From positions 1-64,000 of the forward strand of contig JAJPHV010000131.1 of assembly GCA_021325095.1 (NCBI GenBank): a DNA stretch of 64,000 nucleotides, in the 5' to 3' direction. Shown piece by piece: positions 1 to 64,000 of the stretch (position 1 is its first letter; each line of letters begins with the position of its first letter). Under the pieces are notes generated by a model. The model was not told the DNA's origin. It did no database searches and worked only from the letters and a program-made list of their open reading frames with translations. The stretch is from Chloroflexota bacterium (GTDB taxonomy: Bacteria; Chloroflexota; Anaerolineae; Aggregatilineales; UBA2796). A program made the translations under genes and the position numbers.

Positions 1-17
1 GTTCAGGGTAGTGCGTG

Positions 18-401
18 ATGATCAAACGCATATGGATCGAACAGACCAGTGGCGAAGGTTTTGACCCGCAGCGTGACAGCGCGGATGTCCTGGTGGAGAC
101 GGAAGACGGCTTGATGTGGTCGGCGTCGTTCGTGACGATCCCGTACTTGCAGCGCCAGATGGAGACGAGCCGCGAGGTAGCAAGTGACATGAACAATATG
201 CCGCCGGTTCGCTTCATCGCCATCGAGACGCCGCATGTCATCGTGGAGGATTTGCACCAGGATACGATTGAGGACACCATCGACAACCTGATGACGCTGG
301 GCATCTTCGAGAGTGTATTCACGCTCTATTCGGAAGAGGAATTGCTGCATCAGGCACAAAGTACGCTGCCCGACAGCCAGACCAGCACTAGTCAGGGGTA
401 G
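18..401 (+). CDS. Conserved-looking small protein of unknown function
   Basis: Encodes about 127 residues beginning MIKRIWIEQ. The ATG at 18 is preferred; an in-frame GTG lies three bases earlier, and CAGGG at 4-8 could be the ribosome binding site, so the exact start is unsure. The protein is acidic, has no membrane segment or signal peptide, and ends in a Ser/Thr/Gln-rich tail. I recognise no domain. It lies on the same strand as thrS, 82 bases upstream, with no terminator visible between them, so it may share a transcript. It is taken as a real gene because of its position and good frame. Function cannot be assigned from sequence alone. Confidence 0.55.
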   Translation: MIKRIWIEQTSGEGFDPQRDSADVLVETEDGLMWSASFVTIPYLQRQMETSREVASDMNNMPPVRFIAIETPHVIVEDLHQDTIEDTIDNLMTLGIFESVFTLYSEEELLHQAQSTLPDSQTSTSQG

Positions 402-483
402 CCAGAACCCCCGCCCCTGACCATCTGGCCCGGCTTCACCCAACTTTCGTTTCCGTTCAATCATCCACAGATCAGGAGCAGCT

Positions 484-2280
<1,797 letters not shown>

Positions 2281-2342
2281 CATCTACCTCATTCCCTCTC
2301 CACACTGTGCTCTGAGGGGCCGCTGCCGTGTTGCCAGTCCGG

Positions 2343-2371
2343 TTGACTCGCATAACGGGCCAATGTATAAT
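2343..2371 (+). promoter_or_regulatory. Near-consensus sigma-70 type promoter
   Basis: TTGACT (2343-2348), a 17-base spacer and a perfect TATAAT (2366-2371). It sits about 90 bases upstream of the DUF4388 gene start at 2464 and would drive the DUF4388-GTPase-hydrolase run. Seen directly in sequence; activity is inferred. Confidence 0.75.
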
Positions 2372-2463
2372 GCCGTTCGAGTCCCAATATGCGGCTTGTT
2401 CTAGCGTTTGCAGAAGACGGATTCGCCTGTCAGCCGTATACAATGTGCCTCAGAGGCAGGACA

Positions 2464-3354
2464 ATGCCCAGACAACTTAAAGGTACGCTCGAAGATCTCC
2501 ACACAACGCAACTGCTACACCTGATCAACCTCGCCAAAAAGACGGGCACGCTGCATGTCTATGAGGGCGTCCCGACAGGCCGCGAGATTACGATGGGCGA
2601 TGGCGAAACCAAACGTGCTGAGGTCACCCCCGGCAAAGAACGCGCCAAAGTATCCTTCCGAGAAGGCAAGCTCATCCACGCCGCTTCGGGCAGTCAGGAC
2701 GGCCATCTGGCATCCGTGCTGCACAAATCCGGCAAGTTGAACGACGAACAACATCGCATCATTCGGGAAAAAGCCGCGAATGCCAGCGACAAAGCGCTGG
2801 CATTACTGCTGATTAACGCCAACTACGTCACCCAGGCGGACATTGTCCAGAGCGTGCAGCAGCACACGCTCGACATTGTTTACGAACTGATGACGTGGAG
2901 CAAAGAACCGTTCATCTTTGAAGAGGGTGAACTGCCCCCCGGAGATCGCATCACGGTTCCGGTTGACCTGGAAAACGTGATCATCGAAGGGACGCGCCGT
3001 ACCCGTGAGCTTGACCAACTCTCCAAGGAACTGCCCAACCTGGATTTCGCCCTGAAATTCCCCGAAGCCCCTAGCGAGAAGTTCAAGGGTATCCAGCTCA
3101 GTGTGGAAGAATGGCGTGTCGTGTCCTTCATCAATCCCAAGAACTCGATTCGCCAGATCGCCAAAGCCTGCAACATGACCGATATGGAGATTCGGCGTGT
3201 CGTGTACGGCTTGATGAACGCGGGATTGGTGGAACTGGTCAAGCCGGTGGGGGCCGACGCCAATAAGAAACTGCCGCCTCGCCCGAAGCCCGGTATTACG
3301 CCGCCTCAGCGGCCTGTGATCAACAAGTTGATTGATCGGATCAAGAATCTCTAG
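2464..3354 (+). CDS. DUF4388 (PATAN-type) domain protein
   Basis: A 296-residue soluble protein. The N-terminal part (MPRQLKGTLEDLHTTQLLHL, then LINLAKKTGTLHV) is the typical opening of DUF4388/PATAN domains, found in bacterial signalling and gliding-related proteins. The ATG at 2464 was chosen because the domain begins there, it follows AGAGGCAGG, and the in-frame extension upstream overlaps the promoter region. The C-terminal third, near WRVVSFINPKNSIRQIAKACN, looks like a winged-helix-type fold with a proline-rich tail. It is followed 62 bases later by an MglA-like GTPase, a pairing that suggests the two work as a small-GTPase signalling module (inference). No enzymatic residues are recognised. 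Confidence 0.82.
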   Translation: MPRQLKGTLEDLHTTQLLHLINLAKKTGTLHVYEGVPTGREITMGDGETKRAEVTPGKERAKVSFREGKLIHAASGSQDGHLASVLHKSGKLNDEQHRIIREKAANASDKALALLLINANYVTQADIVQSVQQHTLDIVYELMTWSKEPFIFEEGELPPGDRITVPVDLENVIIEGTRRTRELDQLSKELPNLDFALKFPEAPSEKFKGIQLSVEEWRVVSFINPKNSIRQIAKACNMTDMEIRRVVYGLMNAGLVELVKPVGADANKKLPPRPKPGITPPQRPVINKLIDRIKNL

Positions 3355-3416
3355 CCCTCATCAGAAATGCCTGCCAATGCAGGCAGGTATCGCAGCGGAA
3401 CAGCGAGACACGAAAT

Positions 3417-3959
3417 ATGCCGATGCAAACTGTCAAGATGGTCATTACCGGGCCTTATGCCTCCGGGAAAACGGAATTTATCAAATCTATCAGCGAGATT
3501 GATGTGGTTTCCACCGAGGCCGGGGTTTCAGCCAACACCTATGAAGCTACCGTTAAGAGCGAAACGACGGTAGCGATGGACTTTGGGCGCATCACTGTTG
3601 ATGACGACCTGGTGCTGTATTTGTTCGGCACGCCCGGCCAGCGCCGTTTTGACTTCATGTGGGAAATCCTGGCCGAAGGGATGTTGGGCTTTGTAGTGAT
3701 GGTGGACAGCACGAAGCCTGAAACGTTCCGCGAGGCCAAGTCGATCCTGGAAACATTCCGCGCCTACGCACCGACGCCCTATGTGGTGGCTGCGAACAAG
3801 CAGGACATTCCCGAAGCCTGGCCCGCCGACGATCTGCGCATCGCGCTGCGCATTGAGGAAAACGTCAAGCTGCTGCCGTGCGTGGCGAAGGACAAGGAAA
3901 GCGTCAAGAACGTCCTGCTCGAACTGCTCTACGCGATCCTCGAAGAGATGGACACCTAA
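3417..3959 (+). CDS. Ras-like small GTPase (MglA/Rab-type bacterial family)
   Basis: A 180-residue single-domain GTPase. G1 is GPYASGKT (12-19), G3 is FGTPGQ (about 70-75), with the Gln that positions catalytic water, G4 is ANKQD and G5 is CVAKDKES. The family acts as cytoplasmic molecular switches. Members lying beside DUF4388 or roadblock-type proteins are thought to control polarity, motility or surface functions; that role here is an inference from the neighbour. The ATG at 3417 places the P-loop normally; a second ATG two codons later is equally possible. The next gene, a hydrolase, starts 58 bases downstream on the same strand. Confidence 0.9.
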   Translation: MPMQTVKMVITGPYASGKTEFIKSISEIDVVSTEAGVSANTYEATVKSETTVAMDFGRITVDDDLVLYLFGTPGQRRFDFMWEILAEGMLGFVVMVDSTKPETFREAKSILETFRAYAPTPYVVAANKQDIPEAWPADDLRIALRIEENVKLLPCVAKDKESVKNVLLELLYAILEEMDT

Positions 3960-4017
3960 AGCGGCTCCACGGCTCCGCATGAGGCGACATTGCTAACCAC
4001 CACGGGAGTCCGACCGG

Positions 4018-4815
4018 GTGACATCACTGGTAACTGATCAGGGCATCATCCATTATGAAACTTACGGCAGGGGCAGGCCGGTGCTCCTCCTGCACGGTTG
4101 GCTCGGTTCCTGGGCGCTCTGGCGCAAGACCATTGAAGTCCTCGGCAAGGAGTTCCGTACCTACGCGCTGGATTTCTGGGGGTTTGGCGAATCGGGCGGC
4201 AACAAAGAAAACAACAACTTCACCGTCGATAATTTTGTCGAACTGGTTTACCAGTTCATGGACCGGTTGGGCATCGTCAAGGCCCCGCTGATCGGCCACT
4301 CGATGGGCGGCACAGTCTCGCTCAGTACGGCTATCCGCTACCCCGAAAAAGTCGTCAAAGTGGCCGTGATCGGTTCGCCGATTCATGGCTCCTCGCTGAA
4401 CTTACTGCTGAAAGCCTCCGGCTACCCCACTGTCGCGTCGATCTTCTGGATTTCACCCCCGGCGCTGCGACTGTTTTTGCGCGGCTATAGCTATTTCATG
4501 GCACGCGATGGCCGCAGCATGGGTGACATGATCACCCGTGACGTGTCGCAAATCACCATGCAGTCGTTCTTCCAGAGTATCGGTACGCTCCGCGAGACGG
4601 ATCTGCGTCCCCGGTTGGGCGAAGTGCGCGCCCCGACCCTGGGCATTTACGGCAAGCGGGACATTATCGTTGACCCGCGCCAGAAAGACGTATTGAAGGC
4701 CGGCGTCAGGCAGGCCGAAATCTGCTACTATCTGGATGCAGGCCACTTTCCGATGCTCGACACCCCGGAGCGCTTCAACGAGCAAATCCGCAGCTTTCTG
4801 CTCGCCAAGACCTGA
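4018..4815 (+). CDS. Alpha/beta hydrolase
   Basis: A 265-residue single-domain alpha/beta hydrolase. The nucleophile elbow is GHSMGG with Ser95, the oxyanion region is LLLHGWLG, the acid is Asp215 (GKRDIIVD) and the base His243 (AGHFPML), so the triad is complete. Start is GTG at 4018 after GGAGTCCGACCG. There is no signal peptide, so it is probably cytoplasmic. The fold covers esterases, haloperoxidase-like proteins and C-C hydrolases; the substrate cannot be read from sequence. It is the last gene of the run behind the promoter at 2343. Confidence 0.88.
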   Translation: MTSLVTDQGIIHYETYGRGRPVLLLHGWLGSWALWRKTIEVLGKEFRTYALDFWGFGESGGNKENNNFTVDNFVELVYQFMDRLGIVKAPLIGHSMGGTVSLSTAIRYPEKVVKVAVIGSPIHGSSLNLLLKASGYPTVASIFWISPPALRLFLRGYSYFMARDGRSMGDMITRDVSQITMQSFFQSIGTLRETDLRPRLGEVRAPTLGIYGKRDIIVDPRQKDVLKAGVRQAEICYYLDAGHFPMLDTPERFNEQIRSFLLAKT

Positions 4816-5061
4816 GCCAGCCCCTGATCTAACCCCCCACCGCGAAGCCCACATATTCTCCCTTCTGCGCAAGATACAGGACAGCACCACGGGCACTTGT
4901 CCTCGCCAGATAATTCTTGTAGCATATTCTTTATAGATAGGTTGCGCACTGTCGTTTCAATCTTGCTTGTGAGAGTTTTGGCCGATAATTAAGAACTCAA
5001 ACCCTTATGACTGTCCGGTTGCTTTCCCTGCTCCCGGTCCTCACCTACACCAAGCACCCTC

Positions 5062-5075
5062 ATTGGAGAGCCAAT
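5062..5075 (+). promoter_or_regulatory. Small hairpin holding the ribosome binding site of the next gene
   Basis: ATTGG-AGAG-CCAAT forms a perfect five-base-pair stem whose left arm and loop contain the GGAG of the histidine kinase gene starting at 5077. It could modestly restrict initiation. It is short, so chance is possible. Confidence 0.3.
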
Positions 5076-5076
5076 C

Positions 5077-6168
5077 ATGCCTCGAATTCTCGTCATTGAG
5101 GATGAGCCGACCATCCTGGAAAACATTCTACAAACGCTGGAACTGGAGCACTTCGAAGTCAGGGGCGCGCCCAACGGCTTGATCGGTATTCAATTAGCCA
5201 GGGAACATTCGCCCGATCTGGTCATCTGCGACATTATGATGCCGGAAATGGACGGCTATGAGGTGCTGGCCGAATTGCGCAATGATCCACGAACGGCGCT
5301 GGTTCCCGTGATTTTCCTGACGGCCAGGGCCAGCCGGGCTGACTTGCGGCGTGGGATGAACCTGGGCGCGGATGATTACGTGACCAAGCCATTCACCGTC
5401 CCCGAACTGCTTGAGGCGATCCGTGCGCGGCTGGAAAAGCGGAGAGCGATTGAGAGCGAAGTTCAGAAGCTGCTGGACGAGCTTCGCCACAACATTGTGT
5501 CCTCTATTCCGCATGAGTTCCGCACGCCGCTGTCTAATGTCATGGGCTATGCCTCGATTCTTATCGACGAGCATCGTTCCATCACCGCCGACGAAATCCT
5601 TCATATTGCCCAGCGGATTCAGGGCGCAGCAGCGCGTCTGTACCGTCTGGTCGAGAACTACCTGATCTACGCACAAATTGAGCTGGCTGCGGCAGATCCC
5701 AGGCGCTTAAGTGTCCTTCAAAGCAACCGGCTCAACGATCCGGGGAAATTGATCAGCGTCGTTGCGTCGCACAAGGCACATGAAGCACAGCGTAGTGCAG
5801 ATATGACTATTGAGGTGGTGGATGCGCCTGTTTGTATTTCAGAAAGCAATTTCATGAAGCTGGCCGAAGAACTCCTGGATAATGCGTTGAAATTTTCAAA
5901 ACCCGGTGACGCTGTGGAGGTACACACAGAACTGGACGATGGCAGATACATCCTGCACATCAAGAATCAAGGACGTAGCATGACCGAGCAGCAAATTGCG
6001 GAGGTCGGGGCCTACATGCAGTTCGAGCGCAAACTTTACGAGCAGCAGGGCGTCGGCCTGGGATTGATCATTGCCAAGCGACTGGCGGAACTGCATGGCG
6101 GCGGGCTAAAGATCGAAAGCCAGCCGCCGCAGGGAACGTCTGTTCGCGTCTGGCTACGCAGGGCATAG
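5077..6168 (+). CDS. Receiver-histidine kinase hybrid (N-terminal REC, HisKA, HATPase)
   Basis: A 363-residue soluble signalling protein. REC domain 1-120 with phospho-acceptor Asp52 (CDIMMPEMDG), Thr82 and Lys104 (VTKPF). HisKA about 125-200 with His146 in PHEFRTP. HATPase about 250-363 with Asn269 (EELLDNALKF), a degenerate G1 (NQGR) and a G2 box GVGLGL. The order REC-then-kinase with no membrane segment is that of response-regulator-fused kinases fed by another kinase. No separate output regulator lies next to it. The ATG at 5077 has GGAGAG six bases upstream, inside a small hairpin. Confidence 0.93.
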   Translation: MPRILVIEDEPTILENILQTLELEHFEVRGAPNGLIGIQLAREHSPDLVICDIMMPEMDGYEVLAELRNDPRTALVPVIFLTARASRADLRRGMNLGADDYVTKPFTVPELLEAIRARLEKRRAIESEVQKLLDELRHNIVSSIPHEFRTPLSNVMGYASILIDEHRSITADEILHIAQRIQGAAARLYRLVENYLIYAQIELAAADPRRLSVLQSNRLNDPGKLISVVASHKAHEAQRSADMTIEVVDAPVCISESNFMKLAEELLDNALKFSKPGDAVEVHTELDDGRYILHIKNQGRSMTEQQIAEVGAYMQFERKLYEQQGVGLGLIIAKRLAELHGGGLKIESQPPQGTSVRVWLRRA

Positions 6169-6217
6169 CTTACCGGATGAGTCTGCTTGTGCAGTTGCAC
6201 AAAGCCCGGTGAGGGGG

Positions 6218-6247
6218 TTGACTTCCACCAGGCTTTCGTGCTAATCT
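6218..6247 (+). promoter_or_regulatory. Promoter of the aromatic operon leader
   Basis: TTGACT (6218-6223), 18-base spacer, TAATCT (6242-6247). Transcription would begin near 6254, just ahead of the leader peptide ATG at 6278, as expected of an attenuator promoter. Confidence 0.65.
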
Positions 6248-6277
6248 CTCGACAACTCTACCCTGTGGGAATTCGTC

Positions 6278-6415
6278 ATGTTATCCGGTCAGCCCGTAGC
6301 GTCCAGAGCCGTTAAACAGCCAGCTTGTGTTGGCTTTTATGGTTTTGCGTACTACTTCTACTTTAAGGGCCATAGCACCTTAGAGCGGGCACTGCCTGGC
6401 AGCCGGAAGACCTGA
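6278..6415 (+). CDS. Phe/Tyr-rich leader peptide of the aromatic operon attenuator
   Basis: A 45-codon ORF, ATG 6278 to TGA 6415. Codons 20-29 (6335-6364) read F-Y-G-F-A-Y-Y-F-Y-F: eight aromatic codons in ten, four Phe and four Tyr. It lies between a good promoter (6218) and an intrinsic terminator (6438-6472), directly upstream of aroH-aroF-tyrA-aroE. This is the classic layout of ribosome-mediated attenuation: shortage of charged tRNA-Phe or tRNA-Tyr stalls the ribosome and prevents termination. The ribosome binding site is weak (GGGA at 6267-6270). The peptide itself needs no function. The codon run and terminator are seen; the mechanism is inferred from known pheA/trp-type leaders. Confidence 0.85.
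   Translation: MLSGQPVASRAVKQPACVGFYGFAYYFYFKGHSTLERALPGSRKT
6361..6388 (+). promoter_or_regulatory. Candidate attenuator RNA strands 1 and 2
   Basis: CTTTAAGG (6361-6368) can pair with CCTTAGAG (6378-6385) in an eight-pair stem (one G-U) with a nine-base loop. Strand 1 begins inside the last aromatic codons, so a ribosome stalled there would cover it. The freed strand contains GAGCGG (6383-6388), complementary to CCGCTC (6452-6457) in the loop and 3' arm of the downstream terminator. This gives a possible antiterminator. Folding energy was not computed. Confidence 0.45.
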
Positions 6416-6437
6416 CGCGAGACCAAAGGCAATCCAG

Positions 6438-6472
6438 AAGGCGCAGAGCAACCGCTCAGCGCCTTTTTTTTT
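6438..6472 (+). terminator. Intrinsic terminator acting as attenuator ahead of aroH
   Basis: Stem GGCGCAGAGC (6440-6449), loop AACC, GCTCAGCGCC (6454-6463), one A-A mismatch, extended by two A-T pairs, followed by nine T residues (6464-6472). It lies between the leader peptide stop and the aroH start at 6528, so it would block the whole aromatic operon unless relieved. Confidence 0.88.
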
Positions 6473-6527
6473 GCGCAGCGCAGTACGTAGTGTGTTTCGA
6501 ACCTCGGAACGGCAGGAGGAGAAGCTA

Positions 6528-6962
6528 GTGAATGACAATGGTTCCCACCCAATGATGTGTCGAGGCATCCGAGGCGCGACGACAGTCGACGAGAATACCA
6601 GGGAGGCGATACTGGAAGCGACGCACGAACTGTTGACCCGGTTGATAGAGGCCAATGACCTCAAGCCCGAGGACATCGCCAGCGTCATCTTTTCAACCAC
6701 GCCGGATTTGAACGCGGAATACCCGGCGCTGGCGGCACGCCAGATGGGCTGGCACGATACGGCCTTGATGTGCAGTCATGAGATGGCTGTGCCCCATGGC
6801 CTGAAAATGTGCCTGCGCGTTCTGATCCATTGGAACACGACCCGGCGTCTCGACGAAATACAGCACGTGTATATACGGGGCGCAGTCAACCTGCGCCCTG
6901 ATCGAACGATCCAGTTTAGTCAGTTTAAGCCTGCGCAGATGCGGGAGGAGCAAGGATCATGA
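6528..6962 (+). CDS. aroH: Chorismate mutase, AroH class
   Basis: Converts chorismate to prephenate, the branch step towards Phe and Tyr. The 144-residue protein contains [20 protein letters not shown]-like [12 protein letters not shown] and [13 protein letters not shown], the AroH signatures of the B. subtilis-type trimeric enzyme; active-site Arg lies in GIRGATTV and Arg in CLRVL. The GTG at 6528 is preferred because AGGAGGAG sits eight bases upstream. The family normally begins close to the later MMCRGIRG (6552), which is a possible alternative start. It is the first structural gene after the attenuator, and its stop overlaps the aroF start by four bases (ATGA). Confidence 0.93.
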
Positions 6963-7975
6963 TCGTCATTATGCAAGTCGGCGCTACGACGCAACAGATT
7001 GAGGCAGTAGTCGCAAGGATTAAAGAAATGGGCCTCACACCACATGTCAGCGAAGGCCAGGAACGCACCATCATCGGCCTGGTGGGTGATGATCGCCAGG
7101 AGGCAGACCGGGACAGCTTGAGCCTGATGGAAGGAGTCGAGCGCACCATGCGTGTGTCGCACCCGTACAAGATTGCCAGCCGCGAATTTCATCCTACCGA
7201 TACGCTGGTCCCGCTGAACGGTTTGAAGGTGGGTGACAAGAAACTGGTCCTGATCGCCGGGCCGTGTTCTGTCGAAAGCCGCGAGCAGTTGATGGAAACG
7301 GCCCAGGCCGTCAAGGAAGCAGGTGCAACCGCCCTGCGTGGCGGCGCGTTCAAACCTCGCACCTCGCCCTATTCGTTCCAGGGATTGGGCGAGAAAGGGC
7401 TGGAACTGCTGGCCGAGGCGCGCGAGGCGACGGGCCTGCCCGTCGTCACCGAAGTGATGGAGCCGGGATTGGTTCCGCTGGTCGCCAAATACGCCGACGT
7501 GCTACAGATTGGTGCGCGCAACATGCAGAACTACGCGCTGCTGCACGCGGCTGGTGCATCGCAGCACACGGTGCTCCTCAAGCGCGGCATGATGAGCACC
7601 ATGGAAGAACTGCTCATGGCGGCGGAGTACATCCTGTCACACGGCAATCACCGGGTCATGCTCTGTGAGCGCGGCATTCGCACCTTCGAGACCTACACTC
7701 GCAACACGTTCGACATCAACGCCATCCCGGTGCTCAAACAGCGCACCCACCTACCGGTCATTGCCGATCCGAGCCACGCCACAGGGCGTTGGGAATACGT
7801 TGGGGCGGCGGCCAAGGCGGCCATTGCGGCGGGCGCAGATGGCTTGATCATGGAAGTGCACTGCAGCCCGGAAAAGGCACTCTCCGACGGCGCGCAGTCG
7901 CTCCGCCCGGACAAGTTCGCCAGGTTGGTCAAGGAAATGCGGCGCGTGGCCGAGGCGGTAGACCGCACGATATAG
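6959..7975 (+). CDS. aroF: 3-deoxy-7-phosphoheptulonate (DAHP) synthase
   Basis: First enzyme of the shikimate pathway: condenses phosphoenolpyruvate with erythrose 4-phosphate. The 338-residue protein has an N-terminal ferredoxin/ACT-like regulatory domain (about 1-70), as in the Thermotoga-type DAHP synthases, then the barrel with [50 protein letters not shown] and ADPSHATG. The metal ligands Cys, His, Glu and Asp are in the expected motifs. It is translationally coupled to aroH through an ATGA overlap. The regulatory domain predicts feedback control by an aromatic amino acid, on top of the transcriptional attenuator. Confidence 0.96.
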
Positions 7976-8068
7976 GGCAATGTACCGCACAGCAAGGTCA
8001 TAGCAAGGTCTTCCTCCGCAGGCAGAGAGGGAAAGGCAATCGCACAAACGGTCTGTTCGGAACATCTG

Positions 8069-8077
8069 TGCTATACT
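8069..8077 (+). promoter_or_regulatory. Extended -10 promoter element upstream of the HhH gene
   Basis: TGCTATACT, a TG-N extended -10, with no clear -35. It lies 38 bases upstream of the ATG at 8115, so the HhH-tyrA-aroE genes may be expressed partly independently of the attenuated transcript. Confidence 0.4.
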
Positions 8078-8114
8078 CTCTGGCCGCGTGATTGGCCGCA
8101 GAGGAGGGTGCAAG

Positions 8115-8426
8115 ATGAACGACAAAGCGTCTGAACTGAAAGCGCTGCAACAGATTCCGGGCGTTGGCAAGCGCATTGCTGGTGATCTGTGGAACCTCGG
8201 CATCCATGCGGTGGGCGATCTGAAAGGGCGCAACCCCGACGATTTGTACAACGCCTTATGCAGCCAGATGGGCGTCAAGGTAGATCGCTGCATGTTGTAC
8301 GTGTTGCGCTGTGCCGTATATTATGCATCCAGCGTGCAGCACGATCCTGAACTGCTACAATGGTGGAACTGGAAGGATCGCGCTGAACAACCTGCGCAGG
8401 CTGCGCCCATCGCCAGCAGCGCCTAG
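8115..8426 (+). CDS. Helix-hairpin-helix protein, Cdd1 ('pathogenicity locus') type
   Basis: A 103-residue protein. LKALQQIPGVGKRIAGDLWNL is a helix-hairpin-helix with the GVGKRIA hairpin, a DNA-binding element. The following LGIHAVGDLKGRNPDDLYNAL and CMLYVLRCAVYYAS match the small Cdd1 family, often found as single-gene proteins. The ATG at 8115 is preceded by AGAGGAGGG. It is the only gene of the first block with no evident link to aromatic synthesis. Biochemical role is unknown; nucleic acid binding is inferred from the HhH. Confidence 0.75.
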   Translation: MNDKASELKALQQIPGVGKRIAGDLWNLGIHAVGDLKGRNPDDLYNALCSQMGVKVDRCMLYVLRCAVYYASSVQHDPELLQWWNWKDRAEQPAQAAPIASSA

Positions 8427-8472
8427 CCAGCCGGGGACGAGGCTGCCTCGGCTGAGGACAATGAGAGCGTCT

Positions 8473-9348
8473 ATGAAAACACTCAGCCAGGCGGAATTTA
8501 CCATCATCGGCACAGGGCTGATGGGTACGTCGCTCGCACTGGCCCTGCGTGGCAAAGTGGGCAAACTGCGCGGCGTCGATACCAACCCAGCCAACCGTTA
8601 CGCCGCCGCCGTCTACTTCGACGAAATGGGCGACGACCTGCAATCCGCCCTTGTCCCGGCGGACGTGGTGATCCTGGCAACACCTATCAAAGCTACACTC
8701 GGCTTGCTGGCAAGAGTCGGAGCGATGGTCAGGTCGGGCACGCTGATCATTGACCTGGGGAGCGCCAAGCAGCAGATCGTTCAGGCGATGGATACGCTGC
8801 CCGGCTCCGTGCTGGCGGTGGGTGGACATCCCATGTGCGGCAAGGAGCAAAGCGGCCCCACGGTTGCCGACGGGACGTTGTATCATGGCTGCGTTTTTGT
8901 GTTGTGCCCGTCGCAGCGTACCACGCCGGAGGCGCTCGACTTTGCCAGAGCCATGATCCGGGCAATTGGGGCGCGGGCCATCGTCATGCCCGCAGACCGC
9001 CACGACACAGCGGTAGCCGCCATCAGCCACTTGCCCTATTTGTTGAGCATCGGGTTGGTTGCGGCAGTACAGAACGTCGCCCAGAACGACCCGATGCCCT
9101 GGAAGCTGGCGTCCAGTGGATTCCGTGACACGTCCCGGCTGGCGGGCAGCGACATCACCATGATGGGCGACACACTGCTCACCAACCGCGAAGCTGTGCT
9201 GGACGCGCTGCGCGTGTTCCGCACGCAGCTGGACATCCTCGAATCGATCTTGCAGATGGCGGACGAACAGGCATTACGCGGTATACTCGACAGCGCGCGA
9301 CAGGCCCGGCTGGAATGGCCTCAGAAACGGGATAGTGCCCAGGAGTAA
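8473..9348 (+). CDS. tyrA: Prephenate dehydrogenase
   Basis: Oxidatively decarboxylates prephenate to 4-hydroxyphenylpyruvate for tyrosine. The 291-residue protein opens with a Rossmann fold, IIGTGLMGTSLALAL, followed by an Asp (VDTNP) that favours NAD. HPMCGKEQSGP is the conserved substrate motif, and HDTAVAAISHLPYLL carries the second His-rich signature. No C-terminal ACT domain is present. The start is chosen at 8473 because the fold begins immediately; an in-frame ATG at 8461 is possible. The end overlaps the preceding in-frame extension of aroE, whose chosen start follows four bases later. Confidence 0.93.
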   Translation: MKTLSQAEFTIIGTGLMGTSLALALRGKVGKLRGVDTNPANRYAAAVYFDEMGDDLQSALVPADVVILATPIKATLGLLARVGAMVRSGTLIIDLGSAKQQIVQAMDTLPGSVLAVGGHPMCGKEQSGPTVADGTLYHGCVFVLCPSQRTTPEALDFARAMIRAIGARAIVMPADRHDTAVAAISHLPYLLSIGLVAAVQNVAQNDPMPWKLASSGFRDTSRLAGSDITMMGDTLLTNREAVLDALRVFRTQLDILESILQMADEQALRGILDSARQARLEWPQKRDSAQE

Positions 9349-9352
9349 ACCC

Positions 9353-10225
9353 GTGAGTATTGATGGACAGACGCAACTGGTCGGCGTGATCGGCTGGCCG
9401 GTGGCGCACTCACTTTCGCCTGCCATGCACAACGCCGCGTTTACCTATGCCGGGCTGAACTGGCGCTATGTGCCGCTCCCTGTACGTTCCGGCGACCTGG
9501 CAACGGCAATTAAGGGGCTGCCTGCGCTTGGGTTCCGGGGTGTCAACATCACTGTGCCGCACAAAGTAGACGTAATACCCCTGCTAGACAGTCTGACCGA
9601 AGCGGTCAGCATCGTCGGTGCGGTGAACACGATCCGCATTGACCGCAATACCGGCCACCTCGAAGGGCTGAACACGGATATGACGGGCTTCCTGGCCGAC
9701 ATTGCAGCCAACAACATTCGTGTCAACAAAGTCAGCCGCGTGCTGATCCTGGGGGCGGGCGGCGCCTCGCGGGCGGTGGCAGCCGGCCTGGTGCGCTCCG
9801 GTGCGCATGTCATCATCTGCAATCGAACGCTGTCCAAAGCACAAGCCATTGTCAAGTTCATGCAGTCGAGCTGGGCGCATCCCAACATCGAAGCAGCTTC
9901 GCTGGACGATCTGCCGCACGTCACCAGGGGGGTCACGCTTATCGTCAATACCACACCGGTGGGGATGTGGCCGGACGTAGACAGTACGCCCTGGCCGGAA
10001 GGTGTACCCTTCCCGTCCGGTGCAGTGTTGTATGAGACGGTTTACCGCCCGCCGAAAACCCGCCTGATGCGCGATGCTGAGAAAGCCGGACTGCGCGCTG
10101 TTGGTGGGATCGGAATGCTGGTCTACCAGGGGGCTGCTGCCTTTGAAGTCTGGACAGGCCGCAAAGCTCCGGTGGATGTAATGAAGATGATCTGTGAGCA
10201 GGAGCTTAAGGAAAACGAGAACTGA
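9353..10225 (+). CDS. aroE: Shikimate dehydrogenase
   Basis: Reduces 3-dehydroshikimate to shikimate with NADPH. In 290 residues: substrate motif GWPVAHSLSPAMHN, VNITVPHK with the catalytic Lys, GLNTDMTGF with the partner Asp, cofactor loop GAGGASRA, NRTLSKA, and C-terminal NTTPVGM and ETVYRPPKTRLM. Start GTG 9353 is chosen because AGGAG (9341-9345) lies seven bases upstream; a GTG at 9335 lacks that spacing. It ends only seven bases from the converging DUF5667 gene, leaving no room for a separate terminator, so transcripts from the two strands probably overlap. Confidence 0.95.
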   Translation: MSIDGQTQLVGVIGWPVAHSLSPAMHNAAFTYAGLNWRYVPLPVRSGDLATAIKGLPALGFRGVNITVPHKVDVIPLLDSLTEAVSIVGAVNTIRIDRNTGHLEGLNTDMTGFLADIAANNIRVNKVSRVLILGAGGASRAVAAGLVRSGAHVIICNRTLSKAQAIVKFMQSSWAHPNIEAASLDDLPHVTRGVTLIVNTTPVGMWPDVDSTPWPEGVPFPSGAVLYETVYRPPKTRLMRDAEKAGLRAVGGIGMLVYQGAAAFEVWTGRKAPVDVMKMICEQELKENEN

Positions 10226-10232
10226 AAACGGC

Positions 10233-11309
10233 TCAGTCATGGCTGCCGTCATTCCCACCGGAGCCACCCGAACTGCCGCTGCTGTCTGATCCGCTGTCCT
10301 TGCCAGAACTATCGCCCGAACCACTGCCGCCGGAACTACCGCTGCCCGAACCGCTGTGGTTGCCGTCGTCACCGGAGTTGCCGCTGTTGCTGCCACTTGA
10401 ATTGCTGCCGCCGTCCGGGCCGGACTGGCTGGTGGGGGCGGGTGCTACACTCTGTTTCAGGGCTGGCGTAGCGGTTTTTGCAACTGGTGCAAAGCGCGTC
10501 GCGGTTGGCCTCAGTGTCGGACGCACGCGCGTTGCGGATGGAGTTAGGCTGGGCGTGACCGAGGGAGTAGCCGTTGCCGTCGAAGTGAGCGGCGGCGTGA
10601 TAGACGGTGCGGCAGAGGGTGTCGTCGTCGGGGATGGCGTGATAGTGGGGATACTCGCCTTGACCAGTTTGATCGATTTGGCAACCAATTCTCCCTGTGC
10701 AGTTGTCAGCGCTTGAACTTCAACCTCATCGCCGACCTTGACTGCCTGCGACCCTGGTACATCTGGCGTGACACGCACAGACAGATCAGCGATTTGCCAG
10801 TTTGGGCTGCTAGTGGCTTGAACCTCGCCCTCAAACGCGACATCGGCGGCGCGCCGCAGCGCCAATACGCGGCGGATTTCGCTCAGGTGGCGTTGATAGA
10901 ACTGCTGGGCCTGCGCAGCAGGATCGCTGCTCAGGCTCACGCGGACGTTCTCCGTGATACGTTTCACGCCGTAGAGCGCATCGCCCGGCAAGCTGTCCTC
11001 TGCCAGCAGCCCGACAGCGAGGCTTGCCACGATCAAGGCCATAACGAAGCCACTGGCGGCACGGGCCAAACTAAAAAACGGACGGCGCTGGCGACGCCGA
11101 CTCTGCATACGGAAGCGGACTCTATCCCTGGCCTGCCCGATTTCCAGCGCGCCGGGCTGGACACGGCGCACCATCATTCGAGTTTCCAGCATCGGAAGCA
11201 GTTCAGCCGTGTACTGAGGATAGTCTTGCGCACAGTCCTGAGCGCTCTGGCCCGCGGAGAGCCGATCAATGCAATCGTTTAGCGCATCCAGAAAGTCTTG
11301 ATCAGCCAT
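10233..11309 (-). CDS. DUF5667/DUF5666-type membrane protein, probable sigma-factor partner
   Basis: A 358-residue protein. The N-terminal 80 residues are cytoplasmic and helical (DFLDALNDCIDRLSAG), followed by one membrane segment near 82-105 (SGFVMALIVASLAVGLL). A DUF5667 region follows (DSLPGDALYGVKRITENV, QQFYQRHLSEIRRVLALR), then a small DUF5666-like barrel (VKVGDEVEVQALTTAQGEL). After that come a Thr/Pro-rich linker and a Ser/Gly/Asp tail of about 65 residues. Its ATG overlaps the sigma gene stop by eight bases, so the two are coupled. By position it resembles an anti-sigma or sigma-regulating membrane protein (inference). Confidence 0.75.
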   Translation of the reverse strand: MADQDFLDALNDCIDRLSAGQSAQDCAQDYPQYTAELLPMLETRMMVRRVQPGALEIGQARDRVRFRMQSRRRQRRPFFSLARAASGFVMALIVASLAVGLLAEDSLPGDALYGVKRITENVRVSLSSDPAAQAQQFYQRHLSEIRRVLALRRAADVAFEGEVQATSSPNWQIADLSVRVTPDVPGSQAVKVGDEVEVQALTTAQGELVAKSIKLVKASIPTITPSPTTTPSAAPSITPPLTSTATATPSVTPSLTPSATRVRPTLRPTATRFAPVAKTATPALKQSVAPAPTSQSGPDGGSNSSGSNSGNSGDDGNHSGSGSGSSGGSGSGDSSGKDSGSDSSGSSGGSGGNDGSHD

Positions 11310-11877
11310 AATTTGCCAGCTTCATCTCGCCCAGAATGCTGCGGAGTGCGTTGACAGCGCGAAATTGCAGCGATTTCACGGCACTGGTGCTCTTGCCCAT
11401 AATATCGGCAGTTTCCTGCAAGCTCAAGGCTTCGACAAAGCGCAGAATCAGAACCTCCTGCTGCTCCGGGACCAGCATCCGCAGCGCTCGCCGGGCGCGA
11501 TCCGCGTCTACCGCTCGAATGAATTGGACTTCCAGATCGGGTTCTGCCGAGTCCGGGATCCAATCTTCGAGCGCCGCACGTGGAAACTGCCTGACCTTTC
11601 CGAAATGTTTGTAAACCTCATTGCGCGCTACCCGAAACAGCCAGCCGCGCAGGCTATGGCGAGGGCCATTGCGGCTGCCCACATTGTCCATCAACGTGAT
11701 GAAGACTTCGCTGGCGATATCTTCGGCGAGGGCCTGATCTTCAACCTGGTAGCGGATAAATCGGTAGATCGAAGGGAAATAGACCTCGTAAATCTGGGCG
11801 AGCGCCGCCTGATCGCCCCGCTTGGCTCTGGTCAGCAGGAGGTCTTCGGTTGGGATGTCCGGTAAACCAAAGCCCAT
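11302..11877 (-). CDS. ECF-type RNA polymerase sigma factor
   Basis: About 191 residues. Region 2: LAQIYEVYFPSIYRFIRYQV and AEDIASEVFITLMDNV, followed by GWLFRVARNEVYKHF. Region 4: MLVPEQQEVLILRFVEALSL then ETADIMGKSTSAVKSLQFRA. These are the DNA and core-polymerase binding regions of the sigma-70 extracytoplasmic subgroup. Start at 11877 (MGFGLPDIPTEDL) is chosen because family similarity begins there; no strong ribosome binding site was found and a longer N-terminus up to 11991 stays open. It is coupled to the downstream membrane protein. Confidence 0.88.
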   Translation of the reverse strand: MGFGLPDIPTEDLLLTRAKRGDQAALAQIYEVYFPSIYRFIRYQVEDQALAEDIASEVFITLMDNVGSRNGPRHSLRGWLFRVARNEVYKHFGKVRQFPRAALEDWIPDSAEPDLEVQFIRAVDADRARRALRMLVPEQQEVLILRFVEALSLQETADIMGKSTSAVKSLQFRAVNALRSILGEMKLANYG

Positions 11878-12114
11878 AATGAGAGATTTCACTACCGCAA
11901 ATTGTCTTTGCACGCTGGACGCTGCGGCCAAGACGGCTGATGACCATCGACCTGCAACCGTGTTTGTTTCCATTGCACCCACTGCATCCACACTTGTACC
12001 TTACTGCAAAGTGGTGCGTTCGAGAACTGACAAATGTAATGCGCTCGGCGGCAGGTCGGTTAGTCTTTGGTAGGAGGCTTGCGCGCTCCCACCAGAACAT
12101 CGTTGCTCGCTGGC

Positions 12115-13074
12115 TCAGTGATCTCCGCCGGAGTCGTGGCCGCCACCCTGATCGCCGGAGCCGCTATCGCCACCCGATCCGCTGTTGCCGCCATGATCGT
12201 CATGGCTGTCGTCCGTGTTCGAGCCACCGTTGTGATCGTCCTGACCGCCGTGATCCTCGGAGCTGCTCTTGCCACCGAAAACCTGCGGGTTATTGCCTTT
12301 ACTGCTTTTCGACGGGCCAGCATTGCGGCGACGATCTTCAGGGTGTGAATTCTCGATTTGCTTGGCCGTGAGTTCCGTTTCACCATCGCGTAGCTCGACC
12401 TTGACCAGCACACCAACGACCAGTTGGCCTTTGATTTCTGCGCCGTTTGTGCTGAAACGCTGCCCGGAGACGATGACAAAGCCATCCCCAACCTGTTCGA
12501 GTGTCCCGGTTATCTCAGTGTTCTCTTCGGACACCGAAGGCTTCGATCCGACAGTCGTGGTCGTGGTGGCGACCACCTGTACCTCGCGGGCGACCAGTTG
12601 GCCCGCCGAGTCAATGGAAAACTCGACTTTGACCGTCTTGCCAGCCATCACGCCGGCCTTGATCTCGGCATTCGAGATGTCGATGGTCTGGCCGCCGATC
12701 ACGATGGTTGTACCGTTGACGCTATCGACGACACCAACAATTTCGCTTTCGCCGGGTTGGATACCCGTCTTGGGCGCGTTGACCTCGCGGGCGGTGATCG
12801 TCAGGCCGTTCGCAGCCTGCAATCCTTCGATCTTGACCTTCGCCCCGACGGTCAGCGCCAGGTTGATCTGTGCCTTGCTGATGTCAATCGTCAGGCCGTT
12901 GACGGTCAGGGTTTTCCCGTCAATGGCGTCGATCACGCCGACGATTTCAACGGCGCTGGCAACGCCTGTCTGCTGACCGGGGTGGGCGAAGACGGCGCGA
13001 GCCTGCGGCGCAAGCGACAGGCCAATCAGGACGGCGAATACCAGGTACAACCAGCGACGTGAAGTTCTGAACAT
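12115..13074 (-). CDS. Secreted protein with tandem DUF5666 repeats
   Basis: About 319 residues with a signal peptide (WLYLVFAVLIGLSLAPQARA). Three small barrel repeats follow, each with the pattern (E)IVGVIDAIDGKTLTVNG... through VGAKVKIEGLQ, matching DUF5666. The C-terminal 80 residues are low-complexity and rich in Asp, His, Gly and Ser. Start 13074 is chosen since GGAG lies eight bases upstream, against two bases for the ATG at 13080. The tail resembles that of the sigma-linked protein at 10233-11309, so the two may be surface partners or in one regulon (inference). No enzymatic motif is visible. Confidence 0.75.
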   Translation of the reverse strand: MFRTSRRWLYLVFAVLIGLSLAPQARAVFAHPGQQTGVASAVEIVGVIDAIDGKTLTVNGLTIDISKAQINLALTVGAKVKIEGLQAANGLTITAREVNAPKTGIQPGESEIVGVVDSVNGTTIVIGGQTIDISNAEIKAGVMAGKTVKVEFSIDSAGQLVAREVQVVATTTTTVGSKPSVSEENTEITGTLEQVGDGFVIVSGQRFSTNGAEIKGQLVVGVLVKVELRDGETELTAKQIENSHPEDRRRNAGPSKSSKGNNPQVFGGKSSSEDHGGQDDHNGGSNTDDSHDDHGGNSGSGGDSGSGDQGGGHDSGGDH

Positions 13075-13330
13075 GCTCATTTCTCCTATTGGTTACAATC
13101 AGTGGGTATGGCTTTTACGCCAATAACGATAGGAAAAGGGCAAAAAGGTTTCGGTCAGTTTTCTGGTACTTTTGTACCAATGGGGAAATGTATCGTCGGG
13201 ACGCACAGGATCAGTGGTTGAGCATCGACAGGGCGGGCAATCGGGATGATAATCAAAGGCCGCATAGTCAGGTTGTCCAGAACATGCCTGAAGAAAAGCA
13301 CTTCAGAAATCAGATGGGCATAACACGCTG

Positions 13331-14224
13331 ATGAATACCGTTGACTCACAAGACCAGCAATATTTGAAACTGATCGTTGATAGAATCGAGGTTTGCAAAA
13401 GCTACCGACCACAATTTGGGCAAGGGAAAAGCGTTTCTCGAAGTGAATTTGAGTCTCTTTATGGCGCAGACCCGTTTTACTCGTGGTTTGGCTTGAACAC
13501 GCCGCTCTTGTATGCTGCGCATAAGGCCGCAGGGGGTATCACCTCGTTGTATCGCCAGATTGGAGCCGGCTGCGAGCAGCTCTTTCGCCAGATAATTTGT
13601 GATCGGCTTCAATTGACGCCTGCACAAGTAACCTGGTCTTACATTGTCGAGTCGCCAGGAAGTAAACCACGCACGCTGTCACTTGATGCCCGGATTCAAA
13701 TTGATGACATTATGCCTGACGCGCAGAGACATTCCGTCGAAGCGTGGTTGAGACATGCTACCAACGATATGGGTGCAGATACGGCCATTGCGCGGGCTTT
13801 GAAAGGTGTGGTATTTGAGGTCAGACAGGGGTACAAAAGCAAGGATTCCAAAAGGCAGAATGCCGATATCGCTAATGCAGGTACAGCCTATCAGCAAGGC
13901 TATCTGCCAGTAGTAGCCGTACTTTCGACACAGATCGACGAGGACGTTGCGAGCAGATACAGGCATGCAGGATGGCTGTTGCTCAGAGGTTCTTTGGGTG
14001 AATCCTCTCTATCGTCTACTTACGCCTTTTGCAAACAGGTCTTGGGATATGATCTTGCCGGATTTTTTGAGAGGCACTCGCTCACGCTCAAGCGCACAAT
14101 TGAGCAAACACTGGCAATCTTGTTAGCGCCCGATGATCAGCCTAACCGGAGCAACCAGCCAGAAGTTGAAACCGATCTGGATCATGACAACGAGTTCAAA
14201 GCGCCCGATGAAGACGAAGCCTGA
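13331..14224 (+). CDS. Putative type II restriction endonuclease
   Basis: A 297-residue soluble protein that ends 17 bases inside the following DNA methyltransferase gene, the usual layout of a restriction-modification pair. No named restriction family was recognised. A stretch near residues 157-175 (VVFEVRQGYKSKDSKRQNAD) has an acidic residue in a predicted strand followed by Lys/Asp/Lys, compatible with a PD-(D/E)XK-like core, but this is only suggestive. Residues 195-215 (GYLPVVAVLSTQIDED) look like a following core strand. GC content is visibly lower than in the flanking aro genes, consistent with transfer. Assignment rests mainly on the neighbour. Confidence 0.55.
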   Translation: MNTVDSQDQQYLKLIVDRIEVCKSYRPQFGQGKSVSRSEFESLYGADPFYSWFGLNTPLLYAAHKAAGGITSLYRQIGAGCEQLFRQIICDRLQLTPAQVTWSYIVESPGSKPRTLSLDARIQIDDIMPDAQRHSVEAWLRHATNDMGADTAIARALKGVVFEVRQGYKSKDSKRQNADIANAGTAYQQGYLPVVAVLSTQIDEDVASRYRHAGWLLLRGSLGESSLSSTYAFCKQVLGYDLAGFFERHSLTLKRTIEQTLAILLAPDDQPNRSNQPEVETDLDHDNEFKAPDEDEA

Positions 14225-15410
14225 ATTGACCTTCAAACATAACCTTGAGCGGGGTAGACACGGCTGGCTGCGCCTCACGCCTGCTTATTCTGTAAAAATT
14301 GTTCATGAAATCCTGGATGAACATCCAGAAACCAACTATGTGCTTGACCCATTTTCGGGCACAGGAACGACGGGTCTGGTTTGTGGCGAACGCGGTCTGC
14401 AATGTGATCTACTAGATATTAATCCATTTTTAGTGTGGCTTGCCCACGTTAAGACTGCCAACTACGGGTCAGATCAGTTGCAGGAAGTTCAAAACAGCAT
14501 TCCAGCAATTGTTGCAGAAGTTCGCGGGGAATACGCCGACTTATGGTGGCCCCCGATCAACGACATCGAGCGGTGGTGGGCAAGCGATGTGCGCAATCTT
14601 CTTGCGCGCCTGTACAGAAGTATCAATAACACTTGTCCTCAAGAGAGCGCCGCCAAGGACCTGCTATTGATTGCTTTTTGTAGATGCCTCATCAACTGGT
14701 CAAATGCAGCATTTAACCATCAATCCGTGTCGTTCAAGCCACAGCAGGCAACGCTTTTCAGCGATGTCCAGGATGAGATTCTTTTAGGCGAGTTCGCGGC
14801 GACCGCTGCAATAGTGCTGGGGGCGGCACGGCAGAGTGTAAAGGGCCGCGTAAGCGTCTTTCAAGCTGACGCGCGACAAATCCCTGAGAATTCTTTGGCT
14901 GAGTATGATTGCGTAATTACTTCGCCGCCATACCCTAATCGCATGAGTTATATTCGTGAACTTCGGCCTTATATGTACTGGCTAAAATATCTAAGTGATG
15001 GGCGCGAAGCAGGCGAACTGGATTGGCAAGCTATCGGCGGGACGTGGGGCATCGCCACTAGCCGGATTGCCAAATGGCGACCTGGCGGAACTGAAATCCC
15101 TTTTGCCGGGTTTGAGAACATCGTAGAGGCAATTGCCAGCAAGAGCCAACTTCTTGGCAATTATGTTCACAAGTATTTTGCCGATGTACTTTCGCATATC
15201 ACGTCCCTGTTTCCTCGGATAATTTCCGGGGGAAAAGTCTTTTATATCATCGGGAATTCAAAATTCTATCAAACACTCGTTCCCGTTGAGGAAATCTACG
15301 CGGAAATTCTGCGCAGTGCCGGGTTTGTGAATCCAGCCATTAAGTGCATCCGAAAGCGCAATTCCAAAAAGGAACTCTACGAATTTATTGTCTCTGCGCA
15401 GAAACCATGA
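14208..15410 (+). CDS. Site-specific DNA methyltransferase (N4-cytosine/N6-adenine type)
   Basis: A 400-residue SAM-dependent methyltransferase. Motif I is LDPFSGTGTTG (about 46-56). The catalytic motif IV is TSPPYPNRMSY (Ser239-Pro-Pro-Tyr242); SPPY is common in N4-cytosine enzymes, though N6-adenine cannot be excluded. The long region between them probably holds target recognition. The start at 14208 (MKTKPELTF) overlaps the putative endonuclease gene by 17 bases, implying coupling. It ends 16 bases before aroC. Low GC and irregular codon use compared with aroC suggest acquisition as a mobile restriction-modification unit. Confidence 0.88.
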   Translation: MKTKPELTFKHNLERGRHGWLRLTPAYSVKIVHEILDEHPETNYVLDPFSGTGTTGLVCGERGLQCDLLDINPFLVWLAHVKTANYGSDQLQEVQNSIPAIVAEVRGEYADLWWPPINDIERWWASDVRNLLARLYRSINNTCPQESAAKDLLLIAFCRCLINWSNAAFNHQSVSFKPQQATLFSDVQDEILLGEFAATAAIVLGAARQSVKGRVSVFQADARQIPENSLAEYDCVITSPPYPNRMSYIRELRPYMYWLKYLSDGREAGELDWQAIGGTWGIATSRIAKWRPGGTEIPFAGFENIVEAIASKSQLLGNYVHKYFADVLSHITSLFPRIISGGKVFYIIGNSKFYQTLVPVEEIYAEILRSAGFVNPAIKCIRKRNSKKELYEFIVSAQKP

Positions 15411-15426
15411 ACTGAAGGAGCCGCCC

Positions 15427-16611
15427 ATGCTGCGTTTTCTAACCGCCGGTGAGTCGCACGGCCCACTGCTGACGGGTATCCTGGAAGGGATGCCTGCCGG
15501 CGTGCCGCTGACGGCTGCCGACATTGATGCCGACCTCGCCCGCCGCCAGCAGGGCTACGGCAAGGGCGGGCGCATGGCTATCGAGAAGGATCACGTCCGG
15601 TTCGCGGCGGGCGTTGTGGCCGGGCAGACGACAGGCGCGCCGATTGCGCTGCTGGTCGAGAACCGTGACTACAAGAACTGGGCCGACAAGCTGATTGACC
15701 CCATGACCACTCCGCGCCCCGGCCACGCCGACCTGACCGGGGCAGTCAAGTACGGCTACCGCGAACTGCGTCTGAGCCTGGAACGGGCCAGCGCCCGTGA
15801 AACGACCATGCGCGTGGCAGTGGGCGCGGTCTGCAAACGCCTGCTGGCCGAGTTCGGCATCCGCGTGCAGGGGTACGTCACGGCCATTGGCGACGTATCC
15901 GCCGACCTGCCGCCTGTCGATGCTGCTCAATACCCGGCGCGCTTCGACGCAGCGGAAGCCAACGACGTGCGCTGCCCCGATCCCGCCGCTGCGGAACGGA
16001 TGCACGACGCCATCCGTGCCATAATCCAGGCCAAAGACACCCTCGGCGGCATCATCGAAGTGGCGGCGCTCGGCGTGCCGCCCGGCCTGGGATCGCACGT
16101 CCACTATGATCGCAAACTCGACGGGCAGTTGATGGGCGCGGTGGGCAGCATCCCGGCGGTGAAAGGCGTCGAGATCGGCCACGCCTTTGAGCAGGCGAGC
16201 TGGCCCGGCACGAAAGTCCACGACGAACTGTTTGCCGAAAACGGCGAACTGCGCCGCCGCAGCAACCGGGCGGGCGGATTGGAGGGCGGGATCACGACGG
16301 GCGAACCGGTCATCGTGCGCGCTGCCGTCAAGCCGATTGCCACGACGCTGAATCCGCTGCAATCGGTTGACCTGGCCTCCGGTGAGCCGAAGGCCACCGA
16401 CTACGAGCGCAGCGATTTCTGCCCTGTGCCGCGCGGCGTGCCGATTGTCGAGGCGATGGTCGCCATCGTGCTGGCGAACGCGCTGATCGAGAAGCTCGGC
16501 GGCGACTCGCTGGACGAAATGCGCCCACGTTTCGCCGCGCTGCGCCGCAACCGTCTGGAAGACTTGCCGATGGATAACCGGCCCTGGCAGTTCAACTATG
16601 AGTATTCCTGA
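15427..16611 (+). CDS. aroC: Chorismate synthase
   Basis: Last common step: 5-enolpyruvylshikimate 3-phosphate to chorismate, using reduced FMN. The 394-residue protein begins LRFLTAGESHGP, has RRQQGYGKGGRM, HADLTGAVKYGY, RASARETTMRVA with the flavin/substrate binding Arg-rich signature, and DFCPVPRGVP at the C-terminus. The ATG at 15427 has AGGAG eight bases before it. It sits directly after the methyltransferase gene and overlaps aroK by 14 bases. No own promoter is evident, so its block may be read from the restriction-modification transcript or from a promoter hidden in that coding region. Confidence 0.96.
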   Translation: MLRFLTAGESHGPLLTGILEGMPAGVPLTAADIDADLARRQQGYGKGGRMAIEKDHVRFAAGVVAGQTTGAPIALLVENRDYKNWADKLIDPMTTPRPGHADLTGAVKYGYRELRLSLERASARETTMRVAVGAVCKRLLAEFGIRVQGYVTAIGDVSADLPPVDAAQYPARFDAAEANDVRCPDPAAAERMHDAIRAIIQAKDTLGGIIEVAALGVPPGLGSHVHYDRKLDGQLMGAVGSIPAVKGVEIGHAFEQASWPGTKVHDELFAENGELRRRSNRAGGLEGGITTGEPVIVRAAVKPIATTLNPLQSVDLASGEPKATDYERSDFCPVPRGVPIVEAMVAIVLANALIEKLGGDSLDEMRPRFAALRRNRLEDLPMDNRPWQFNYEYS

Positions 16612-17125
16612 GAACATCATCCTGTGCGGCTTCATGGGCACGGGCAAATCCACCGTCGGGCGGCTGATCGCGGATCGTCTGGGTTGGCGCTTCGTGGATA
16701 CCGATCAACTGATCGAGGCGAGGGTAGGGCGCACGGTCAGCCAGATTTTTGCGCAGAACGGCGAGGCATTCTTTCGCCAATGGGAAAGCCGCATCTGCCA
16801 GGAGTTGATCGAGGCACGGCACACAGTCATCGCTACAGGCGGCGGGATAGTCCTAGCCCCGGCAAATCGAGAGACGCTCAACCGGGCCGGACTGGTCGTC
16901 TGCCTGGACGCGCCCGCCACTGAGATCGTGGCGCGCCTGCACGGGGCGACAGATCGGCCCCTGCTGGCGGGCGCTGATCCGGTGGCGCGGGTGACGGAAC
17001 TGCTGGCAGCGCGGGCCGGCGCTTACGGTGCGATCCGTTGCCACGTGGATACGGCAGGCAAAACGCCGCAGGAAGTCGCCTCACGCATTGTGGCGCTTTG
17101 GGAGGCAGAACGTGTTACTCCGTGA
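16598..17125 (+). CDS. aroK: Shikimate kinase
   Basis: Phosphorylates shikimate at the 3-hydroxyl. In 175 residues: P-loop GFMGTGKST, VDTDQLIE with the substrate Asp, FFRQWES with the Arg, TGGGIVL, and the lid DRPLL. Length is normal. It starts 14 bases inside aroC and overlaps the following membrane-protein gene by 14 bases, so the three genes are probably translationally coupled. Confidence 0.95.
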   Translation: MSIPENIILCGFMGTGKSTVGRLIADRLGWRFVDTDQLIEARVGRTVSQIFAQNGEAFFRQWESRICQELIEARHTVIATGGGIVLAPANRETLNRAGLVVCLDAPATEIVARLHGATDRPLLAGADPVARVTELLAARAGAYGAIRCHVDTAGKTPQEVASRIVALWEAERVTP

Positions 17126-18002
17126 ACGGGTCGCCAACCTGATTGCGCAGCAGTGGCCGGGCACACAGATTGAACTGCCCAATCCGCTGTATGAATACGA
17201 GGTGCGGCGGGTCGGGACGCCGGCGCCAGGCAAATATCGCGTGCCGTTCGTTTTTAGTCTATTCTTGCTGGTGGGCATGGGCTATGGATTCGGCACAGGC
17301 AGCCGGAGTGATATACCGGGCGCTTTGCTGGTCGGGGGCAGCCTGATCCTGTCCCTCGTCTGCGACCTGAACTACCTGGCCCAGACGGTGACCAGCATCG
17401 GCCACCAGATCGAGTCCGGGCAGTGGGACATGCTGCGCCTGACCACGCTGCGCCGGCACGACATCGTGACGGCGAAATTTGCCGTCGCCCAGATACGCAC
17501 CTGGCGCTGGATGGCTGCTGACGTGGCGCTGCGGCTGGGCGGCGCAGCCTTCGCGTTGGGTCTGATTCTGTTCTGGGTCTTCCCTCCCGTGAAGGAGTTC
17601 TATCTGCCCCGGAGCGTACCCGTCGTCCTGGCCTTTTTTGCGATCTTTGTGGCCGTCTACGTGCTCGAACCGCTGTGGCGGATGCGCGCCATCGTGGCGT
17701 TGGGCATGGCCGTGTCGGCCCGTATCCACCATTCGGCCTTCGCGCTGCTGGCCGGGTTCGGTCTGCTGTTGGGACTGCGCATCGTGCAGGCCATCATTGT
17801 GCTGATGATTGGCTCTGTCGCGCTGCCCATGATCTTTTATTTCTCCCGCTGGTATATCGTGCCGCGCAGCCTTGATCTGATGGATTTGCTCGCGTATTTT
17901 CTGGTGTGCCTGTTGAGCGCCGGAGCCGTGTATGCGTTCTACAATATTGTGGAGCAGCAAGCACTGCGCGAGACCCTGCAATCCGCTTTTCGCGCCGAGT
18001 AA
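17112..18002 (+). CDS. Polytopic membrane protein of unknown function in the aro block
   Basis: About 296 residues from GTG 17112, chosen because GGAGG (17101-17105) is six bases upstream. The N-terminal 45 residues are cytoplasmic-like. About six to seven hydrophobic segments follow, e.g. VPFVFSLFLLVGMGYGFG, GALLVGGSLILSLVCDL, FALGLILFWVF, VVLAFFAIFVAVYVL and IVQAIIVLMIGSVALPMIF. The segment IESGQWDMLRLTTLRRHDIV resembles the cytoplasmic stretch of ABC-2-type permeases, but no ATPase gene is adjacent. Overlaps with aroK and an eight-base gap to aroB place it firmly inside the operon. A role in aromatic transport is only a guess. Confidence 0.7.
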   Translation: MLLRERVANLIAQQWPGTQIELPNPLYEYEVRRVGTPAPGKYRVPFVFSLFLLVGMGYGFGTGSRSDIPGALLVGGSLILSLVCDLNYLAQTVTSIGHQIESGQWDMLRLTTLRRHDIVTAKFAVAQIRTWRWMAADVALRLGGAAFALGLILFWVFPPVKEFYLPRSVPVVLAFFAIFVAVYVLEPLWRMRAIVALGMAVSARIHHSAFALLAGFGLLLGLRIVQAIIVLMIGSVALPMIFYFSRWYIVPRSLDLMDLLAYFLVCLLSAGAVYAFYNIVEQQALRETLQSAFRAE

Positions 18003-18010
18003 GGGCCGCT

Positions 18011-19063
18011 ATGCAACCGACTGAAATCCTGGTAACATCACCCACATCCAAGTACCCGATCCTGATCGGGGATGGTCTGTTGAAATCGCTGCCCGCACTG
18101 CTCGAAGAACGCAAGCTGACGGGCAAAGTCGCCATTGTCACCAATGAAACGTTGGCGCCGCTGTACGGCGAACCGCTCGTGCAGGCGTTGGGCGCGAAGG
18201 CCGTGCTAGTCAAGATGCCCGACGGTGAGCAGTACAAAACGCTTGACACAGTACGCGCCCTGTACGATGACTTCATCGCCGCCGGGCTGGATCGGCGTTC
18301 GGTGATCGTGGCACTGGGCGGCGGCGTGGTCGGGGACACGGTGGGTTTCGCGGCAGCGACCTACCTGCGCGGCGTGGCGCTGGTGCAGATACCGACATCG
18401 CTGCTGGCAATGGTCGATTCGAGCGTCGGCGGCAAAGTGGGCGTCGATCTGCCCCAGGGCAAGAACCTGATCGGCGCCTTCAAGCAGCCCGAAATGGTGA
18501 TCGTCGATCCTACCGTGCTGGATACGCTGCCCGATGACGAATGGCGCTGCGGCGTGGCCGAGATCGTCAAGGCGGGGCTGATCCGCGACACGGCGCTGCT
18601 CGACGCCTCGCTGTACCGGCGGGGCGCGATTGACTACATCGTGCGGGCGATTGCCTTCAAAGTCAACATCGTGCAGGAAGACCCCTACGAGGATAACATC
18701 CGCGCCTATTTGAACCTGGGCCACACCTTCGCACACGCGCTGGAGCGGGTCAGCAACTATGGCTGGAAGCATGGCGAAGCGGTGGCCGTTGGGCTGCTGG
18801 CAGCGGCCCAGCTCTCGCAGGTGCACGGCCTGTGCGATCCGTCGCTGCCTTTCCGCGTCGAACAGCTTTTGAAGACGCTCAAGCTGCCGACGCGCTACAG
18901 AGGCTACAGCGCCGCCGAACTGCGTGCGGCGATGGGCACGGACAAAAAGCGCCAGGCGAACCGGATACGCTTTGTGCTGCTGCGCGCGCCCGGCGATCCG
19001 GTGTTGGTCAGCGACGTGCCAGATAGCAAGGTGTTGAGCGTGCTTGACTCGCTGCGGGAATGA
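18011..19063 (+). CDS. aroB: 3-dehydroquinate synthase
   Basis: Second shikimate step: DAHP to 3-dehydroquinate, using NAD and a divalent metal. The 350-residue protein has ALGGGVVGDTVGFAAATYLRG (NAD loop and metal region), QIPTSLLAMVDSSVGGK, DLPQGKNLIG, and the metal-binding His in LNLGHTFAHALE and YGWKHGEAVAVG. Start 18011 follows AAGGG; the in-frame extension upstream overlaps the membrane-protein gene and is discounted. aroQ starts seven bases downstream. Confidence 0.95.
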   Translation: MQPTEILVTSPTSKYPILIGDGLLKSLPALLEERKLTGKVAIVTNETLAPLYGEPLVQALGAKAVLVKMPDGEQYKTLDTVRALYDDFIAAGLDRRSVIVALGGGVVGDTVGFAAATYLRGVALVQIPTSLLAMVDSSVGGKVGVDLPQGKNLIGAFKQPEMVIVDPTVLDTLPDDEWRCGVAEIVKAGLIRDTALLDASLYRRGAIDYIVRAIAFKVNIVQEDPYEDNIRAYLNLGHTFAHALERVSNYGWKHGEAVAVGLLAAAQLSQVHGLCDPSLPFRVEQLLKTLKLPTRYRGYSAAELRAAMGTDKKRQANRIRFVLLRAPGDPVLVSDVPDSKVLSVLDSLRE

Positions 19064-19069
19064 GGCTTT

Positions 19070-19513
19070 ATGGAAATCTTGCTGCTCAACGGCCCTAACC
19101 TGAACATGCTCGGTGTGCGCGAGCCGGGAACCTATGGCACGGTCACGCTGGACGAGATTGTGAAGCGCGTCCAGGCGCACGCGCAGACACACGGCGTGTC
19201 GGTGCGTGCGCTGCAATCCAACCATGAGGGCGCGCTCGTCGATGCCATCCACGAGGCACGCACCTGGGCCGCCGGGATCGTGATCAATCCCGGCGCATAT
19301 ACGCACACGTCGATTGCGCTGCGCGACGCGATCTCCGCCGTCGGGCTGCCCGTCGTGGAGGTGCACCTGTCCAATATTCACGCCCGCGAGACCTTCCGCC
19401 ATCACTCCTATCTCGCGCCGGTGTGCGTGGGGCAGATCGCCGGGTTCGGCTGGCGCAGCTACATTCTGGGCCTGGAGGCGCTGCTCGGACACCTGGGCGC
19501 GCTGCCCGAATGA
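19070..19513 (+). CDS. aroQ: 3-dehydroquinate dehydratase, type II
   Basis: Dehydrates 3-dehydroquinate to 3-dehydroshikimate. The 147-residue length and motifs are those of the dodecameric type II enzyme: [18 protein letters not shown] with the catalytic Arg and Tyr, [22 protein letters not shown], and [17 protein letters not shown] with the catalytic His. It is the last gene of the second aro block. aroA (EPSP synthase) and a prephenate dehydratase gene are not in this window. Confidence 0.96.
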
Positions 19514-19576
19514 ACTTGAACCTTGAACTACGGACGTGAAATTTTAGCGAAATAAGGGATAATACCTGCGGCGTAA

Positions 19577-19605
19577 TTGGCAGTTTTACGATATTCTGCT
19601 TTATA
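19577..19605 (+). promoter_or_regulatory. Possible promoter ahead of the OmpR-type regulator
   Basis: TTGGCA (19577-19582), a 17-base spacer and TTTATA (19600-19605), overlapping a TATACT two bases on. It lies in the 193-base gap between aroQ and the regulator gene. Confidence 0.4.
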
Positions 19606-19706
19606 CTGAGGCTAATCTGTACGGCTTACACTCCCTGCTCCATTCATCGAAAGGCCGTCAGCACCGAATGCAACCCTGAGGCCCGGATACATGGCGGGAG
19701 GTTAAG

Positions 19707-20426
19707 GTGAGAGAAAGCCCATTGATCCTGACGGTGGAAGACGAGCCGCGTATCTCGCGCTATTTGCGCAGCAGTCTACAGATGGCGGGCTACGACGTAC
19801 TAGTGGCCGGAGATGGCGTGAAGGCGCTCGAACTGGTTCAGGAGAATCGGCCCGATCTCGTCTTGCTGGACCTGGGGCTGCCGCGAATGGGCGGCTTCGA
19901 GGTGTTGGAACATATCCGCAAGCAGTTTGACATGCCTGTGATCGTGCTCACGGCGCTGGACACCGAGGACGACAAGGTCAAAGCCCTGATGATGGGCGCG
20001 GACGATTACCTGCCCAAGCCTTTTGGCAACCGCGAACTTCAGGCCCGGATCGTGGCCGTGCTGCGCCGTTATCAGGCGGCTGAACCGGCGGCCAAGAAAG
20101 AAACGGTCTACCAGAATGGCGGCCTGCGCATCGACTACTCCACGCGGCAGGTGACGATTGACGGCAGCGCGGTGCACCTCACGCCGACGGAGTACCGTCT
20201 GCTGGCGACGATGGCCGAGAACACCAATCGCGTGCTGACCCACGACTATCTGCTAACGCACGTGTGGGGCGTCGAATATAGCGACGACGTACACATCCTG
20301 CGGGCCACGATCTGGCGACTGCGCCAGAAGATCGAGCATGACGCTGCCAACCCCCACTATATCCTGAACGAGCCAGGCATCGGCTATCGGCTGGCGAACC
20401 GCAACGAATCGCCTTCGGCTGGCTGA
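19707..20426 (+). CDS. OmpR/PhoB-family response regulator
   Basis: A 239-residue two-domain regulator. REC domain 1-120: acidic pocket VEDEP, phospho-acceptor Asp55 (LVLLDLGLP), VLTALD and the Lys in LPKPFG. The C-terminal winged helix, about 140-232, has HLTPTEYRLLATMAENTNRV and VHILRATIWRLRQKIEHD, then GIGYRL. Start GTG 19707 has GGAGG upstream. No kinase gene is adjacent, so it is an orphan in this window. The stop is followed by a 172-base gap with an extended -10 for the next gene. Confidence 0.93.
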   Translation: MRESPLILTVEDEPRISRYLRSSLQMAGYDVLVAGDGVKALELVQENRPDLVLLDLGLPRMGGFEVLEHIRKQFDMPVIVLTALDTEDDKVKALMMGADDYLPKPFGNRELQARIVAVLRRYQAAEPAAKKETVYQNGGLRIDYSTRQVTIDGSAVHLTPTEYRLLATMAENTNRVLTHDYLLTHVWGVEYSDDVHILRATIWRLRQKIEHDAANPHYILNEPGIGYRLANRNESPSAG

Positions 20427-20510
20427 GGCCGGGCCGCTGCGTGATGAATTGAGAAGATATTCTCTGATTTCCGGTAGTGCCCTGGGAGCGGCGTCGCCGC
20501 CCAATTGTTG

Positions 20511-20519
20511 TGCTAAAAT
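20511..20519 (+). promoter_or_regulatory. Possible extended -10 promoter of the GlmL-like gene
   Basis: TGCTAAAAT, an extended -10 without an obvious -35, about 80 bases upstream of the TTG start at 20599. Confidence 0.35.
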
Positions 20520-20598
20520 TAGCTTCTCACCAGGCAAAGCGGACCAAGCTCTGCGTGCTGGCAGCGGGTGAGGTAAAATCGCTTTTAAGGGGGGCCAT

Positions 20599-22332
20599 TT
20601 GGCGACTCAAACTGCAACCGCCGCCCATTCCATCCTGGCGGCGGATTTCGGCAGCGTCAACACGCGCGTGGTTCTGCTGGACGTGGTAGGCGGCCAATAC
20701 CGGCTGCTGCTGCGCGCCCAGACATTGACGACGGCGGCGCCACCCTATGCCGATGTGGGCGTGGGGCTGCGCCGCGCCTTAGAGCAGATGAGCGGCATCC
20801 TGGGTAGGCTGCTGTTCAGCGGCGACGACCTGGTGACGACAGGGCAGGCCGAAAGCGGCGTCGATCTGTTCCTGGCGACGGCCAGCGGCGGCAAGCCGAT
20901 GAAGGCCGTGCTGGTCGGCCTGATGCCCGACATCAGTGTCGCCAGTGGGCGGCGCGCCCTCGCCAGTACCTACGTCGAATTGACCGACACCCTGAGCCTG
21001 GCGGACATCCGCAACACGGAAGATCAGGTCAACGCCATTCTGCGCAGCCAGCCCGACGTGATCTTCATCGTCGGCGGCACGGATTATGGCGCTACCGAAT
21101 CGATGCTGTCGCTGCTGCGGACAGTGCGGCTGGCGGTGTTGCTGGCGCGCGGCCAGAAGCCCGTCGTGTTGTACGCAGGCAACGAAGCGCTCAGGCCCGT
21201 TGTCAAGGGCATGATGGGCGACGAGGTGTCGCTGTACATGGCGAAGAACGTCAGGCCGTCGCTTCAGGACGAGCAACTGGCCGGAGCGCAGCTTGAACTG
21301 GCGCTGGTTTATGGTGCATACAAGTCGGTCAGCGTGGGCGGCTTTGAGGAGGTGCAGAAAGCCAGCCGCCTGGGGATTTTGCCAACGGCGCAAAGCTACA
21401 GCAATGTCGTGCGTTACCTGGGCGAACTGCCGGGGGCGGGCGTCGGCGTACTGTGCGTGGACGTGGGCAGTTCGACGGTCACACTGTGTGCCAGCATCCA
21501 GAAGGAACCTTATGTCAGCATCCGGTCAGACCTGGGCCTGGGCCACAGCGCCGTGACGGGCGTCAGGGCAGTTGGCGCGGCCAGCATTCAACGCTGGTTG
21601 ACCTTCAATGCCAGCGAATCGCTCATTATGGATTATGCCTGGAACAAGACCCTGAAGCCGTCTACCGTGCCGCAGACCCCGCAAGACCTCGAAATCGAAT
21701 ACGCGATGACCCGTGCGATGATCCGTAATGCAGTGGCGAGCGCGCGCGCGGGCTGGCCTGTTGGGCAGCGCGGCGATCTGCTGCCCGCCATGCGCCCGAT
21801 CATCGGCGCGGGGTCGGTGCTGGCCCAATCTATCGATCCGGGCATCAGCGCGCTGCTGCTGCTGGACAGCTTACAGCCGGTAGGGGTCAGCGAACTGCGC
21901 CTTGATCCCTATGGCGTGATCGCCGCGCTCGGCAGCATTGCTTACGTCGAGCCGCTGGCAGTGGCACAAGTCCTGGAATTGGGCGGATTGCTGAATCTGG
22001 GCACCGCATTCAGCCCGCTCGGCAGACCGCAAGCGGCCACAGCGATGCAGGTCACGGTCAAGCGGGCCAACGGCCAGACGACGGAGCACGAGGTCAAGAG
22101 CGGCACATTGCAACTCGTCGAATTGCCAACTGGACAAAAAGCCCAGGTTACGATTAAACTGAGTCGCGGGCTGACTCTCAATGGCAAGAGCCGTCTGACG
22201 CTCAACGTCGAGGGCGGCGCTGCTGGACTAATTTTCGATGGGCGCGGGCGTCCGATTGCCGTGCCGAAGGAAGTCGAAAAGCGTGCCGAACTGCTGCCCA
22301 GGTGGTACACCGCCGTGCGGAGCAATGTGTAG
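20599..22332 (+). CDS. GlmL/MutL-like ASKHA-fold ATPase
   Basis: A 577-residue protein of the glutamate mutase L family. It has a phosphate-1 loop ILAADFGSVNTRVVLLDV near the N-terminus and a second actin-like loop LCVDVGSSTVTLCASI in the middle, with IFIVGGTDYGATESML between. In clostridia the family accompanies B12-dependent glutamate mutase, perhaps in reactivation, but no mutase subunits occur in this window. Start is TTG at 20599, preceded by AGGGGGG with a four-base gap; this start is uncertain. The C-terminal 120 residues look like a beta domain. The next gene, 83 bases downstream past a repeat element, may be its partner. Confidence 0.75.
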   Translation: MATQTATAAHSILAADFGSVNTRVVLLDVVGGQYRLLLRAQTLTTAAPPYADVGVGLRRALEQMSGILGRLLFSGDDLVTTGQAESGVDLFLATASGGKPMKAVLVGLMPDISVASGRRALASTYVELTDTLSLADIRNTEDQVNAILRSQPDVIFIVGGTDYGATESMLSLLRTVRLAVLLARGQKPVVLYAGNEALRPVVKGMMGDEVSLYMAKNVRPSLQDEQLAGAQLELALVYGAYKSVSVGGFEEVQKASRLGILPTAQSYSNVVRYLGELPGAGVGVLCVDVGSSTVTLCASIQKEPYVSIRSDLGLGHSAVTGVRAVGAASIQRWLTFNASESLIMDYAWNKTLKPSTVPQTPQDLEIEYAMTRAMIRNAVASARAGWPVGQRGDLLPAMRPIIGAGSVLAQSIDPGISALLLLDSLQPVGVSELRLDPYGVIAALGSIAYVEPLAVAQVLELGGLLNLGTAFSPLGRPQAATAMQVTVKRANGQTTEHEVKSGTLQLVELPTGQKAQVTIKLSRGLTLNGKSRLTLNVEGGAAGLIFDGRGRPIAVPKEVEKRAELLPRWYTAVRSNV

Positions 22333-22336
22333 CAAG

Positions 22337-22390
22337 CCTCACCCCCGACCCCTCTCCATCGTATGGAGAGGGGAGTCAAAGCGTGAGGGG
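22337..22390. repeat. REP-like palindromic repeat, copy A
   Basis: CCTCACCCCCGACCCCTCTCC-type unit. The core is an 11-base-pair perfect hairpin, CCCCTCTCCAT (22349-22359), loop CGT, ATGGAGAGGGG (22363-22373), flanked by CCTCAC and GTGAGG arms. It starts four bases after the GlmL-like gene stop. Related copies lie at 25189 and 43746. Confidence 0.75.
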
Positions 22391-22415
22391 AATTCAGTGA
22401 AACGAGCCGAGCGAC

Positions 22416-23528
22416 ATGCCCTACTATCCTGAGCATACCTTCATCCTGGGCCTGGCGACCATTCGCCGGGAGCGCCGCTTGCCGCCAGGAGCGTTCGGCG
22501 AGGCGGTGGTCAGGGAGCACCAGCGCGTCGAAGCGTCAGAAGTGGTCCTGCGCGGCTCCGTGCCGGGCCGGTATGTCATCCTGGAGGCATTGGGGCCGCT
22601 CGGACTGCGCGTAGGTGACGTGCTGGCTGACGAGTGGTTCCAGGCGCGAGTCGGGGAGCAGGTCAAGAAAGGCCAGGTCATTGCCGCTAGAGGCAAGGGG
22701 CGCGGGGCCAAAACGTTGAAAGCGCCGGTTGACGGCATCATGGCCCGGATCGATGAAGGCCAGGTCATCTTACAGGCCACGCCGCAGCCGGTGGAGGTCT
22801 ACGCGATGTGCCCCGGCGAGATCACGTCGGTGCGTCCTCAAGAAGTGCTGCTGGAAACTTATGGCGCGCTGATCCAGTGTGCCTGGGGCAATGGCAAGCG
22901 CACCTATGGCATTTACAAGCCGGAGCCACCAGAGGGGATCGAGTCGTTGAAGGGGGAGGCCCTGCTGCAAGCCTACCGTAGCACGGCCATTGTCATGACC
23001 CGCCCCATCGCCTCGACTCTGATCTTTAACGTCGCCTTTGAACAGGAGATCACCGCGCTGATCGCGCCCAGTATGCACGCCGACCTGCGCGAGGCAGCCC
23101 TGCGCCAGCCGATCCCGATCATTCTGACCGAGGGATTTGGCGAGCAGCAGATGTCAGAAATCGTGTACAATCTGCTGCGCGATAACGTAGGACGGCCTGC
23201 ACTCATCGATGCCACCGAACCGGTGCGCTGGACGTCGAGCCGCCCAGAAATTATCATTCCGCTGCCGAGTGGCGGACAGTTGCCGCCCGTACCGGAAATG
23301 GATCAACCCCTGGTCGAGGGCAGCATAGTGCGCTTGACGCGTGCGCCCTACACCGGGATGACGGGCCGTGTGCGGCAGCTACCGGACAGCCCGCGCGCGG
23401 TGGAGAATGGGTTACGCCTGGCCGGAGCCGAAGTGCAGCTTTCATCCGGGCGTACTGTGTTTGTGCCGCTGGCTAACCTTGAGCTTCTGGGCCGTGCGGC
23501 TGACGCGCCAGGCACAGGCGGCACCTAA
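22416..23528 (+). CDS. Conserved-looking soluble protein linked to the GlmL-like gene
   Basis: A 370-residue protein I cannot name. Residues about 65-125 (VGEQVKKGQVIAARGKG, TLKAPVDGIMARIDEG) resemble a barrel-sandwich or lipoyl-like fold, with the paired KKGQ and VDGI turns but no lipoyl Lys motif. Residues about 170-250 look like an alpha/beta domain (STAIVMTRPIASTLIFNVAF). The C-terminal 60 residues (VEGSIVRLTRAPYTGMTGRV) look like a KOW/SH3 barrel. There is no signal peptide or membrane segment. It follows the GlmL-like gene, which suggests joint function; nature of that function is unknown. Confidence 0.6.
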   Translation: MPYYPEHTFILGLATIRRERRLPPGAFGEAVVREHQRVEASEVVLRGSVPGRYVILEALGPLGLRVGDVLADEWFQARVGEQVKKGQVIAARGKGRGAKTLKAPVDGIMARIDEGQVILQATPQPVEVYAMCPGEITSVRPQEVLLETYGALIQCAWGNGKRTYGIYKPEPPEGIESLKGEALLQAYRSTAIVMTRPIASTLIFNVAFEQEITALIAPSMHADLREAALRQPIPIILTEGFGEQQMSEIVYNLLRDNVGRPALIDATEPVRWTSSRPEIIIPLPSGGQLPPVPEMDQPLVEGSIVRLTRAPYTGMTGRVRQLPDSPRAVENGLRLAGAEVQLSSGRTVFVPLANLELLGRAADAPGTGGT

Positions 23529-23563
23529 GCGCCTTTGCCCCCACACGGAGGAAAATCAACTTA

Positions 23564-25177
23564 ATGAGTAGAGACGACTTCGACCTGGACGATTTCGGCG
23601 AGTTTGAAGAGCCTTCTTTTCCAGAGGAAGAAGAGTTTTTACCGCCCGAACAGGTGCCGCCAGAGCGTCCGCAGCGCAATGTGGTCTTTTTGATCATCGC
23701 AGTGCTGCTCATTATCGTGTTCCTGGTGGGTCTGGCCCTGACAGCCAAAGTGATCATTGATAATGACGCGGAGATGAAGACGCGCCAGGCCATTATTGAT
23801 CAAGTTTTTATGACCAATACGGCAGTCCAGATCGCTCTGGAAGGCACGCAGACGGCTAAAGCCTGGACGCCCACGCCTTCCTCAACGCCCACCCCGACGG
23901 ACACGCCCACGCCGACTCCCACCGAGACCCCCACCGAAACGCCGACGTTCACGCCCTCACCCGCCGTCAACGTGGGTGCAACGCAAACAGTTCTGGCAGA
24001 GACGGCGTTGGCACAGCCCGGCCCACTGCAAACGGCATTGGCGCAGGTGGCCGCCGCGCAAACGGCATTGGCGCAGCCCGGCCCGGTGCAGACGGTGGTC
24101 GTTTACCAGACTGTTGTCTCCGTCGTAACGCAGCCTCCGGTCACGCTGCCTGGCCCGACGCCCCTGCCGCTAGGTGACCTGCAAACTGCGGTAGCCGGGA
24201 CTCTGGTGGCGGAGCTTGGCCCGACGCAAACCGCCGCTGCGGATCGGGTGAACGCGGCAGAGACGGCCATCGCCCAGAGCGGCCCGACCCTGACCGCTGC
24301 CGTCCAGACGGCTGTCGGGCAGCCCGAAGCGACCCAGACGGCCATCGCCGCTACCGTCGTGGCCCAGGTCGCGCCCATGCAGACGGCCCTGGCAGCCATC
24401 CCGCCCACTCAACCGGGGGCCGTTGAAACATCGGTGGCCGGGACGGTGGCCGCCCAGGTTGGCCCCACGCAAACCCTGCTGGCGCAGACACCCCTCGCGC
24501 CGGAGGTCGGGGGGACGCTGACCGCAGTTGCTCTGCAAATCGGCCCGACGCAAACCGCACTGGCCGGGCAGGTCGTGGCGGCGCAGACGGCCATCGCGCA
24601 GGTGGCCCAGGCCCAGACAGCCATCGCCCAGCCAGGGCCAATCCAGACCGCCGTCATCCAGATTACCCGTACATCCGCGCCGCCAGAGCAAACGTTGATC
24701 GCAGGCGGTATCGCCGCGCAAACCGCCGTCGCGCAGGGCGGGCCAGTCCAGACCGTGATCGCGGAGACGCCGGGCGCAGCCGGGCCAGCCCAGCAGACAG
24801 CTATTGCGCAGGCCATCATCGCGCAGACGGCACTGGCCGGGCCGACCAATACGCCTGCGCCCGTCAGCACCTTGAGCGAAGAGGACTTGACGGCAACAGT
24901 CTCCGCAATGGAAACGGCGAATGCCCTGGCGACGCAAGCCTTTGAGAGCGGCACACCTCTGGCCGTGACGGCCACACCGGCGGCGGGCACGCTGCCTGCC
25001 GTCAGCGTGACGCCGGGTACGCCGGGGCCAACGGCGACGAAGCGGCTGCCGCAGGGTGGCTTCTTCGACGATGTTGCAGCCGGGCGGGCCAGCCCGAACA
25101 GCTTGGCCGTCGTGGGCTTCGCGGCGCTGGTGCTGGTCGGGATCATCGTGGCGGCCCGCCGCCTGCGCAGAGCATAA
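23564..25177 (+). CDS. Twice-anchored membrane protein with a QTA-repeat ectodomain
   Basis: A 537-residue protein. An acidic N-terminus (about 40 residues) precedes a membrane segment (VVFLIIAVLLIIVFLVGLAL). Next come a Thr/Pro linker of TPTPTD and TETP type and about 330 residues built from an irregular repeat of the form GPxQTALAxxxAAQTA; about twenty QT(A/V/L) units occur. A second membrane segment near the C-terminus (SLAVVGFAALVLVGIIVA) ends in RRLRRA. The ectodomain is Cys-free and low in aromatics, so it is probably an extended stalk or adhesin-like rod. Residue bias makes homology search unreliable. It is downstream of the GlmL-like pair. Confidence 0.65.
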   Translation: MSRDDFDLDDFGEFEEPSFPEEEEFLPPEQVPPERPQRNVVFLIIAVLLIIVFLVGLALTAKVIIDNDAEMKTRQAIIDQVFMTNTAVQIALEGTQTAKAWTPTPSSTPTPTDTPTPTPTETPTETPTFTPSPAVNVGATQTVLAETALAQPGPLQTALAQVAAAQTALAQPGPVQTVVVYQTVVSVVTQPPVTLPGPTPLPLGDLQTAVAGTLVAELGPTQTAAADRVNAAETAIAQSGPTLTAAVQTAVGQPEATQTAIAATVVAQVAPMQTALAAIPPTQPGAVETSVAGTVAAQVGPTQTLLAQTPLAPEVGGTLTAVALQIGPTQTALAGQVVAAQTAIAQVAQAQTAIAQPGPIQTAVIQITRTSAPPEQTLIAGGIAAQTAVAQGGPVQTVIAETPGAAGPAQQTAIAQAIIAQTALAGPTNTPAPVSTLSEEDLTATVSAMETANALATQAFESGTPLAVTATPAAGTLPAVSVTPGTPGPTATKRLPQGGFFDDVAAGRASPNSLAVVGFAALVLVGIIVAARRLRRA

Positions 25178-25188
25178 GGTAAGATTTA

Positions 25189-25231
25189 CCCTCACCCTGG
25201 CCCCCTCTCCGCTTCGCAGAGAGGGGGAATC
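25189..25231. repeat. REP-like palindromic repeat, copy B
   Basis: CCCTCACCCTGGCCCCCTCTCC-type unit immediately after the QTA-repeat gene. Core stem CCCCCTCTC (25201-25209) pairs with GAGAGGGGG (25219-25227). Same family as copies at 22337 and 43746; both A and B lie just 3' of a gene. Confidence 0.7.
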
Positions 25232-25269
25232 AGCCCTGGGAGCATGAATCGATCAACGCTCCTGGCCGA

Positions 25270-25298
25270 TTGGAGAGGGCCAGCGGGTGCGGTATACT
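25270..25298 (+). promoter_or_regulatory. Probable promoter of the ATPase-winged helix gene
   Basis: TTGGAG (25270-25275), exactly 17 bases, TATACT (25293-25298), 32 bases upstream of the ATG at 25331. Confidence 0.55.
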
Positions 25299-25330
25299 GT
25301 TTGTAGTCGCCTGAGTCAGCCTTAAGAACT

Positions 25331-26707
25331 ATGACTCGACTTCCCATTTCCTACAGACCCGACGATGCCGCTCTGCTGATTCAAACGGCGGCGGAGGGCA
25401 ACTGTGCCGCTATCGTGGGTCTGAGCAACTTTGGAAAATCAACCCTGCTGCGCGGGCTATCCAGCGAACCCTACCGCCTCCGCTACAAGGAAATCTCCGG
25501 GCGCGAGGCGTTGTTTGTCTACGTCGACTGCAACCGGATGCTCGAGCTGACCATTCAGGGCCTTTACGAAGTTATCCTGCGTGCTATCCTGGAAGTGCTG
25601 CCGCCGGATACACACGAGGTACGCGGGCGGATCGAAAGCCTGTACCATCGCATCGTGGAGCCGGAAAGCACCTTCGGCGTGCCGCTGGCTTTTAGCGACG
25701 CTGTCGTCGAATTGATGACGCATACCCCCTACGACATGGTGCTGCTGCTGGACGAATTCGACGACGTATTGCACGGCCTGGAACCCCGACTGTTCCTCAA
25801 TATGCGGGCGCTCAAGGATCGCTACAACGAGCGACTGGTGTACATTGTGGCGACGATCCAGCGTATGATGAACATCCGCGAGAGCGATCACCTGGCCGAA
25901 TTCGGCGAATTGTTTGCAGCCAACGAAATCTTTCTCATGCCGTTGAAACCCGAACAGACGGTGCAACTGGCCGCCGATCTGTTCAGCGAGGCACACGACA
26001 AACTGGACGATGCCGAACGGGATTACATTTTGGAGATGGCGGGCGGGCATCCGGGCCTGACACAGGCTGTTGCCCAGACGCTTCTGCACGTCGAGTCCGG
26101 CGCGCCTGTGCCCTACCAGCAGCAGGCCCTGCTGCTGGCCGAGCAGGTGCTTGAGAATAATCGCCAGGTACGCAACGAAGTGAGCAAGTTGTGGAGCCAG
26201 ATTTCGGAGGAAGAGCGTGAGGCGCTGATCCAGATTGTGAGCCAGGGGCCGGATGGCGTGCCGCTGGAGATGCGCCGCCAGTTGGTGCAGCGTGGCATTC
26301 TGCTGGATGAAAACAGTTCACGGCTGTTTGCGCGGCTCTTCACACGCTACGTGCAACGGCAAGGTCTGGCACGACAGGGGATGCCAAGTGGTATCTACCT
26401 GGATACCGATGCGGGCGAGGTGTGGGTCAATGGGGTGCGCGCACAGACCCTGACCGACCTGGAATATCGGCTGTTGTTGCTGCTGTATGGCCGCATGGAG
26501 AAGATTTGCGACAAGTACCAGATTGTTGAGGCAGTGTGGGGCCAGGAGTACATCGACGAGGTGGACGACGCCCGGATCGAGAAGCTGGTCAGCCGCCTGC
26601 GCGCCAAACTGGAACCCGACCCTGCCGACCCACACTTCCTCGTGACGGTGCGTGGCCGGGGCTACAAACTTACCAACGGTGGCCCCAGCGAAGACGACGA
26701 ACGGTGA
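25331..26707 (+). CDS. P-loop ATPase with a C-terminal OmpR-type winged helix
   Basis: A 458-residue soluble regulator-like protein. Walker A is GLSNFGKST (30-38), Walker B is MVLLLDEFDDV (Asp141-Glu142), and a sensor-like segment is VYIVATIQRMMN. The ATPase resembles the AAA/STAND group of signal ATPases (GGHPGLTQAVAQTLL after it). Residues about 350-450 form a transcriptional-regulator winged helix: TLTDLEYRLLLLLYGRM, then RIEKLVSRLRAKLEPD and VRGRGYKLTNG. The winged helix is C-terminal, whereas SARP/AfsR-type regulators carry it at the N-terminus. It probably binds DNA under ATPase control (inference). Own promoter at 25270. Confidence 0.82.
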   Translation: MTRLPISYRPDDAALLIQTAAEGNCAAIVGLSNFGKSTLLRGLSSEPYRLRYKEISGREALFVYVDCNRMLELTIQGLYEVILRAILEVLPPDTHEVRGRIESLYHRIVEPESTFGVPLAFSDAVVELMTHTPYDMVLLLDEFDDVLHGLEPRLFLNMRALKDRYNERLVYIVATIQRMMNIRESDHLAEFGELFAANEIFLMPLKPEQTVQLAADLFSEAHDKLDDAERDYILEMAGGHPGLTQAVAQTLLHVESGAPVPYQQQALLLAEQVLENNRQVRNEVSKLWSQISEEEREALIQIVSQGPDGVPLEMRRQLVQRGILLDENSSRLFARLFTRYVQRQGLARQGMPSGIYLDTDAGEVWVNGVRAQTLTDLEYRLLLLLYGRMEKICDKYQIVEAVWGQEYIDEVDDARIEKLVSRLRAKLEPDPADPHFLVTVRGRGYKLTNGGPSEDDER

Positions 26708-26833
26708 GCGGCGGAAAAATAAAGGTAGTATTGAGGTGATTAGCCATTTGCGCCCTTTGTGAAGATCGTCTTAACTTTCTGTGATAATTTCATGAAATCG
26801 CACAATGTCGTCTCCCGCGAAAACGATTTCCCT

Positions 26834-26841
26834 GCTATAAT
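26834..26841 (+). promoter_or_regulatory. Promoter of the cold-shock gene
   Basis: TGC-TATAAT: an extended, consensus -10 (26836-26841). No clear -35. It gives a leader of about 70 bases ahead of the ATG at 26918. Confidence 0.5.
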
Positions 26842-26917
26842 TGCACAATAGAACATGGTACAAGATTTACGAAAAGTACCTTTGAGGACATTTGCGTTAA
26901 GAGGAGCAACCCATCAC

Positions 26918-27136
26918 ATGGATATGGTCAGCCGTCGCCTTCGTGGTATCGTCCGTGACTTCGATAAAAGCCGGGGTTATGGTACAATCGAAGGGGAGAA
27001 TGGTGAGTCCGTCTTCGTCCGCTACTCGGCCATTGTCGGGCCTGGCTTGCGGACACTGCGCACGGGCGACCACGTATCGTTTGACATCGAGCAGAGCCAT
27101 CGTGGGCTGAGTGCAGTCCGCGTCACGCGCGACTAA
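26918..27136 (+). CDS. Small cold-shock-domain protein
   Basis: A 72-residue OB-fold protein. RGIVRDFDKSRGYGTIEGEN corresponds to the RNP1 region (normally KGFGFI), here with KSRGYGTIE, and SVFVRYSAI to RNP2 (normally VFVHFSAI). It binds single-stranded RNA or DNA. The ATG at 26918 lies 11 bases after AGGAG; an ATG two codons later is possible. A terminator follows the stop closely, so this is probably a one-gene unit with its own promoter. Confidence 0.85.
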   Translation: MDMVSRRLRGIVRDFDKSRGYGTIEGENGESVFVRYSAIVGPGLRTLRTGDHVSFDIEQSHRGLSAVRVTRD

Positions 27137-27169
27137 AACACAGTCTCCCCAATACCCTTTGTTTGACTG

Positions 27170-27201
27170 GCCCGCATCGGCACTGCCATTGCGGGCTTTT
27201 T
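27170..27201 (+). terminator. Intrinsic terminator of the cold-shock gene
   Basis: GCCCGCA (27170-27176), 13-base loop, TGCGGGC (27190-27196), then five T residues. It lies 33 bases after the stop codon. Confidence 0.8.
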
Positions 27202-27291
27202 GCGTTATTGTAGTGAGCACAACCTTCAGCAACCAAAGCAGGCCGCCGCGCCTGTTTGTGAGCCGTACCTTTCCATTCGGAGAATATCCTT

Positions 27292-28947
27292 ATGACCAAC
27301 ACGCCCTTGCAGATTATCCCCCTGGGCGGTCTGGGGGAGATCGGCAAAAACATGATGGCGTTCATCTACGGGTCAGATGCCATCGTGATCGACACCGGGA
27401 TCATGTTCCCTGCTAACGACATGCTAGGGATCGACTACATCATCCCGGATTTCAATTACCTGGTGGAGCGCACCGATCTTCAGGTGCGCGGCATCATCGT
27501 GACGCACGGCCACGAAGACCACACCGGCGCGATCCAGCATGTGGCGGCCAAAATCTCCGCGCCCATCTATGCCACGCCGCTGACGCGCGGCCTGCTCGAA
27601 CTCAAACTCAAGCAGGCCCGACTGCTCGATCAGATCGAGATGGTCACGTTCAGGGCCGGCGATACGCTCGATCTGGGACCGTTCTGCGTCGAAACCTTCC
27701 ACGTCTGCCACAGCATCCCCGACGGCGTCGGTCTGGGGATCAATACGCCGGTGGGTCTGGTCGTGCATACGGGAGATTTTAAGTTCGACCATACGCCGGT
27801 AGACAACTGGCCCACCGACTTCGCCAGGCTGGCGCAGTTCTCGTCGCGCGGGGTGCTGGCTTTGCTTTCCGACAGCACCAACGCGGATCGGCCCGGCTGG
27901 ACACCTTCCGAAGCGGTGATCGACGAGGCGTTTGACCGTGTGTTCCGCGACGCGCCGGGCCGGATCATCGTCGCCACCTTTGCCTCGCTCATCTCGCGCA
28001 TCCAGCAGGTGGCACGCGCTGCCGAACGCTACAACCGCAAAATGGCCGTCGCCGGGCACACCATGACTGAAAACATCCGCATGGCGATCTCGCTGGGCTA
28101 TTTGCAGCTTTCGCCCGAATTGATGATCAGCGTGGAGGAGGCCAATCGCCGCGATCCGCGTGAAGTGGTGATCATGGCGACGGGCACGCAAGGCGAGCCA
28201 TCGGCTGTGCTGGGACGGCTGGCGATGGGCCGCCATCACCAGCTTGCCATCGAGAAAGGCGACACGGTGATCATGTCCTCCCATCCCATCCCCGGCAACG
28301 AGGAGATGGTGCACCGCATCATTAACCGCCTGTTCCAGCGCGGCGCGGAGGTCATCTACGATCCCATTGCGCCAGTGCACGTCTCCGGGCACGCCAGCCA
28401 GGAGGAACAAAAGCTGATGATCAGTCTGGTGCGGCCCAGGTACTTCATCCCGATTCACGGCGAACTGCGCCATCTGAAACAGCACGCGGCGCTGGCGGAG
28501 GAAGTGGGCGTGCCGCGAGAGAATATCGCGGTGGTCGAGAACGGCACGATCCTGTCCTTTGACGAGAACGGCACACTGACCGTTGGCGAGCGCGTGCCGG
28601 GCGGCTACGTGTTCGTGGACGGCTCCGGCGTGGGCGACGTTGGCCCGGCGGTCATGCGCGACCGCGAGACGCTGGCCCGTGACGGCATTGTGATCGTCAA
28701 TACGCGGATCAAACGGGAAACCAGGGAAGTCATCGGCGAACCGGAGATCGTGTCACGGGGTTTTGTTTTCTTGCGTGATGCGGAAGACCTGATGGAAAAC
28801 GCCCGCCAGACCATCCGGCGAACCATCAGCCAGAACCCGATGGCCAATGGCAGCACGCAGGAGATGATCCAGGAGGCGCTCGCAAAAATGTTCTATAATG
28901 AGACCAAGCGCCGCCCAATGATCTTCGCCTTTGTGAACGAGATCTAA
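27292..28947 (+). CDS. rnj: Ribonuclease J
   Basis: Metal-dependent 5' exo- and endoribonuclease of mRNA decay. The 551-residue protein has the beta-lactamase signature HGHEDH (His72, His74, Asp76, His77), LGGLGEIGKNMM at the N-terminus, HTGDFKFD, SDSTNADRPG (the beta-CASP start) and STGTQGEP-like ATGTQGEPSAVLG. HVSGHASQEE holds the late His ligand. The C-terminal domain is present, so it is full length. The ATG at 27292 has GGAG nine bases upstream. Confidence 0.96.
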   Translation: MTNTPLQIIPLGGLGEIGKNMMAFIYGSDAIVIDTGIMFPANDMLGIDYIIPDFNYLVERTDLQVRGIIVTHGHEDHTGAIQHVAAKISAPIYATPLTRGLLELKLKQARLLDQIEMVTFRAGDTLDLGPFCVETFHVCHSIPDGVGLGINTPVGLVVHTGDFKFDHTPVDNWPTDFARLAQFSSRGVLALLSDSTNADRPGWTPSEAVIDEAFDRVFRDAPGRIIVATFASLISRIQQVARAAERYNRKMAVAGHTMTENIRMAISLGYLQLSPELMISVEEANRRDPREVVIMATGTQGEPSAVLGRLAMGRHHQLAIEKGDTVIMSSHPIPGNEEMVHRIINRLFQRGAEVIYDPIAPVHVSGHASQEEQKLMISLVRPRYFIPIHGELRHLKQHAALAEEVGVPRENIAVVENGTILSFDENGTLTVGERVPGGYVFVDGSGVGDVGPAVMRDRETLARDGIVIVNTRIKRETREVIGEPEIVSRGFVFLRDAEDLMENARQTIRRTISQNPMANGSTQEMIQEALAKMFYNETKRRPMIFAFVNEI

Positions 28948-28963
28948 CAAGCGAGAGAACCTC

Positions 28964-30211
28964 ATGAAACGTATTGTCGTGACCGGTATGGGAACGGTCA
29001 ACCCGCTCGGACATACTGTTGAGGAAACGTGGGCCAAAATCAAGGCGGGCGTGTCCGGGATCGGGCCGATCACCCGTTATGACCCGGCACTGACGGATAC
29101 CAAGATCGCGGGGGAGATCAAAGATTTCAACCCGGCGGCGCGGCTCGGCCACAAGGAAGCGCGCCGCATGGATCGCTTCGCGCAGATTGTGGTCGTCTCG
29201 GCGCTGGACGCAATGGCGCAGTCCGGCTACGAGGTGACGCCCGACAACACCTACGACACGGGCATCTTGATCAGCGCGGGCTTCGGCGGCACAGAAACCC
29301 TGACCGAAAGTTTCGAGACGTTGTTCAAACAGGGGGCGGGCCGCATCCGCCCGACGGCTTTCCCCGCCGTGTTGAGCAATATGGCGGCGGCCATGCCCGC
29401 TATGTTCCTGGGGATCAAGGGAGTGACGTTCAGCCTGTCAGCGGCCTGCGCCACCAGCGCCGTCTCAATTGGCGAGGGCGCGGAGGTGATCCGGCGCGGC
29501 GACGCCAACGTGGTGCTGGTCGGCGGCAGCGAGGCGGGCATCATGCCCATTGCCGTCGGCGGCCTGAACGCGATGCGGGCCATTTCGACGCGCAACGATG
29601 CGCCGCAGGCTGCCAGCCGCCCCTTCGACATGACCCGTGACGGCTTTGTGCCCAGCGAGGGGGCGGCGGTGCTGGTGCTGGAAAGCCTGGAACACGCTCA
29701 GGCGCGCGGCGCCAAGATTCTGGCCGAACTGATCGGCTACTCCGCTACCTGCGACGCCACGCACGTCACCGCGCCCGATTCGGACGGGGCAGCGGTGGGA
29801 CAGGCCATGCGGCGGGCGCTCGCCAAAGCCGGGCTGACCGCCAACGACATCGACTACATCAACGCGCACGGCACGAGCACCAAGCTCAACGATGCGATGG
29901 AGACGAAAGCCATCAAGCAGGTCTTCGGCGAGCAGGCGTATAACATCCCGATCAGTTCCACCAAGTCGATGACCGGGCACGCCATGAGCGCGTCGGGCGC
30001 GCTGGAAGCGATCTTCTGCGTCATGGCGATGAACGAGGGCATCATGCCGCCCACGATCAACCTGGAACACCCCGACCCGGAGTGCGACCTGGATTACATA
30101 CCGCACACGGCGCGCAAGAAAGAACTGCGCTACGTCATGTCCAACTCGTTTGGCTTCGGCGGGCAGAACGCGGTGCTGGTGCTCAAGAGGTGGGAGAACG
30201 GAGCGAAATAG
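28964..30211 (+). CDS. fabF: Beta-ketoacyl-ACP synthase II
   Basis: Elongation condensing enzyme of fatty acid synthesis. In 415 residues, the thiolase-fold triad is intact: Cys162 (SAACATSA), His302 (NAHGTSTKLND), and His339 (KSMTGHAMSASG). The N-terminal VVTGMGTVNPLG and C-terminal NSFGFGGQNAVLVL are typical of FabF. It starts 17 bases after rnj, probably on the same transcript. No other fatty acid genes are in the window. Confidence 0.96.
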   Translation: MKRIVVTGMGTVNPLGHTVEETWAKIKAGVSGIGPITRYDPALTDTKIAGEIKDFNPAARLGHKEARRMDRFAQIVVVSALDAMAQSGYEVTPDNTYDTGILISAGFGGTETLTESFETLFKQGAGRIRPTAFPAVLSNMAAAMPAMFLGIKGVTFSLSAACATSAVSIGEGAEVIRRGDANVVLVGGSEAGIMPIAVGGLNAMRAISTRNDAPQAASRPFDMTRDGFVPSEGAAVLVLESLEHAQARGAKILAELIGYSATCDATHVTAPDSDGAAVGQAMRRALAKAGLTANDIDYINAHGTSTKLNDAMETKAIKQVFGEQAYNIPISSTKSMTGHAMSASGALEAIFCVMAMNEGIMPPTINLEHPDPECDLDYIPHTARKKELRYVMSNSFGFGGQNAVLVLKRWENGAK

Positions 30212-30479
30212 GTTTCTCACTTACGGGAATGACGGTTGAACCAACCCCGGACTTGGCGCGAAAGAACGGGGAAAAAGTGAGACATTGTTGCTCCGTTGCC
30301 AGCACAGGTAGAGAACGAGAGACGGTCAGACCATAGCGCCGGGCATCGCGGTGCAGGCCGCTCAAGAAGCGCACATCATTGCCCGGCCCACGACCACTGC
30401 ACCACGCCAGAATAACCTGCAATTGTATGCCCACCGCATAAGCACCCGTGACAGGGCAGCCTAAGAAGCGGTCTGACCA
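30212..30479. other. Intergenic region with short inverted repeats
   Basis: No gene supported between the converging fabF and sugar-kinase genes. TCTCACTT (30215-30222) and AAGTGAGA (30275-30282) form an eight-base inverted repeat 52 bases apart. No clear terminator was found for either gene. Possibly a decayed insertion, but nothing identifies it. Confidence 0.3.
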
Positions 30480-31667
30480 CTAGCGTGTTAAAAGCGCGGG
30501 TAGGAATCCACCGACAAAGGCATCTCCGAGACCAATCGTGGTGGCAACAGGCGGTTCAACATGCGCCACTGGCACACAGCATATGCTGTTGCTTGACAGC
30601 TTGTTCAGATTGTCTGCGAACCTTGCATCTTCCTGGCTCGGAGCAAGCTGTTCGACGGCCTTGTAATGCTCTATTGTGAAATCATCTCCGTAGCAGAAGC
30701 GTGTCGTTGCCATCGTCACAGCAGCCTTGAGCGCCTCTGAGAATCTTGGCGCTTCTTCGCCATAGGCAAGCGCCCAATGCTTCGTATGTACAACAATGAC
30801 AGGTACAGGGAAAAGCTTTTGAAGTTCTACCAACGCTTCTTTGACCTGAAAGACATCTAGCAAGTTGAGCTTCGTATCGAGATGATCTTGAAGTTCGTCT
30901 TCATTGAGACTGAGGATGGTCATTCTTTTGGCTAAGGTGTGGTAGACAAAGTGGCTGAATTTTGGCTCATAATAACCGGCATCCTCGCAAAATACGACAG
31001 CGTCCTCCGGTAATTTCTCCATCATTCTCAAGACAGACGCCAATCTGTCGGCAAGAAGGGCCTGGCTCTGCATAGCATTGAAGCCTGAAACCAGCAACAC
31101 CTTTGCATCTGTGATCAGATCAGAAAAGTCTTCATTCAGTCTCATCAGGATGTTGTCAGTATCGCTGTGGTAGATTAGGCGATTCGCCTGGCGCGCACTG
31201 ATGTCAATGTCGCTGGCTTTTATGCGCGTGTCTTTCCCAAATTGTACGATCAGGTGTGGATACGAGCTGTCCTGTGTATTGCTGCAAACATAAGGGCTAT
31301 CGTGCGGAATCAGCCTGCGCACATGGTCATTGACGGTGACGAGATGAAGTGCAGACCTGTAGCCGAGTTTCCGCATTGCGATTGCGGCGCGTACACTGGT
31401 TCCACCCAGCGTGATTTTTTTGGCGCACCTCTGCGAAAACTGCTCAATAACATCCGACGAGGACACGAATCGCTCGCCTCCGCTGGCGACCTGCAAGAAC
31501 CCCAGGATCGAGATAATCAGATCGCGTTCGCAAGCAATCGCTCCGTTCACATCTAACTCGTGATTGCGGATGTCATACTGGCGGATAAGGTCTTCAATGA
31601 CCCTGGAGTTCCATACAATCTCATAATCGATATTATTGCCAAACCCTAGAGCAATTTTCTCCTTCAT
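30480..31667 (-). CDS. ADP-dependent phosphofructokinase/glucokinase-family sugar kinase
   Basis: A 395-residue ribokinase-fold enzyme of the ADP-dependent kinase type. The glycine-rich KKITLGGTSVRAAIAMRKLG forms the substrate side. The C-terminal TTIGLGDAFVGGF holds the catalytic Asp in the GxGD motif. NEDELQDHL resembles the conserved N-E-x-E segment. The family uses ADP rather than ATP as donor in archaea, with scattered bacterial members. As last gene of the RpiR-transporter-aldolase locus it probably makes a ketohexose bisphosphate for the aldolase (inference). Donor specificity cannot be read with certainty. Confidence 0.65.
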   Translation of the reverse strand: MKEKIALGFGNNIDYEIVWNSRVIEDLIRQYDIRNHELDVNGAIACERDLIISILGFLQVASGGERFVSSSDVIEQFSQRCAKKITLGGTSVRAAIAMRKLGYRSALHLVTVNDHVRRLIPHDSPYVCSNTQDSSYPHLIVQFGKDTRIKASDIDISARQANRLIYHSDTDNILMRLNEDFSDLITDAKVLLVSGFNAMQSQALLADRLASVLRMMEKLPEDAVVFCEDAGYYEPKFSHFVYHTLAKRMTILSLNEDELQDHLDTKLNLLDVFQVKEALVELQKLFPVPVIVVHTKHWALAYGEEAPRFSEALKAAVTMATTRFCYGDDFTIEHYKAVEQLAPSQEDARFADNLNKLSSNSICCVPVAHVEPPVATTIGLGDAFVGGFLPALLTR

Positions 31668-31792
31668 GACTCAATTCTTCACTCGTCCGTTTGTCTGGAT
31701 GAAACTGGTGGTTTTGAACTGGCTTCACCCAGACAGACCGCACACTGCTTCGAACGCTGTTTTGAGAGATCAGGTTGAGCTGGCGCGTTGAG

Positions 31793-32665
31793 CTATGCGC
31801 TGCACTTATAGAGCGCAGCTTTGCCCGTCGCGTTGAAAAGGTCAATCTTCTGGCGAGCGACCTTCTTCATGGCATCAATACAGGGGGGGTAAATCATCAG
31901 AGGCTCATACAGCCCATTGTCGGACAGAACTTCCCGGCACTTCTGATAGAAGGCATTCTTGATGTCACTGGAGATGTTGATCTTATTGACGCCGAGCTTG
32001 ACAGCCATAGCGATTTCTTCGTCGGGATTGCCAGAGCCGCCATGCAGAACGAGCGGAATATCGACTCTGGAGGTGATCTCCTTCAGCAGATCCAGGCGCA
32101 ACTTGGGCTTGCGGTCTTTCGGATACAGGCCATGTGCTGTACCGATTGCAGCGGCCAGGGTGTCCACGCCTGTGGAGCGAACGTAAGTTTCGACATCGTC
32201 GGGGTTTACATAGATAACCTCTTCGGTGCCGGCCTCGGCCTGAGGGCTAGTTGTGCCAATCGTGCCTAACTCGCCTTCCACCGAAACATTGACAGCGTGA
32301 GCCAGTTCCACGACCTGTTTGCTGATGGCGATGTTTTGCTCAAGAGGCAGCGTAGAAGCATCGATCATCACTGAGGTGAACCCGCATTGGATGGCTTGCA
32401 GGATCTGCTGTATCGTTGAACCGTGATCCAGATGGAGGCAGACAGGAAGACTGCTTCTGTTCGCCTCTTCGATGGCTGCCTTGATGAAGGCGGGCCGGAC
32501 GAACGCCAGCTCATCGGGGTGAATTGCAAAGATCACCGGGGAATTCGCCTCTTCGGAGGCTTCAATCACGCCGCGCAGCAGCATACTGTTGCTCATGTTA
32601 AATGCCGGCACAGCGAAATGATTTGCATGGGCAACGGCCAGCAAATCCCTCATGTTCATCAACAT
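31793..32665 (-). CDS. Class II ketose-bisphosphate aldolase
   Basis: Zinc-dependent cleavage of a ketose 1,6-bisphosphate (fructose or tagatose type) to dihydroxyacetone phosphate and an aldehyde. In about 290 residues: CLHLDHGST with the metal His and catalytic Asp, VSVEGELGTIG, AAIGTAHGLYP, LVLHGGSGNPDEEI and KINISSDIKNAF. Zinc His residues and phosphate-binding Gly and Ser are in place. Start 32665 is chosen because GGAG lies nine bases upstream, rather than ATG 32680, which itself overlaps that GGAG. Between the permeases and the kinase, it fits a sugar catabolic operon. Confidence 0.9.
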   Translation of the reverse strand: MLMNMRDLLAVAHANHFAVPAFNMSNSMLLRGVIEASEEANSPVIFAIHPDELAFVRPAFIKAAIEEANRSSLPVCLHLDHGSTIQQILQAIQCGFTSVMIDASTLPLEQNIAISKQVVELAHAVNVSVEGELGTIGTTSPQAEAGTEEVIYVNPDDVETYVRSTGVDTLAAAIGTAHGLYPKDRKPKLRLDLLKEITSRVDIPLVLHGGSGNPDEEIAMAVKLGVNKINISSDIKNAFYQKCREVLSDNGLYEPLMIYPPCIDAMKKVARQKIDLFNATGKAALYKCSA

Positions 32666-32748
32666 CGTTGAGTTCTCCATTCTATAGGCTTATTGTCGAG
32701 CTTCGTAGTAAGGCACTTGATAAAGGGATTTTGTGGATTTGGAATTCC

Positions 32749-33600
32749 CTAGCCCTTAATTGACCCTGCGGCCATGCCGGCGATAAAGTAACGCTGAAAG
32801 ATCAGGAAAAGCAGCAAGACTGGAAGAGAACCCAGTACACTCATCGCCATCATCTGATTCCATTCAAAGGAATGTTGCCCCATCAGCAACTGGATGCCAA
32901 TCGGCACCGTTCGCATATCATTCGTCTTCGTCAGGGTGAGCGCGAATAAGAATTCGTTCCACGCCAGCATGAATGTGTAAACACCTACGGAGATAATGCC
33001 AGGCAAAGAAATGGGGACGAGCACCCGCCAAAGTATGGTAAGGCTGCTTCCACCGTCAATCATGACGGCTTCGTCCAGTTCTCGCGGCAGGGTATTGAAG
33101 TACCCCGTCATCATGATGATAGCGTAAGGCAGCGTAAAAACCATGTAGGTGAAGATCAACGCCCAGTACGAATTGTAGAGTCCGAGCGCGACGATCAGCC
33201 CGAAGTAAGGGATCATCAGCGTAATGGGTGGCACCGACTGCACGCCGATGATGATTAGATTCAAGATATTCTTAAACCGGAAACTGTATCTGCTAAAGCT
33301 GTATCCCGCCAGTATTCCAACAACCAACGTGAAGATGGTAACCAGCGACGAGACCAGATAACTGTTGAAAAAGAAGCGCAGTTGTTCCGGGTTGGTGAGG
33401 ACAGCGTTGTAGGACGCCAACGAGAATGATTCGTCGATCAGCCGGGGGGGGTAGGCAAAGATCTCCGTGTTCGATTTGAAGGAACAGGTAAACATCCAGA
33501 CTACCGGAAGTCCGGCAAAGAGAGCGCCAAGCACCAGCCCGATAATCGTCAGCCCTTTGACAAACCCGTTCTTGGGGGACTGTGCAATCGCCTTATTCAT
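32749..33600 (-). CDS. ABC sugar transporter permease (MalG/UgpE type)
   Basis: A 283-residue inner-membrane protein with six predicted helices. The EAA loop is EAVMIDGGSSLTILWRVLVP followed by ISLPG, which docks the transporter ATPase. It starts eight bases inside the partner permease gene, with AGAGG upstream. The class (CUT1) imports oligosaccharides or polyols. No ATPase gene occurs in the locus, so a shared ATPase elsewhere is likely. Confidence 0.92.
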   Translation of the reverse strand: MNKAIAQSPKNGFVKGLTIIGLVLGALFAGLPVVWMFTCSFKSNTEIFAYPPRLIDESFSLASYNAVLTNPEQLRFFFNSYLVSSLVTIFTLVVGILAGYSFSRYSFRFKNILNLIIIGVQSVPPITLMIPYFGLIVALGLYNSYWALIFTYMVFTLPYAIIMMTGYFNTLPRELDEAVMIDGGSSLTILWRVLVPISLPGIISVGVYTFMLAWNEFLFALTLTKTNDMRTVPIGIQLLMGQHSFEWNQMMAMSVLGSLPVLLLFLIFQRYFIAGMAAGSIKG

Positions 33601-34528
33601 TGGCTAACCTCTGATTGCGCACATAGAACACAGCCACAAAGGTTGATATCGCCAGAATAATCACGGCGGTTGTCGATGCCTGTGAGAACTCGTAGGAACC
33701 GAAAGCCAGTTTGTAGGTAAACGTACTCAGCATTTCTGTGGCACGGACCGGCCCTCCACCCGTCGTCATCCAGATCAAGGTGAATTGCTGCGTCGTCCAG
33801 ATGAAGTCAAGCATCACCAAACTGATGATGATTGGCTTTAGCTGAGGCAACGTGATGAACCGGAACAGTTGAACATTATTGGCGCCATCAATCTTGCCTG
33901 CCTCATAGAGATCGTGGGGTATGCCCTGTAGACCTGCCAGGTAACTGACCATGTAGAAGGGATAGCCTGCCCATATATTTATGAAGATCACGGCGGGCAG
34001 AGCCAACTGCCGCGAGCTTAACCATTCGAGTCCTTTGCCCGGCAGGCCCAGCACCACCCACAGGTAGTTGACCACCCCGTTCGGGTTGAGAAGCAGCCGC
34101 CACAGGATTGCGATAATCGACGCGGTGAATACCCAGGGCAAGATGTAGATAACCCGGAACAAGGCCCTCGGAACGATGCCGATGAGCCGGGTATTCAACA
34201 GCAGGGCGAAGGACAAGCCCAGGATGAGATGAGCCACAACGCTTGCGCCCGAAAAGACGAAGGTATTGCCCAGGGCCTCACGGAAATGGCTATCGGAGAG
34301 AATCGTTATATAGTTACTCAGTCCGACAAAAGAGGGCGGCTTCTTCGTGATAATGACATTATCCACCAGGGAATAAAGGAAGACCGTGATTACCGGAATG
34401 AGTGACAGCACAATCAGCAAGAGCAGTGTTGGCGACAAATAGGCATAGGGGATAAGTTTTCTCGTCAGGTTCCACCAGGTAGAGTTTCTCACCCCTACGG
34501 AGTCACGTGAGATGCGTATACTCTCCAT
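33593..34528 (-). CDS. ABC sugar transporter permease (MalF/UgpA type)
   Basis: A 311-residue inner-membrane protein with six helices; PYAYLSPTLLLLIVLSLIPV is the first. The EAA-type loop is EAGKIDGANNVQLFRFITLP. Start ATG 34528 is uncertain because no good ribosome binding site precedes it. A GTG 12 codons later is possible. The 384-base gap to the binding-protein gene upstream contains a hairpin and a putative mobile-element remnant. Confidence 0.9.
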   Translation of the reverse strand: MESIRISRDSVGVRNSTWWNLTRKLIPYAYLSPTLLLLIVLSLIPVITVFLYSLVDNVIITKKPPSFVGLSNYITILSDSHFREALGNTFVFSGASVVAHLILGLSFALLLNTRLIGIVPRALFRVIYILPWVFTASIIAILWRLLLNPNGVVNYLWVVLGLPGKGLEWLSSRQLALPAVIFINIWAGYPFYMVSYLAGLQGIPHDLYEAGKIDGANNVQLFRFITLPQLKPIIISLVMLDFIWTTQQFTLIWMTTGGGPVRATEMLSTFTYKLAFGSYEFSQASTTAVIILAISTFVAVFYVRNQRLANE

Positions 34529-34599
34529 AGAATTCTGCGCAAAGGGGAGACCGATGCTTTAGCTCGGTGGGGAATGTGCGCCTGTCTCCTTTCTGGGTT

Positions 34600-34820
34600 A
34601 TACTCATCACGAGTTTGCCCTCATGGGCACGGTCACGACGCTCTTGACCAACTTCCAGTTCCCGGCGGTGTGAGGCAGTCTCACCCGTCAGACTTGAAAC
34701 GCCGTGAAGAGCGTGGGAGCAGTCGGCCTGGACTGGGCCGTCAGGCGTTAACGTAGAGCACTGGCTCCTGCGTCGCCTGAGAAGCCCCCCAGCTTGATCC
34801 GGGGGAGTAGTCACTATCGG
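34600..34820 (+). mobile_element. Possible decayed IS200/IS605-type 3' end (tnpB tail and right-end hairpin)
   Basis: The 384-base gap between permease and binding-protein genes holds GAAGCCCCCC...GGGGGAGTAGTCAC (34781-34813). Its stem of C5 (34785-34789) and G5 (34801-34805) resembles the right end downstream of tnpB. Upstream, disrupted frames resemble a TnpB tail (LTRQT, NAVKSVGAVGLDWAV). There is no intact transposase. Assignment is by resemblance only. Confidence 0.35.
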
Positions 34821-34841
34821 GCTCTCTAGCTCTTCTCGGTC

Positions 34842-34873
34842 GAGGCTGCAAGGCGCATGTGCCTTGCAGCCTC
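34842..34873. other. Strong intercistronic hairpin after the binding-protein gene
   Basis: GAGGCTGCAAGGC (34842-34854), loop GCATGT, GCCTTGCAGCCTC (34861-34873): 13 perfect pairs. On the reverse strand it lies 40 bases after the binding-protein stop. It lacks a T-tract, so it more likely stabilises the upstream mRNA or partly terminates, giving more binding protein than permease, as known for malE-malF type operons (inference). Confidence 0.65.
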
Positions 34874-34912
34874 TCCGCTTCAATGAGGGTTACTCGCCAG
34901 GTGCTGGACGGC

Positions 34913-36169
34913 TTACTTGAAGTGCTTCATCCAGGCGTCCTGTGCGGTGGAGAGCAGCTCATCGACCTTGATGTCGCCACTCAAGTAAGACTGGAACGGT
35001 TCTTCGAACTCGCGCATCAGTTGCTCTGCTACCGGGAGACCGGTGAACTCATTTGCCAGATAGCCGTTCTTGAAAACGTCGAAGGCAGCGGCAAACAGCT
35101 TATCGGTCTTCACAAAGTCAGGTGTCGCCTTGACATTGCCGGGGAAAGCATTCGCAATCGACGACAGGCGGGAGTTAACGTCTGCACTCATCAGAAACGC
35201 GATCAGCTTCCAGGCTTCGGCCTGATGCTTGCTGTTTTGGGCGACCCCGATGCCCCATGAGGCATACGGCAAACCACGTTTGCCGGTGTAGTCATCAACC
35301 GCCGGCAGCGCCGTGATGGCGAAGTTCAGATTCGGGTTTCTTTTGCGGATCAGGTTGATATGCGCCAGGCTGTCGATCATCATGCCCACACGACCGTTGA
35401 CGAACTCTTCGACTTTGTCCGGCTCCTTCATCGTGAAGGCCCCTTTGGCAATGACACCCGCATCGTACAGGCTCTTAATGTATTCCATGGCGCTGATGAC
35501 GTCTTTATTGCCGACGAGGTTGGGCTTGCCGTCCTTCAGCATACTGCCGCCGCTGGCCCAGACCCATGACATGACATCGTTCTGAATACCGTTGGGCAGT
35601 TCCGTCGATAGGGGCAGCACCCAGCCATAGACGTTTTTGTCGGGATTTGTCAACTTCTTGGCCGCAGCGGCGAATTCTGAGCGGGTGCTGGGCAGTTTGT
35701 CGATGCCCGCCGCTTTGAGCAGGTCGAGGTTGACAAACACAGGATAGACAAAGTTCACAACCGGGATCATGTAAGTTGATCCATTCAGTTGGATCTGGGC
35801 TGCCAGTTCGCTCGGATCATATTTGGCATCGCTCATCAGCTTGGAAAGGTCGGCAATCGCCCCCTGCTTTACGAAGTCGTTCACCCACGCGCCATCCAGG
35901 CCGACGACATCTGACATTGTGCCTGTGGCTGCGCCAGCGACGATCTGATCGCGGGTCGTGGAATAGGGGCCGCTGATCAGTTTGACCTTGATTCCCGGAT
36001 TCTGGGCTTCAAATTCGTCCATCAACGCCCGGAATTTTCCTGCCGGAAGTTCCGGTTCCCACCATTGCGAGAACTCCAGGGTAACGGCGTTGGACTGTGC
36101 CCTCAGGCTGCCGTGCGCCATGAGTATCGTGGCCGCCAGTAGTAACAGGGTAACGAGTTTTTTGTTCAT
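34913..36169 (-). CDS. ABC transporter sugar-binding protein
   Basis: A 418-residue extracytoplasmic solute-binding protein of the CUT1 (family 1) type. The signal peptide KLVTLLLLAATILMAHGS lacks a clear lipobox Cys. Mature signatures are LEFSQWWEPE, GIKVKLISGPY, and the C-terminal helix ends DELLSTAQDAWMKHFK. Start 36169 is chosen: GGAG lies seven bases upstream, while ATG 36175 is too close to it. It is the first transporter gene after the RpiR regulator and has the strong hairpin downstream. Ligand unknown; the aldolase and kinase suggest a hexose-type sugar. Confidence 0.93.
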   Translation of the reverse strand: MNKKLVTLLLLAATILMAHGSLRAQSNAVTLEFSQWWEPELPAGKFRALMDEFEAQNPGIKVKLISGPYSTTRDQIVAGAATGTMSDVVGLDGAWVNDFVKQGAIADLSKLMSDAKYDPSELAAQIQLNGSTYMIPVVNFVYPVFVNLDLLKAAGIDKLPSTRSEFAAAAKKLTNPDKNVYGWVLPLSTELPNGIQNDVMSWVWASGGSMLKDGKPNLVGNKDVISAMEYIKSLYDAGVIAKGAFTMKEPDKVEEFVNGRVGMMIDSLAHINLIRKRNPNLNFAITALPAVDDYTGKRGLPYASWGIGVAQNSKHQAEAWKLIAFLMSADVNSRLSSIANAFPGNVKATPDFVKTDKLFAAAFDVFKNGYLANEFTGLPVAEQLMREFEEPFQSYLSGDIKVDELLSTAQDAWMKHFK

Positions 36170-36319
36170 GTTCATTCTCCTCTGACTAGGTTCAATGCCT
36201 GCCCTAACATCTCGTGGGATGCCTAAATATATGAGTTGTGCAGGACAGTCGGTCCAGGGTGGTAACGCCCTTTCTGATGTCTTGTCTTCTCAAATGCACC
36301 TCCTTCCTGTTCTTCACAA

Positions 36320-37183
36320 TCAGTACTTGCGATGCTCGGTTGCCCTGACTGTCTTGGACACGGCCTGCATCATTTCGTCGGCCCGTACAATACAGATGCC
36401 CACGTAAACAGCTTCCGTCAGGGCTAACATGGCGAGGTTGGAGTCCACTCGTTCTTCACGGAAATGGCTGACCCGCGTGGCCGTGAAAAGGCACAGATCG
36501 CCATAGCGAGTCAGCGGCGCGTCGGAGTGATTCGTTATGCAAATCGTGCGTGCGTTGCGCTGTTTTGCCAGCTCCAGCGCATGCACGGTGTCCTTTGAAC
36601 TTCCGGTATGGGAGATGCCCACTGCCACGTCTTCAGAAGTCGCCAGGGAGGCATACATTTCCTGCATGGTCGGGTCAATCGAAAAACGGCTCGATAGCCC
36701 GATTTTCGTCAGGCGGAAATCGAGATCCATTGCTATCGGGATTGAGTTCCCGGAAGCAAATAAGACAATCTGGCGGGCATTGCATATGGCCTGAATGGCG
36801 GACTCGAGGACTGCCATGTCCAAAATACGGATCGTGTCCTCCAACGAGCGCAGGCCCACCGTCATCGCTTTTTGCACAGCAGTGGCCGGTGTGTCATCCG
36901 GCTTCAGGTCTTCATGGACGATCTGCATGGGAGAGACGATATCTTCAGCCAGGCGAATCTTGAGCGCGTGAAAGCCGGAGTACCCCAGCGACTGTGCAAA
37001 CCGGACAATGCTTGCTTCGCTCACGCCCGCGCGCGCGCTCAACTCGGTAACTGTTAGATCAATCGTCTCTCTAGGGAAATTGAGGATGAACGTAGCGACC
37101 TTCTGCGTCGTCCCCTTCAATTTTGGCAACGCATCTGAAATGATTGATAGCGTGCCACGTTCGCTGTTGTTAGGATTACTCAT
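36320..37183 (-). CDS. RpiR/MurR-family transcriptional regulator
   Basis: A 287-residue sugar-phosphate-responsive regulator. The N-terminal helix-turn-helix lies at about 20-80 (LTVTELSARAGVSEASIVRF, then AQSLGYSGF). The SIS domain, about 125-265, has VLFASGNSIPIAMDLDFRL and VGISHTGSSKDTV with its Ser/Thr phosphate-binding loop. It is 150 bases upstream of the transporter operon on the same strand. It probably senses a phosphorylated intermediate. A palindrome overlaps its own promoter region, suggesting autoregulation. Confidence 0.92.
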   Translation of the reverse strand: MSNPNNSERGTLSIISDALPKLKGTTQKVATFILNFPRETIDLTVTELSARAGVSEASIVRFAQSLGYSGFHALKIRLAEDIVSPMQIVHEDLKPDDTPATAVQKAMTVGLRSLEDTIRILDMAVLESAIQAICNARQIVLFASGNSIPIAMDLDFRLTKIGLSSRFSIDPTMQEMYASLATSEDVAVGISHTGSSKDTVHALELAKQRNARTICITNHSDAPLTRYGDLCLFTATRVSHFREERVDSNLAMLALTEAVYVGICIVRADEMMQAVSKTVRATEHRKY

Positions 37184-37198
37184 AACATCATCAAGATC

Positions 37199-37215
37199 AT
37201 GAAAATTGTTTTCAT
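37199..37215. promoter_or_regulatory. Palindromic operator upstream of the RpiR gene
   Basis: ATGAAAA-TTG-TTTTCAT, perfect seven-base arms, 15 bases upstream of the regulator ATG. It contains TGAAA-N5-TTTCA, the kind of site described for RpiR/MurR proteins. Likely autoregulation. Confidence 0.65.
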
Positions 37216-37216
37216 A

Positions 37217-37245
37217 ATTGTGCTCCCAATGAAAGTTTTTGTCAA
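37217..37245 (-). promoter_or_regulatory. Promoter of the RpiR gene
   Basis: On the reverse strand, a consensus TTGACA (37240-37245), 17 bases, and a weak CACAAT (37217-37222). The palindromic operator lies at the start-site side, well placed to repress. Confidence 0.45.
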
Positions 37246-37489
37246 GCCCCTGATGTCGTTCCTGGATTCAAGGCTGGGCCGTCATTTGAGCCACGTTGCG
37301 GAGCCACTCCAGCGAGAATCGCCCCAGACGGCAGGACGCAAGGCAGGCATTCGGTTAAGAGCCGACCCGGAGCAGTACATTTCTGCCCGGTCAAATGCTG
37401 CTTAACCGGCCACATATGGGGTAATGGCACGCACGCGTTGTGCAGTCAGCCTGTAAATTTCAGCTAATTCGGTGAAAACGACAGAACAC

Positions 37490-37612
37490 GTTGTAGTTCG
37501 GCTATTCTGTCGGCAGAGGCTGCCAGGCGCAGTCTGTCCGCAGCACATACAAAATCGCATTGAGGACGTCCGTAAATCTAGCCGCCTCGGACGCCCTGCC
37601 CCCAGCATTTAT
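37490..37612 (-). pseudogene. IS5-type transposase N-terminal remnant
   Basis: In the roughly 600-base gap 37184-37779, the reverse strand reads GAGRPRRLD in one frame and TDVLNAILYVLRTDCAWQPLP in another, followed by a stop. Together they match the start of IS5-family transposases (DUF4096 region, GRPR...DVLNAI...YVLRT...W..LP). It is frameshifted and truncated. No terminal repeats were seen, and nothing else is recognisable in the gap apart from the RpiR control region. Confidence 0.65.
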
Positions 37613-37779
37613 TGATGCTCAATCCCTCGGTAGTTGCCCGTTGTTGAGCCGTCAGGTCACCTGGATAGACCGCATTTTTGTGCCAGACTTATTCTGACCG
37701 CTGTTGGTTCAGCAGTTGCTGGTTACTCAAGTTTTCCGGTTTTACCGTCCAGGAGCCTTGCCCATTTTTCAAACGCGCT

Positions 37780-39192
37780 CTAGCGTTCCGGCTCCCTTTT
37801 CCATCGTGCGGAGAAGGATTGGAGGCGAGGCCAGCGCTTCCTCGCAGGCAGCCTGTGAATCGCGGCGGTAATGGCAAGGGACAGCGCCAGGATCAGGAAG
37901 GCCAGTGGTGCGATTGCACCCACGTAGCAGGCTCCTTGCAGCCACCGTCGGGTACGTATAACGGGATGGGGTCTGATCCTGGTGCGACGCCGCTCCAGGC
38001 GCAGCGCCTCGGCGTAATAGACTTCAAGCTGTTGCATGATCGCCAGCCAGGGTCGATCTTCAGCAGCCTGCCGCGCTTCTCGGCTCATGCACTCGCGTAG
38101 TACCGGGTCGTCGCGCAGCCGGCGCACTCGTTCCGCGAAGGCCGCAGCATCATCGACAGGGCAGATGTAACCGTTGCGCCCGTCCGTGACCAGCGTTTGC
38201 GGCCCGCCCCGATCTGTCACGATCACAGGTAGGCCGGAGGCCATCGCTTCCAGCACCACCTGACCGAACGTTTCTTCTGGCCCCGGAAAGACAAAGGCAT
38301 CGGCAGCGGCAAAGGCATTTGCCAGGTCATCGCCAACAAGATAACCGGTGAAGTGGGCATCACTATCGCCCAGCGCACGCCGGATTTCCGGTAGATGCTC
38401 CCCCCCGCCGACCAGCGTCAGTGCGACCCCCGGTTCGCGCGCCAGATCGCGCAGCGTTTCCAGGTGCTTTTCCTTCGCCATACGGCCCACGTAGAGCACC
38501 AGCAGGCGTTGCCTATCTCGGCCCGCCAGTAGCCGCTGTCGCCACTCGTCGCTGCGCCGTGATGGAGTAAAGCGTTCAGAGTCCACGCCACGCTCCCAGA
38601 GCCGCACCCGCCGGAAGCCCCAGGCGCGCAGTTCGGCCACTGTCGCCCGTGAAGGGGCCAGTGTCAGGTGGCAGCCATTGTGCAGATAGCGCAGCAAGCC
38701 GATCACGGCGGTGCACAACAGGCCGAAACCATAGCTGCGCGTGTAGGCTGGAAGGTCAGTCTGGTAATTGGCGATGACAGGCACGTTGAACAGGCTGCCT
38801 GCTATCATGCCGATCATGCCCAGGCTGAACGGGCTGAAGAGGTGAATCATGTCGGGCTGGAAGGCATGCAGTCGGGCCAGCACCAGCGGCCAGGGCGGCG
38901 GAACGCGCGTCTCAGGGTAGAAGGGCAACCACAACGATGGCACACCGTAAATAGGCGTTCGGCTGACCCGAGCGGGGGCCGGGGCCGGCGCAAACACGAT
39001 CAGATCCCTGCCCGTGCTTTCCAGATATTTGATGGTCAGGAGCGCTGTCCTCGAAACGCCATCGACTTTGGGTAGAAAGGCTTCTGTGAAAATGGCGACG
39101 CGCTTTACGTCCCTCGTAATCTGGTCAGGCGATAGAGTAGCCGCACTGATCGACTCGGAGGCCAGAATAGTCTCAAGCTGCGTCTGTTCCAC
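37780..39192 (-). CDS. GT4-family glycosyltransferase with a C-terminal membrane segment
   Basis: A 470-residue glycosyltransferase of the GT-B fold. RVAIFTEAFLPKVDGVSRT is the typical donor-family N-terminus seen in SqdX/MgtA-like alpha-glycosyl/mannosyltransferases; it starts about 30 residues in. YVGRMAKEKHLETL and PGPEETFGQVVLEAMASGLP carry the E-x7-E donor motif. A single membrane segment lies near 425-450 (ACYVGAIAPLAFLILALSLA), unusual for the family. Start GTG 39192 follows AAAGG. It may act on lipid head groups or membrane-linked glycans (inference). Confidence 0.88.
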   Translation of the reverse strand: MEQTQLETILASESISAATLSPDQITRDVKRVAIFTEAFLPKVDGVSRTALLTIKYLESTGRDLIVFAPAPAPARVSRTPIYGVPSLWLPFYPETRVPPPWPLVLARLHAFQPDMIHLFSPFSLGMIGMIAGSLFNVPVIANYQTDLPAYTRSYGFGLLCTAVIGLLRYLHNGCHLTLAPSRATVAELRAWGFRRVRLWERGVDSERFTPSRRSDEWRQRLLAGRDRQRLLVLYVGRMAKEKHLETLRDLAREPGVALTLVGGGEHLPEIRRALGDSDAHFTGYLVGDDLANAFAAADAFVFPGPEETFGQVVLEAMASGLPVIVTDRGGPQTLVTDGRNGYICPVDDAAAFAERVRRLRDDPVLRECMSREARQAAEDRPWLAIMQQLEVYYAEALRLERRRTRIRPHPVIRTRRWLQGACYVGAIAPLAFLILALSLAITAAIHRLPARKRWPRLQSFSARWKREPER

Positions 39193-39260
39193 AGGTCAAA
39201 ACCTTTCCTTCCCATCGAAAAGCCTTGATGGGCATCAGACGGCAGTTGCGACTACATTGT

Positions 39261-40496
39261 TTATAGACAGTTACGGATTCGCTCTGCCATCTCCACGGTT
39301 CTGCGATCCGGCGTCACGTTCAAAGAACGCTTCAACTCGTTGGTCAGCCGCTCGTAGACTTCCATCGCCCGTTCACACTGCCCCAGATCGGCAAACAGCG
39401 ACATAATACCACGCGCCAGGTCTTCCCGATGTGGCTGATTGGCCGCCGCCCGTAGGTATAACCCCAGAGCTTCCTCCGGTTTGTTTTGCCGCTGGCGCAG
39501 CCGCGCCAGGCTGGACAGCGCCTCGGTATAGGTCAGGCCCAGTTCTTCACGCCGGGTCTTCGCCCAGTCCATGTCAAGGGTGCCGAGGAATACCCCCTGG
39601 TAGAGATCAATGGCTTGTTGGAGCAGTTGGCTGGCCGTGTCATCGTCGGCAACGACGCTGTTTTGGACGTGTTCGGCAAATTTCACCACATCATAGTGTA
39701 GATCGACTTCCGGCGAAAGGCGATAGAAGCCTGACCAGTAAACTGTCAAGTCAAAGCCTAGAATCTCGCTGATCTTGCGCTTGGTGACGTGGAATACGTT
39801 GGTTGCTTCGCGCACAGACAGATTCGGCCAGAAAGTCTGAAATATCTCGTCGCGCGTCACCATGCCGCGATCAATGAAATAATAGAACAGTGATCTGGGC
39901 AGCGTTCCATCCCATCGATCAATGGGCTGTCCATTGATGAGGGCCTGTCCTGGCCCCAGTCCGTAGACTTCGAGCAGCACCCGATCCGCTGGCTGATTCA
40001 GGTAATCCAGCAACATCCGATCTGGGTCAACAGGATACAGGCGCATCAGATCGTGCAGCGAGGTGTCACGCGCTAACGACAGTGGCAGCCGCCGCCCGCC
40101 GATGACGATCTGCGAGTTAGCGGGCAAGCCTCGTGCTATTGCGCCGATCCAATTCTCCACGGGCGAGTCCACCCGGTCAACCGCGTCAAAGACCAGTACC
40201 AGTTTGCCCACCGTTTTGAGCACTTTCAGAGCGGACTGCGCCGCTTTTTCAGGCGTGAAGCGAGCTTCGAAGGCCGGCAATGGGTGTCCGGTTTGTTCGT
40301 TGAGCGCTGTGGACAGCAGATTCCAGGCGGTTTGCAGGCTTGTCGCTGCCTGATCAAAACTGACGAAGACAGGAACCCTATCGGACTGGCGTAAAGCAGA
40401 GGCCAACAGAACATGCTGGTTGGTATAGCCAGGATGCAAAATCAGCAATGGTCGGTCTGTAGGTAAGTGGTTGCTGATACTATATCTGGTAGCCAT
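39261..40496 (-). CDS. BTAD-domain transcriptional regulator with a degenerate N-terminal ATPase
   Basis: A 411-residue protein in three parts. Residues 1-165 resemble a STAND-type ATPase: RPLLILHPGYTNQHVLLA occupies the P-loop position but lacks GKT, while KLVLVFDAVDRV keeps a Walker B-like strand. Residues about 175-265 look like a winged helix (VTRDEIFQTFWPNLSVREAT). Residues about 275-405 are the helical BTAD repeat (LYQGVFLGTLDMDWAKTRRE through ERLTNELKRSLNVTP). It probably binds DNA; the ATPase part is likely inactive. Promoter candidate at 40693-40720. Confidence 0.75.
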   Translation of the reverse strand: MATRYSISNHLPTDRPLLILHPGYTNQHVLLASALRQSDRVPVFVSFDQAATSLQTAWNLLSTALNEQTGHPLPAFEARFTPEKAAQSALKVLKTVGKLVLVFDAVDRVDSPVENWIGAIARGLPANSQIVIGGRRLPLSLARDTSLHDLMRLYPVDPDRMLLDYLNQPADRVLLEVYGLGPGQALINGQPIDRWDGTLPRSLFYYFIDRGMVTRDEIFQTFWPNLSVREATNVFHVTKRKISEILGFDLTVYWSGFYRLSPEVDLHYDVVKFAEHVQNSVVADDDTASQLLQQAIDLYQGVFLGTLDMDWAKTRREELGLTYTEALSSLARLRQRQNKPEEALGLYLRAAANQPHREDLARGIMSLFADLGQCERAMEVYERLTNELKRSLNVTPDRRTVEMAERIRNCL

Positions 40497-40692
40497 TTCG
40501 GTATTGTCTTCACTCCCTACTCAGTTCACAAGAACGCAGATAAAAGCCGTGCGATAGATTCAGTTGTAACGCACGATTTAATCCTGCATTGCAACACTTG
40601 CCTACTTCTAATATCACCAGTGTATTGAAAGTCACACCGGAATGAATAGGCCCACAGCCTTCCATCATACAGTGCACAACGTTTGTCCTGTT

Positions 40693-40720
40693 AATGTATC
40701 GCAACTCTCGAAATCGTCAA
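40693..40720 (-). promoter_or_regulatory. Possible promoter of the BTAD regulator
   Basis: Reverse strand TTGACG (40715-40720), 16-base spacer, TACATT (40693-40698), about 200 bases upstream of the start at 40496. Nothing else is recognised in the gap 40497-40845. Confidence 0.4.
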
Positions 40721-40845
40721 TCTTTTCACAATAGAAGTCGCCTCTGTATCAAAACTGATTAACATAACAATAAGGTAAGCATTCACGTGCAGCGTGGCCT
40801 AAATGGAAACCCGAACCATTCAAACGCGATGGGCCGCCAGGTCGT

Positions 40846-41832
40846 TTATGGGTGGGCAACCTGGTTCTTGCTCAGGAGAGTGTCCAGCACCCCCCTATCG
40901 TCAAAAGCGGTACGATAGCGAGCAACGAACTCCTGTGGAGTAAAACGATGGTTCTGAGTGCCTACATTCTCCAGGACGTAAGCGGCGCATAGTGCAGCAC
41001 AGCGACCCGTCACGTCCCAGGGCCAGTTCATCGCCAGGCCGCACAGGATCCCGGCGCGGAAGGCATCGCCCACGCCTGTGGGGTCGGCAATGGCGTGATC
41101 AGGAAGCGGAAACACTGGAATCGGGTAACACTGTCCGTCGGCGTAAATCTCCGCACCATGCTTACCTAACGTGACGATCAGAATCTTGGCCTGGCGCAGA
41201 ACATCCTCACGCGACATGCCCGTCTTGCTTTTGATCATTTCCCATTCGTATTCATTGACGACCAGCGAATGGCAGCGTTCAATGCTGTGGCGGAGGGTTG
41301 CTCCATCCAGGCGCGGAACCTGCTGGCTGGGGTCGTACATGAATAGGATGCCACGCTGCTCGCATTCGTCGGCAAGCTGTACCATCGCCGTCGGATCGTT
41401 AGGCGAGATTACCACGTAGTCGGGATTGCCAGGGACGGTATCAGCCAGTGTGTAGTCTTTGGCATAGGCCATCGCGCCGCTGTAAAACGAAGAGATCTGG
41501 TTGTTGTCCAGGTCAGTATTGGCGAAAAAAGAGGCCGTGTAGACTTTATCAATGACGACCACGCAACTGGTATCGACGCCTGCCGCCTCCAACCAACCCC
41601 GGTACTCGGCAAAATCACGGCCCACCGTGCCCATGATCCGGGGACGCTGGCCCAACAGGGCCATGCTGTACGCAATATTGGCTGCGATACCGCCCCAGTG
41701 GCGGCTCATATCGTCCACCAGGAAGCTGAGTGTGACTTTGTCCAGGTTTTCCGCCAACAGATGCTCTTTGAACCGTCCGGGGAAACGCATCAAATAGTCG
41801 TAGGCGATGGAGCCAGTTATAACGATATCCAT
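40846..41832 (-). CDS. PfkB-family carbohydrate or nucleoside kinase
   Basis: A 328-residue ribokinase-fold kinase. The N-terminus is DIVITGSIAYDYLMRFPGRF. HWGGIAANIAYSMALLG is the first PfkB signature, and DPTGVGDAFRAGILCGL the second, with the catalytic Asp in GVGD. MYDPSQQVPRLD and VNEYEWEMI match the middle strands. The opening and VTLSFLVDDM lid-like segment resemble adenosine-kinase-like bacterial members. Substrate not assignable. It is separate from the sugar operon upstream. Confidence 0.85.
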   Translation of the reverse strand: MDIVITGSIAYDYLMRFPGRFKEHLLAENLDKVTLSFLVDDMSRHWGGIAANIAYSMALLGQRPRIMGTVGRDFAEYRGWLEAAGVDTSCVVVIDKVYTASFFANTDLDNNQISSFYSGAMAYAKDYTLADTVPGNPDYVVISPNDPTAMVQLADECEQRGILFMYDPSQQVPRLDGATLRHSIERCHSLVVNEYEWEMIKSKTGMSREDVLRQAKILIVTLGKHGAEIYADGQCYPIPVFPLPDHAIADPTGVGDAFRAGILCGLAMNWPWDVTGRCAALCAAYVLENVGTQNHRFTPQEFVARYRTAFDDRGVLDTLLSKNQVAHP

Positions 41833-41919
41833 CCCAAAGTCCTTAATCTGGTGGAGATTGAGGGTGAACTATACCAGATAACAAAAGTGTCCGCTAATCA
41901 AAAATCGTTACGATTCGTG

Positions 41920-42192
41920 TTAAATAGTGAATTGGAGTCTGAGCACTTGTGCATTGGCTTTCAGGGCATCCAGCACCAGTTGCGGAGGCTCGTCCCGCGG
42001 CAGACCAGGCGCAACAGCTGCGTGTTCAATCGCCTCGTAATGGACGACGCTTGAGCGGTTTAAGTCCACCAGCCGATTGTGCAGTCCCAAACGCATGGTC
42101 CCCAAGTCCTGATGGGGGTCTTCTCGCTCCTCATTGATCCGAAATCTGGCCTGTATGTGCCGATGGTATTTTTCAGCAGCACAGTCAAACAA
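41920..42192 (-). CDS. Uncertain small ORF downstream of mazG
   Basis: Open frame of 90 codons from a TTG start, in the 395-base gap between mazG and the PfkB gene. Sequence such as HYEAIEHAAVAPGLPRDEPP has a plausible protein-like composition. There is no matching ribosome binding site; a GGAGG nearby (reverse strand, about 42215) serves another frame. No domain recognised. It may be a decayed gene or chance. Confidence 0.3.
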   Translation of the reverse strand: MFDCAAEKYHRHIQARFRINEEREDPHQDLGTMRLGLHNRLVDLNRSSVVHYEAIEHAAVAPGLPRDEPPQLVLDALKANAQVLRLQFTI

Positions 42193-42227
42193 TCTCGAAG
42201 AGCATCGCTTACCCTCCAGGGTTCGGG

Positions 42228-43682
42228 CTACGCTGCACCGGTGCTGGAAGATTCGGTTGCTTTGGCCGCATTCCAGAGCGTATCCATCTCTTCCAGAGTC
42301 AGTTCTTTCAGATCACGCCCGGCATGATCCTCGATGTACTGGAAGCGCCACACAAACTTGCGATTCGTCTCGCGCAGCGCCGCCTCCGGGTCAATCTCGT
42401 ACCATCGCCCAATATTGACGACTGAGAACAGCACATCGCCCAATTCCCGCCGCCGCTCCTCCGGATCGTCTGTAGCTTCCAGTTCTTTGATTTCCTCGTG
42501 CAACTTGGCGGCCACATCCTCAATGCGCTCCCAATCGAAGCCAACCCGCGCCGCCCGCGCCTGATAGCTATACGCTTGTGCCAGCGCCGGAAGCGCCTTC
42601 GGCACGCCATCCAGGATCGATTTCCTATCGTCGCCGTTTTGTTTCTGCTCCCGCTTGATCTGATCCCAGTTGGCGACGACTTCCTCCGCCCCACTCACCT
42701 TCACGTCGCCCCACACGTGAGGATGGCGCGCGATCATCTTGCTGTTCACGTGTTCGATCACGTCCGCCATGTGGAACTCACCCCCCTCGACGGCGATCTG
42801 GCTGTGCAGGACAATCTGCAGCAGCAGATCGCCCAGTTCTTCGCGCAGTGCATCTGGATCGTCGTTGTCCAGCGCTTCCAGTACCTCGTAGGCTTCCTCG
42901 ATCAGGTATTCACGCAGTGACTGGTGTGTCTGCTTGCGATCCCAGGGACAGCCCTCCGGCGCACGCAGATGTGCAATCGTCTCCTGGAAACGCTCGAAAC
43001 TGCCCGCGCGCGGCAGCGGAGGAACGTACAGCGAAGTCAGATGGCTGATTTTCGGGCTGTGATCTAGCTCGTGCAGCGCAACGTGTTCCAGTTCTTCCTG
43101 TGGCGTCCCGGCCCCATGAATCAGGATCACGGGATGCTCGTCCGGGTACTGGTTGGCGAGCGTCAATTTGACATCCGAGGCGACGGTCCGGCTGTAAACC
43201 TGTGCGAGAATGGCGGGCAGATCGGGATTGAGCTGCGGATGGTGCAGCCGGGCCACGTCTACTGCATCCTGCAATTGCAGACCGTCCAAAGCATCCAGAC
43301 CGAGCGCAGCCAGCGTCGGCTCGATAAAGCTCAGGCCGTCCACTATTGTGACAGGGATATTCTCTTCCTTTGCCAGCCGCAGAATGAGGGTGACGGTCAT
43401 CTCCCCGACCAGGGGATGGCCGGGCACGGCATACACCACGCCGTCGGGCCGGTGGCCGAGTCTCACGATTTCGGCGGCGATCTGCTGGTACAGGCTGTCG
43501 AAGTCGGCGGCTCTGTCGTACCAGTCGTCGAAGTTCCGGTAAGTGTTCGCGGGTAAGGCTTCAATACCCGGATGCCGCGCCGTGCGCAGGTACACCTCCC
43601 GGCTCTCGGAGAGCACACGCCAGGCGCGGCGCGTTATCAGTTCAGGATCGCCAGGCCCCAGGCCGACGATGGTGATGCTCAT
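42228..43682 (-). CDS. mazG: MazG nucleotide pyrophosphohydrolase fused to a tetrapyrrole-methylase-like domain
   Basis: A 484-residue two-domain protein of YabN type. Residues 1-220 form a SAM-dependent tetrapyrrole-methylase-like fold (ITIVGLGPGDPELITRRAW, VVYAVPGHPLVGEMTV). Residues about 235-484 hold MazG: CPWDRKQTHQSLREYLIEEA, then EVLEALDNDDPDALREELGD, giving the E-x-x-E...E-x-x-D metal site. A second MazG-like half is near the C-terminus (ERRRELGDVLFSVVNIGRW). MazG hydrolyses NTPs to NMP and pyrophosphate, clearing aberrant nucleotides. Start ATG 43682 follows AAGGAAAG. Confidence 0.94.
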   Translation of the reverse strand: MSITIVGLGPGDPELITRRAWRVLSESREVYLRTARHPGIEALPANTYRNFDDWYDRAADFDSLYQQIAAEIVRLGHRPDGVVYAVPGHPLVGEMTVTLILRLAKEENIPVTIVDGLSFIEPTLAALGLDALDGLQLQDAVDVARLHHPQLNPDLPAILAQVYSRTVASDVKLTLANQYPDEHPVILIHGAGTPQEELEHVALHELDHSPKISHLTSLYVPPLPRAGSFERFQETIAHLRAPEGCPWDRKQTHQSLREYLIEEAYEVLEALDNDDPDALREELGDLLLQIVLHSQIAVEGGEFHMADVIEHVNSKMIARHPHVWGDVKVSGAEEVVANWDQIKREQKQNGDDRKSILDGVPKALPALAQAYSYQARAARVGFDWERIEDVAAKLHEEIKELEATDDPEERRRELGDVLFSVVNIGRWYEIDPEAALRETNRKFVWRFQYIEDHAGRDLKELTLEEMDTLWNAAKATESSSTGAA

Positions 43683-43745
43683 GCGATTCTTTCCTTCACT
43701 GTAAGTTTTGGTGCAAAAGAGTTTACCTCAAGTGGACTGGTTAAT

Positions 43746-43790
43746 CTCATCCCTGGCCCCTTTCCGCAAGCAGGGAGGGAGAAGTGAGGG
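43746..43790. repeat. REP-like palindromic repeat, copy C (degenerate)
   Basis: CTCATCCCTGGCCCCTTTCCGC-type unit followed by GCAGGGAGGGAG and AAGTGAGGG. Same layout as copies A (22337) and B (25189) but with mismatches in the stem. It overlaps the 3' end of a decayed methyltransferase gene. Confidence 0.5.
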
Positions 43791-43990
43791 TTCTGCGCAG
43801 CACGGTGTAGCGGTTGAGGTCGCCCGATTCGCCATCCGCACGATAGTCGTCGATCACAGAGCACCCAGAGCGGGGCCCGCAGATAGGTCGTCAGCCGCTC
43901 CCAGCCCGGCCAGGCTCGCTGCCGCGACTCGTCAAAGTGTCCGGCGGTGGTGGGGTAAAACGCCCGGTTGATCGCATTCAGCCGATCCGC
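43780..43990 (-). pseudogene. Internally deleted SAM-methyltransferase pseudogene
   Basis: The reverse strand reads ADRLNAINRAFYPTTAGHFD, then ESRQRAWPGWERLTTYLRAP, typical of the N-terminus of a class I methyltransferase just before its SAM-binding strand. The frame then breaks, and another frame gives VIDDYRADGESGDLNRYTVL followed by RRTLTS, like the family's C-terminus. The whole catalytic core is missing. No start codon in a good context is seen. A REP-like repeat overlaps the 3' end. Nothing else is seen in the rest of the gap, 43991-44086. Confidence 0.55.
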
Positions 43991-44086
43991 TGTCTATTCA
44001 CTGCCTTTGAGCCACGCATGCTCTCATTCTGACAAAGCGGAACGCACACTTTGTGCAGGTGGGCCTATTACTGGACTCGGTCTGAT

Positions 44087-45259
44087 CTAGGGCGTGTGTG
44101 CTCCGCCCACGTTAGCGGCGCTGACATACTTCTCCGGTTCCTTGTCGAAGCTACGTTTGCAGCCAGCCCCGCAGAAGTAATACAACTGCGTCTCGTACTC
44201 GGACATATACTTCGCAGACGCAATGTCCACCGTCATACCACAGACCGGATCAAGCGCTTCACCCGATGGCGCAGGCTGATCCAGGTATTGGTCCGGTTCG
44301 GTGGCAAAGCGGGATTTGCAGCTTTCGCTGCAAAAGTAGTAGGTGTGGCCCTGGTGCTCATAGACGTACTCGGCCTCGGCGATGTTGACGGCCATGCCGC
44401 AGACAGGATCGACAGCCTGCGTGGGTTCCGACGCGCCAGGCGAGACCGATTCCAGGAGCGCAGCAAGGTCGATCTGCCCTGCGCTGCGACGGTGCTGAAC
44501 GATCTCCGCGATGATACTCACGGCGATCTCCTCGGCCTGTACTGCCTGGATGTCCAGCCCTGCCGGACATTTCAAGGCTGCAAGCTGCGCAGGCGTCAGC
44601 CCTGCCGCGCTCAGATAGTCCAGGACGGCTTTGAGACGGGTTTTGCTGGCAACCAGGGCCACGTAGGCTGCCTTGGAGCGCAGGGCATGTTCGAGCGCCA
44701 CTTCGTCGTAGTTTCCGTGCGTTGTCACCACCACGTAGGTAAGCGGTGTGATCCTGGACACCAGGAGACCCAGATCGGTGATCAATTCGTCGGCTTCAGT
44801 CTGCATGTTGGCCGGGTCGGCATCGGGATCGACGGCGATGGTGCGGTAATTCATGACTTTGCCGAGCCGGATCAGGGCGTGCGCGATGGGCAGATTGCCG
44901 ACCACCATCAGGCGCGGCATCGGATGTTGCGGCTCAATATAGATTTCCAACGTCCCTCCACTGAAACAGGTCATCGGCAGATCGATTAAGCCTTCGCGCG
45001 GCGTTTGATCTTGCGGGTTGGCACTGAGCCGGATCAGGCGCGAATGTCCATCGGCCAGCGCTGTCTTCGCCTCCTTTACGACGGTTGGCAGCGCGCAGCT
45101 ACCGCCGACCCAACCGTGCAGCGCGCCCTGGGCCGTGATGATGGCCTTATCGCCGGGTTTGGCCGAGGTCGGTTTCTCCGCACGCACCACAATCGCAATG
45201 GCAAAGGGTTCGTCCTTTGCCGAAAGCTCGGACGCTCTGGCAAAAAATTCGCCGTACAT
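44087..45259 (-). CDS. XdhC/CoxI-family protein with two C-terminal YHS domains
   Basis: About 390 residues. The N-terminal XdhC/CoxI part includes HGWVGGSCALPTVVKEA with the conserved Cys. A Rossmann-like half follows: RLMVVGNLPIAHALIRLGK and VTTHGNYDEVALEHAL. This family helps insert the sulfurated molybdenum cofactor into xanthine or CO dehydrogenases. Two YHS repeats follow: DPVCGMAVNIAEAEYVYEH...YYFCSESCKSRF, and DPVCGMTVDIASAKY...YYFCGAGCKRSF. Each has three Cys, likely metal-binding. Start ATG 45259 is preferred: GGAG lies nine bases upstream. No molybdoenzyme genes are nearby. Confidence 0.88.
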   Translation of the reverse strand: MYGEFFARASELSAKDEPFAIAIVVRAEKPTSAKPGDKAIITAQGALHGWVGGSCALPTVVKEAKTALADGHSRLIRLSANPQDQTPREGLIDLPMTCFSGGTLEIYIEPQHPMPRLMVVGNLPIAHALIRLGKVMNYRTIAVDPDADPANMQTEADELITDLGLLVSRITPLTYVVVTTHGNYDEVALEHALRSKAAYVALVASKTRLKAVLDYLSAAGLTPAQLAALKCPAGLDIQAVQAEEIAVSIIAEIVQHRRSAGQIDLAALLESVSPGASEPTQAVDPVCGMAVNIAEAEYVYEHQGHTYYFCSESCKSRFATEPDQYLDQPAPSGEALDPVCGMTVDIASAKYMSEYETQLYYFCGAGCKRSFDKEPEKYVSAANVGGAHTP

Positions 45260-45454
45260 AAATTTCCACTCCACAGAATTACATTACTTTTGGTTGGGGT
45301 CGGGCAGATCAGCGCAAAAACGTTCAACCAGGTATTGTGCCATTGCGCTGCCATTCGCGCTACTGTGTAAACTGCAACCGCGTGCATCCATCTGGCGAGG
45401 TGCAGGTTCAATAACGGCTGTGACGGCCTTAGCAGGATGAACAGCGGTCATCGT

Positions 45455-46474
45455 TCACTGTGCTTCACGGATGGCAGCCTCCAAATGCGGCAAGGACACG
45501 TCATAGCGGTAGGGCACGTTTATGTGGCCGTCGTTAAATAGCTCAAAGTCGTGCCTGATGCCGAGCGCGGTCAGCTTCTGTGACATCAGGCGCGTCCCGA
45601 CCTGAAAGTTCAACTCGTCCCACAGGCCACAGTCGATGTAGATGTACTTCATCCGGCGCAGCGCCCCCGCATATTCCGGGCGATCCACCATGCGCAGCGG
45701 GTCCCAGGCCAACCAGCGCTGCCATACCTCCTCACGCAGTGCCCCTGTCTGCATGTCAATGGGCATGTCAAAGCCACGATGTGCCGCCGGGTCGGGCGCA
45801 TAGGCGGCCCCGTAGCAGAGCATCCCCAGAACGGAGAAGAACGGATCGTGAGTCTTGGGTTTAATGGTCGGTATCTGCTGAATGAAGCCTTCCAGCCCGC
45901 CAAAGCGCTGCAAGTTGGCGTGCAGCTTCGCCAGATCGGGCAGGTAGCCGAACTCGAAATAGATGTCGCCGCTGTGGGAGGCCAGCGCGCTGAACAGTTC
46001 GGGGTGGCGCATGGCCTGGACATAGGCCCCGTAGCCACCGCTGCTCTTTCCGGTGATGGCGCGATGTTCCCGATCCGGCAAGGTGCGATAGGTCTTGTCC
46101 ACGTAGGGGATCAGTTCGTCGATCAGGTAATCTTCGTAGCGACCCAGGGCCGACGAGTTGATGTATTGTGCGCCCCCGAAGATCGTCCAGCAATCGGGCA
46201 GCACCGCGATCACCGGCTCCATTGCGCCACTGCGGATCAGGCGGTCAATGCGCTCCGGGAACGATTCACCCCAGGCCACCGGCGCCAGCAGCAGCGGCCC
46301 GCTGCTGCCGTGCCCGGCTAGCACGTAGATGACCGGGTAGCGCCGGTTGGGGTAGTCGTCGTAGCCAGGCGGCAGGTAGACGGGCAGCATCCGCTCCGTC
46401 GGATCGCCCGGCAAGTTGCCTTGTAGTACCTGGCTTTGCAAATAAGGGGTTTCAACGCGCCCTGCCAGCCGCAT
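45455..46474 (-). CDS. Putative esterase (enterochelin esterase / esterase D-like)
   Basis: A 339-residue alpha/beta hydrolase of the putative-esterase family. LPPGYDDYPNRRYPVIYVLAG is the family entry strand. The nucleophile is in ITGKSSGGYGA, and FNDGHINVPYRY holds the likely catalytic His. No signal peptide is visible, so it is probably cytoplasmic. Start ATG 46474 has GGAGGAG eight bases upstream. Substrate unknown; relatives cleave siderophore, S-formylglutathione or feruloyl esters. Confidence 0.85.
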   Translation of the reverse strand: MRLAGRVETPYLQSQVLQGNLPGDPTERMLPVYLPPGYDDYPNRRYPVIYVLAGHGSSGPLLLAPVAWGESFPERIDRLIRSGAMEPVIAVLPDCWTIFGGAQYINSSALGRYEDYLIDELIPYVDKTYRTLPDREHRAITGKSSGGYGAYVQAMRHPELFSALASHSGDIYFEFGYLPDLAKLHANLQRFGGLEGFIQQIPTIKPKTHDPFFSVLGMLCYGAAYAPDPAAHRGFDMPIDMQTGALREEVWQRWLAWDPLRMVDRPEYAGALRRMKYIYIDCGLWDELNFQVGTRLMSQKLTALGIRHDFELFNDGHINVPYRYDVSLPHLEAAIREAQ

Positions 46475-46690
46475 AGGGTTTGCTCCTCCGCTAACATCGT
46501 TAAAAACAGACGCGACGAATCGGCTTCCGCCTGGGAAAGCGAATAACGCCCAACGAGTCTGATGGTGCCAATCGCTTTACCTGAAACGCCGTCCGGGGCC
46601 GACTAACGCCAGCCTCATTCCTGAACGACATTACTGGCAGTCTTACCTGGCTCTGGAAGCAGTCATTTTTTCCCTGCACCTGACAACGGC

Positions 46691-46719
46691 TTGACAGGCG
46701 ATGTCATCCCTGCTAAATT
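46691..46719 (+). promoter_or_regulatory. Promoter of the exopolysaccharide cluster
   Basis: TTGACA (46691-46696), exactly 17 bases, TAAATT (46714-46719). It lies about 475 bases ahead of the NusG-like gene and is the best promoter seen for the whole forward-strand cluster that follows. Confidence 0.6.
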
Positions 46720-46726
46720 GCTACCC

Positions 46727-47194
46727 GGATAGATGGGCCAGCGACAAGCTCGGCCCCCAGATTCTGGTCGTGTTTTCAGGTGTGTTCCCAGGAAGACCGT
46801 AGTATCGAATCCACCACCGCAAGTATCTGCGGGTAGCTGTTACCTGTTTGTTATGTATTAAACTCGAAACCTGTGATAAACTAATGCCATTCATCCTGCT
46901 CAGTGCGCACACCGGAAAAATAAGGATGTAAGATGATAATAGTCCTCACGCCGAAAAATGGGCAGTCTGTCAGTATCCCACTCTGTGAGCCTCCTGACAG
47001 GGCCAAAGAAAGTCCGCTGATAAGCCGAACACAACTGCCAGCCTTGAGCAACCTGAGTCCCCTCCGCCCCCAAAGACGTGCGAATTGATGGGATAGGTTG
47101 AAGCTTCGTCGGCGCAATTCAAAGCAATATTCCCGACATGGCGTTCGCAGTCGCAAACACAGGCAGTGTACCTCCTTTAGGGAGAGCAGGGGAA
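46727..47194 (+). other. Long untranslated leader of the exopolysaccharide transcript
   Basis: About 465 bases with no supported gene. It contains a small hairpin ACCGCA-AGTATC-TGCGGGT near 46810-46830 and no terminator with a T-run. No known riboswitch consensus was recognised. Its length ahead of an antiterminator gene suggests regulatory structure (inference). Confidence 0.35.
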
Positions 47195-47707
47195 ATGAGT
47201 CTGAGCGATTGGTATGTGCTTCGCAGCAAACCGCACAAAGAAAACCAGGTTGATGCCCGGTTACGGACAGCCGGGATCCAAACGTACTATCCCTGCCTCA
47301 GCGTGAAGCCTGTCAACCCGCGCTGTTCAACAACCCGGCCCTATTTCCCGGGCTATCTGTTTGTATATGCCGATCTGGACTTAATCAACTCGGGAAGCCT
47401 GCAATGGCTACCTGGCGCAGTGGGACTGCTTCAATTCGGGGATACGCTTGCTACCGTGCCCGATAGTTTCATCAAGCAGCTCAGGCAGCGGATCGAGCAG
47501 ATCAACCAGGCTGGCGGACTGACATACAATGACCTGAAACCCGGTGACCGCGTGCAAATTACCGGCGGGCCGTTCGCGGGTTACGAGGCGATTTTTGACA
47601 CCCGGCTGGGCGGGAACGAACGGGTGCGCGTGCTGCTGGAGATTCTGGGGCGATTGGTCAACGCCGAGATCGATGCCAGGGACATCGCCAGGCTGCGCAC
47701 AAACTGA
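47195..47707 (+). CDS. NusG/RfaH/LoaP-like transcription antiterminator
   Basis: A 170-residue NusG paralogue. The NGN domain opens SDWYVLRSKPHKENQVDARL and continues YYPCLSVKP, RPYFPGYLFVYADL. The C-terminal KOW is LKPGDRVQITGGPFAGYEAI. Paralogues of this kind (RfaH, LoaP, UpxY) let polymerase read through long polysaccharide operons. Its place as first gene before at least ten such genes fits that role (inference). Start ATG 47195 follows AGGGAGA and AGGGG. It is not the housekeeping NusG, because no secE or ribosomal protein genes adjoin it. Confidence 0.88.
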   Translation: MSLSDWYVLRSKPHKENQVDARLRTAGIQTYYPCLSVKPVNPRCSTTRPYFPGYLFVYADLDLINSGSLQWLPGAVGLLQFGDTLATVPDSFIKQLRQRIEQINQAGGLTYNDLKPGDRVQITGGPFAGYEAIFDTRLGGNERVRVLLEILGRLVNAEIDARDIARLRTN

Positions 47708-47767
47708 GCCTGACAAGTCGGTAGTTTCGAGTGATTTTTTAATTCAGATCAGAACCAACAACACGGG

Positions 47768-47783
47768 TTGACATGTATGTCAA
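47768..47783. promoter_or_regulatory. Perfect palindrome between the antiterminator and FecR genes
   Basis: TTGACA-TGTA-TGTCAA, six-base arms, within the 303-base gap 47708-48010. It could be an operator or a short RNA hairpin for the antiterminator. Nothing else in the gap is recognised. Confidence 0.35.
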
Positions 47784-48010
47784 AAGGGCGGAGCGCGCCT
47801 GAAGCCTGCCGATTTCTTCCTCCTGGCGCGGTGCAAAATGGCAACCTCGACAGCTTATACCACCCGATAACCTGCCGCCTCGAAAACGACACAGGCCGGC
47901 AGTTGCACTTCAAATCGGCTTCCGCGTCGTTATTGCTTCCCGAGTCGAAAGAATAAGAATGCCAGGAATGGCTTCTCAGTAACAGCCCTTGTGCAGAGGG
48001 GGGTATCCAC

Positions 48011-49222
48011 ATGACACTTCCGAAACGTCTCAAAGCTTCTAGCATCACATTAGTCGCCATCACGATCCTCACCGCAGCCCTTTCGGGTATCATGCTTTCC
48101 CCCTCTCAGGCGCAGAGCTTTTCGGGGACGCTGGTGCCTACGGCTGGCCTTGTGCAAATCCTTCCCAGGGGCAGTGATGCCTGGGTAAATGTGGCTGAAC
48201 AGCGGCTTGTTCAGGAAGGCGACCAGATACGCACCGGCTCGGACGGCGTTGCGCATCTCAATATTGTCACAGGCATTGCGGTTGACATCTATCCCACGTC
48301 GCAGGTCATCCTGAACAACCTCTCTATGCGAGACGACTCGGGAGAGATCTTCAACCTGGTGCAGATCGTGGGCACGACTTATACCAACGTGACGCAGACA
48401 GTCCGCGCCAGTGATGAAGTGCAGATCACCCTGCCGACGGCTGGCGTGACGGTGCATGGTACGCAGTTTTTTACCTACGTTGACCCCGATCTGAACGTCG
48501 GCGTCATCAGCCAGGAACATGCGGTTGAGGTGCAGACGGCTGATAATCGCAAATTCACAGTGACGCCCGACAACTTCATCTATATCCAGTTCAAAATCTC
48601 TCCGTCAGCTACTGTGACTCTGACTTGCACGCCTGAATTCCTCAGGGCAAATACGATCCCTCACTACGTGATCGAGCCATTGAATGGTGACACAAGCAAG
48701 ATTCAGGCGCTGCGGAACTTCCTTCGCTCTCTGGTGAGAAGCAATCTCAACCCGCACCTGCGCGTCTTCCTCAGATCGTTCGTGGGGTTGCCGGCAGTGC
48801 CGTTGGATGGTCTTGGGGCTAATGATGACGAGGAGGAACTGCAAGAAACGCTAAACGCCATTGAGACGCTGCCCCCAGAGAAGGTCAATCTGTCAGACTT
48901 TTTGAGCCAGTACCGTGACTTCTGGGGCAAGACCTATAAAGGCGCGCTAACAGACCCCATGTCGCCAGCCACCTGTGGCAATGGCAAAGCCGATGCGGGT
49001 GAGACTGCGGCGAACTGCCCGGACGATTTCAGCAACCCTGCTTCCTGCGGAAACGGAATCTGCGAGACGAACAGGCCCGGCCTGGGCGAGTCGGCGATTA
49101 GCTGCCCGGCAGACTGCTTGCCCCACGAGAAGCTGGCGCTCAGTTGCAGTCTGGTCATCCGTCAAAGAGTTCACCCGCCTACGCCCGTGCCGGGTGGGGC
49201 GCCGTCCGGTGTCGGACGGTGA
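48011..49222 (+). CDS. Secreted FecR-domain protein with Cys-rich CGNG repeats
   Basis: A 403-residue exported protein. The signal peptide ASSITLVAITILTAALSGIM ends near AQSFSG. The FecR domain, about 45-180, includes GSDAWVNVAEQRLVQEGDQI, RTGSDGVAHLNI and TAGVTVHGTQF. The middle is helical. Two Cys-rich repeats lie near 320-372: CGNGKADAGETAANCPDD, and CGNGICETNRPGLGESAISC plus PADC, like metal-binding or disulfide modules of secreted proteins. First structural gene after the antiterminator; possibly a surface sensor or polymer-binding protein (inference). Start ATG 48011 follows AGAGGGG. Confidence 0.85.
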   Translation: MTLPKRLKASSITLVAITILTAALSGIMLSPSQAQSFSGTLVPTAGLVQILPRGSDAWVNVAEQRLVQEGDQIRTGSDGVAHLNIVTGIAVDIYPTSQVILNNLSMRDDSGEIFNLVQIVGTTYTNVTQTVRASDEVQITLPTAGVTVHGTQFFTYVDPDLNVGVISQEHAVEVQTADNRKFTVTPDNFIYIQFKISPSATVTLTCTPEFLRANTIPHYVIEPLNGDTSKIQALRNFLRSLVRSNLNPHLRVFLRSFVGLPAVPLDGLGANDDEEELQETLNAIETLPPEKVNLSDFLSQYRDFWGKTYKGALTDPMSPATCGNGKADAGETAANCPDDFSNPASCGNGICETNRPGLGESAISCPADCLPHEKLALSCSLVIRQRVHPPTPVPGGAPSGVGR

Positions 49223-49402
49223 ACTGACATTCCCAGCCTATTTGCTATCCGGTGGCTTCCGATGGAGTCGAGGCTGCTGACGGTTCCTCCTCGACTCAGA
49301 GCAGGTTTGTGCGTCCAAATTCGCCTGTAGCAGGTCGTCCACACTGATTGGCCTGCTCGTGGCCCCAGGGCCTCGAAACTGACAGACAAGCTACGGAAAC
49401 CC

Positions 49403-51337
49403 ATGAAGCACATGCACCATAATCCGGTCTTGCGTAACAGGGCTTTTTTTCTCCTTGACATCGTGATCCTGGTTGTATCCGCCATCGCCAGTTTTATGAT
49501 GCGGCTTGAGACGCTGAACCTCGAATCGAGTATGTGGCACGGGGTTGCGCTCTATCTGGTCATCGCCATCCCGTCGCGGCTGGTGCTCTTCTTGGTCTCC
49601 GGCATGTATCGTGTCTACTGGCTCAATGCCGGGCCGGGCGAGCTGCTGCTCGTCGGGTCGGTCTGTTTGAGTTCGGGCCTGATGGTAACAGCGCTGGTGT
49701 TTGTGCTCACCAGTCTCTGGCCGGGCACTCTGGCCGTGCTGCCCAGGTCGATCCCACTCATCGATCTGTTGCAGGTGATGGTGCTGGTAGCTGCCGTCCG
49801 CTTCATCCCGCGCACAGTCAAATACGTCGTTTTATACAGGGGGCATCGCCCGCACCGGGGCCGCACCTACAACCAGCGCATCATAATCATCGGCGCAGGC
49901 CACACCGGCGTGCAGGTGCTGGATGCGCTTGAACATACCAACGACAGTATCAGCGTTGTCGGATTTCTGGACGATAACATCAGCAAAATTGGCTCCCACG
50001 TTCACGGGCTGCGCGTCCTGGGCAAGATCAGTGACCTGCGGAACGCTGTCAGAAACTTCAACGTCAACCTGGTCGTTATTGCTATCCCTTCTGCTGAGGG
50101 CAGCCTGATCAGGCGCATTGTCCATGACTGTCGGCAGATCGACGTCGAATACAAAATCGTGCCGGGTCTGCACGAGGTGATCCGAAACAAGATCAGCTAC
50201 AGGACACTGCGGCCTGTCTCAATCGAAGATTTGCTGCGCCGCAAACCGGTAGAACTTGACACAACAGACATCTACCACAAACTCCACGAGCGGTGTGTGA
50301 TGATAACCGGCGCTGGCGGGTCGATTGGCTCGGAACTGGCGCGCCAGGTCATGCGCTGCCGACCAGGCCGTCTGATGCTCGTCGGGCACGGCGAAAACAG
50401 TCTATTCGACATTTCAAACCGTCTCCGCGAGGAGTTTCCGGGCGAAACGTGCGACGTGATCCTGGCAGACATACGCGATGAGCAGCGCATGGCCGCCATT
50501 TTTGAACAATGGAGGCCGAACGTGATCTTTCACGCCGCGGCCCACAAACATGTTCCCCTGTTGGAGTCAAACGTCACGGAGGCGGTCACGAATAATATTC
50601 GCGGCACGCAGAATCTGATCGCGCTCTGCAATGAATATGGGGCAGAGCGGATGGTGCTGATCTCCTCTGACAAAGCGGTCAATCCGAGCAATGTGATGGG
50701 CATGAGCAAGCGTGTGGCCGAGTTGTTGATCATGAAAGCGGCCAATCACCACCCGCAGCGTTTTGTGGCCGTGCGCTTCGGCAACGTACTCGGCAGCCGG
50801 GGCAGCGTAGTCCCGATCTTCCAACGACAGATTGCCAGTGGTGGGCCGGTGACCATTACCAGCGAGAAAATGACCCGCTTTTTTATGAGCATTCCAGAAG
50901 CGGTCCTGCTGGTCTTGAAAGCCAGTGTCATGACCAACACAGGTTCACTATTTGTCCTGAATATGGGTGAACCGGTACGGATTGTGGACCTGGCGAAAGA
51001 CCTGATACGCCTGAGCGGGCTGGAGCCAGAGGTTGACGTGGAGATCAAGGTGACGGGTCTGCGCCCTGGCGAAAAACTCTGTGAGGAGTTGTTCTGGAGT
51101 TACGAGCATCCTCAATCGGTGGAAGGCGGCGCTATTTTCACAGTTGAGATGCCGTCGGCCTTTGCCCGGAGCCTCTCGACGCAGCTCGACAGGCATATTC
51201 CTCTGCTGATGCGCGCCACAGCCGACCACGATGAAAAACGCGCCTACCAGATACTCTCAAGCCTGGTCTTTGCTCCACCGGAAGAGATACGCAGTGCGAC
51301 GCCCGCGCTCAGGATGGTCTATGTCCCCGAACAATAA
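49403..51337 (+). CDS. Membrane-bound nucleotide-sugar 4,6-dehydratase (CapD/WbpM/PglF type)
   Basis: A 644-residue protein that probably converts UDP-GlcNAc to a 4-keto-6-deoxy sugar. Four membrane helices at 1-130 (FFLLDIVILVVSAIASFMM; VALYLVIAIPSRLVLFLV) precede a first Rossmann unit (RIIIIGAGHTGVQVLDALE) and the catalytic SDR domain (MITGAGGSIGSELARQVM). The active site is of the Ser-Met-Lys type: SSDKAVNPSNVMGMSKR has Met in place of the usual Tyr, as in WbpM/FlaA1-type enzymes. FGNVLGSRGSVVPIFQ follows. Likely the sugar-priming step of the cluster. Confidence 0.92.
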   Translation: MKHMHHNPVLRNRAFFLLDIVILVVSAIASFMMRLETLNLESSMWHGVALYLVIAIPSRLVLFLVSGMYRVYWLNAGPGELLLVGSVCLSSGLMVTALVFVLTSLWPGTLAVLPRSIPLIDLLQVMVLVAAVRFIPRTVKYVVLYRGHRPHRGRTYNQRIIIIGAGHTGVQVLDALEHTNDSISVVGFLDDNISKIGSHVHGLRVLGKISDLRNAVRNFNVNLVVIAIPSAEGSLIRRIVHDCRQIDVEYKIVPGLHEVIRNKISYRTLRPVSIEDLLRRKPVELDTTDIYHKLHERCVMITGAGGSIGSELARQVMRCRPGRLMLVGHGENSLFDISNRLREEFPGETCDVILADIRDEQRMAAIFEQWRPNVIFHAAAHKHVPLLESNVTEAVTNNIRGTQNLIALCNEYGAERMVLISSDKAVNPSNVMGMSKRVAELLIMKAANHHPQRFVAVRFGNVLGSRGSVVPIFQRQIASGGPVTITSEKMTRFFMSIPEAVLLVLKASVMTNTGSLFVLNMGEPVRIVDLAKDLIRLSGLEPEVDVEIKVTGLRPGEKLCEELFWSYEHPQSVEGGAIFTVEMPSAFARSLSTQLDRHIPLLMRATADHDEKRAYQILSSLVFAPPEEIRSATPALRMVYVPEQ

Positions 51338-53492
51338 TCCAGTCAACCGAGTGAGCGACAAAGATGACTCCGCCTGGAATGATGAACCGGCTGTCACCCG
51401 ACCACAAGACAGGCTACAAGTCGCTGCTCCGGCTGCGGAAACCGCCAGTGCTTCGCCGCCTTTGATCCGAACCGTGAACAGTCAGCAACCCGTCATTCCA
51501 GCCAACCCGACCAGCGTGCGGACTGCGGGTCAGTCCAGGCGGCAACAGAGACATCGCTCGCCTCTCAGGCGGGTTTCAAGGCGTTTCGCCAGGGTGTTGC
51601 GCTGGCGAGCGATCCTGATTACCTTGCTCATTTTCAGCATTATACCCGCCGCCGGGATACTGGTCTTTGCGACAGACGCCACCACACGAGTGCAGGAATC
51701 GCTCTCCAATCTCAAACGTGTCGCCAATACCCTCACCAGTCGCAGTTTTACCGAACTGACTCTTGCCGATTTTGGTAGGCTGCAAGCCAGTGTTCAAGAT
51801 TTGGCGACAAGTTTAGGCCACGCCAGACAGCAAAGCAGTCTGGTGCAGCACTTTTCATTCCTGAAACCAGACCTGGAGACGGTCTCCGGGGCGCTGGATG
51901 GCGCCGAGCAGGTCGCGCTGGCCGCACAGAATATCCTGGACGGCCTCCAACCGGCGCTGTTCTTTCTGATGGGCGGACAGAGCGGGCAATCGCTGACGAC
52001 GCAGATTTCCTCCGGCGAGCGCCTGATCGAACTGCTGCGGATCGGGCAAGGCAAGTTTGTAACGGCTCGTGAGCAGCTTCTGGCAGCGCAACAGGACATC
52101 AAAGCGCTCAATCTGAACGGCCTGTCACCCGATCTGTTATTGCAGATCGAGCAACTTGAACAATATCATGGTCAACTGACCACAATCAACCAGTTCCTGT
52201 TGGAAGGGCCGGACCTGCTTACAACCATCTTTGGCCTGAACACCCCTCGCAATTACCTCGTCCTGTCACAGAACAGCGATGAACTGCGTCCATCAGGTGG
52301 TTACATCAGTACCTACGGTTGGCTGCGCGTGCGCCGTTTCCGTATCACCGACTATGCCTACAGCCCCACAACGCCTCTCAGCCCGAATCCGCCGCCTGCA
52401 CAGATGGCGAGCACGCTCCATATCCCGGACTGGTGGATCCATTATTCACAACCGATTTACAGCGCCTGGGATGGTAGCTGGTATGCTGATTTTCCGCACA
52501 CAGCCCAAATGGCAGCCTGGTTCTATGACCAGGGTCAGAATCCACGCTCGCCAGTGGATGGGGTGATCGCTATCGACCTGATGGGGTTTGAGAAAATCCT
52601 TGAAAGCCTGGGCAGTGTCTCTGTTCCAGGCTACGACGAAGTGATCAACGCGCAAAACTTCCGAGAGGTGGTCTACCGCATTCGGGCCGAAAAGGAGGGG
52701 CACAAAGCGTTTCTGGCGGCGGCCTACAAACAGATTTTCGCCGATTGGCAAAACATCGATGAAAACCGGGCCGCGCCGCTGCTGAATGCCGTCCTCAGCG
52801 CCCTCCGCGAGAAGCACATCATGGTCTATTTCACCGACGCCCGGCTCAACGAATTCATGAGTCTGCTTGGTTGGGACGGCGCTCAGAGGCCGGGTCACTA
52901 TGACTATTTCATGGTTGCCGACGCCAACCTGGGCAACAAATCCAACAGTTCAATTACTCGCTCGCTGACTTACGATGTTGCTATTCAGCCCGACGGCAGC
53001 CTTAAAAGCCGGGCTGCACTCTCCTACGATTATTCGGCCAGCGTGGCCGATAAAGACCCTGCGGTGAAGCCGGAGCACTACGGTAATCAGAAGGACTATG
53101 CCAACCTGATGCAAGTTTTCATCCCCAGCGGGAGCACGCTCACTGGCACGGATAACGTTCAGGTTGACCCCCAAACGGTGAATGATGAGCCTCTCACCAC
53201 GCTGGTTGCTACAGTCAAGGTGAATTTCGATTCGACGGAGCGCTTTCAATATTCATACACCACACCTTCGCTCGTTGAGCCGTTCGGCCCATACTGGCGC
53301 TATCGCCTCCTGTTGCAAAAACAGCCCGGCACGCCGGGCGATGCAGTGAACGTGCAACTTGCACTGCCCCCCGGAGCCAGCCTTGTCGGCGCTTCACCTG
53401 CTCCGGTGGCCAATTACACGCTGGATAACACGATTCTTGAGTTCCGCTTCCAGCTTGTGACTGACCAATGGATCGAAGTCATTTTTAAATGA
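51321..53492 (+). CDS. DUF4012-domain membrane protein
   Basis: About 723 residues from ATG 51321, overlapping the dehydratase stop by 17 bases. An in-frame extension upstream lies wholly inside the dehydratase gene and is discounted. A cytoplasmic basic segment (SRRQQRHRSPLRRVSRRFAR) precedes one membrane helix near 98-120 (AILITLLIFSIIPAAGILVF). The outside part is a coiled, then globular DUF4012 region (LNTPRNYLVLSQNSDELRPS; GGYISTYGW). The family is frequent in polysaccharide clusters; it resembles LytR-type surface-polymer proteins, but its function is unproven. Confidence 0.83.
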   Translation: MSPNNNPVNRVSDKDDSAWNDEPAVTRPQDRLQVAAPAAETASASPPLIRTVNSQQPVIPANPTSVRTAGQSRRQQRHRSPLRRVSRRFARVLRWRAILITLLIFSIIPAAGILVFATDATTRVQESLSNLKRVANTLTSRSFTELTLADFGRLQASVQDLATSLGHARQQSSLVQHFSFLKPDLETVSGALDGAEQVALAAQNILDGLQPALFFLMGGQSGQSLTTQISSGERLIELLRIGQGKFVTAREQLLAAQQDIKALNLNGLSPDLLLQIEQLEQYHGQLTTINQFLLEGPDLLTTIFGLNTPRNYLVLSQNSDELRPSGGYISTYGWLRVRRFRITDYAYSPTTPLSPNPPPAQMASTLHIPDWWIHYSQPIYSAWDGSWYADFPHTAQMAAWFYDQGQNPRSPVDGVIAIDLMGFEKILESLGSVSVPGYDEVINAQNFREVVYRIRAEKEGHKAFLAAAYKQIFADWQNIDENRAAPLLNAVLSALREKHIMVYFTDARLNEFMSLLGWDGAQRPGHYDYFMVADANLGNKSNSSITRSLTYDVAIQPDGSLKSRAALSYDYSASVADKDPAVKPEHYGNQKDYANLMQVFIPSGSTLTGTDNVQVDPQTVNDEPLTTLVATVKVNFDSTERFQYSYTTPSLVEPFGPYWRYRLLLQKQPGTPGDAVNVQLALPPGASLVGASPAPVANYTLDNTILEFRFQLVTDQWIEVIFK

Positions 53493-53553
53493 TCCCGCCG
53501 GGATCGCCTTATCCGATTGCCGATCAGGCAGTAGACAGGAATGTATATTCCCG

Positions 53554-55425
53554 ATGGAACTAGCAGCTTATCTCCGCGTACTCCGCCGGTGGTTCTGGCT
53601 GATCGGGCTGGCGAGTGTGATATTCGGCAGCGCCAGTTTCGTCGTGGGGCGTACCCAACCCCCACGCTACCAGGCTTCCGCGACCATCCAGGTCGGGTCT
53701 TTCCTGAGTCTGGCGAATCCGAACACGGGGCTGATCCAGGTCGGCCAGCAGTTGGCACAAAACTATGCGGCCATTGTAACGACGTACCCGGTGCTTGAAG
53801 CGACAGTCAACAAACTCCAGCTACCGTTTCCGCCGGAGAAGCTCGAAACGCTCTTCCAAACCCGGATCGTTCCCAATACCTCTTTGCTGGTCATCACCGT
53901 CACGTATACCGATCCGGTGGTCGTGGCGGACATCGCCAATGAGTTGGCGAACCAGCTTATCTTGAACAGTCCTACCAACCTGACTAAAGAACAACAGGAT
54001 CAGGTGAAGCTGTTGCGCGAAGAGCTGGCACGCGCCCAGGCGCAGCTTAAGGCCGCCCGCGACGAAAATGACAGCGTGGAACGGAGCCTGAGCCAAAACC
54101 CGACTGAACAGGACCGCAAAGCCCTGGAAACCCGCCGTGATGCGCTGAACACCCAGATCAACTCGGCGCAGGCTAACCTGGCACAACTTTCCAATACGCT
54201 GACGGCCCTCGAACAACAGAATAACTCGAACACGCTGACCATTGTGGAACCGGCGCGTATCCCAACCGATCCGGTCAATCCCAATGTGCTGCTCATCACC
54301 CTCCTGGCAATGGTGGTTGGGGCACTGCTGGCCGCCGGGGCTGCCTTCCTGCTCGAATATCTCAACGACAGCGTCCGCTCGCCAGCGGAGATTCTGGCAC
54401 TGACGGGTGTGCCCCTGCTCGGCAGCATTGCGCCCTTCGGCAAGAAGCGCACCTACAAGGACAAACTGATTACCTGGACTCAGCCGCGTTCGATGATCAG
54501 CGAGGCATACCGTGCATTGCGTGTTAATTTGATGTACGCGGCCAAGCAGGAAGAGACCAACCAGCCTTTTGTCTATATCGTAACCAGCCCCAGCCCCTCT
54601 GAAGGTAAAAGCGTGACCGCCGCTAACCTGGCGACGATCTTTGCCAGCACCGGGATGAGCGTCTTGCTGATTGACGCCGACCTGCGCCGCCCAACGCAGC
54701 ATCTCATCTTCGAGGTGTCGAATACCACAGGGTTGACCGACCTGCTGTCCGGACTCGCTCCCCAGGCGGACGCTGCGGACGGATCGGCAGCCGACTCAGA
54801 ACCATTCGCGGCGTTCCGTGACAGCCGGGTCGGCAACATCCCCAAGAATGCTGCGAACGGAAATGGCAAGGCTCACGACAGTTCCGACCAGTCTCAGGCA
54901 CGGCTGATGATCGCGCGCGCCATCCAGAAGACCCGTGTCCCGGGGCTGGAACTCATCCCTGCCGGGCCACTACCAACCAACCCGGCTGAACTGCTGGGCA
55001 CTGCCCACATGCAGACACTGATGCGCATGGTGGCGACTGAGATGGGCTACGACGTCGTCCTTCTCGACTCCCCGCCCTCTCTGACCGTCTCTGACAGCAC
55101 TATTCTGGCGGGCATCGTGGACGGCACGGTCATTGTCGTGCTGGAAGCGGGGCGGACCCGGCGGGCTGCTGCGGTGCGCACCGTTGAGCAGTTCAGAACG
55201 CTCTCGCTGCCGGTGGCCGGCATTGTCCTCAACCGTCTGAACCCGCGCGATGTCGAAGCAGGCTACGGCTATGCGTATAATTACTATTACGGATATTACG
55301 GGCGCGGCAGCCTGGACAACGCCCAACCTTCTTCCAACGGTCATCGACCCGTGCCAGCCCTACTGCCGAGCAGTCCCTCAAAGCGTTCTGCCTCGGATGG
55401 CCCAGAACAGTCCTTAGACGACTAG
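53554..55425 (+). CDS. Wzz chain-length protein fused to a tyrosine autokinase (BY-kinase)
   Basis: A 623-residue polysaccharide co-polymerase. Wzz part: helix 1 WFWLIGLASVIFGSASFVVG, a coiled coil at about 150-235, and a second helix LLITLLAMVVGALLAAGAAF. Kinase part: VTSPSPSEGKS (Walker A), VLLIDADLRRP (Walker A'), and VVLLDSPP (Walker B). A low-complexity insertion of about 60 residues (ADAADGSAADSEP; NAANGNGKAHDSSDQ) splits Walker A' from Walker B. The C-terminus carries a Tyr cluster, GYGYAYNYYYGYYGRG, the expected autophosphorylation tail. Single-chain like Wzc. It controls polymer length and export. Confidence 0.94.
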   Translation: MELAAYLRVLRRWFWLIGLASVIFGSASFVVGRTQPPRYQASATIQVGSFLSLANPNTGLIQVGQQLAQNYAAIVTTYPVLEATVNKLQLPFPPEKLETLFQTRIVPNTSLLVITVTYTDPVVVADIANELANQLILNSPTNLTKEQQDQVKLLREELARAQAQLKAARDENDSVERSLSQNPTEQDRKALETRRDALNTQINSAQANLAQLSNTLTALEQQNNSNTLTIVEPARIPTDPVNPNVLLITLLAMVVGALLAAGAAFLLEYLNDSVRSPAEILALTGVPLLGSIAPFGKKRTYKDKLITWTQPRSMISEAYRALRVNLMYAAKQEETNQPFVYIVTSPSPSEGKSVTAANLATIFASTGMSVLLIDADLRRPTQHLIFEVSNTTGLTDLLSGLAPQADAADGSAADSEPFAAFRDSRVGNIPKNAANGNGKAHDSSDQSQARLMIARAIQKTRVPGLELIPAGPLPTNPAELLGTAHMQTLMRMVATEMGYDVVLLDSPPSLTVSDSTILAGIVDGTVIVVLEAGRTRRAAAVRTVEQFRTLSLPVAGIVLNRLNPRDVEAGYGYAYNYYYGYYGRGSLDNAQPSSNGHRPVPALLPSSPSKRSASDGPEQSLDD

Positions 55426-55467
55426 CGTTCGAGGTTTAGCCGGCCAGGCCCTTGAAAGGTAGACAGA

Positions 55468-56628
55468 ATGCAGATCCCAATGTCCGCTCCCGATATTACC
55501 CAGGCCGAGATCGAGGCCGTCATGGAGGTGCTTTGCACGCCACACCTCAGCCTGGGCCCCAGGGTCACGCAGTTTGAAGAGGCTTTTGCGGCCTACGTCG
55601 GTGCAAAGTACGCCGTTGCCGTCAATTCCGGCACCAGCGGTCTGCATCTGGCTGTCATCGCCGCTGGCATTGGCGCAGGGGACGAGGTGATCACGCCCTC
55701 GTTCAGCTTTATTGCTTCGGCCAACTGCGTCCTGTACGAGCGCGCCACGCCGGTCTTTGTGGACATCGATCCCCTGACCGGCAATATGGACCCGGCGCTC
55801 GTCGAAGCGGCGATCAGCCAACGAACCAAAGCCATTATTGTCGTTCATGCCTTCGGCCAGCCAGCGGACATCGACCCGATCCTGGCTATCGCCCGGAAAC
55901 ATCACCTGGTGGTGATCGAGGACGCCTGCGAAGCGCTTGGCGCGCAATACAAGGGGCGGCAGGTCGGCACGCTGGCGGACGTGGCAGTCTTCGCCTTCTA
56001 CCCCAACAAACAAATGACGACGGGCGAAGGCGGCATGATTGTCACCGATAATGCGGAGTGGGCGGCCCTGTTTCGCAGCCTGCGCAACCAGGGGCGCGAC
56101 GTCTTCAATGCCTGGTTGAATCACACGCGCCTGGGTTACAATTATCGCATGGACGAGATGAGCGCCGCCCTGGGCCTGGCCCAACTGCGGCGTATTGACG
56201 AACTGCTCGCCAGACGGGATGCGGTAGCGGCGCTGTACAATGACCAACTGGCGACCATTCCCGGCGTGGACAGGCCGTACATCGCGGAAACGACCACACG
56301 GATGAGCTGGTTTGTCTACGTCATTCGTTTGCCCAACGGCCCGACCCGCGATTACCTGATGGCGTACCTCCAGGAGCAGGGCATCCCGTCCCGCCCGTAC
56401 TTCACCCCGATCCATCTCCAGCCCTTCTACCAGCAGACTTTCTTCCGGGGGCGCGGCGATCTGGTCTATTCGGAAATGGCCGGGGAGACCTGCCTGGCAA
56501 TTCCTTTCTCCGGGGTCATGCAGCCGGAAGAAATCGACTACGTGTGCGAGCACCTGCGGGCCGGTCTGGAGCGCGCCAGCGAGAGTCTGTGGCCCGCGCC
56601 ACGCGCCCGGATCAATTCCTTGCGATAA
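55468..56628 (+). CDS. DegT/DnrJ/EryC1/StrS-family sugar aminotransferase
   Basis: A 386-residue PLP enzyme. ALNSGTSGLHLA-type motif is AVNSGTSGLHLAV, DACEALGAQYKGRQVG holds the Asp binding the PLP nitrogen, and the Lys is in AFYPNKQMTTGEGGMI. YNYRMDEMSAALGLAQLRR is the family signature. It transfers an amino group to a keto sugar, probably the 4-keto product of the dehydratase, giving an amino-dideoxy sugar nucleotide (inference). The ATG at 55468 follows AAAGG. Confidence 0.93.
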   Translation: MQIPMSAPDITQAEIEAVMEVLCTPHLSLGPRVTQFEEAFAAYVGAKYAVAVNSGTSGLHLAVIAAGIGAGDEVITPSFSFIASANCVLYERATPVFVDIDPLTGNMDPALVEAAISQRTKAIIVVHAFGQPADIDPILAIARKHHLVVIEDACEALGAQYKGRQVGTLADVAVFAFYPNKQMTTGEGGMIVTDNAEWAALFRSLRNQGRDVFNAWLNHTRLGYNYRMDEMSAALGLAQLRRIDELLARRDAVAALYNDQLATIPGVDRPYIAETTTRMSWFVYVIRLPNGPTRDYLMAYLQEQGIPSRPYFTPIHLQPFYQQTFFRGRGDLVYSEMAGETCLAIPFSGVMQPEEIDYVCEHLRAGLERASESLWPAPRARINSLR

Positions 56629-56637
56629 TATAGTGGC

Positions 56638-59439
56638 ATGGTAACACTTTCAAAGTCTGAGGTCGTGGCCGGGCAGTCTGTCATCAAGCCGCTTTCGCTG
56701 CGCCGCAACTTCGCGTGGACGTTCGCCGGGAACGTCGTCTACGCGGCGTCCAGTTGGGCCATGCTGGTCGTGCTCGCCAAGCTCGGCACGCCGGAGATGG
56801 TCGGGCAGTTCGCGCTCGGACTGGCCGTGACCGCCCCCATCATCATGTTTGCCAATCTGCAACTGCGCGCCATCCAGGCCACCGATGCCAAACGCGAGTA
56901 CCACTTTGCCGACTACTTCGGCCTGCGCCTGGTCATGATGTTCCTGGCGCTCCTGTGCATCGCGGCCATTGTCGAGGTGTCCGGCTACCCGCGTGACAGC
57001 GCGCTGATCATCCTGGTGATCGGCTTCGGCAAGGCCATTGACGCCATCAGCGACGTGATCTACGGGCTGCTGCAACACCACGAGCAGATGGACCGCATCG
57101 CCGTGTCGATGATGCTCAAGGGCATCCTGTCCCTGATCGCGCTGGCCGCCGGGCAATACCTGACGCACAGCGTCCTGGGGGCGTCGGTGGGCTGGTCGCT
57201 GGCCTCGGTGATTGTCCTGATCGGCTATGACTTCCGCAGCGGCGAGACGATGCTGACCGCGCTGGCCCAGGAAAGAGGGGGCGACGGCATCGATGATTGG
57301 CTGTTCCCGCGCTTCACGTTCCGCACATTCCGCGAACTGACGGGGCTGGCGCTGCCGCTGGGCGTGACCATGATGCTCATCTCGCTCAACACCAACATTC
57401 CCCGCTACTTCCTGGAACGCTATTCCGGCGCGCACGACCTGGGCATTTTCGCCGCCCTCTCGTACCTGATGGTGGCCGGGAGCACCGTGATCAGCGCCCT
57501 GGGCCAATCGGCCAGCCCGCGACTGGCGAAACACTATGCCGCGCAGGACAGGGCAGCCTTTGGGCGGCTGCTGCTGAAACTCCTCGGTATTGGCACGCTG
57601 CTGGGTGGGGCTGGCATCCTCGTTGCGCTGATCGCCGGACGGCCCCTCCTGACGCTGCTCTACCAGCCCGAATATGCCAGCTACACGGACGTTTTCGCGT
57701 GGCTGATGCTGGCGGCGGCGCTGCTTTACCTGGCCTCGTTTGGCGGATACGGCGTGACGGCAGCCCGGCGCTTCAAAGTCCAGCCTGTGATTTTCGGGGT
57801 TTGCGCAGCATCGACTGCCCTGTTCTGCGCGCTCCTGATACCGCAATACGGCATTCAGGGCGCAGCCTGGGCGACGATTTTATCCAGCGCGCTCCAACTG
57901 GCTCTGATGTGCTTCTATACGGCCCGCGTGCTCTACAGCCAGCCCCGGAGGCGATTACTCGTGGTTAAGCGTATCCTGCACGTGGTGAGCGGCATGAATC
58001 GGGCCGGGAGCCGTGCCCGCCTTGCCGTCCAAAGTTTATGGAAGTCGGCCAGATTCGAACGGCGCGAAAAACCCGGAAAGCAAAGACTAGGGCAACAAAT
58101 TCTGGATAAGTCTCCAAGCGGTCGGCCTTCGTTCCATGTCTGGAAGTCCTCTGCCGTGATTACTGCTGCAAGTGTATTAGGAACAGCGGCTACAGCGATC
58201 AATAGTGCTATCTTGGCGTATTGGCTGATTCCTTCAGACCTCGGACTGTTAGCAATTTTGATCACAGTTCCCACAGTCGTGGTAATCATGTCTAGTTTAG
58301 GGTTTCATTTTGCTGGAATCTATCATTTTGCCCAGGAGAAATATACTCCCGTTGATGTTCTCTCAACTGTGATCTGGGTCGGTTCAGCAATAGGTTTCTT
58401 GCTGACGTTGCTTGGCATAGTTGGACTGCCCATTATTAGAGAGATTCTTCCTGACACACCTTTGATTGTTGTTCTGCTTGCTCTAGCAGCTATTCTCCCT
58501 CAAATAATGCTCCTTTACTTTACTGATTTGTCTGTAGGTTTTGGCCTACTTAAGCTCGCCGTCCTGATGCGTGTATTACCCGGCGGATTGTATTTAGCAA
58601 CCACAGTTTTGCTTGTTGGACTATTTCGTCTGGGAGTTGCCGGTGGCTTAGTTGCGTATCTCTTGGGTATTACTAGCGCGCCAGTGATTGGTTTGATTGT
58701 CTTTTATCGTGGTGGTTATATTCGAGCTTCTATCAATTTTTCATTCTTAAGGGAAGGTTTCGTTTTCGGCTTCAAATCACACATTGGCGATATTGCCCAA
58801 TATCTAGTGTATAGGCTAGATATGCCTCTTGTTGGCTATTTTGCTGGTTTGAGTGCTGCCGGTTACTATTCAATTGCTACCCGCATAGCTGAGGTTATCT
58901 GGCTTCCATCTAACTCGCTGAGGACCATACTACTTGCACGAGTTTCAGCCACAAAAAAGCAAGATTCAAGTGAAATCACGTCACATTTATGTCGAGTTCT
59001 TCTCAGTCTTGGAATACCCTTTGCATTGGCGTCAGCCTTGTTTAGCTGGCTATTAATACGGTGGATGTTCCCTAAATATCTGCCTTCAGTGCCGTTGCTT
59101 TGGATTCTCTTGCCCGGAGCTGTGGCGGCTTCACTTTTCAGAGTACTCATTGGAGATATTGCTGGCAGGAAGAGTCCTGGGATAGTTGCTAGAACTACTT
59201 TCTTTGGGCTGATGGGTGGGCTTATTCTGTACAGTATCTTAATCCCACGATATGGAGCAATAGGGGCGTCCTTTGCATCTAGTGTTCTTTATATAGGGGA
59301 GTGTGGCATAGTTATACTAATTGTCTCAAGGCTAACCGGGGAAGGCATTTTGAAATTCATACTTGTCGAAAAACATGACTTCGCCATATTACTCGAATTC
59401 TTCAGAAATGTAAGAAGATCCCAGCTTAATACTGAATGA
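56638..59439 (+). CDS. Double Wzx-type flippase ORF, probable fusion at a recombination joint
   Basis: A 933-residue ORF with two polysaccharide-flippase units. Unit 1 (about 1-435, GC-rich) starts NFAWTFAGNVVYAASSWAML. Unit 2 (about 500-910, clearly AT-rich) starts WKSSAVITAASVLGTAATAI. Between them, residues 442-457 (VVKRILHVVSGMNRAG) match the N-terminus of GT4 glycosyltransferases, with GGAGG nine bases before an in-frame GTG at 57961. This looks like a glycosyltransferase start stub left at a joint. A linker of about 45 basic residues follows. Both units look intact, with about twelve helices each. Wzx exports lipid-linked repeat units. The GTG could yield unit 2 alone. Confidence 0.85.
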   Translation: MVTLSKSEVVAGQSVIKPLSLRRNFAWTFAGNVVYAASSWAMLVVLAKLGTPEMVGQFALGLAVTAPIIMFANLQLRAIQATDAKREYHFADYFGLRLVMMFLALLCIAAIVEVSGYPRDSALIILVIGFGKAIDAISDVIYGLLQHHEQMDRIAVSMMLKGILSLIALAAGQYLTHSVLGASVGWSLASVIVLIGYDFRSGETMLTALAQERGGDGIDDWLFPRFTFRTFRELTGLALPLGVTMMLISLNTNIPRYFLERYSGAHDLGIFAALSYLMVAGSTVISALGQSASPRLAKHYAAQDRAAFGRLLLKLLGIGTLLGGAGILVALIAGRPLLTLLYQPEYASYTDVFAWLMLAAALLYLASFGGYGVTAARRFKVQPVIFGVCAASTALFCALLIPQYGIQGAAWATILSSALQLALMCFYTARVLYSQPRRRLLVVKRILHVVSGMNRAGSRARLAVQSLWKSARFERREKPGKQRLGQQILDKSPSGRPSFHVWKSSAVITAASVLGTAATAINSAILAYWLIPSDLGLLAILITVPTVVVIMSSLGFHFAGIYHFAQEKYTPVDVLSTVIWVGSAIGFLLTLLGIVGLPIIREILPDTPLIVVLLALAAILPQIMLLYFTDLSVGFGLLKLAVLMRVLPGGLYLATTVLLVGLFRLGVAGGLVAYLLGITSAPVIGLIVFYRGGYIRASINFSFLREGFVFGFKSHIGDIAQYLVYRLDMPLVGYFAGLSAAGYYSIATRIAEVIWLPSNSLRTILLARVSATKKQDSSEITSHLCRVLLSLGIPFALASALFSWLLIRWMFPKYLPSVPLLWILLPGAVAASLFRVLIGDIAGRKSPGIVARTTFFGLMGGLILYSILIPRYGAIGASFASSVLYIGECGIVILIVSRLTGEGILKFILVEKHDFAILLEFFRNVRRSQLNTE

Positions 59440-59452
59440 GGAATTTGAGCTA

Positions 59453-60793
59453 GTGGGCATAATCCTATCTTTATCCAGCGCTGTCATTGGCCTGTATGTA
59501 GTAATATTGTCCTACCGGACAGTGAAAGATTATTTCGCCCCTTGGAGTATCTATACAGCAGCTTGGTCGCTGATGTTTGGGGTCTTTTTTCTCAACATAA
59601 TCTCTTACAGTCCGGTAAGTTCTACAGCATGGTTTCTATTCATGCTCGGTACATTCGGCTTCTATATGGGTACAGTTCATTCGCTCATACTTACTCGACA
59701 TTGGCTACAGAGCCACGTGTCAGATCGATCATACTGGCGACGAAGTTTAAGCGAAGGCAGATTACGATATTCAATCTATGTCCTCTTTATACTCGGCGGA
59801 ATTGGGCAGTTCATCTACTTTAAGGTTATCGATGATACTTTTGGTATATCAAATTTGTGGGAAAACCCTGGTTTGATAAGAACTTCCCAAGATCAGCCCT
59901 CCTTTATTAGTGCGTTCTTTTGGGGTAAGTTCTTGTGGTATCTGAATTGGCTGGTTTGTGTGCTTGTCGTATTCTATACGACTTCATTACAAAAACGAGT
60001 CCGTGTGGATATGATTTTGGTGTTCTTCGTCGCCCTCGTGTCGCTATTAACGTCTGTTGAGCGTGGCTCTTTTGTTTTGGTTGCGATTTGGTCCGTCCTA
60101 ACCCTGATCTATGTCCAGCGGAGTATAAGCAAGCAGCCTTCGCGTCGCAACGGGATTATTATTGTTATTGTTGCAACTGTTGCATCGCTGGCCTACTTCA
60201 TCTTTCAGGGAACGAGGCTTGGGAAGACAGAATTCGCAATTACCCTTGCAGGGGGATTCAATATTCCGTATTTGTCCAGCAGGCCAATTGAGAGTCCACT
60301 GGTATCCAGCTATGTGTACCTCACTGGGAACATACCCGCTTTTGATCAGTATGTCTTACGAACCAATGAATTTACCTGGGGTACTTTCTCACTGCTCCCC
60401 TTCTTCAAGATCCTGACCAAATTGCTCCGCTTGGACATTCCGCTGCCCTCAGAAGTAGGGATTTTTGTTAATATTCCATTTCCTTTCAATACTTATACTT
60501 ACTTGAACAGTGCGTACTCCGATTTCGGCGTTGTCGGAGTAATCATCTACCCTTTGCTCATGGGTTTTCTCGCAACATACCTTTACATGCGTATGCGTCG
60601 TAATCCTACTTTGGGAAATGTCGTTGGGACCGCTTTGGTAAGTCACGGCCTGCTGTTATCAGTAAGTACGAACCGATTTGTGAGCACTCCATTCTGGGAG
60701 TTCATGATTCTCCTATACTTTCTTTCCAGGTTTGTTCACGTGCCACTGAATGTACATTCATCATTGGCTCAAAACCGAAGATCGATGAAGTAG
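59453..60793 (+). CDS. Wzy-like polysaccharide polymerase
   Basis: A 446-residue protein with about eleven hydrophobic segments, e.g. SLSSAVIGLYVVILSY, SLMFGVFFLNIISY, SAFFWGKFLWYLNWLVCVLV and FGVVGVIIYPLLMGFLATYL. The long periplasmic loop and late LNSAYSDFGVVG resemble O-antigen polymerases of the oligosaccharide repeat unit type. No catalytic motif is diagnostic, so the call rests on topology and on lying between a flippase and glycosyltransferases. AT-rich like the second flippase unit. Start GTG 59453. Confidence 0.7.
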   Translation: MGIILSLSSAVIGLYVVILSYRTVKDYFAPWSIYTAAWSLMFGVFFLNIISYSPVSSTAWFLFMLGTFGFYMGTVHSLILTRHWLQSHVSDRSYWRRSLSEGRLRYSIYVLFILGGIGQFIYFKVIDDTFGISNLWENPGLIRTSQDQPSFISAFFWGKFLWYLNWLVCVLVVFYTTSLQKRVRVDMILVFFVALVSLLTSVERGSFVLVAIWSVLTLIYVQRSISKQPSRRNGIIIVIVATVASLAYFIFQGTRLGKTEFAITLAGGFNIPYLSSRPIESPLVSSYVYLTGNIPAFDQYVLRTNEFTWGTFSLLPFFKILTKLLRLDIPLPSEVGIFVNIPFPFNTYTYLNSAYSDFGVVGVIIYPLLMGFLATYLYMRMRRNPTLGNVVGTALVSHGLLLSVSTNRFVSTPFWEFMILLYFLSRFVHVPLNVHSSLAQNRRSMK

Positions 60794-60798
60794 CACCA

Positions 60799-61914
60799 AT
60801 GAAAGTCCTACTGTTGAGCCGTTTCGGCACACTGGGGGCAAGCAGCCGACTCAGGACGTATCAATACATTCCATATTTGAACGAACAAGGTGTCCAAGTC
60901 ACTGTTGCCCACCTCCTCGACAACAATTATCTGCAAGCTCTCTACCTTCAAAAACGCCCAAAAATTGCTGACATACTAGCCGCCTATGTCAGGCGGGGAA
61001 TCCAGTTGCTGAGGAGCCGTGATTATGATCTGATCTGGATCCAGAACGAACTGTTCCCCTGGCTACCCGCCTGGGCAGAAGGCCTATTGGCAACCTCGAA
61101 GGTCCCCTATGTTGTTGATTACGACGATGCCGTCTTTCACCGCTACGATCAGCATCGCCGACAGCTAGTTCAAACACTCCTTGGTCACAAAATAGACCGA
61201 GTAATGCGGTATGCATCCCTCGTGATTGTTGGAAACGACTATCTACTCGAACGCGCGCGCCAGGTCGGGGCACGTTCTGTTGAACTCTTGCCTACGGTTA
61301 TTGATCTGGAACGTTACCCTATACCGCCCGCTGCAAAATCGCCTGATGGACGCGATTTCCGCATAGGATGGGTTGGCTTACCATTTGGCCTGCAGTACCT
61401 TCGATCTGTACAGCCTGCCCTGGCGCGGGTTTGTGCTGGAGGTCAGGCAAGGCTGGTGATTGTAACCGCTAAGTCGGCAGTCCCGCCGGAGTTATCTGCG
61501 GAAGTTCGTGAGTGGGCTGAAGATACTGAAGTGGACGATATTCGAACCTTTGACGTGGGCATAATGCCACTTGTGGATAATGCCTGGGAGCGGGGAAAAT
61601 GCGGGTACAAACTGATACAGTACATGGCCTGTGGCAAGCCAGTAATAGCGTCGCCTGTTGGCGTCAATCGCCAGATTGTCGAAGATGGAGTCAATGGCTT
61701 TCTCGCTTCGTCCCAAGAAGAATGGGTGAGGGCGCTAAACATATTGCGCACTGACGTTGATCTCAGAAAACGCATGGGGCAGGCTGGTCGCGCAAAAGTC
61801 GAGCGACAATATTGTACGCAGGTAACGGCTCCTCGGCTGCTGTCGCTGCTGCAATGGGCAAGCGGCGCGAAAAGCAGTCAGGCAGTTCCAGAAGATGCAG
61901 CTAATATCTGCTAA
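60799..61914 (+). CDS. GT4-type glycosyltransferase
   Basis: A 371-residue GT-B glycosyltransferase. N-terminus MKVLLLSRFGTLGASSRLRT, with YVVDYDDAVFHR in the acceptor half. RGKCGYKLIQYMACGKPVIA plus SPVGVNRQIVEDGVNGF is the donor-binding region, where the usual E-x7-E is replaced in part by K-x-x-Q-Y-M-A-C-G-K, as in many GT4 surface-polysaccharide enzymes. Adds one sugar to the repeat unit; which sugar is unknown. Start ATG 60799, five bases after the polymerase stop. Confidence 0.88.
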   Translation: MKVLLLSRFGTLGASSRLRTYQYIPYLNEQGVQVTVAHLLDNNYLQALYLQKRPKIADILAAYVRRGIQLLRSRDYDLIWIQNELFPWLPAWAEGLLATSKVPYVVDYDDAVFHRYDQHRRQLVQTLLGHKIDRVMRYASLVIVGNDYLLERARQVGARSVELLPTVIDLERYPIPPAAKSPDGRDFRIGWVGLPFGLQYLRSVQPALARVCAGGQARLVIVTAKSAVPPELSAEVREWAEDTEVDDIRTFDVGIMPLVDNAWERGKCGYKLIQYMACGKPVIASPVGVNRQIVEDGVNGFLASSQEEWVRALNILRTDVDLRKRMGQAGRAKVERQYCTQVTAPRLLSLLQWASGAKSSQAVPEDAANIC

Positions 61915-61926
61915 GGAGTATGTGCT

Positions 61927-63828
61927 TTGTGCGGCATTGTAGGGCGACTATCTGGCAAGGCGGAGGATATTGTTCCTGACCGTCTGAGTGGTGCGCTCAC
62001 GTGCATAAAGCACCGCGGGCCGGACGAAACGAATGCCTGGTATGGCAATCATGTCAGTCTTGGATCCTGCCGTCTCAGCATTATCGACCTGGCTAATGGG
62101 CAACAGCCTATCTGGAGCGAAGATAAAGCTGTCTGCATCGTCTTCAATGGCGAAATTTACAACTTCCTTGACCTGCGGCCACAGTTGGAAGCGAAGGGAC
62201 ACCAGTTTCGCACGCATTGTGATACGGAAGTGATTCTGCACGCCTACGAGGAATGGGGAATGGACTGCCTCAAGCGACTTAACGGCATGTTCGCATTTGC
62301 GATCTGGGATAGCCGCACAGAGAGCTTGATTCTTGCACGAGACAGAATAGGTGAAAAACCTCTCTATTATTATCACGACGCACAGCAATTCGTGTTTGCT
62401 TCCGAGATTAAGGCACTTTTCGCTGTGTCCGAGATTCCCAGGGCGCTCAGTTCCAGAGGTCTTGTGAACTACCTGTCCTTCGGCCATGCCGTGGCCCCTC
62501 AGACGATTTACAGCGATATCAAGAAGCTGCTGCCAGGCCACTATATCGTGGTGCGTGACCGACAACTTGAAGTCAAGCAATATTGGGATGTTGGGGACGA
62601 ACCACAGGTTGATACGGGGCAGACGCTCACAGAAGCGGAATATGCGCGCTGCATCAGAGAGTTGCTGGAAGACTCCGTCCGCCGTCGCCTGATCGCAGAT
62701 GTCCCGGTAGGGGCATTTCTGAGCGGCGGTGTGGATTCAAGCGTCATCGTAGGGTTGATGGCGCGCTATGCAACCGGGCCAGTAAAGACTTTTTCGCTTG
62801 GTTTCACCATTGGCGGGGCCTACAACGAACTGCCGGATGCACGGCGAGTAGCCGATCACTTCGGGACGGACCATCACGAACTTCTTGTCCAGCATTCCGA
62901 TCTGGTTCGAACGCTGCGCACGCTGGTATATCACTATGACGAGCCGTTTGGCGATGCAGCGGGGTTTCCACTCTACCTACTCAGCCAGTTCACTCGCCAG
63001 CACGTCAAGGTAGTTCTGGCTGGTGACGGTGGCGATGAGCTGTTCGGAGGCTACCGGCGTTATGCCGCTGATCGGTTGGCCGCACCCTATCAGCATCTAC
63101 CTGAAGCAGTGACCCGACACTTGATTCCTTCGATTGCAGATGCGATGCCGCGCCTGAGACGGATCAAGCGGACGGTGAGCGCCCTCCAGATAGTTGACCC
63201 GGCTCGCCGCTACGCTGCCTGGCTGACATACTTCACGCCAGAGATGCAAGCCGAGTTATTTTTGCCCGAGTTGCTCGGCACACTGGCAGGCTATGACCCG
63301 GCGGAGGTTTACTCGACTCGGTATGTTGCTCTCCCGGATGGAACAGCCAATGACCATCTCAATCGCTTGATGTATATTGATTTGAAAACCTGGCTGCCCG
63401 ATACGTATATGGAAAAGGTCGATAAGGTGACGATGGCGTGCAGTTTGGAGGGGAGGCTACCGTTTCTCGATCATCGACTGGTGGAACTGGCCTTCCAGAT
63501 TCCGGGGCGATTAAAGATCAGAGGCCGAACGATGAAAAGAGTTTTCAAAAAGGCCGTTCGGGACCTAGTCCCAAGCGAGGTCTTACGGAAACCCAAACAT
63601 GGCTTCTCCGTGCCGATAGATCATTGGTTTCGGGATGAACTTAAGGCTTTTGCGTTCGAAGTGTTGTTTGATGAACGCACGCGCAGGCGAAATATGCTCA
63701 ACATGACCATGATTGAGCGCCTTTGGAAAGAACATCTCAACGGGCGTCATGTCTGGGATACTCACCTCTGGCTGTTACTGAATTTGGAACTGTGGCAGCG
63801 CATATATTTGGATGGGGAGCCAATATGA
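61927..63828 (+). CDS. asnB: AsnB-type glutamine-dependent amidotransferase
   Basis: A 633-residue class II amidotransferase. The TTG start at 61927 makes MCGIVG, placing the nucleophile Cys at position 2 as required; AAGGAG is about seven bases upstream. The glutaminase half has RLSIIDLANGQQP and NGEIYN. The synthetase half has the PP-loop LSGGVDSSVIVG and GDGGDELFGGYRRY. In a polysaccharide cluster it probably amidates a sugar carboxyl rather than making free asparagine (inference from context). Its stop overlaps a downstream ATG. Confidence 0.92.
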   Translation: MCGIVGRLSGKAEDIVPDRLSGALTCIKHRGPDETNAWYGNHVSLGSCRLSIIDLANGQQPIWSEDKAVCIVFNGEIYNFLDLRPQLEAKGHQFRTHCDTEVILHAYEEWGMDCLKRLNGMFAFAIWDSRTESLILARDRIGEKPLYYYHDAQQFVFASEIKALFAVSEIPRALSSRGLVNYLSFGHAVAPQTIYSDIKKLLPGHYIVVRDRQLEVKQYWDVGDEPQVDTGQTLTEAEYARCIRELLEDSVRRRLIADVPVGAFLSGGVDSSVIVGLMARYATGPVKTFSLGFTIGGAYNELPDARRVADHFGTDHHELLVQHSDLVRTLRTLVYHYDEPFGDAAGFPLYLLSQFTRQHVKVVLAGDGGDELFGGYRRYAADRLAAPYQHLPEAVTRHLIPSIADAMPRLRRIKRTVSALQIVDPARRYAAWLTYFTPEMQAELFLPELLGTLAGYDPAEVYSTRYVALPDGTANDHLNRLMYIDLKTWLPDTYMEKVDKVTMACSLEGRLPFLDHRLVELAFQIPGRLKIRGRTMKRVFKKAVRDLVPSEVLRKPKHGFSVPIDHWFRDELKAFAFEVLFDERTRRRNMLNMTMIERLWKEHLNGRHVWDTHLWLLLNLELWQRIYLDGEPI

Positions 63829-63954
63829 ATGTCTGCGCGGAATCTGGCAAAAGCCAGAGAATACCACGAAAACCTGCTTCGAGAGCGCCGCATTCAGTTC
63901 TATGAATATGTCCGGGATGCGACGGAAGCGTGGTTGAAGGCCACCAGCAGATGA
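63829..63954 (+). CDS. Small ORF between asnB and the next glycosyltransferase
   Basis: A 41-codon frame (MSARNLAKAREYHENLLRER) starting one base after the asnB stop and ending in an ATGA overlap with the next gene. The tight coupling on both sides suggests a translated peptide. Highly charged, probably helical. No family recognised. It could also be a remnant. Confidence 0.4.
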   Translation: MSARNLAKAREYHENLLRERRIQFYEYVRDATEAWLKATSR

Positions 63955-64000
63955 AGATTGCTGTGATTGCCAGTTATGCCCCGTCGCTGGTCATCTTTCG
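63951..64000 (+). CDS. Glycosyltransferase, 5' end only (cut by window)
   Basis: ATG 63951 opens MKIAVIASYAPSLVIFR, typical of GT4 glycosyltransferase N-termini (a strand followed by a glycine/serine turn and an N/I-F-R motif). Only 16-17 codons are visible. It overlaps the previous stop by four bases. Confidence 0.6.
   Translation, partial: MKIAVIASYAPSLVIF

Follow-up and report, generated by a model that had tools for sequence, protein, structure and literature searches.

The aroH locus and its leader region

The window, which is the whole stretch of DNA analysed here (64,000 nt, positions 1 to 64,000 of contig JAJPHV010000131.1, GenBank assembly GCA_021325095.1, Chloroflexota bacterium), contains a set of genes for aromatic amino acid synthesis that is preceded by a short ORF rich in Phe and Tyr codons. 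The features, with pairing strands named for their predicted roles, are:

6218..6247, forward strand: promoter, TTGACT (6218-6223), 18 nt, TAATCT (6242-6247); 8/12 consensus, position conserved in relatives
6278..6415, forward strand: leader ORF, 45 codons; homologous ORFs precede aroH in most relatives
6318..6344, forward strand: strand 1, the pre-run sequence and first control codons; predicted duplex with 6376-6401 (-25.9 kcal/mol)
6335..6364, forward strand: control codons FYGFAYYFYF (4 Phe, 4 Tyr), codons 20-29; run conserved across loci
6383..6399, forward strand: strand 2, predicted antiterminator strand GAGCGGGCACTGCCTGG in the last leader codons; pairs with 6433-6457 when the run is masked
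6438..6449, forward strand: strand 3, terminator 5' arm, common to the antiterminator and the terminator
6438..6472, forward strand: intrinsic terminator, stem 6438-6449/6454-6465 and T tract to 6472; compensatory changes in the homologous stem, 0/500 shuffles
6528..6962, forward strand: aroH, chorismate mutase (CM_1; Pfam PF07736, E 1e-47)
6959..7975, forward strand: aroF, DAHP synthase with an N-terminal ferredoxin-like domain (PF00793, PF18152)
8311..9348, forward strand: tyrA, prephenate dehydrogenase (PF02153, PF20463)
9335..10225, forward strand: aroE, shikimate dehydrogenase (PF08501, PF18317)

The leader ORF extends from the ATG at 6278 to the TGA at 6413-6415 and encodes the peptide MLSGQPVASRAVKQPACVGFYGFAYYFYFKGHSTLERALPGSRKT. 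The terminator that follows is a 12/12 hairpin made up of the 5' arm AAGGCGCAGAGC (6438-6449), the loop AACC and the 3' arm GCTCAGCGCCTT (6454-6465), and is followed by nine T, the last at 6472. It was not listed by a simple terminator scan, probably because of one A-A mismatch within the stem. The promoter, which has a TG one base ahead of the -10, is weak by consensus (8/12) and was also unlisted by the simple scan. However, a promoter is found at the matching position in 72 of 79 homologous leaders, compared with 6.7 expected from shuffles, so that the presence of a promoter before the leader is established for the set rather than from the window. The energy of the fold of 6250-6475 lies far below that of shuffled sequences (z -5.6). 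These data bear out the preliminary description of this DNA in three respects, namely a promoter upstream of the leader ORF, 45 codons with eight aromatics in ten, and a strong intrinsic terminator between the ORF and aroH.

The aroH start is a GTG at 6528, with AGGAGG (6514-6519) 8 nt upstream. The gene order aroH-aroF-tyrA-aroE is present as first described, but a small ORF of the Cdd1 family (helix-hairpin-helix; 8088-8426) is inserted between aroF and tyrA, and no Cdd1-family match was found near aroH in the named Chloroflexota loci. The true start of tyrA is probably near 8480-8500. Genes for chorismate synthase (15388-16611) and 3-dehydroquinate synthase (17906-19063) lie approximately 5 kb downstream, beyond a sigma-factor gene of opposite orientation. 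The original suggestion that the operon is regulated as a whole needs to be narrowed, as the core conserved in relatives is aroH-aroF and not the entire four-gene string. In 57 of 59 named Chloroflexota loci aroF follows aroH, and the remaining two have little or no downstream sequence.

A search of the window's own genome, a 6.58 Mb assembly, found the aromatic run upstream of aroH to be unique, with no second aromatic leader. The other matches in this genome with five consecutive Phe/Tyr codons are inside longer open frames and none has a terminator after it.

Conservation of the leader in Chloroflexota

The aroH gene was detected in 90 of 101 related genomes. At least seven aromatics in ten codons were found upstream of aroH in 46 of 71 loci (a set that counts the window twice, as L001 and L002), in none of the 71 reverse strands and in none of 710 shuffles. 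With at least six Phe, Tyr or Trp in ten codons, the run is present in 79 of 104 distinct Chloroflexota aroH loci, in two of the 104 reverse strands, and in none of the 21 aroH loci from other phyla (Planctomycetota, Desulfobacterota and others), which have no aromatic run upstream. On these counts, the run and ORF upstream of aroH are not due to chance. Fewer than five aromatics were found in 12 of the 104 Chloroflexota loci, which counts against the attenuator reading proposed below.

In the named set, the leader is present in Chloroflexus, Roseiflexus, Oscillochloris, Herpetosiphonaceae, Ardenticatenaceae and many Anaerolineae. Two leader peptides of the family to which the window belongs, L003 and L004, are letter-for-letter identical to L073 (Chloroflexi bacterium J076) and L072 (Anaerolineae bacterium SKYG67), which would place the window in Chloroflexota and most likely in Anaerolineae. 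In 40 further loci, sampled from the class and the phylum, the leader was found in the window's own class and in families whose leaders match those of the named Chloroflexus and Oscillochloris. Most other families lack it, and some of these have aroH behind a gene that, by the look of its residues, we take to be trpA.

The preliminary description predicted conservation of the run and terminator alongside drift elsewhere in the peptide, and the comparison over two Chloroflexota classes agrees with this. Aromatic character is kept in the run, whereas the flanks and the order of the residues drift, e.g. FYGFAYYFYF, AYFGYWFSYF, WVWFGFYFYF and VSFYFYYYF. Among the 73 non-redundant leaders with a terminator, Phe and Tyr are mixed in all but one, and 24 also include Trp.

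Two variant groups were seen. One lineage (L031, L038, L043, L052, L053, L055, L057, L060 and L061) has a leader reduced to a mainly Tyr run, with the conserved ending RYYYYPNCIDRSG in most loci, and this is a possible shift in specificity from mixed aromatic to tyrosine. In one family from the window's class (L283-L285 and L317), the leaders resemble MLKSARWFAYFYFYGFR and contain all three aromatic amino acids, and the terminator sequence, AGAGCGAGACC, is distinct.

Leaders for other amino acids were also sought in the relatives. No leader for Trp was found at trpE, for Phe at pheS or for Leu at leuA. Short ORFs with runs of His codons (HVHAHPHHH, HHHHMHHHA, YHHHHHN), followed by intrinsic terminators, were found upstream of hisG (L194, L196, L197, L201, L204, L210, L211, L213, L214, L218, L219 and L221) and are candidate His-leader attenuators in Chloroflexota. 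The hisG contig of the window's own genome has no run of five His codons.

Terminator and pairing strands

In an alignment of 13 Chloroflexia-type sequences, 5 of the 12 pairs in the terminator stem are changed on both sides and 98.7 % of cells are paired, a result not reached by any of 500 shuffles. In the window, 25 nt separate the first base of the stop codon from the start of the terminator. For the 73 non-redundant leaders the median of this distance is 29 nt and the middle half falls between 26 and 34 nt. Hence, as an attenuator demands, the terminator is far enough from the stop codon to fold beside a terminating ribosome.

An attenuator also includes an antiterminator strand complementary to the terminator 5' arm. 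In the Chloroflexia-type group, TTGCTTCGCGTT in the last leader codons pairs with GGCGTGGAGCAA of the terminator 5' arm. This 2:3 helix pairs 94.2 % of cells in the Chloroflexia alignment, and slid versions pair 38-61 %. However, covariation in this helix was no greater than in column shuffles, and a swap test was therefore used instead. Over the 73 leaders, the mean pairing energy of the post-run strand was -16.4 kcal/mol with the terminator arm of the same leader compared with -13.8 ± 0.28 kcal/mol for swapped arms, and none of 10,000 swaps was as good, although swap tests of the pairing strands retain the effect of shared ancestry. The control stretch upstream of the run gave -12.4 kcal/mol, and the own arm was better than GC- and length-matched arms in 53 of 73 leaders (Wilcoxon p 2e-6). 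A strand that spans the first control codons and the sequence ahead of them is also complementary to the antiterminator strand, and over the set it pairs better with its own antiterminator strand than with swapped ones. The hairpin immediately after the run (6361-6370 with 6375-6385) was rejected as strand 1, as the run-end strand was no better than swaps (p 0.23).

For a window transcript that ends at 6457 and has the run masked, the antiterminator, 6383-6399 with 6433-6457, is the most stable predicted fold (-24.5 kcal/mol). Once the terminator 3' arm is complete, the terminator prevails as the free-energy minimum (-33.3), and antitermination must therefore be kinetic, as is generally accepted for attenuators of this type. 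For the window's genome taken singly, the antiterminator duplex is unremarkable, at -11.9 kcal/mol and rank 48 of 73. Support for an antiterminator from the window itself is moderate, and on these predicted energies it is weaker evidence than the antiterminator of many relatives.

Proposed mechanism and alternatives

The short ORF, with its clustered codons for the end products of the operon, together with the elements described above, leads us to conclude, with a probability of about 0.9, that the leader in the window is a ribosome-mediated transcription attenuator of aroH/aroF. On the best reading it would sense charged tRNA-Phe and tRNA-Tyr, and in some lineages also Trp. The preliminary description had read the Phe/Tyr run and terminator as leader-peptide attenuation, and conservation in two Chloroflexota classes supports that reading. 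Translation of the ORF, stalling of the ribosome and a response to Phe and Tyr are predicted from the sequence, and we infer from the codons that both amino acids would be sensed.

Transcription would start near 6254, and a ribosome would translate the leader ORF behind the advancing RNA polymerase. With both Phe- and Tyr-tRNA charged, the ribosome would reach the stop codon at 6413 and cover strand 2 (6383-6399), so that the terminator at 6438-6472 folds and transcription halts before aroH. A shortage of either Phe- or Tyr-tRNA would instead stall the ribosome in 6335-6364, where it would cover strand 1 and free strand 2, which would pair with the emerging terminator 5' arm. The terminator would then fail, and aroH, aroF and the downstream genes would be made. 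If the leader is not translated, strand 1 would pair with strand 2 and the terminator would form.

The alternative that survives best is a sub-case of this attenuator and does not exclude it, namely that only one amino acid, most likely Phe, is effective and the other codons are passengers. There is a precedent, as the Corynebacterium glutamicum aroR leader (Phe-Tyr-Phe) answers only to Phe limitation (PMC11802643). However, Phe and Tyr codons are interspersed within a single 30-nt stretch in 72 of the 73 leaders, and one lineage retains mainly a Tyr run (RYYYYPN). The Tyr codons thus seem to be under selection, and we consider control by a single amino acid rather unlikely.

Far less probable is an arrest-peptide switch of the TnaC type, in which the nascent peptide would stall the ribosome on free Phe or Tyr and the codons would matter only via the peptide. 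Such a switch would likewise show a conserved short ORF that encodes an aromatic stretch, followed by an RNA switch. However, arrest peptides normally retain specific residues, whereas here the order and identity of residues drift among F, Y and W and the non-aromatic spacing varies. Constant aromatic content despite drifting residue order favours tRNA charging. Moreover, a biosynthetic operon would need a response of the opposite sign.

Slightly less likely still is that the same leader acts not via the intrinsic terminator but via translation of aroH (a sequestered start) or via Rho. In favour of this, some loci (e.g. L013, L074 and L084) have no terminator by the scan. However, most leaders have a GC-rich stem and T tract with compensatory changes, and in the window 55 nt separate the end of the T tract from the aroH start, with the Shine-Dalgarno AGGAGG outside the hairpin. 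Finally, the terminator is in an intergenic region after a same-strand gene (response regulator/kinase, ending at 6168) and might have belonged to it, with the aromatic ORF there by chance, but a promoter intervenes and the ORF, run and terminator stay together before aroH across families with differing upstream genes, and the conservation tests refute this explanation.

A broader proposal, which we hold tentatively and at a little short of even odds, is that Chloroflexota evolved leader-peptide attenuation independently, and that the leader is an OR gate kept since the common ancestor of Anaerolineae and Chloroflexia. Scarcity of any one of Phe, Tyr or, where coded, Trp would stall the ribosome within the one 30-nt run, and the stall would open the pathway's common entry (chorismate mutase and DAHP synthase). 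The leader is conserved across two classes and occurs in cultured genera, among them Chloroflexus and Roseiflexus, which implies that transcription and translation are coupled in the phylum and argues for repeated origin of attenuation.

Comparison with known systems

A scan of the window against Rfam at the gathering threshold matched no leader, T-box or riboswitch family, and relaxing the cutoff to E 10 in 6200-6560 brought up no amino-acid leader family. T-box riboswitches are known in Chloroflexi (PMC3766115) and, like the leader proposed here, sense tRNA charging before amino-acid genes. However, they bind tRNA directly and have no leader ORF, and there was no match to the T-box covariance model in the window.

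The preliminary description presented the locus as attenuation outside Proteobacteria. The Chloroflexota case is supported but the phenomenon is not new, as leader-peptide attenuation is known in Actinobacteria, including the aroF leader aroR (PMC11802643), and has been proposed in Firmicutes (PMC2965389, PMC9413887). Before a 2010 survey added Firmicutes, the leader peptides known to it were confined to Proteobacteria and Actinobacteria (PMC2965389). A survey from 2013 proposed gamma-Proteobacteria as the place of origin of amino-acid attenuators, followed by few transfers (PMC3766115). No leader-peptide attenuator from Chloroflexi/Chloroflexota was found in the literature searched, though subscription papers (e.g. 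Lopatovskaya et al. 2010) may contain one. Our best reading is that the attenuator spans two Chloroflexota classes and is undescribed within that literature.

The enteric pheL-pheA, pheST and trpL leaders share the order promoter, leader ORF with control codons, RNA switch and intrinsic terminator (PMC11802643), but each reads one amino acid, and they are found in Proteobacteria before other target genes. The Firmicutes His leader peptides (hisS/hisZ and his operons) are likewise cases outside Proteobacteria and Actinobacteria that were found by genome comparison (PMC2965389, PMC9413887), but concern histidine and another phylum. The mixed codons of the Chloroflexota leaders permit a direct test of how several end products of a branched pathway are sensed by a single leader.

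The closest known case is the aroR leader of the C. glutamicum aroF operon (Neshat et al. 2014, reviewed in PMC11802643), where a leader with Phe and Tyr codons also precedes a DAHP synthase gene and acts by ribosome-stall attenuation. By description, aroR is set apart in being from Actinobacteria, in having only Phe-Tyr-Phe and in responding to Phe and not Tyr, whereas the Chloroflexota leaders have 7-9 aromatics of ten, often with Trp, and chorismate mutase as the first gene, and belong to another phylum.
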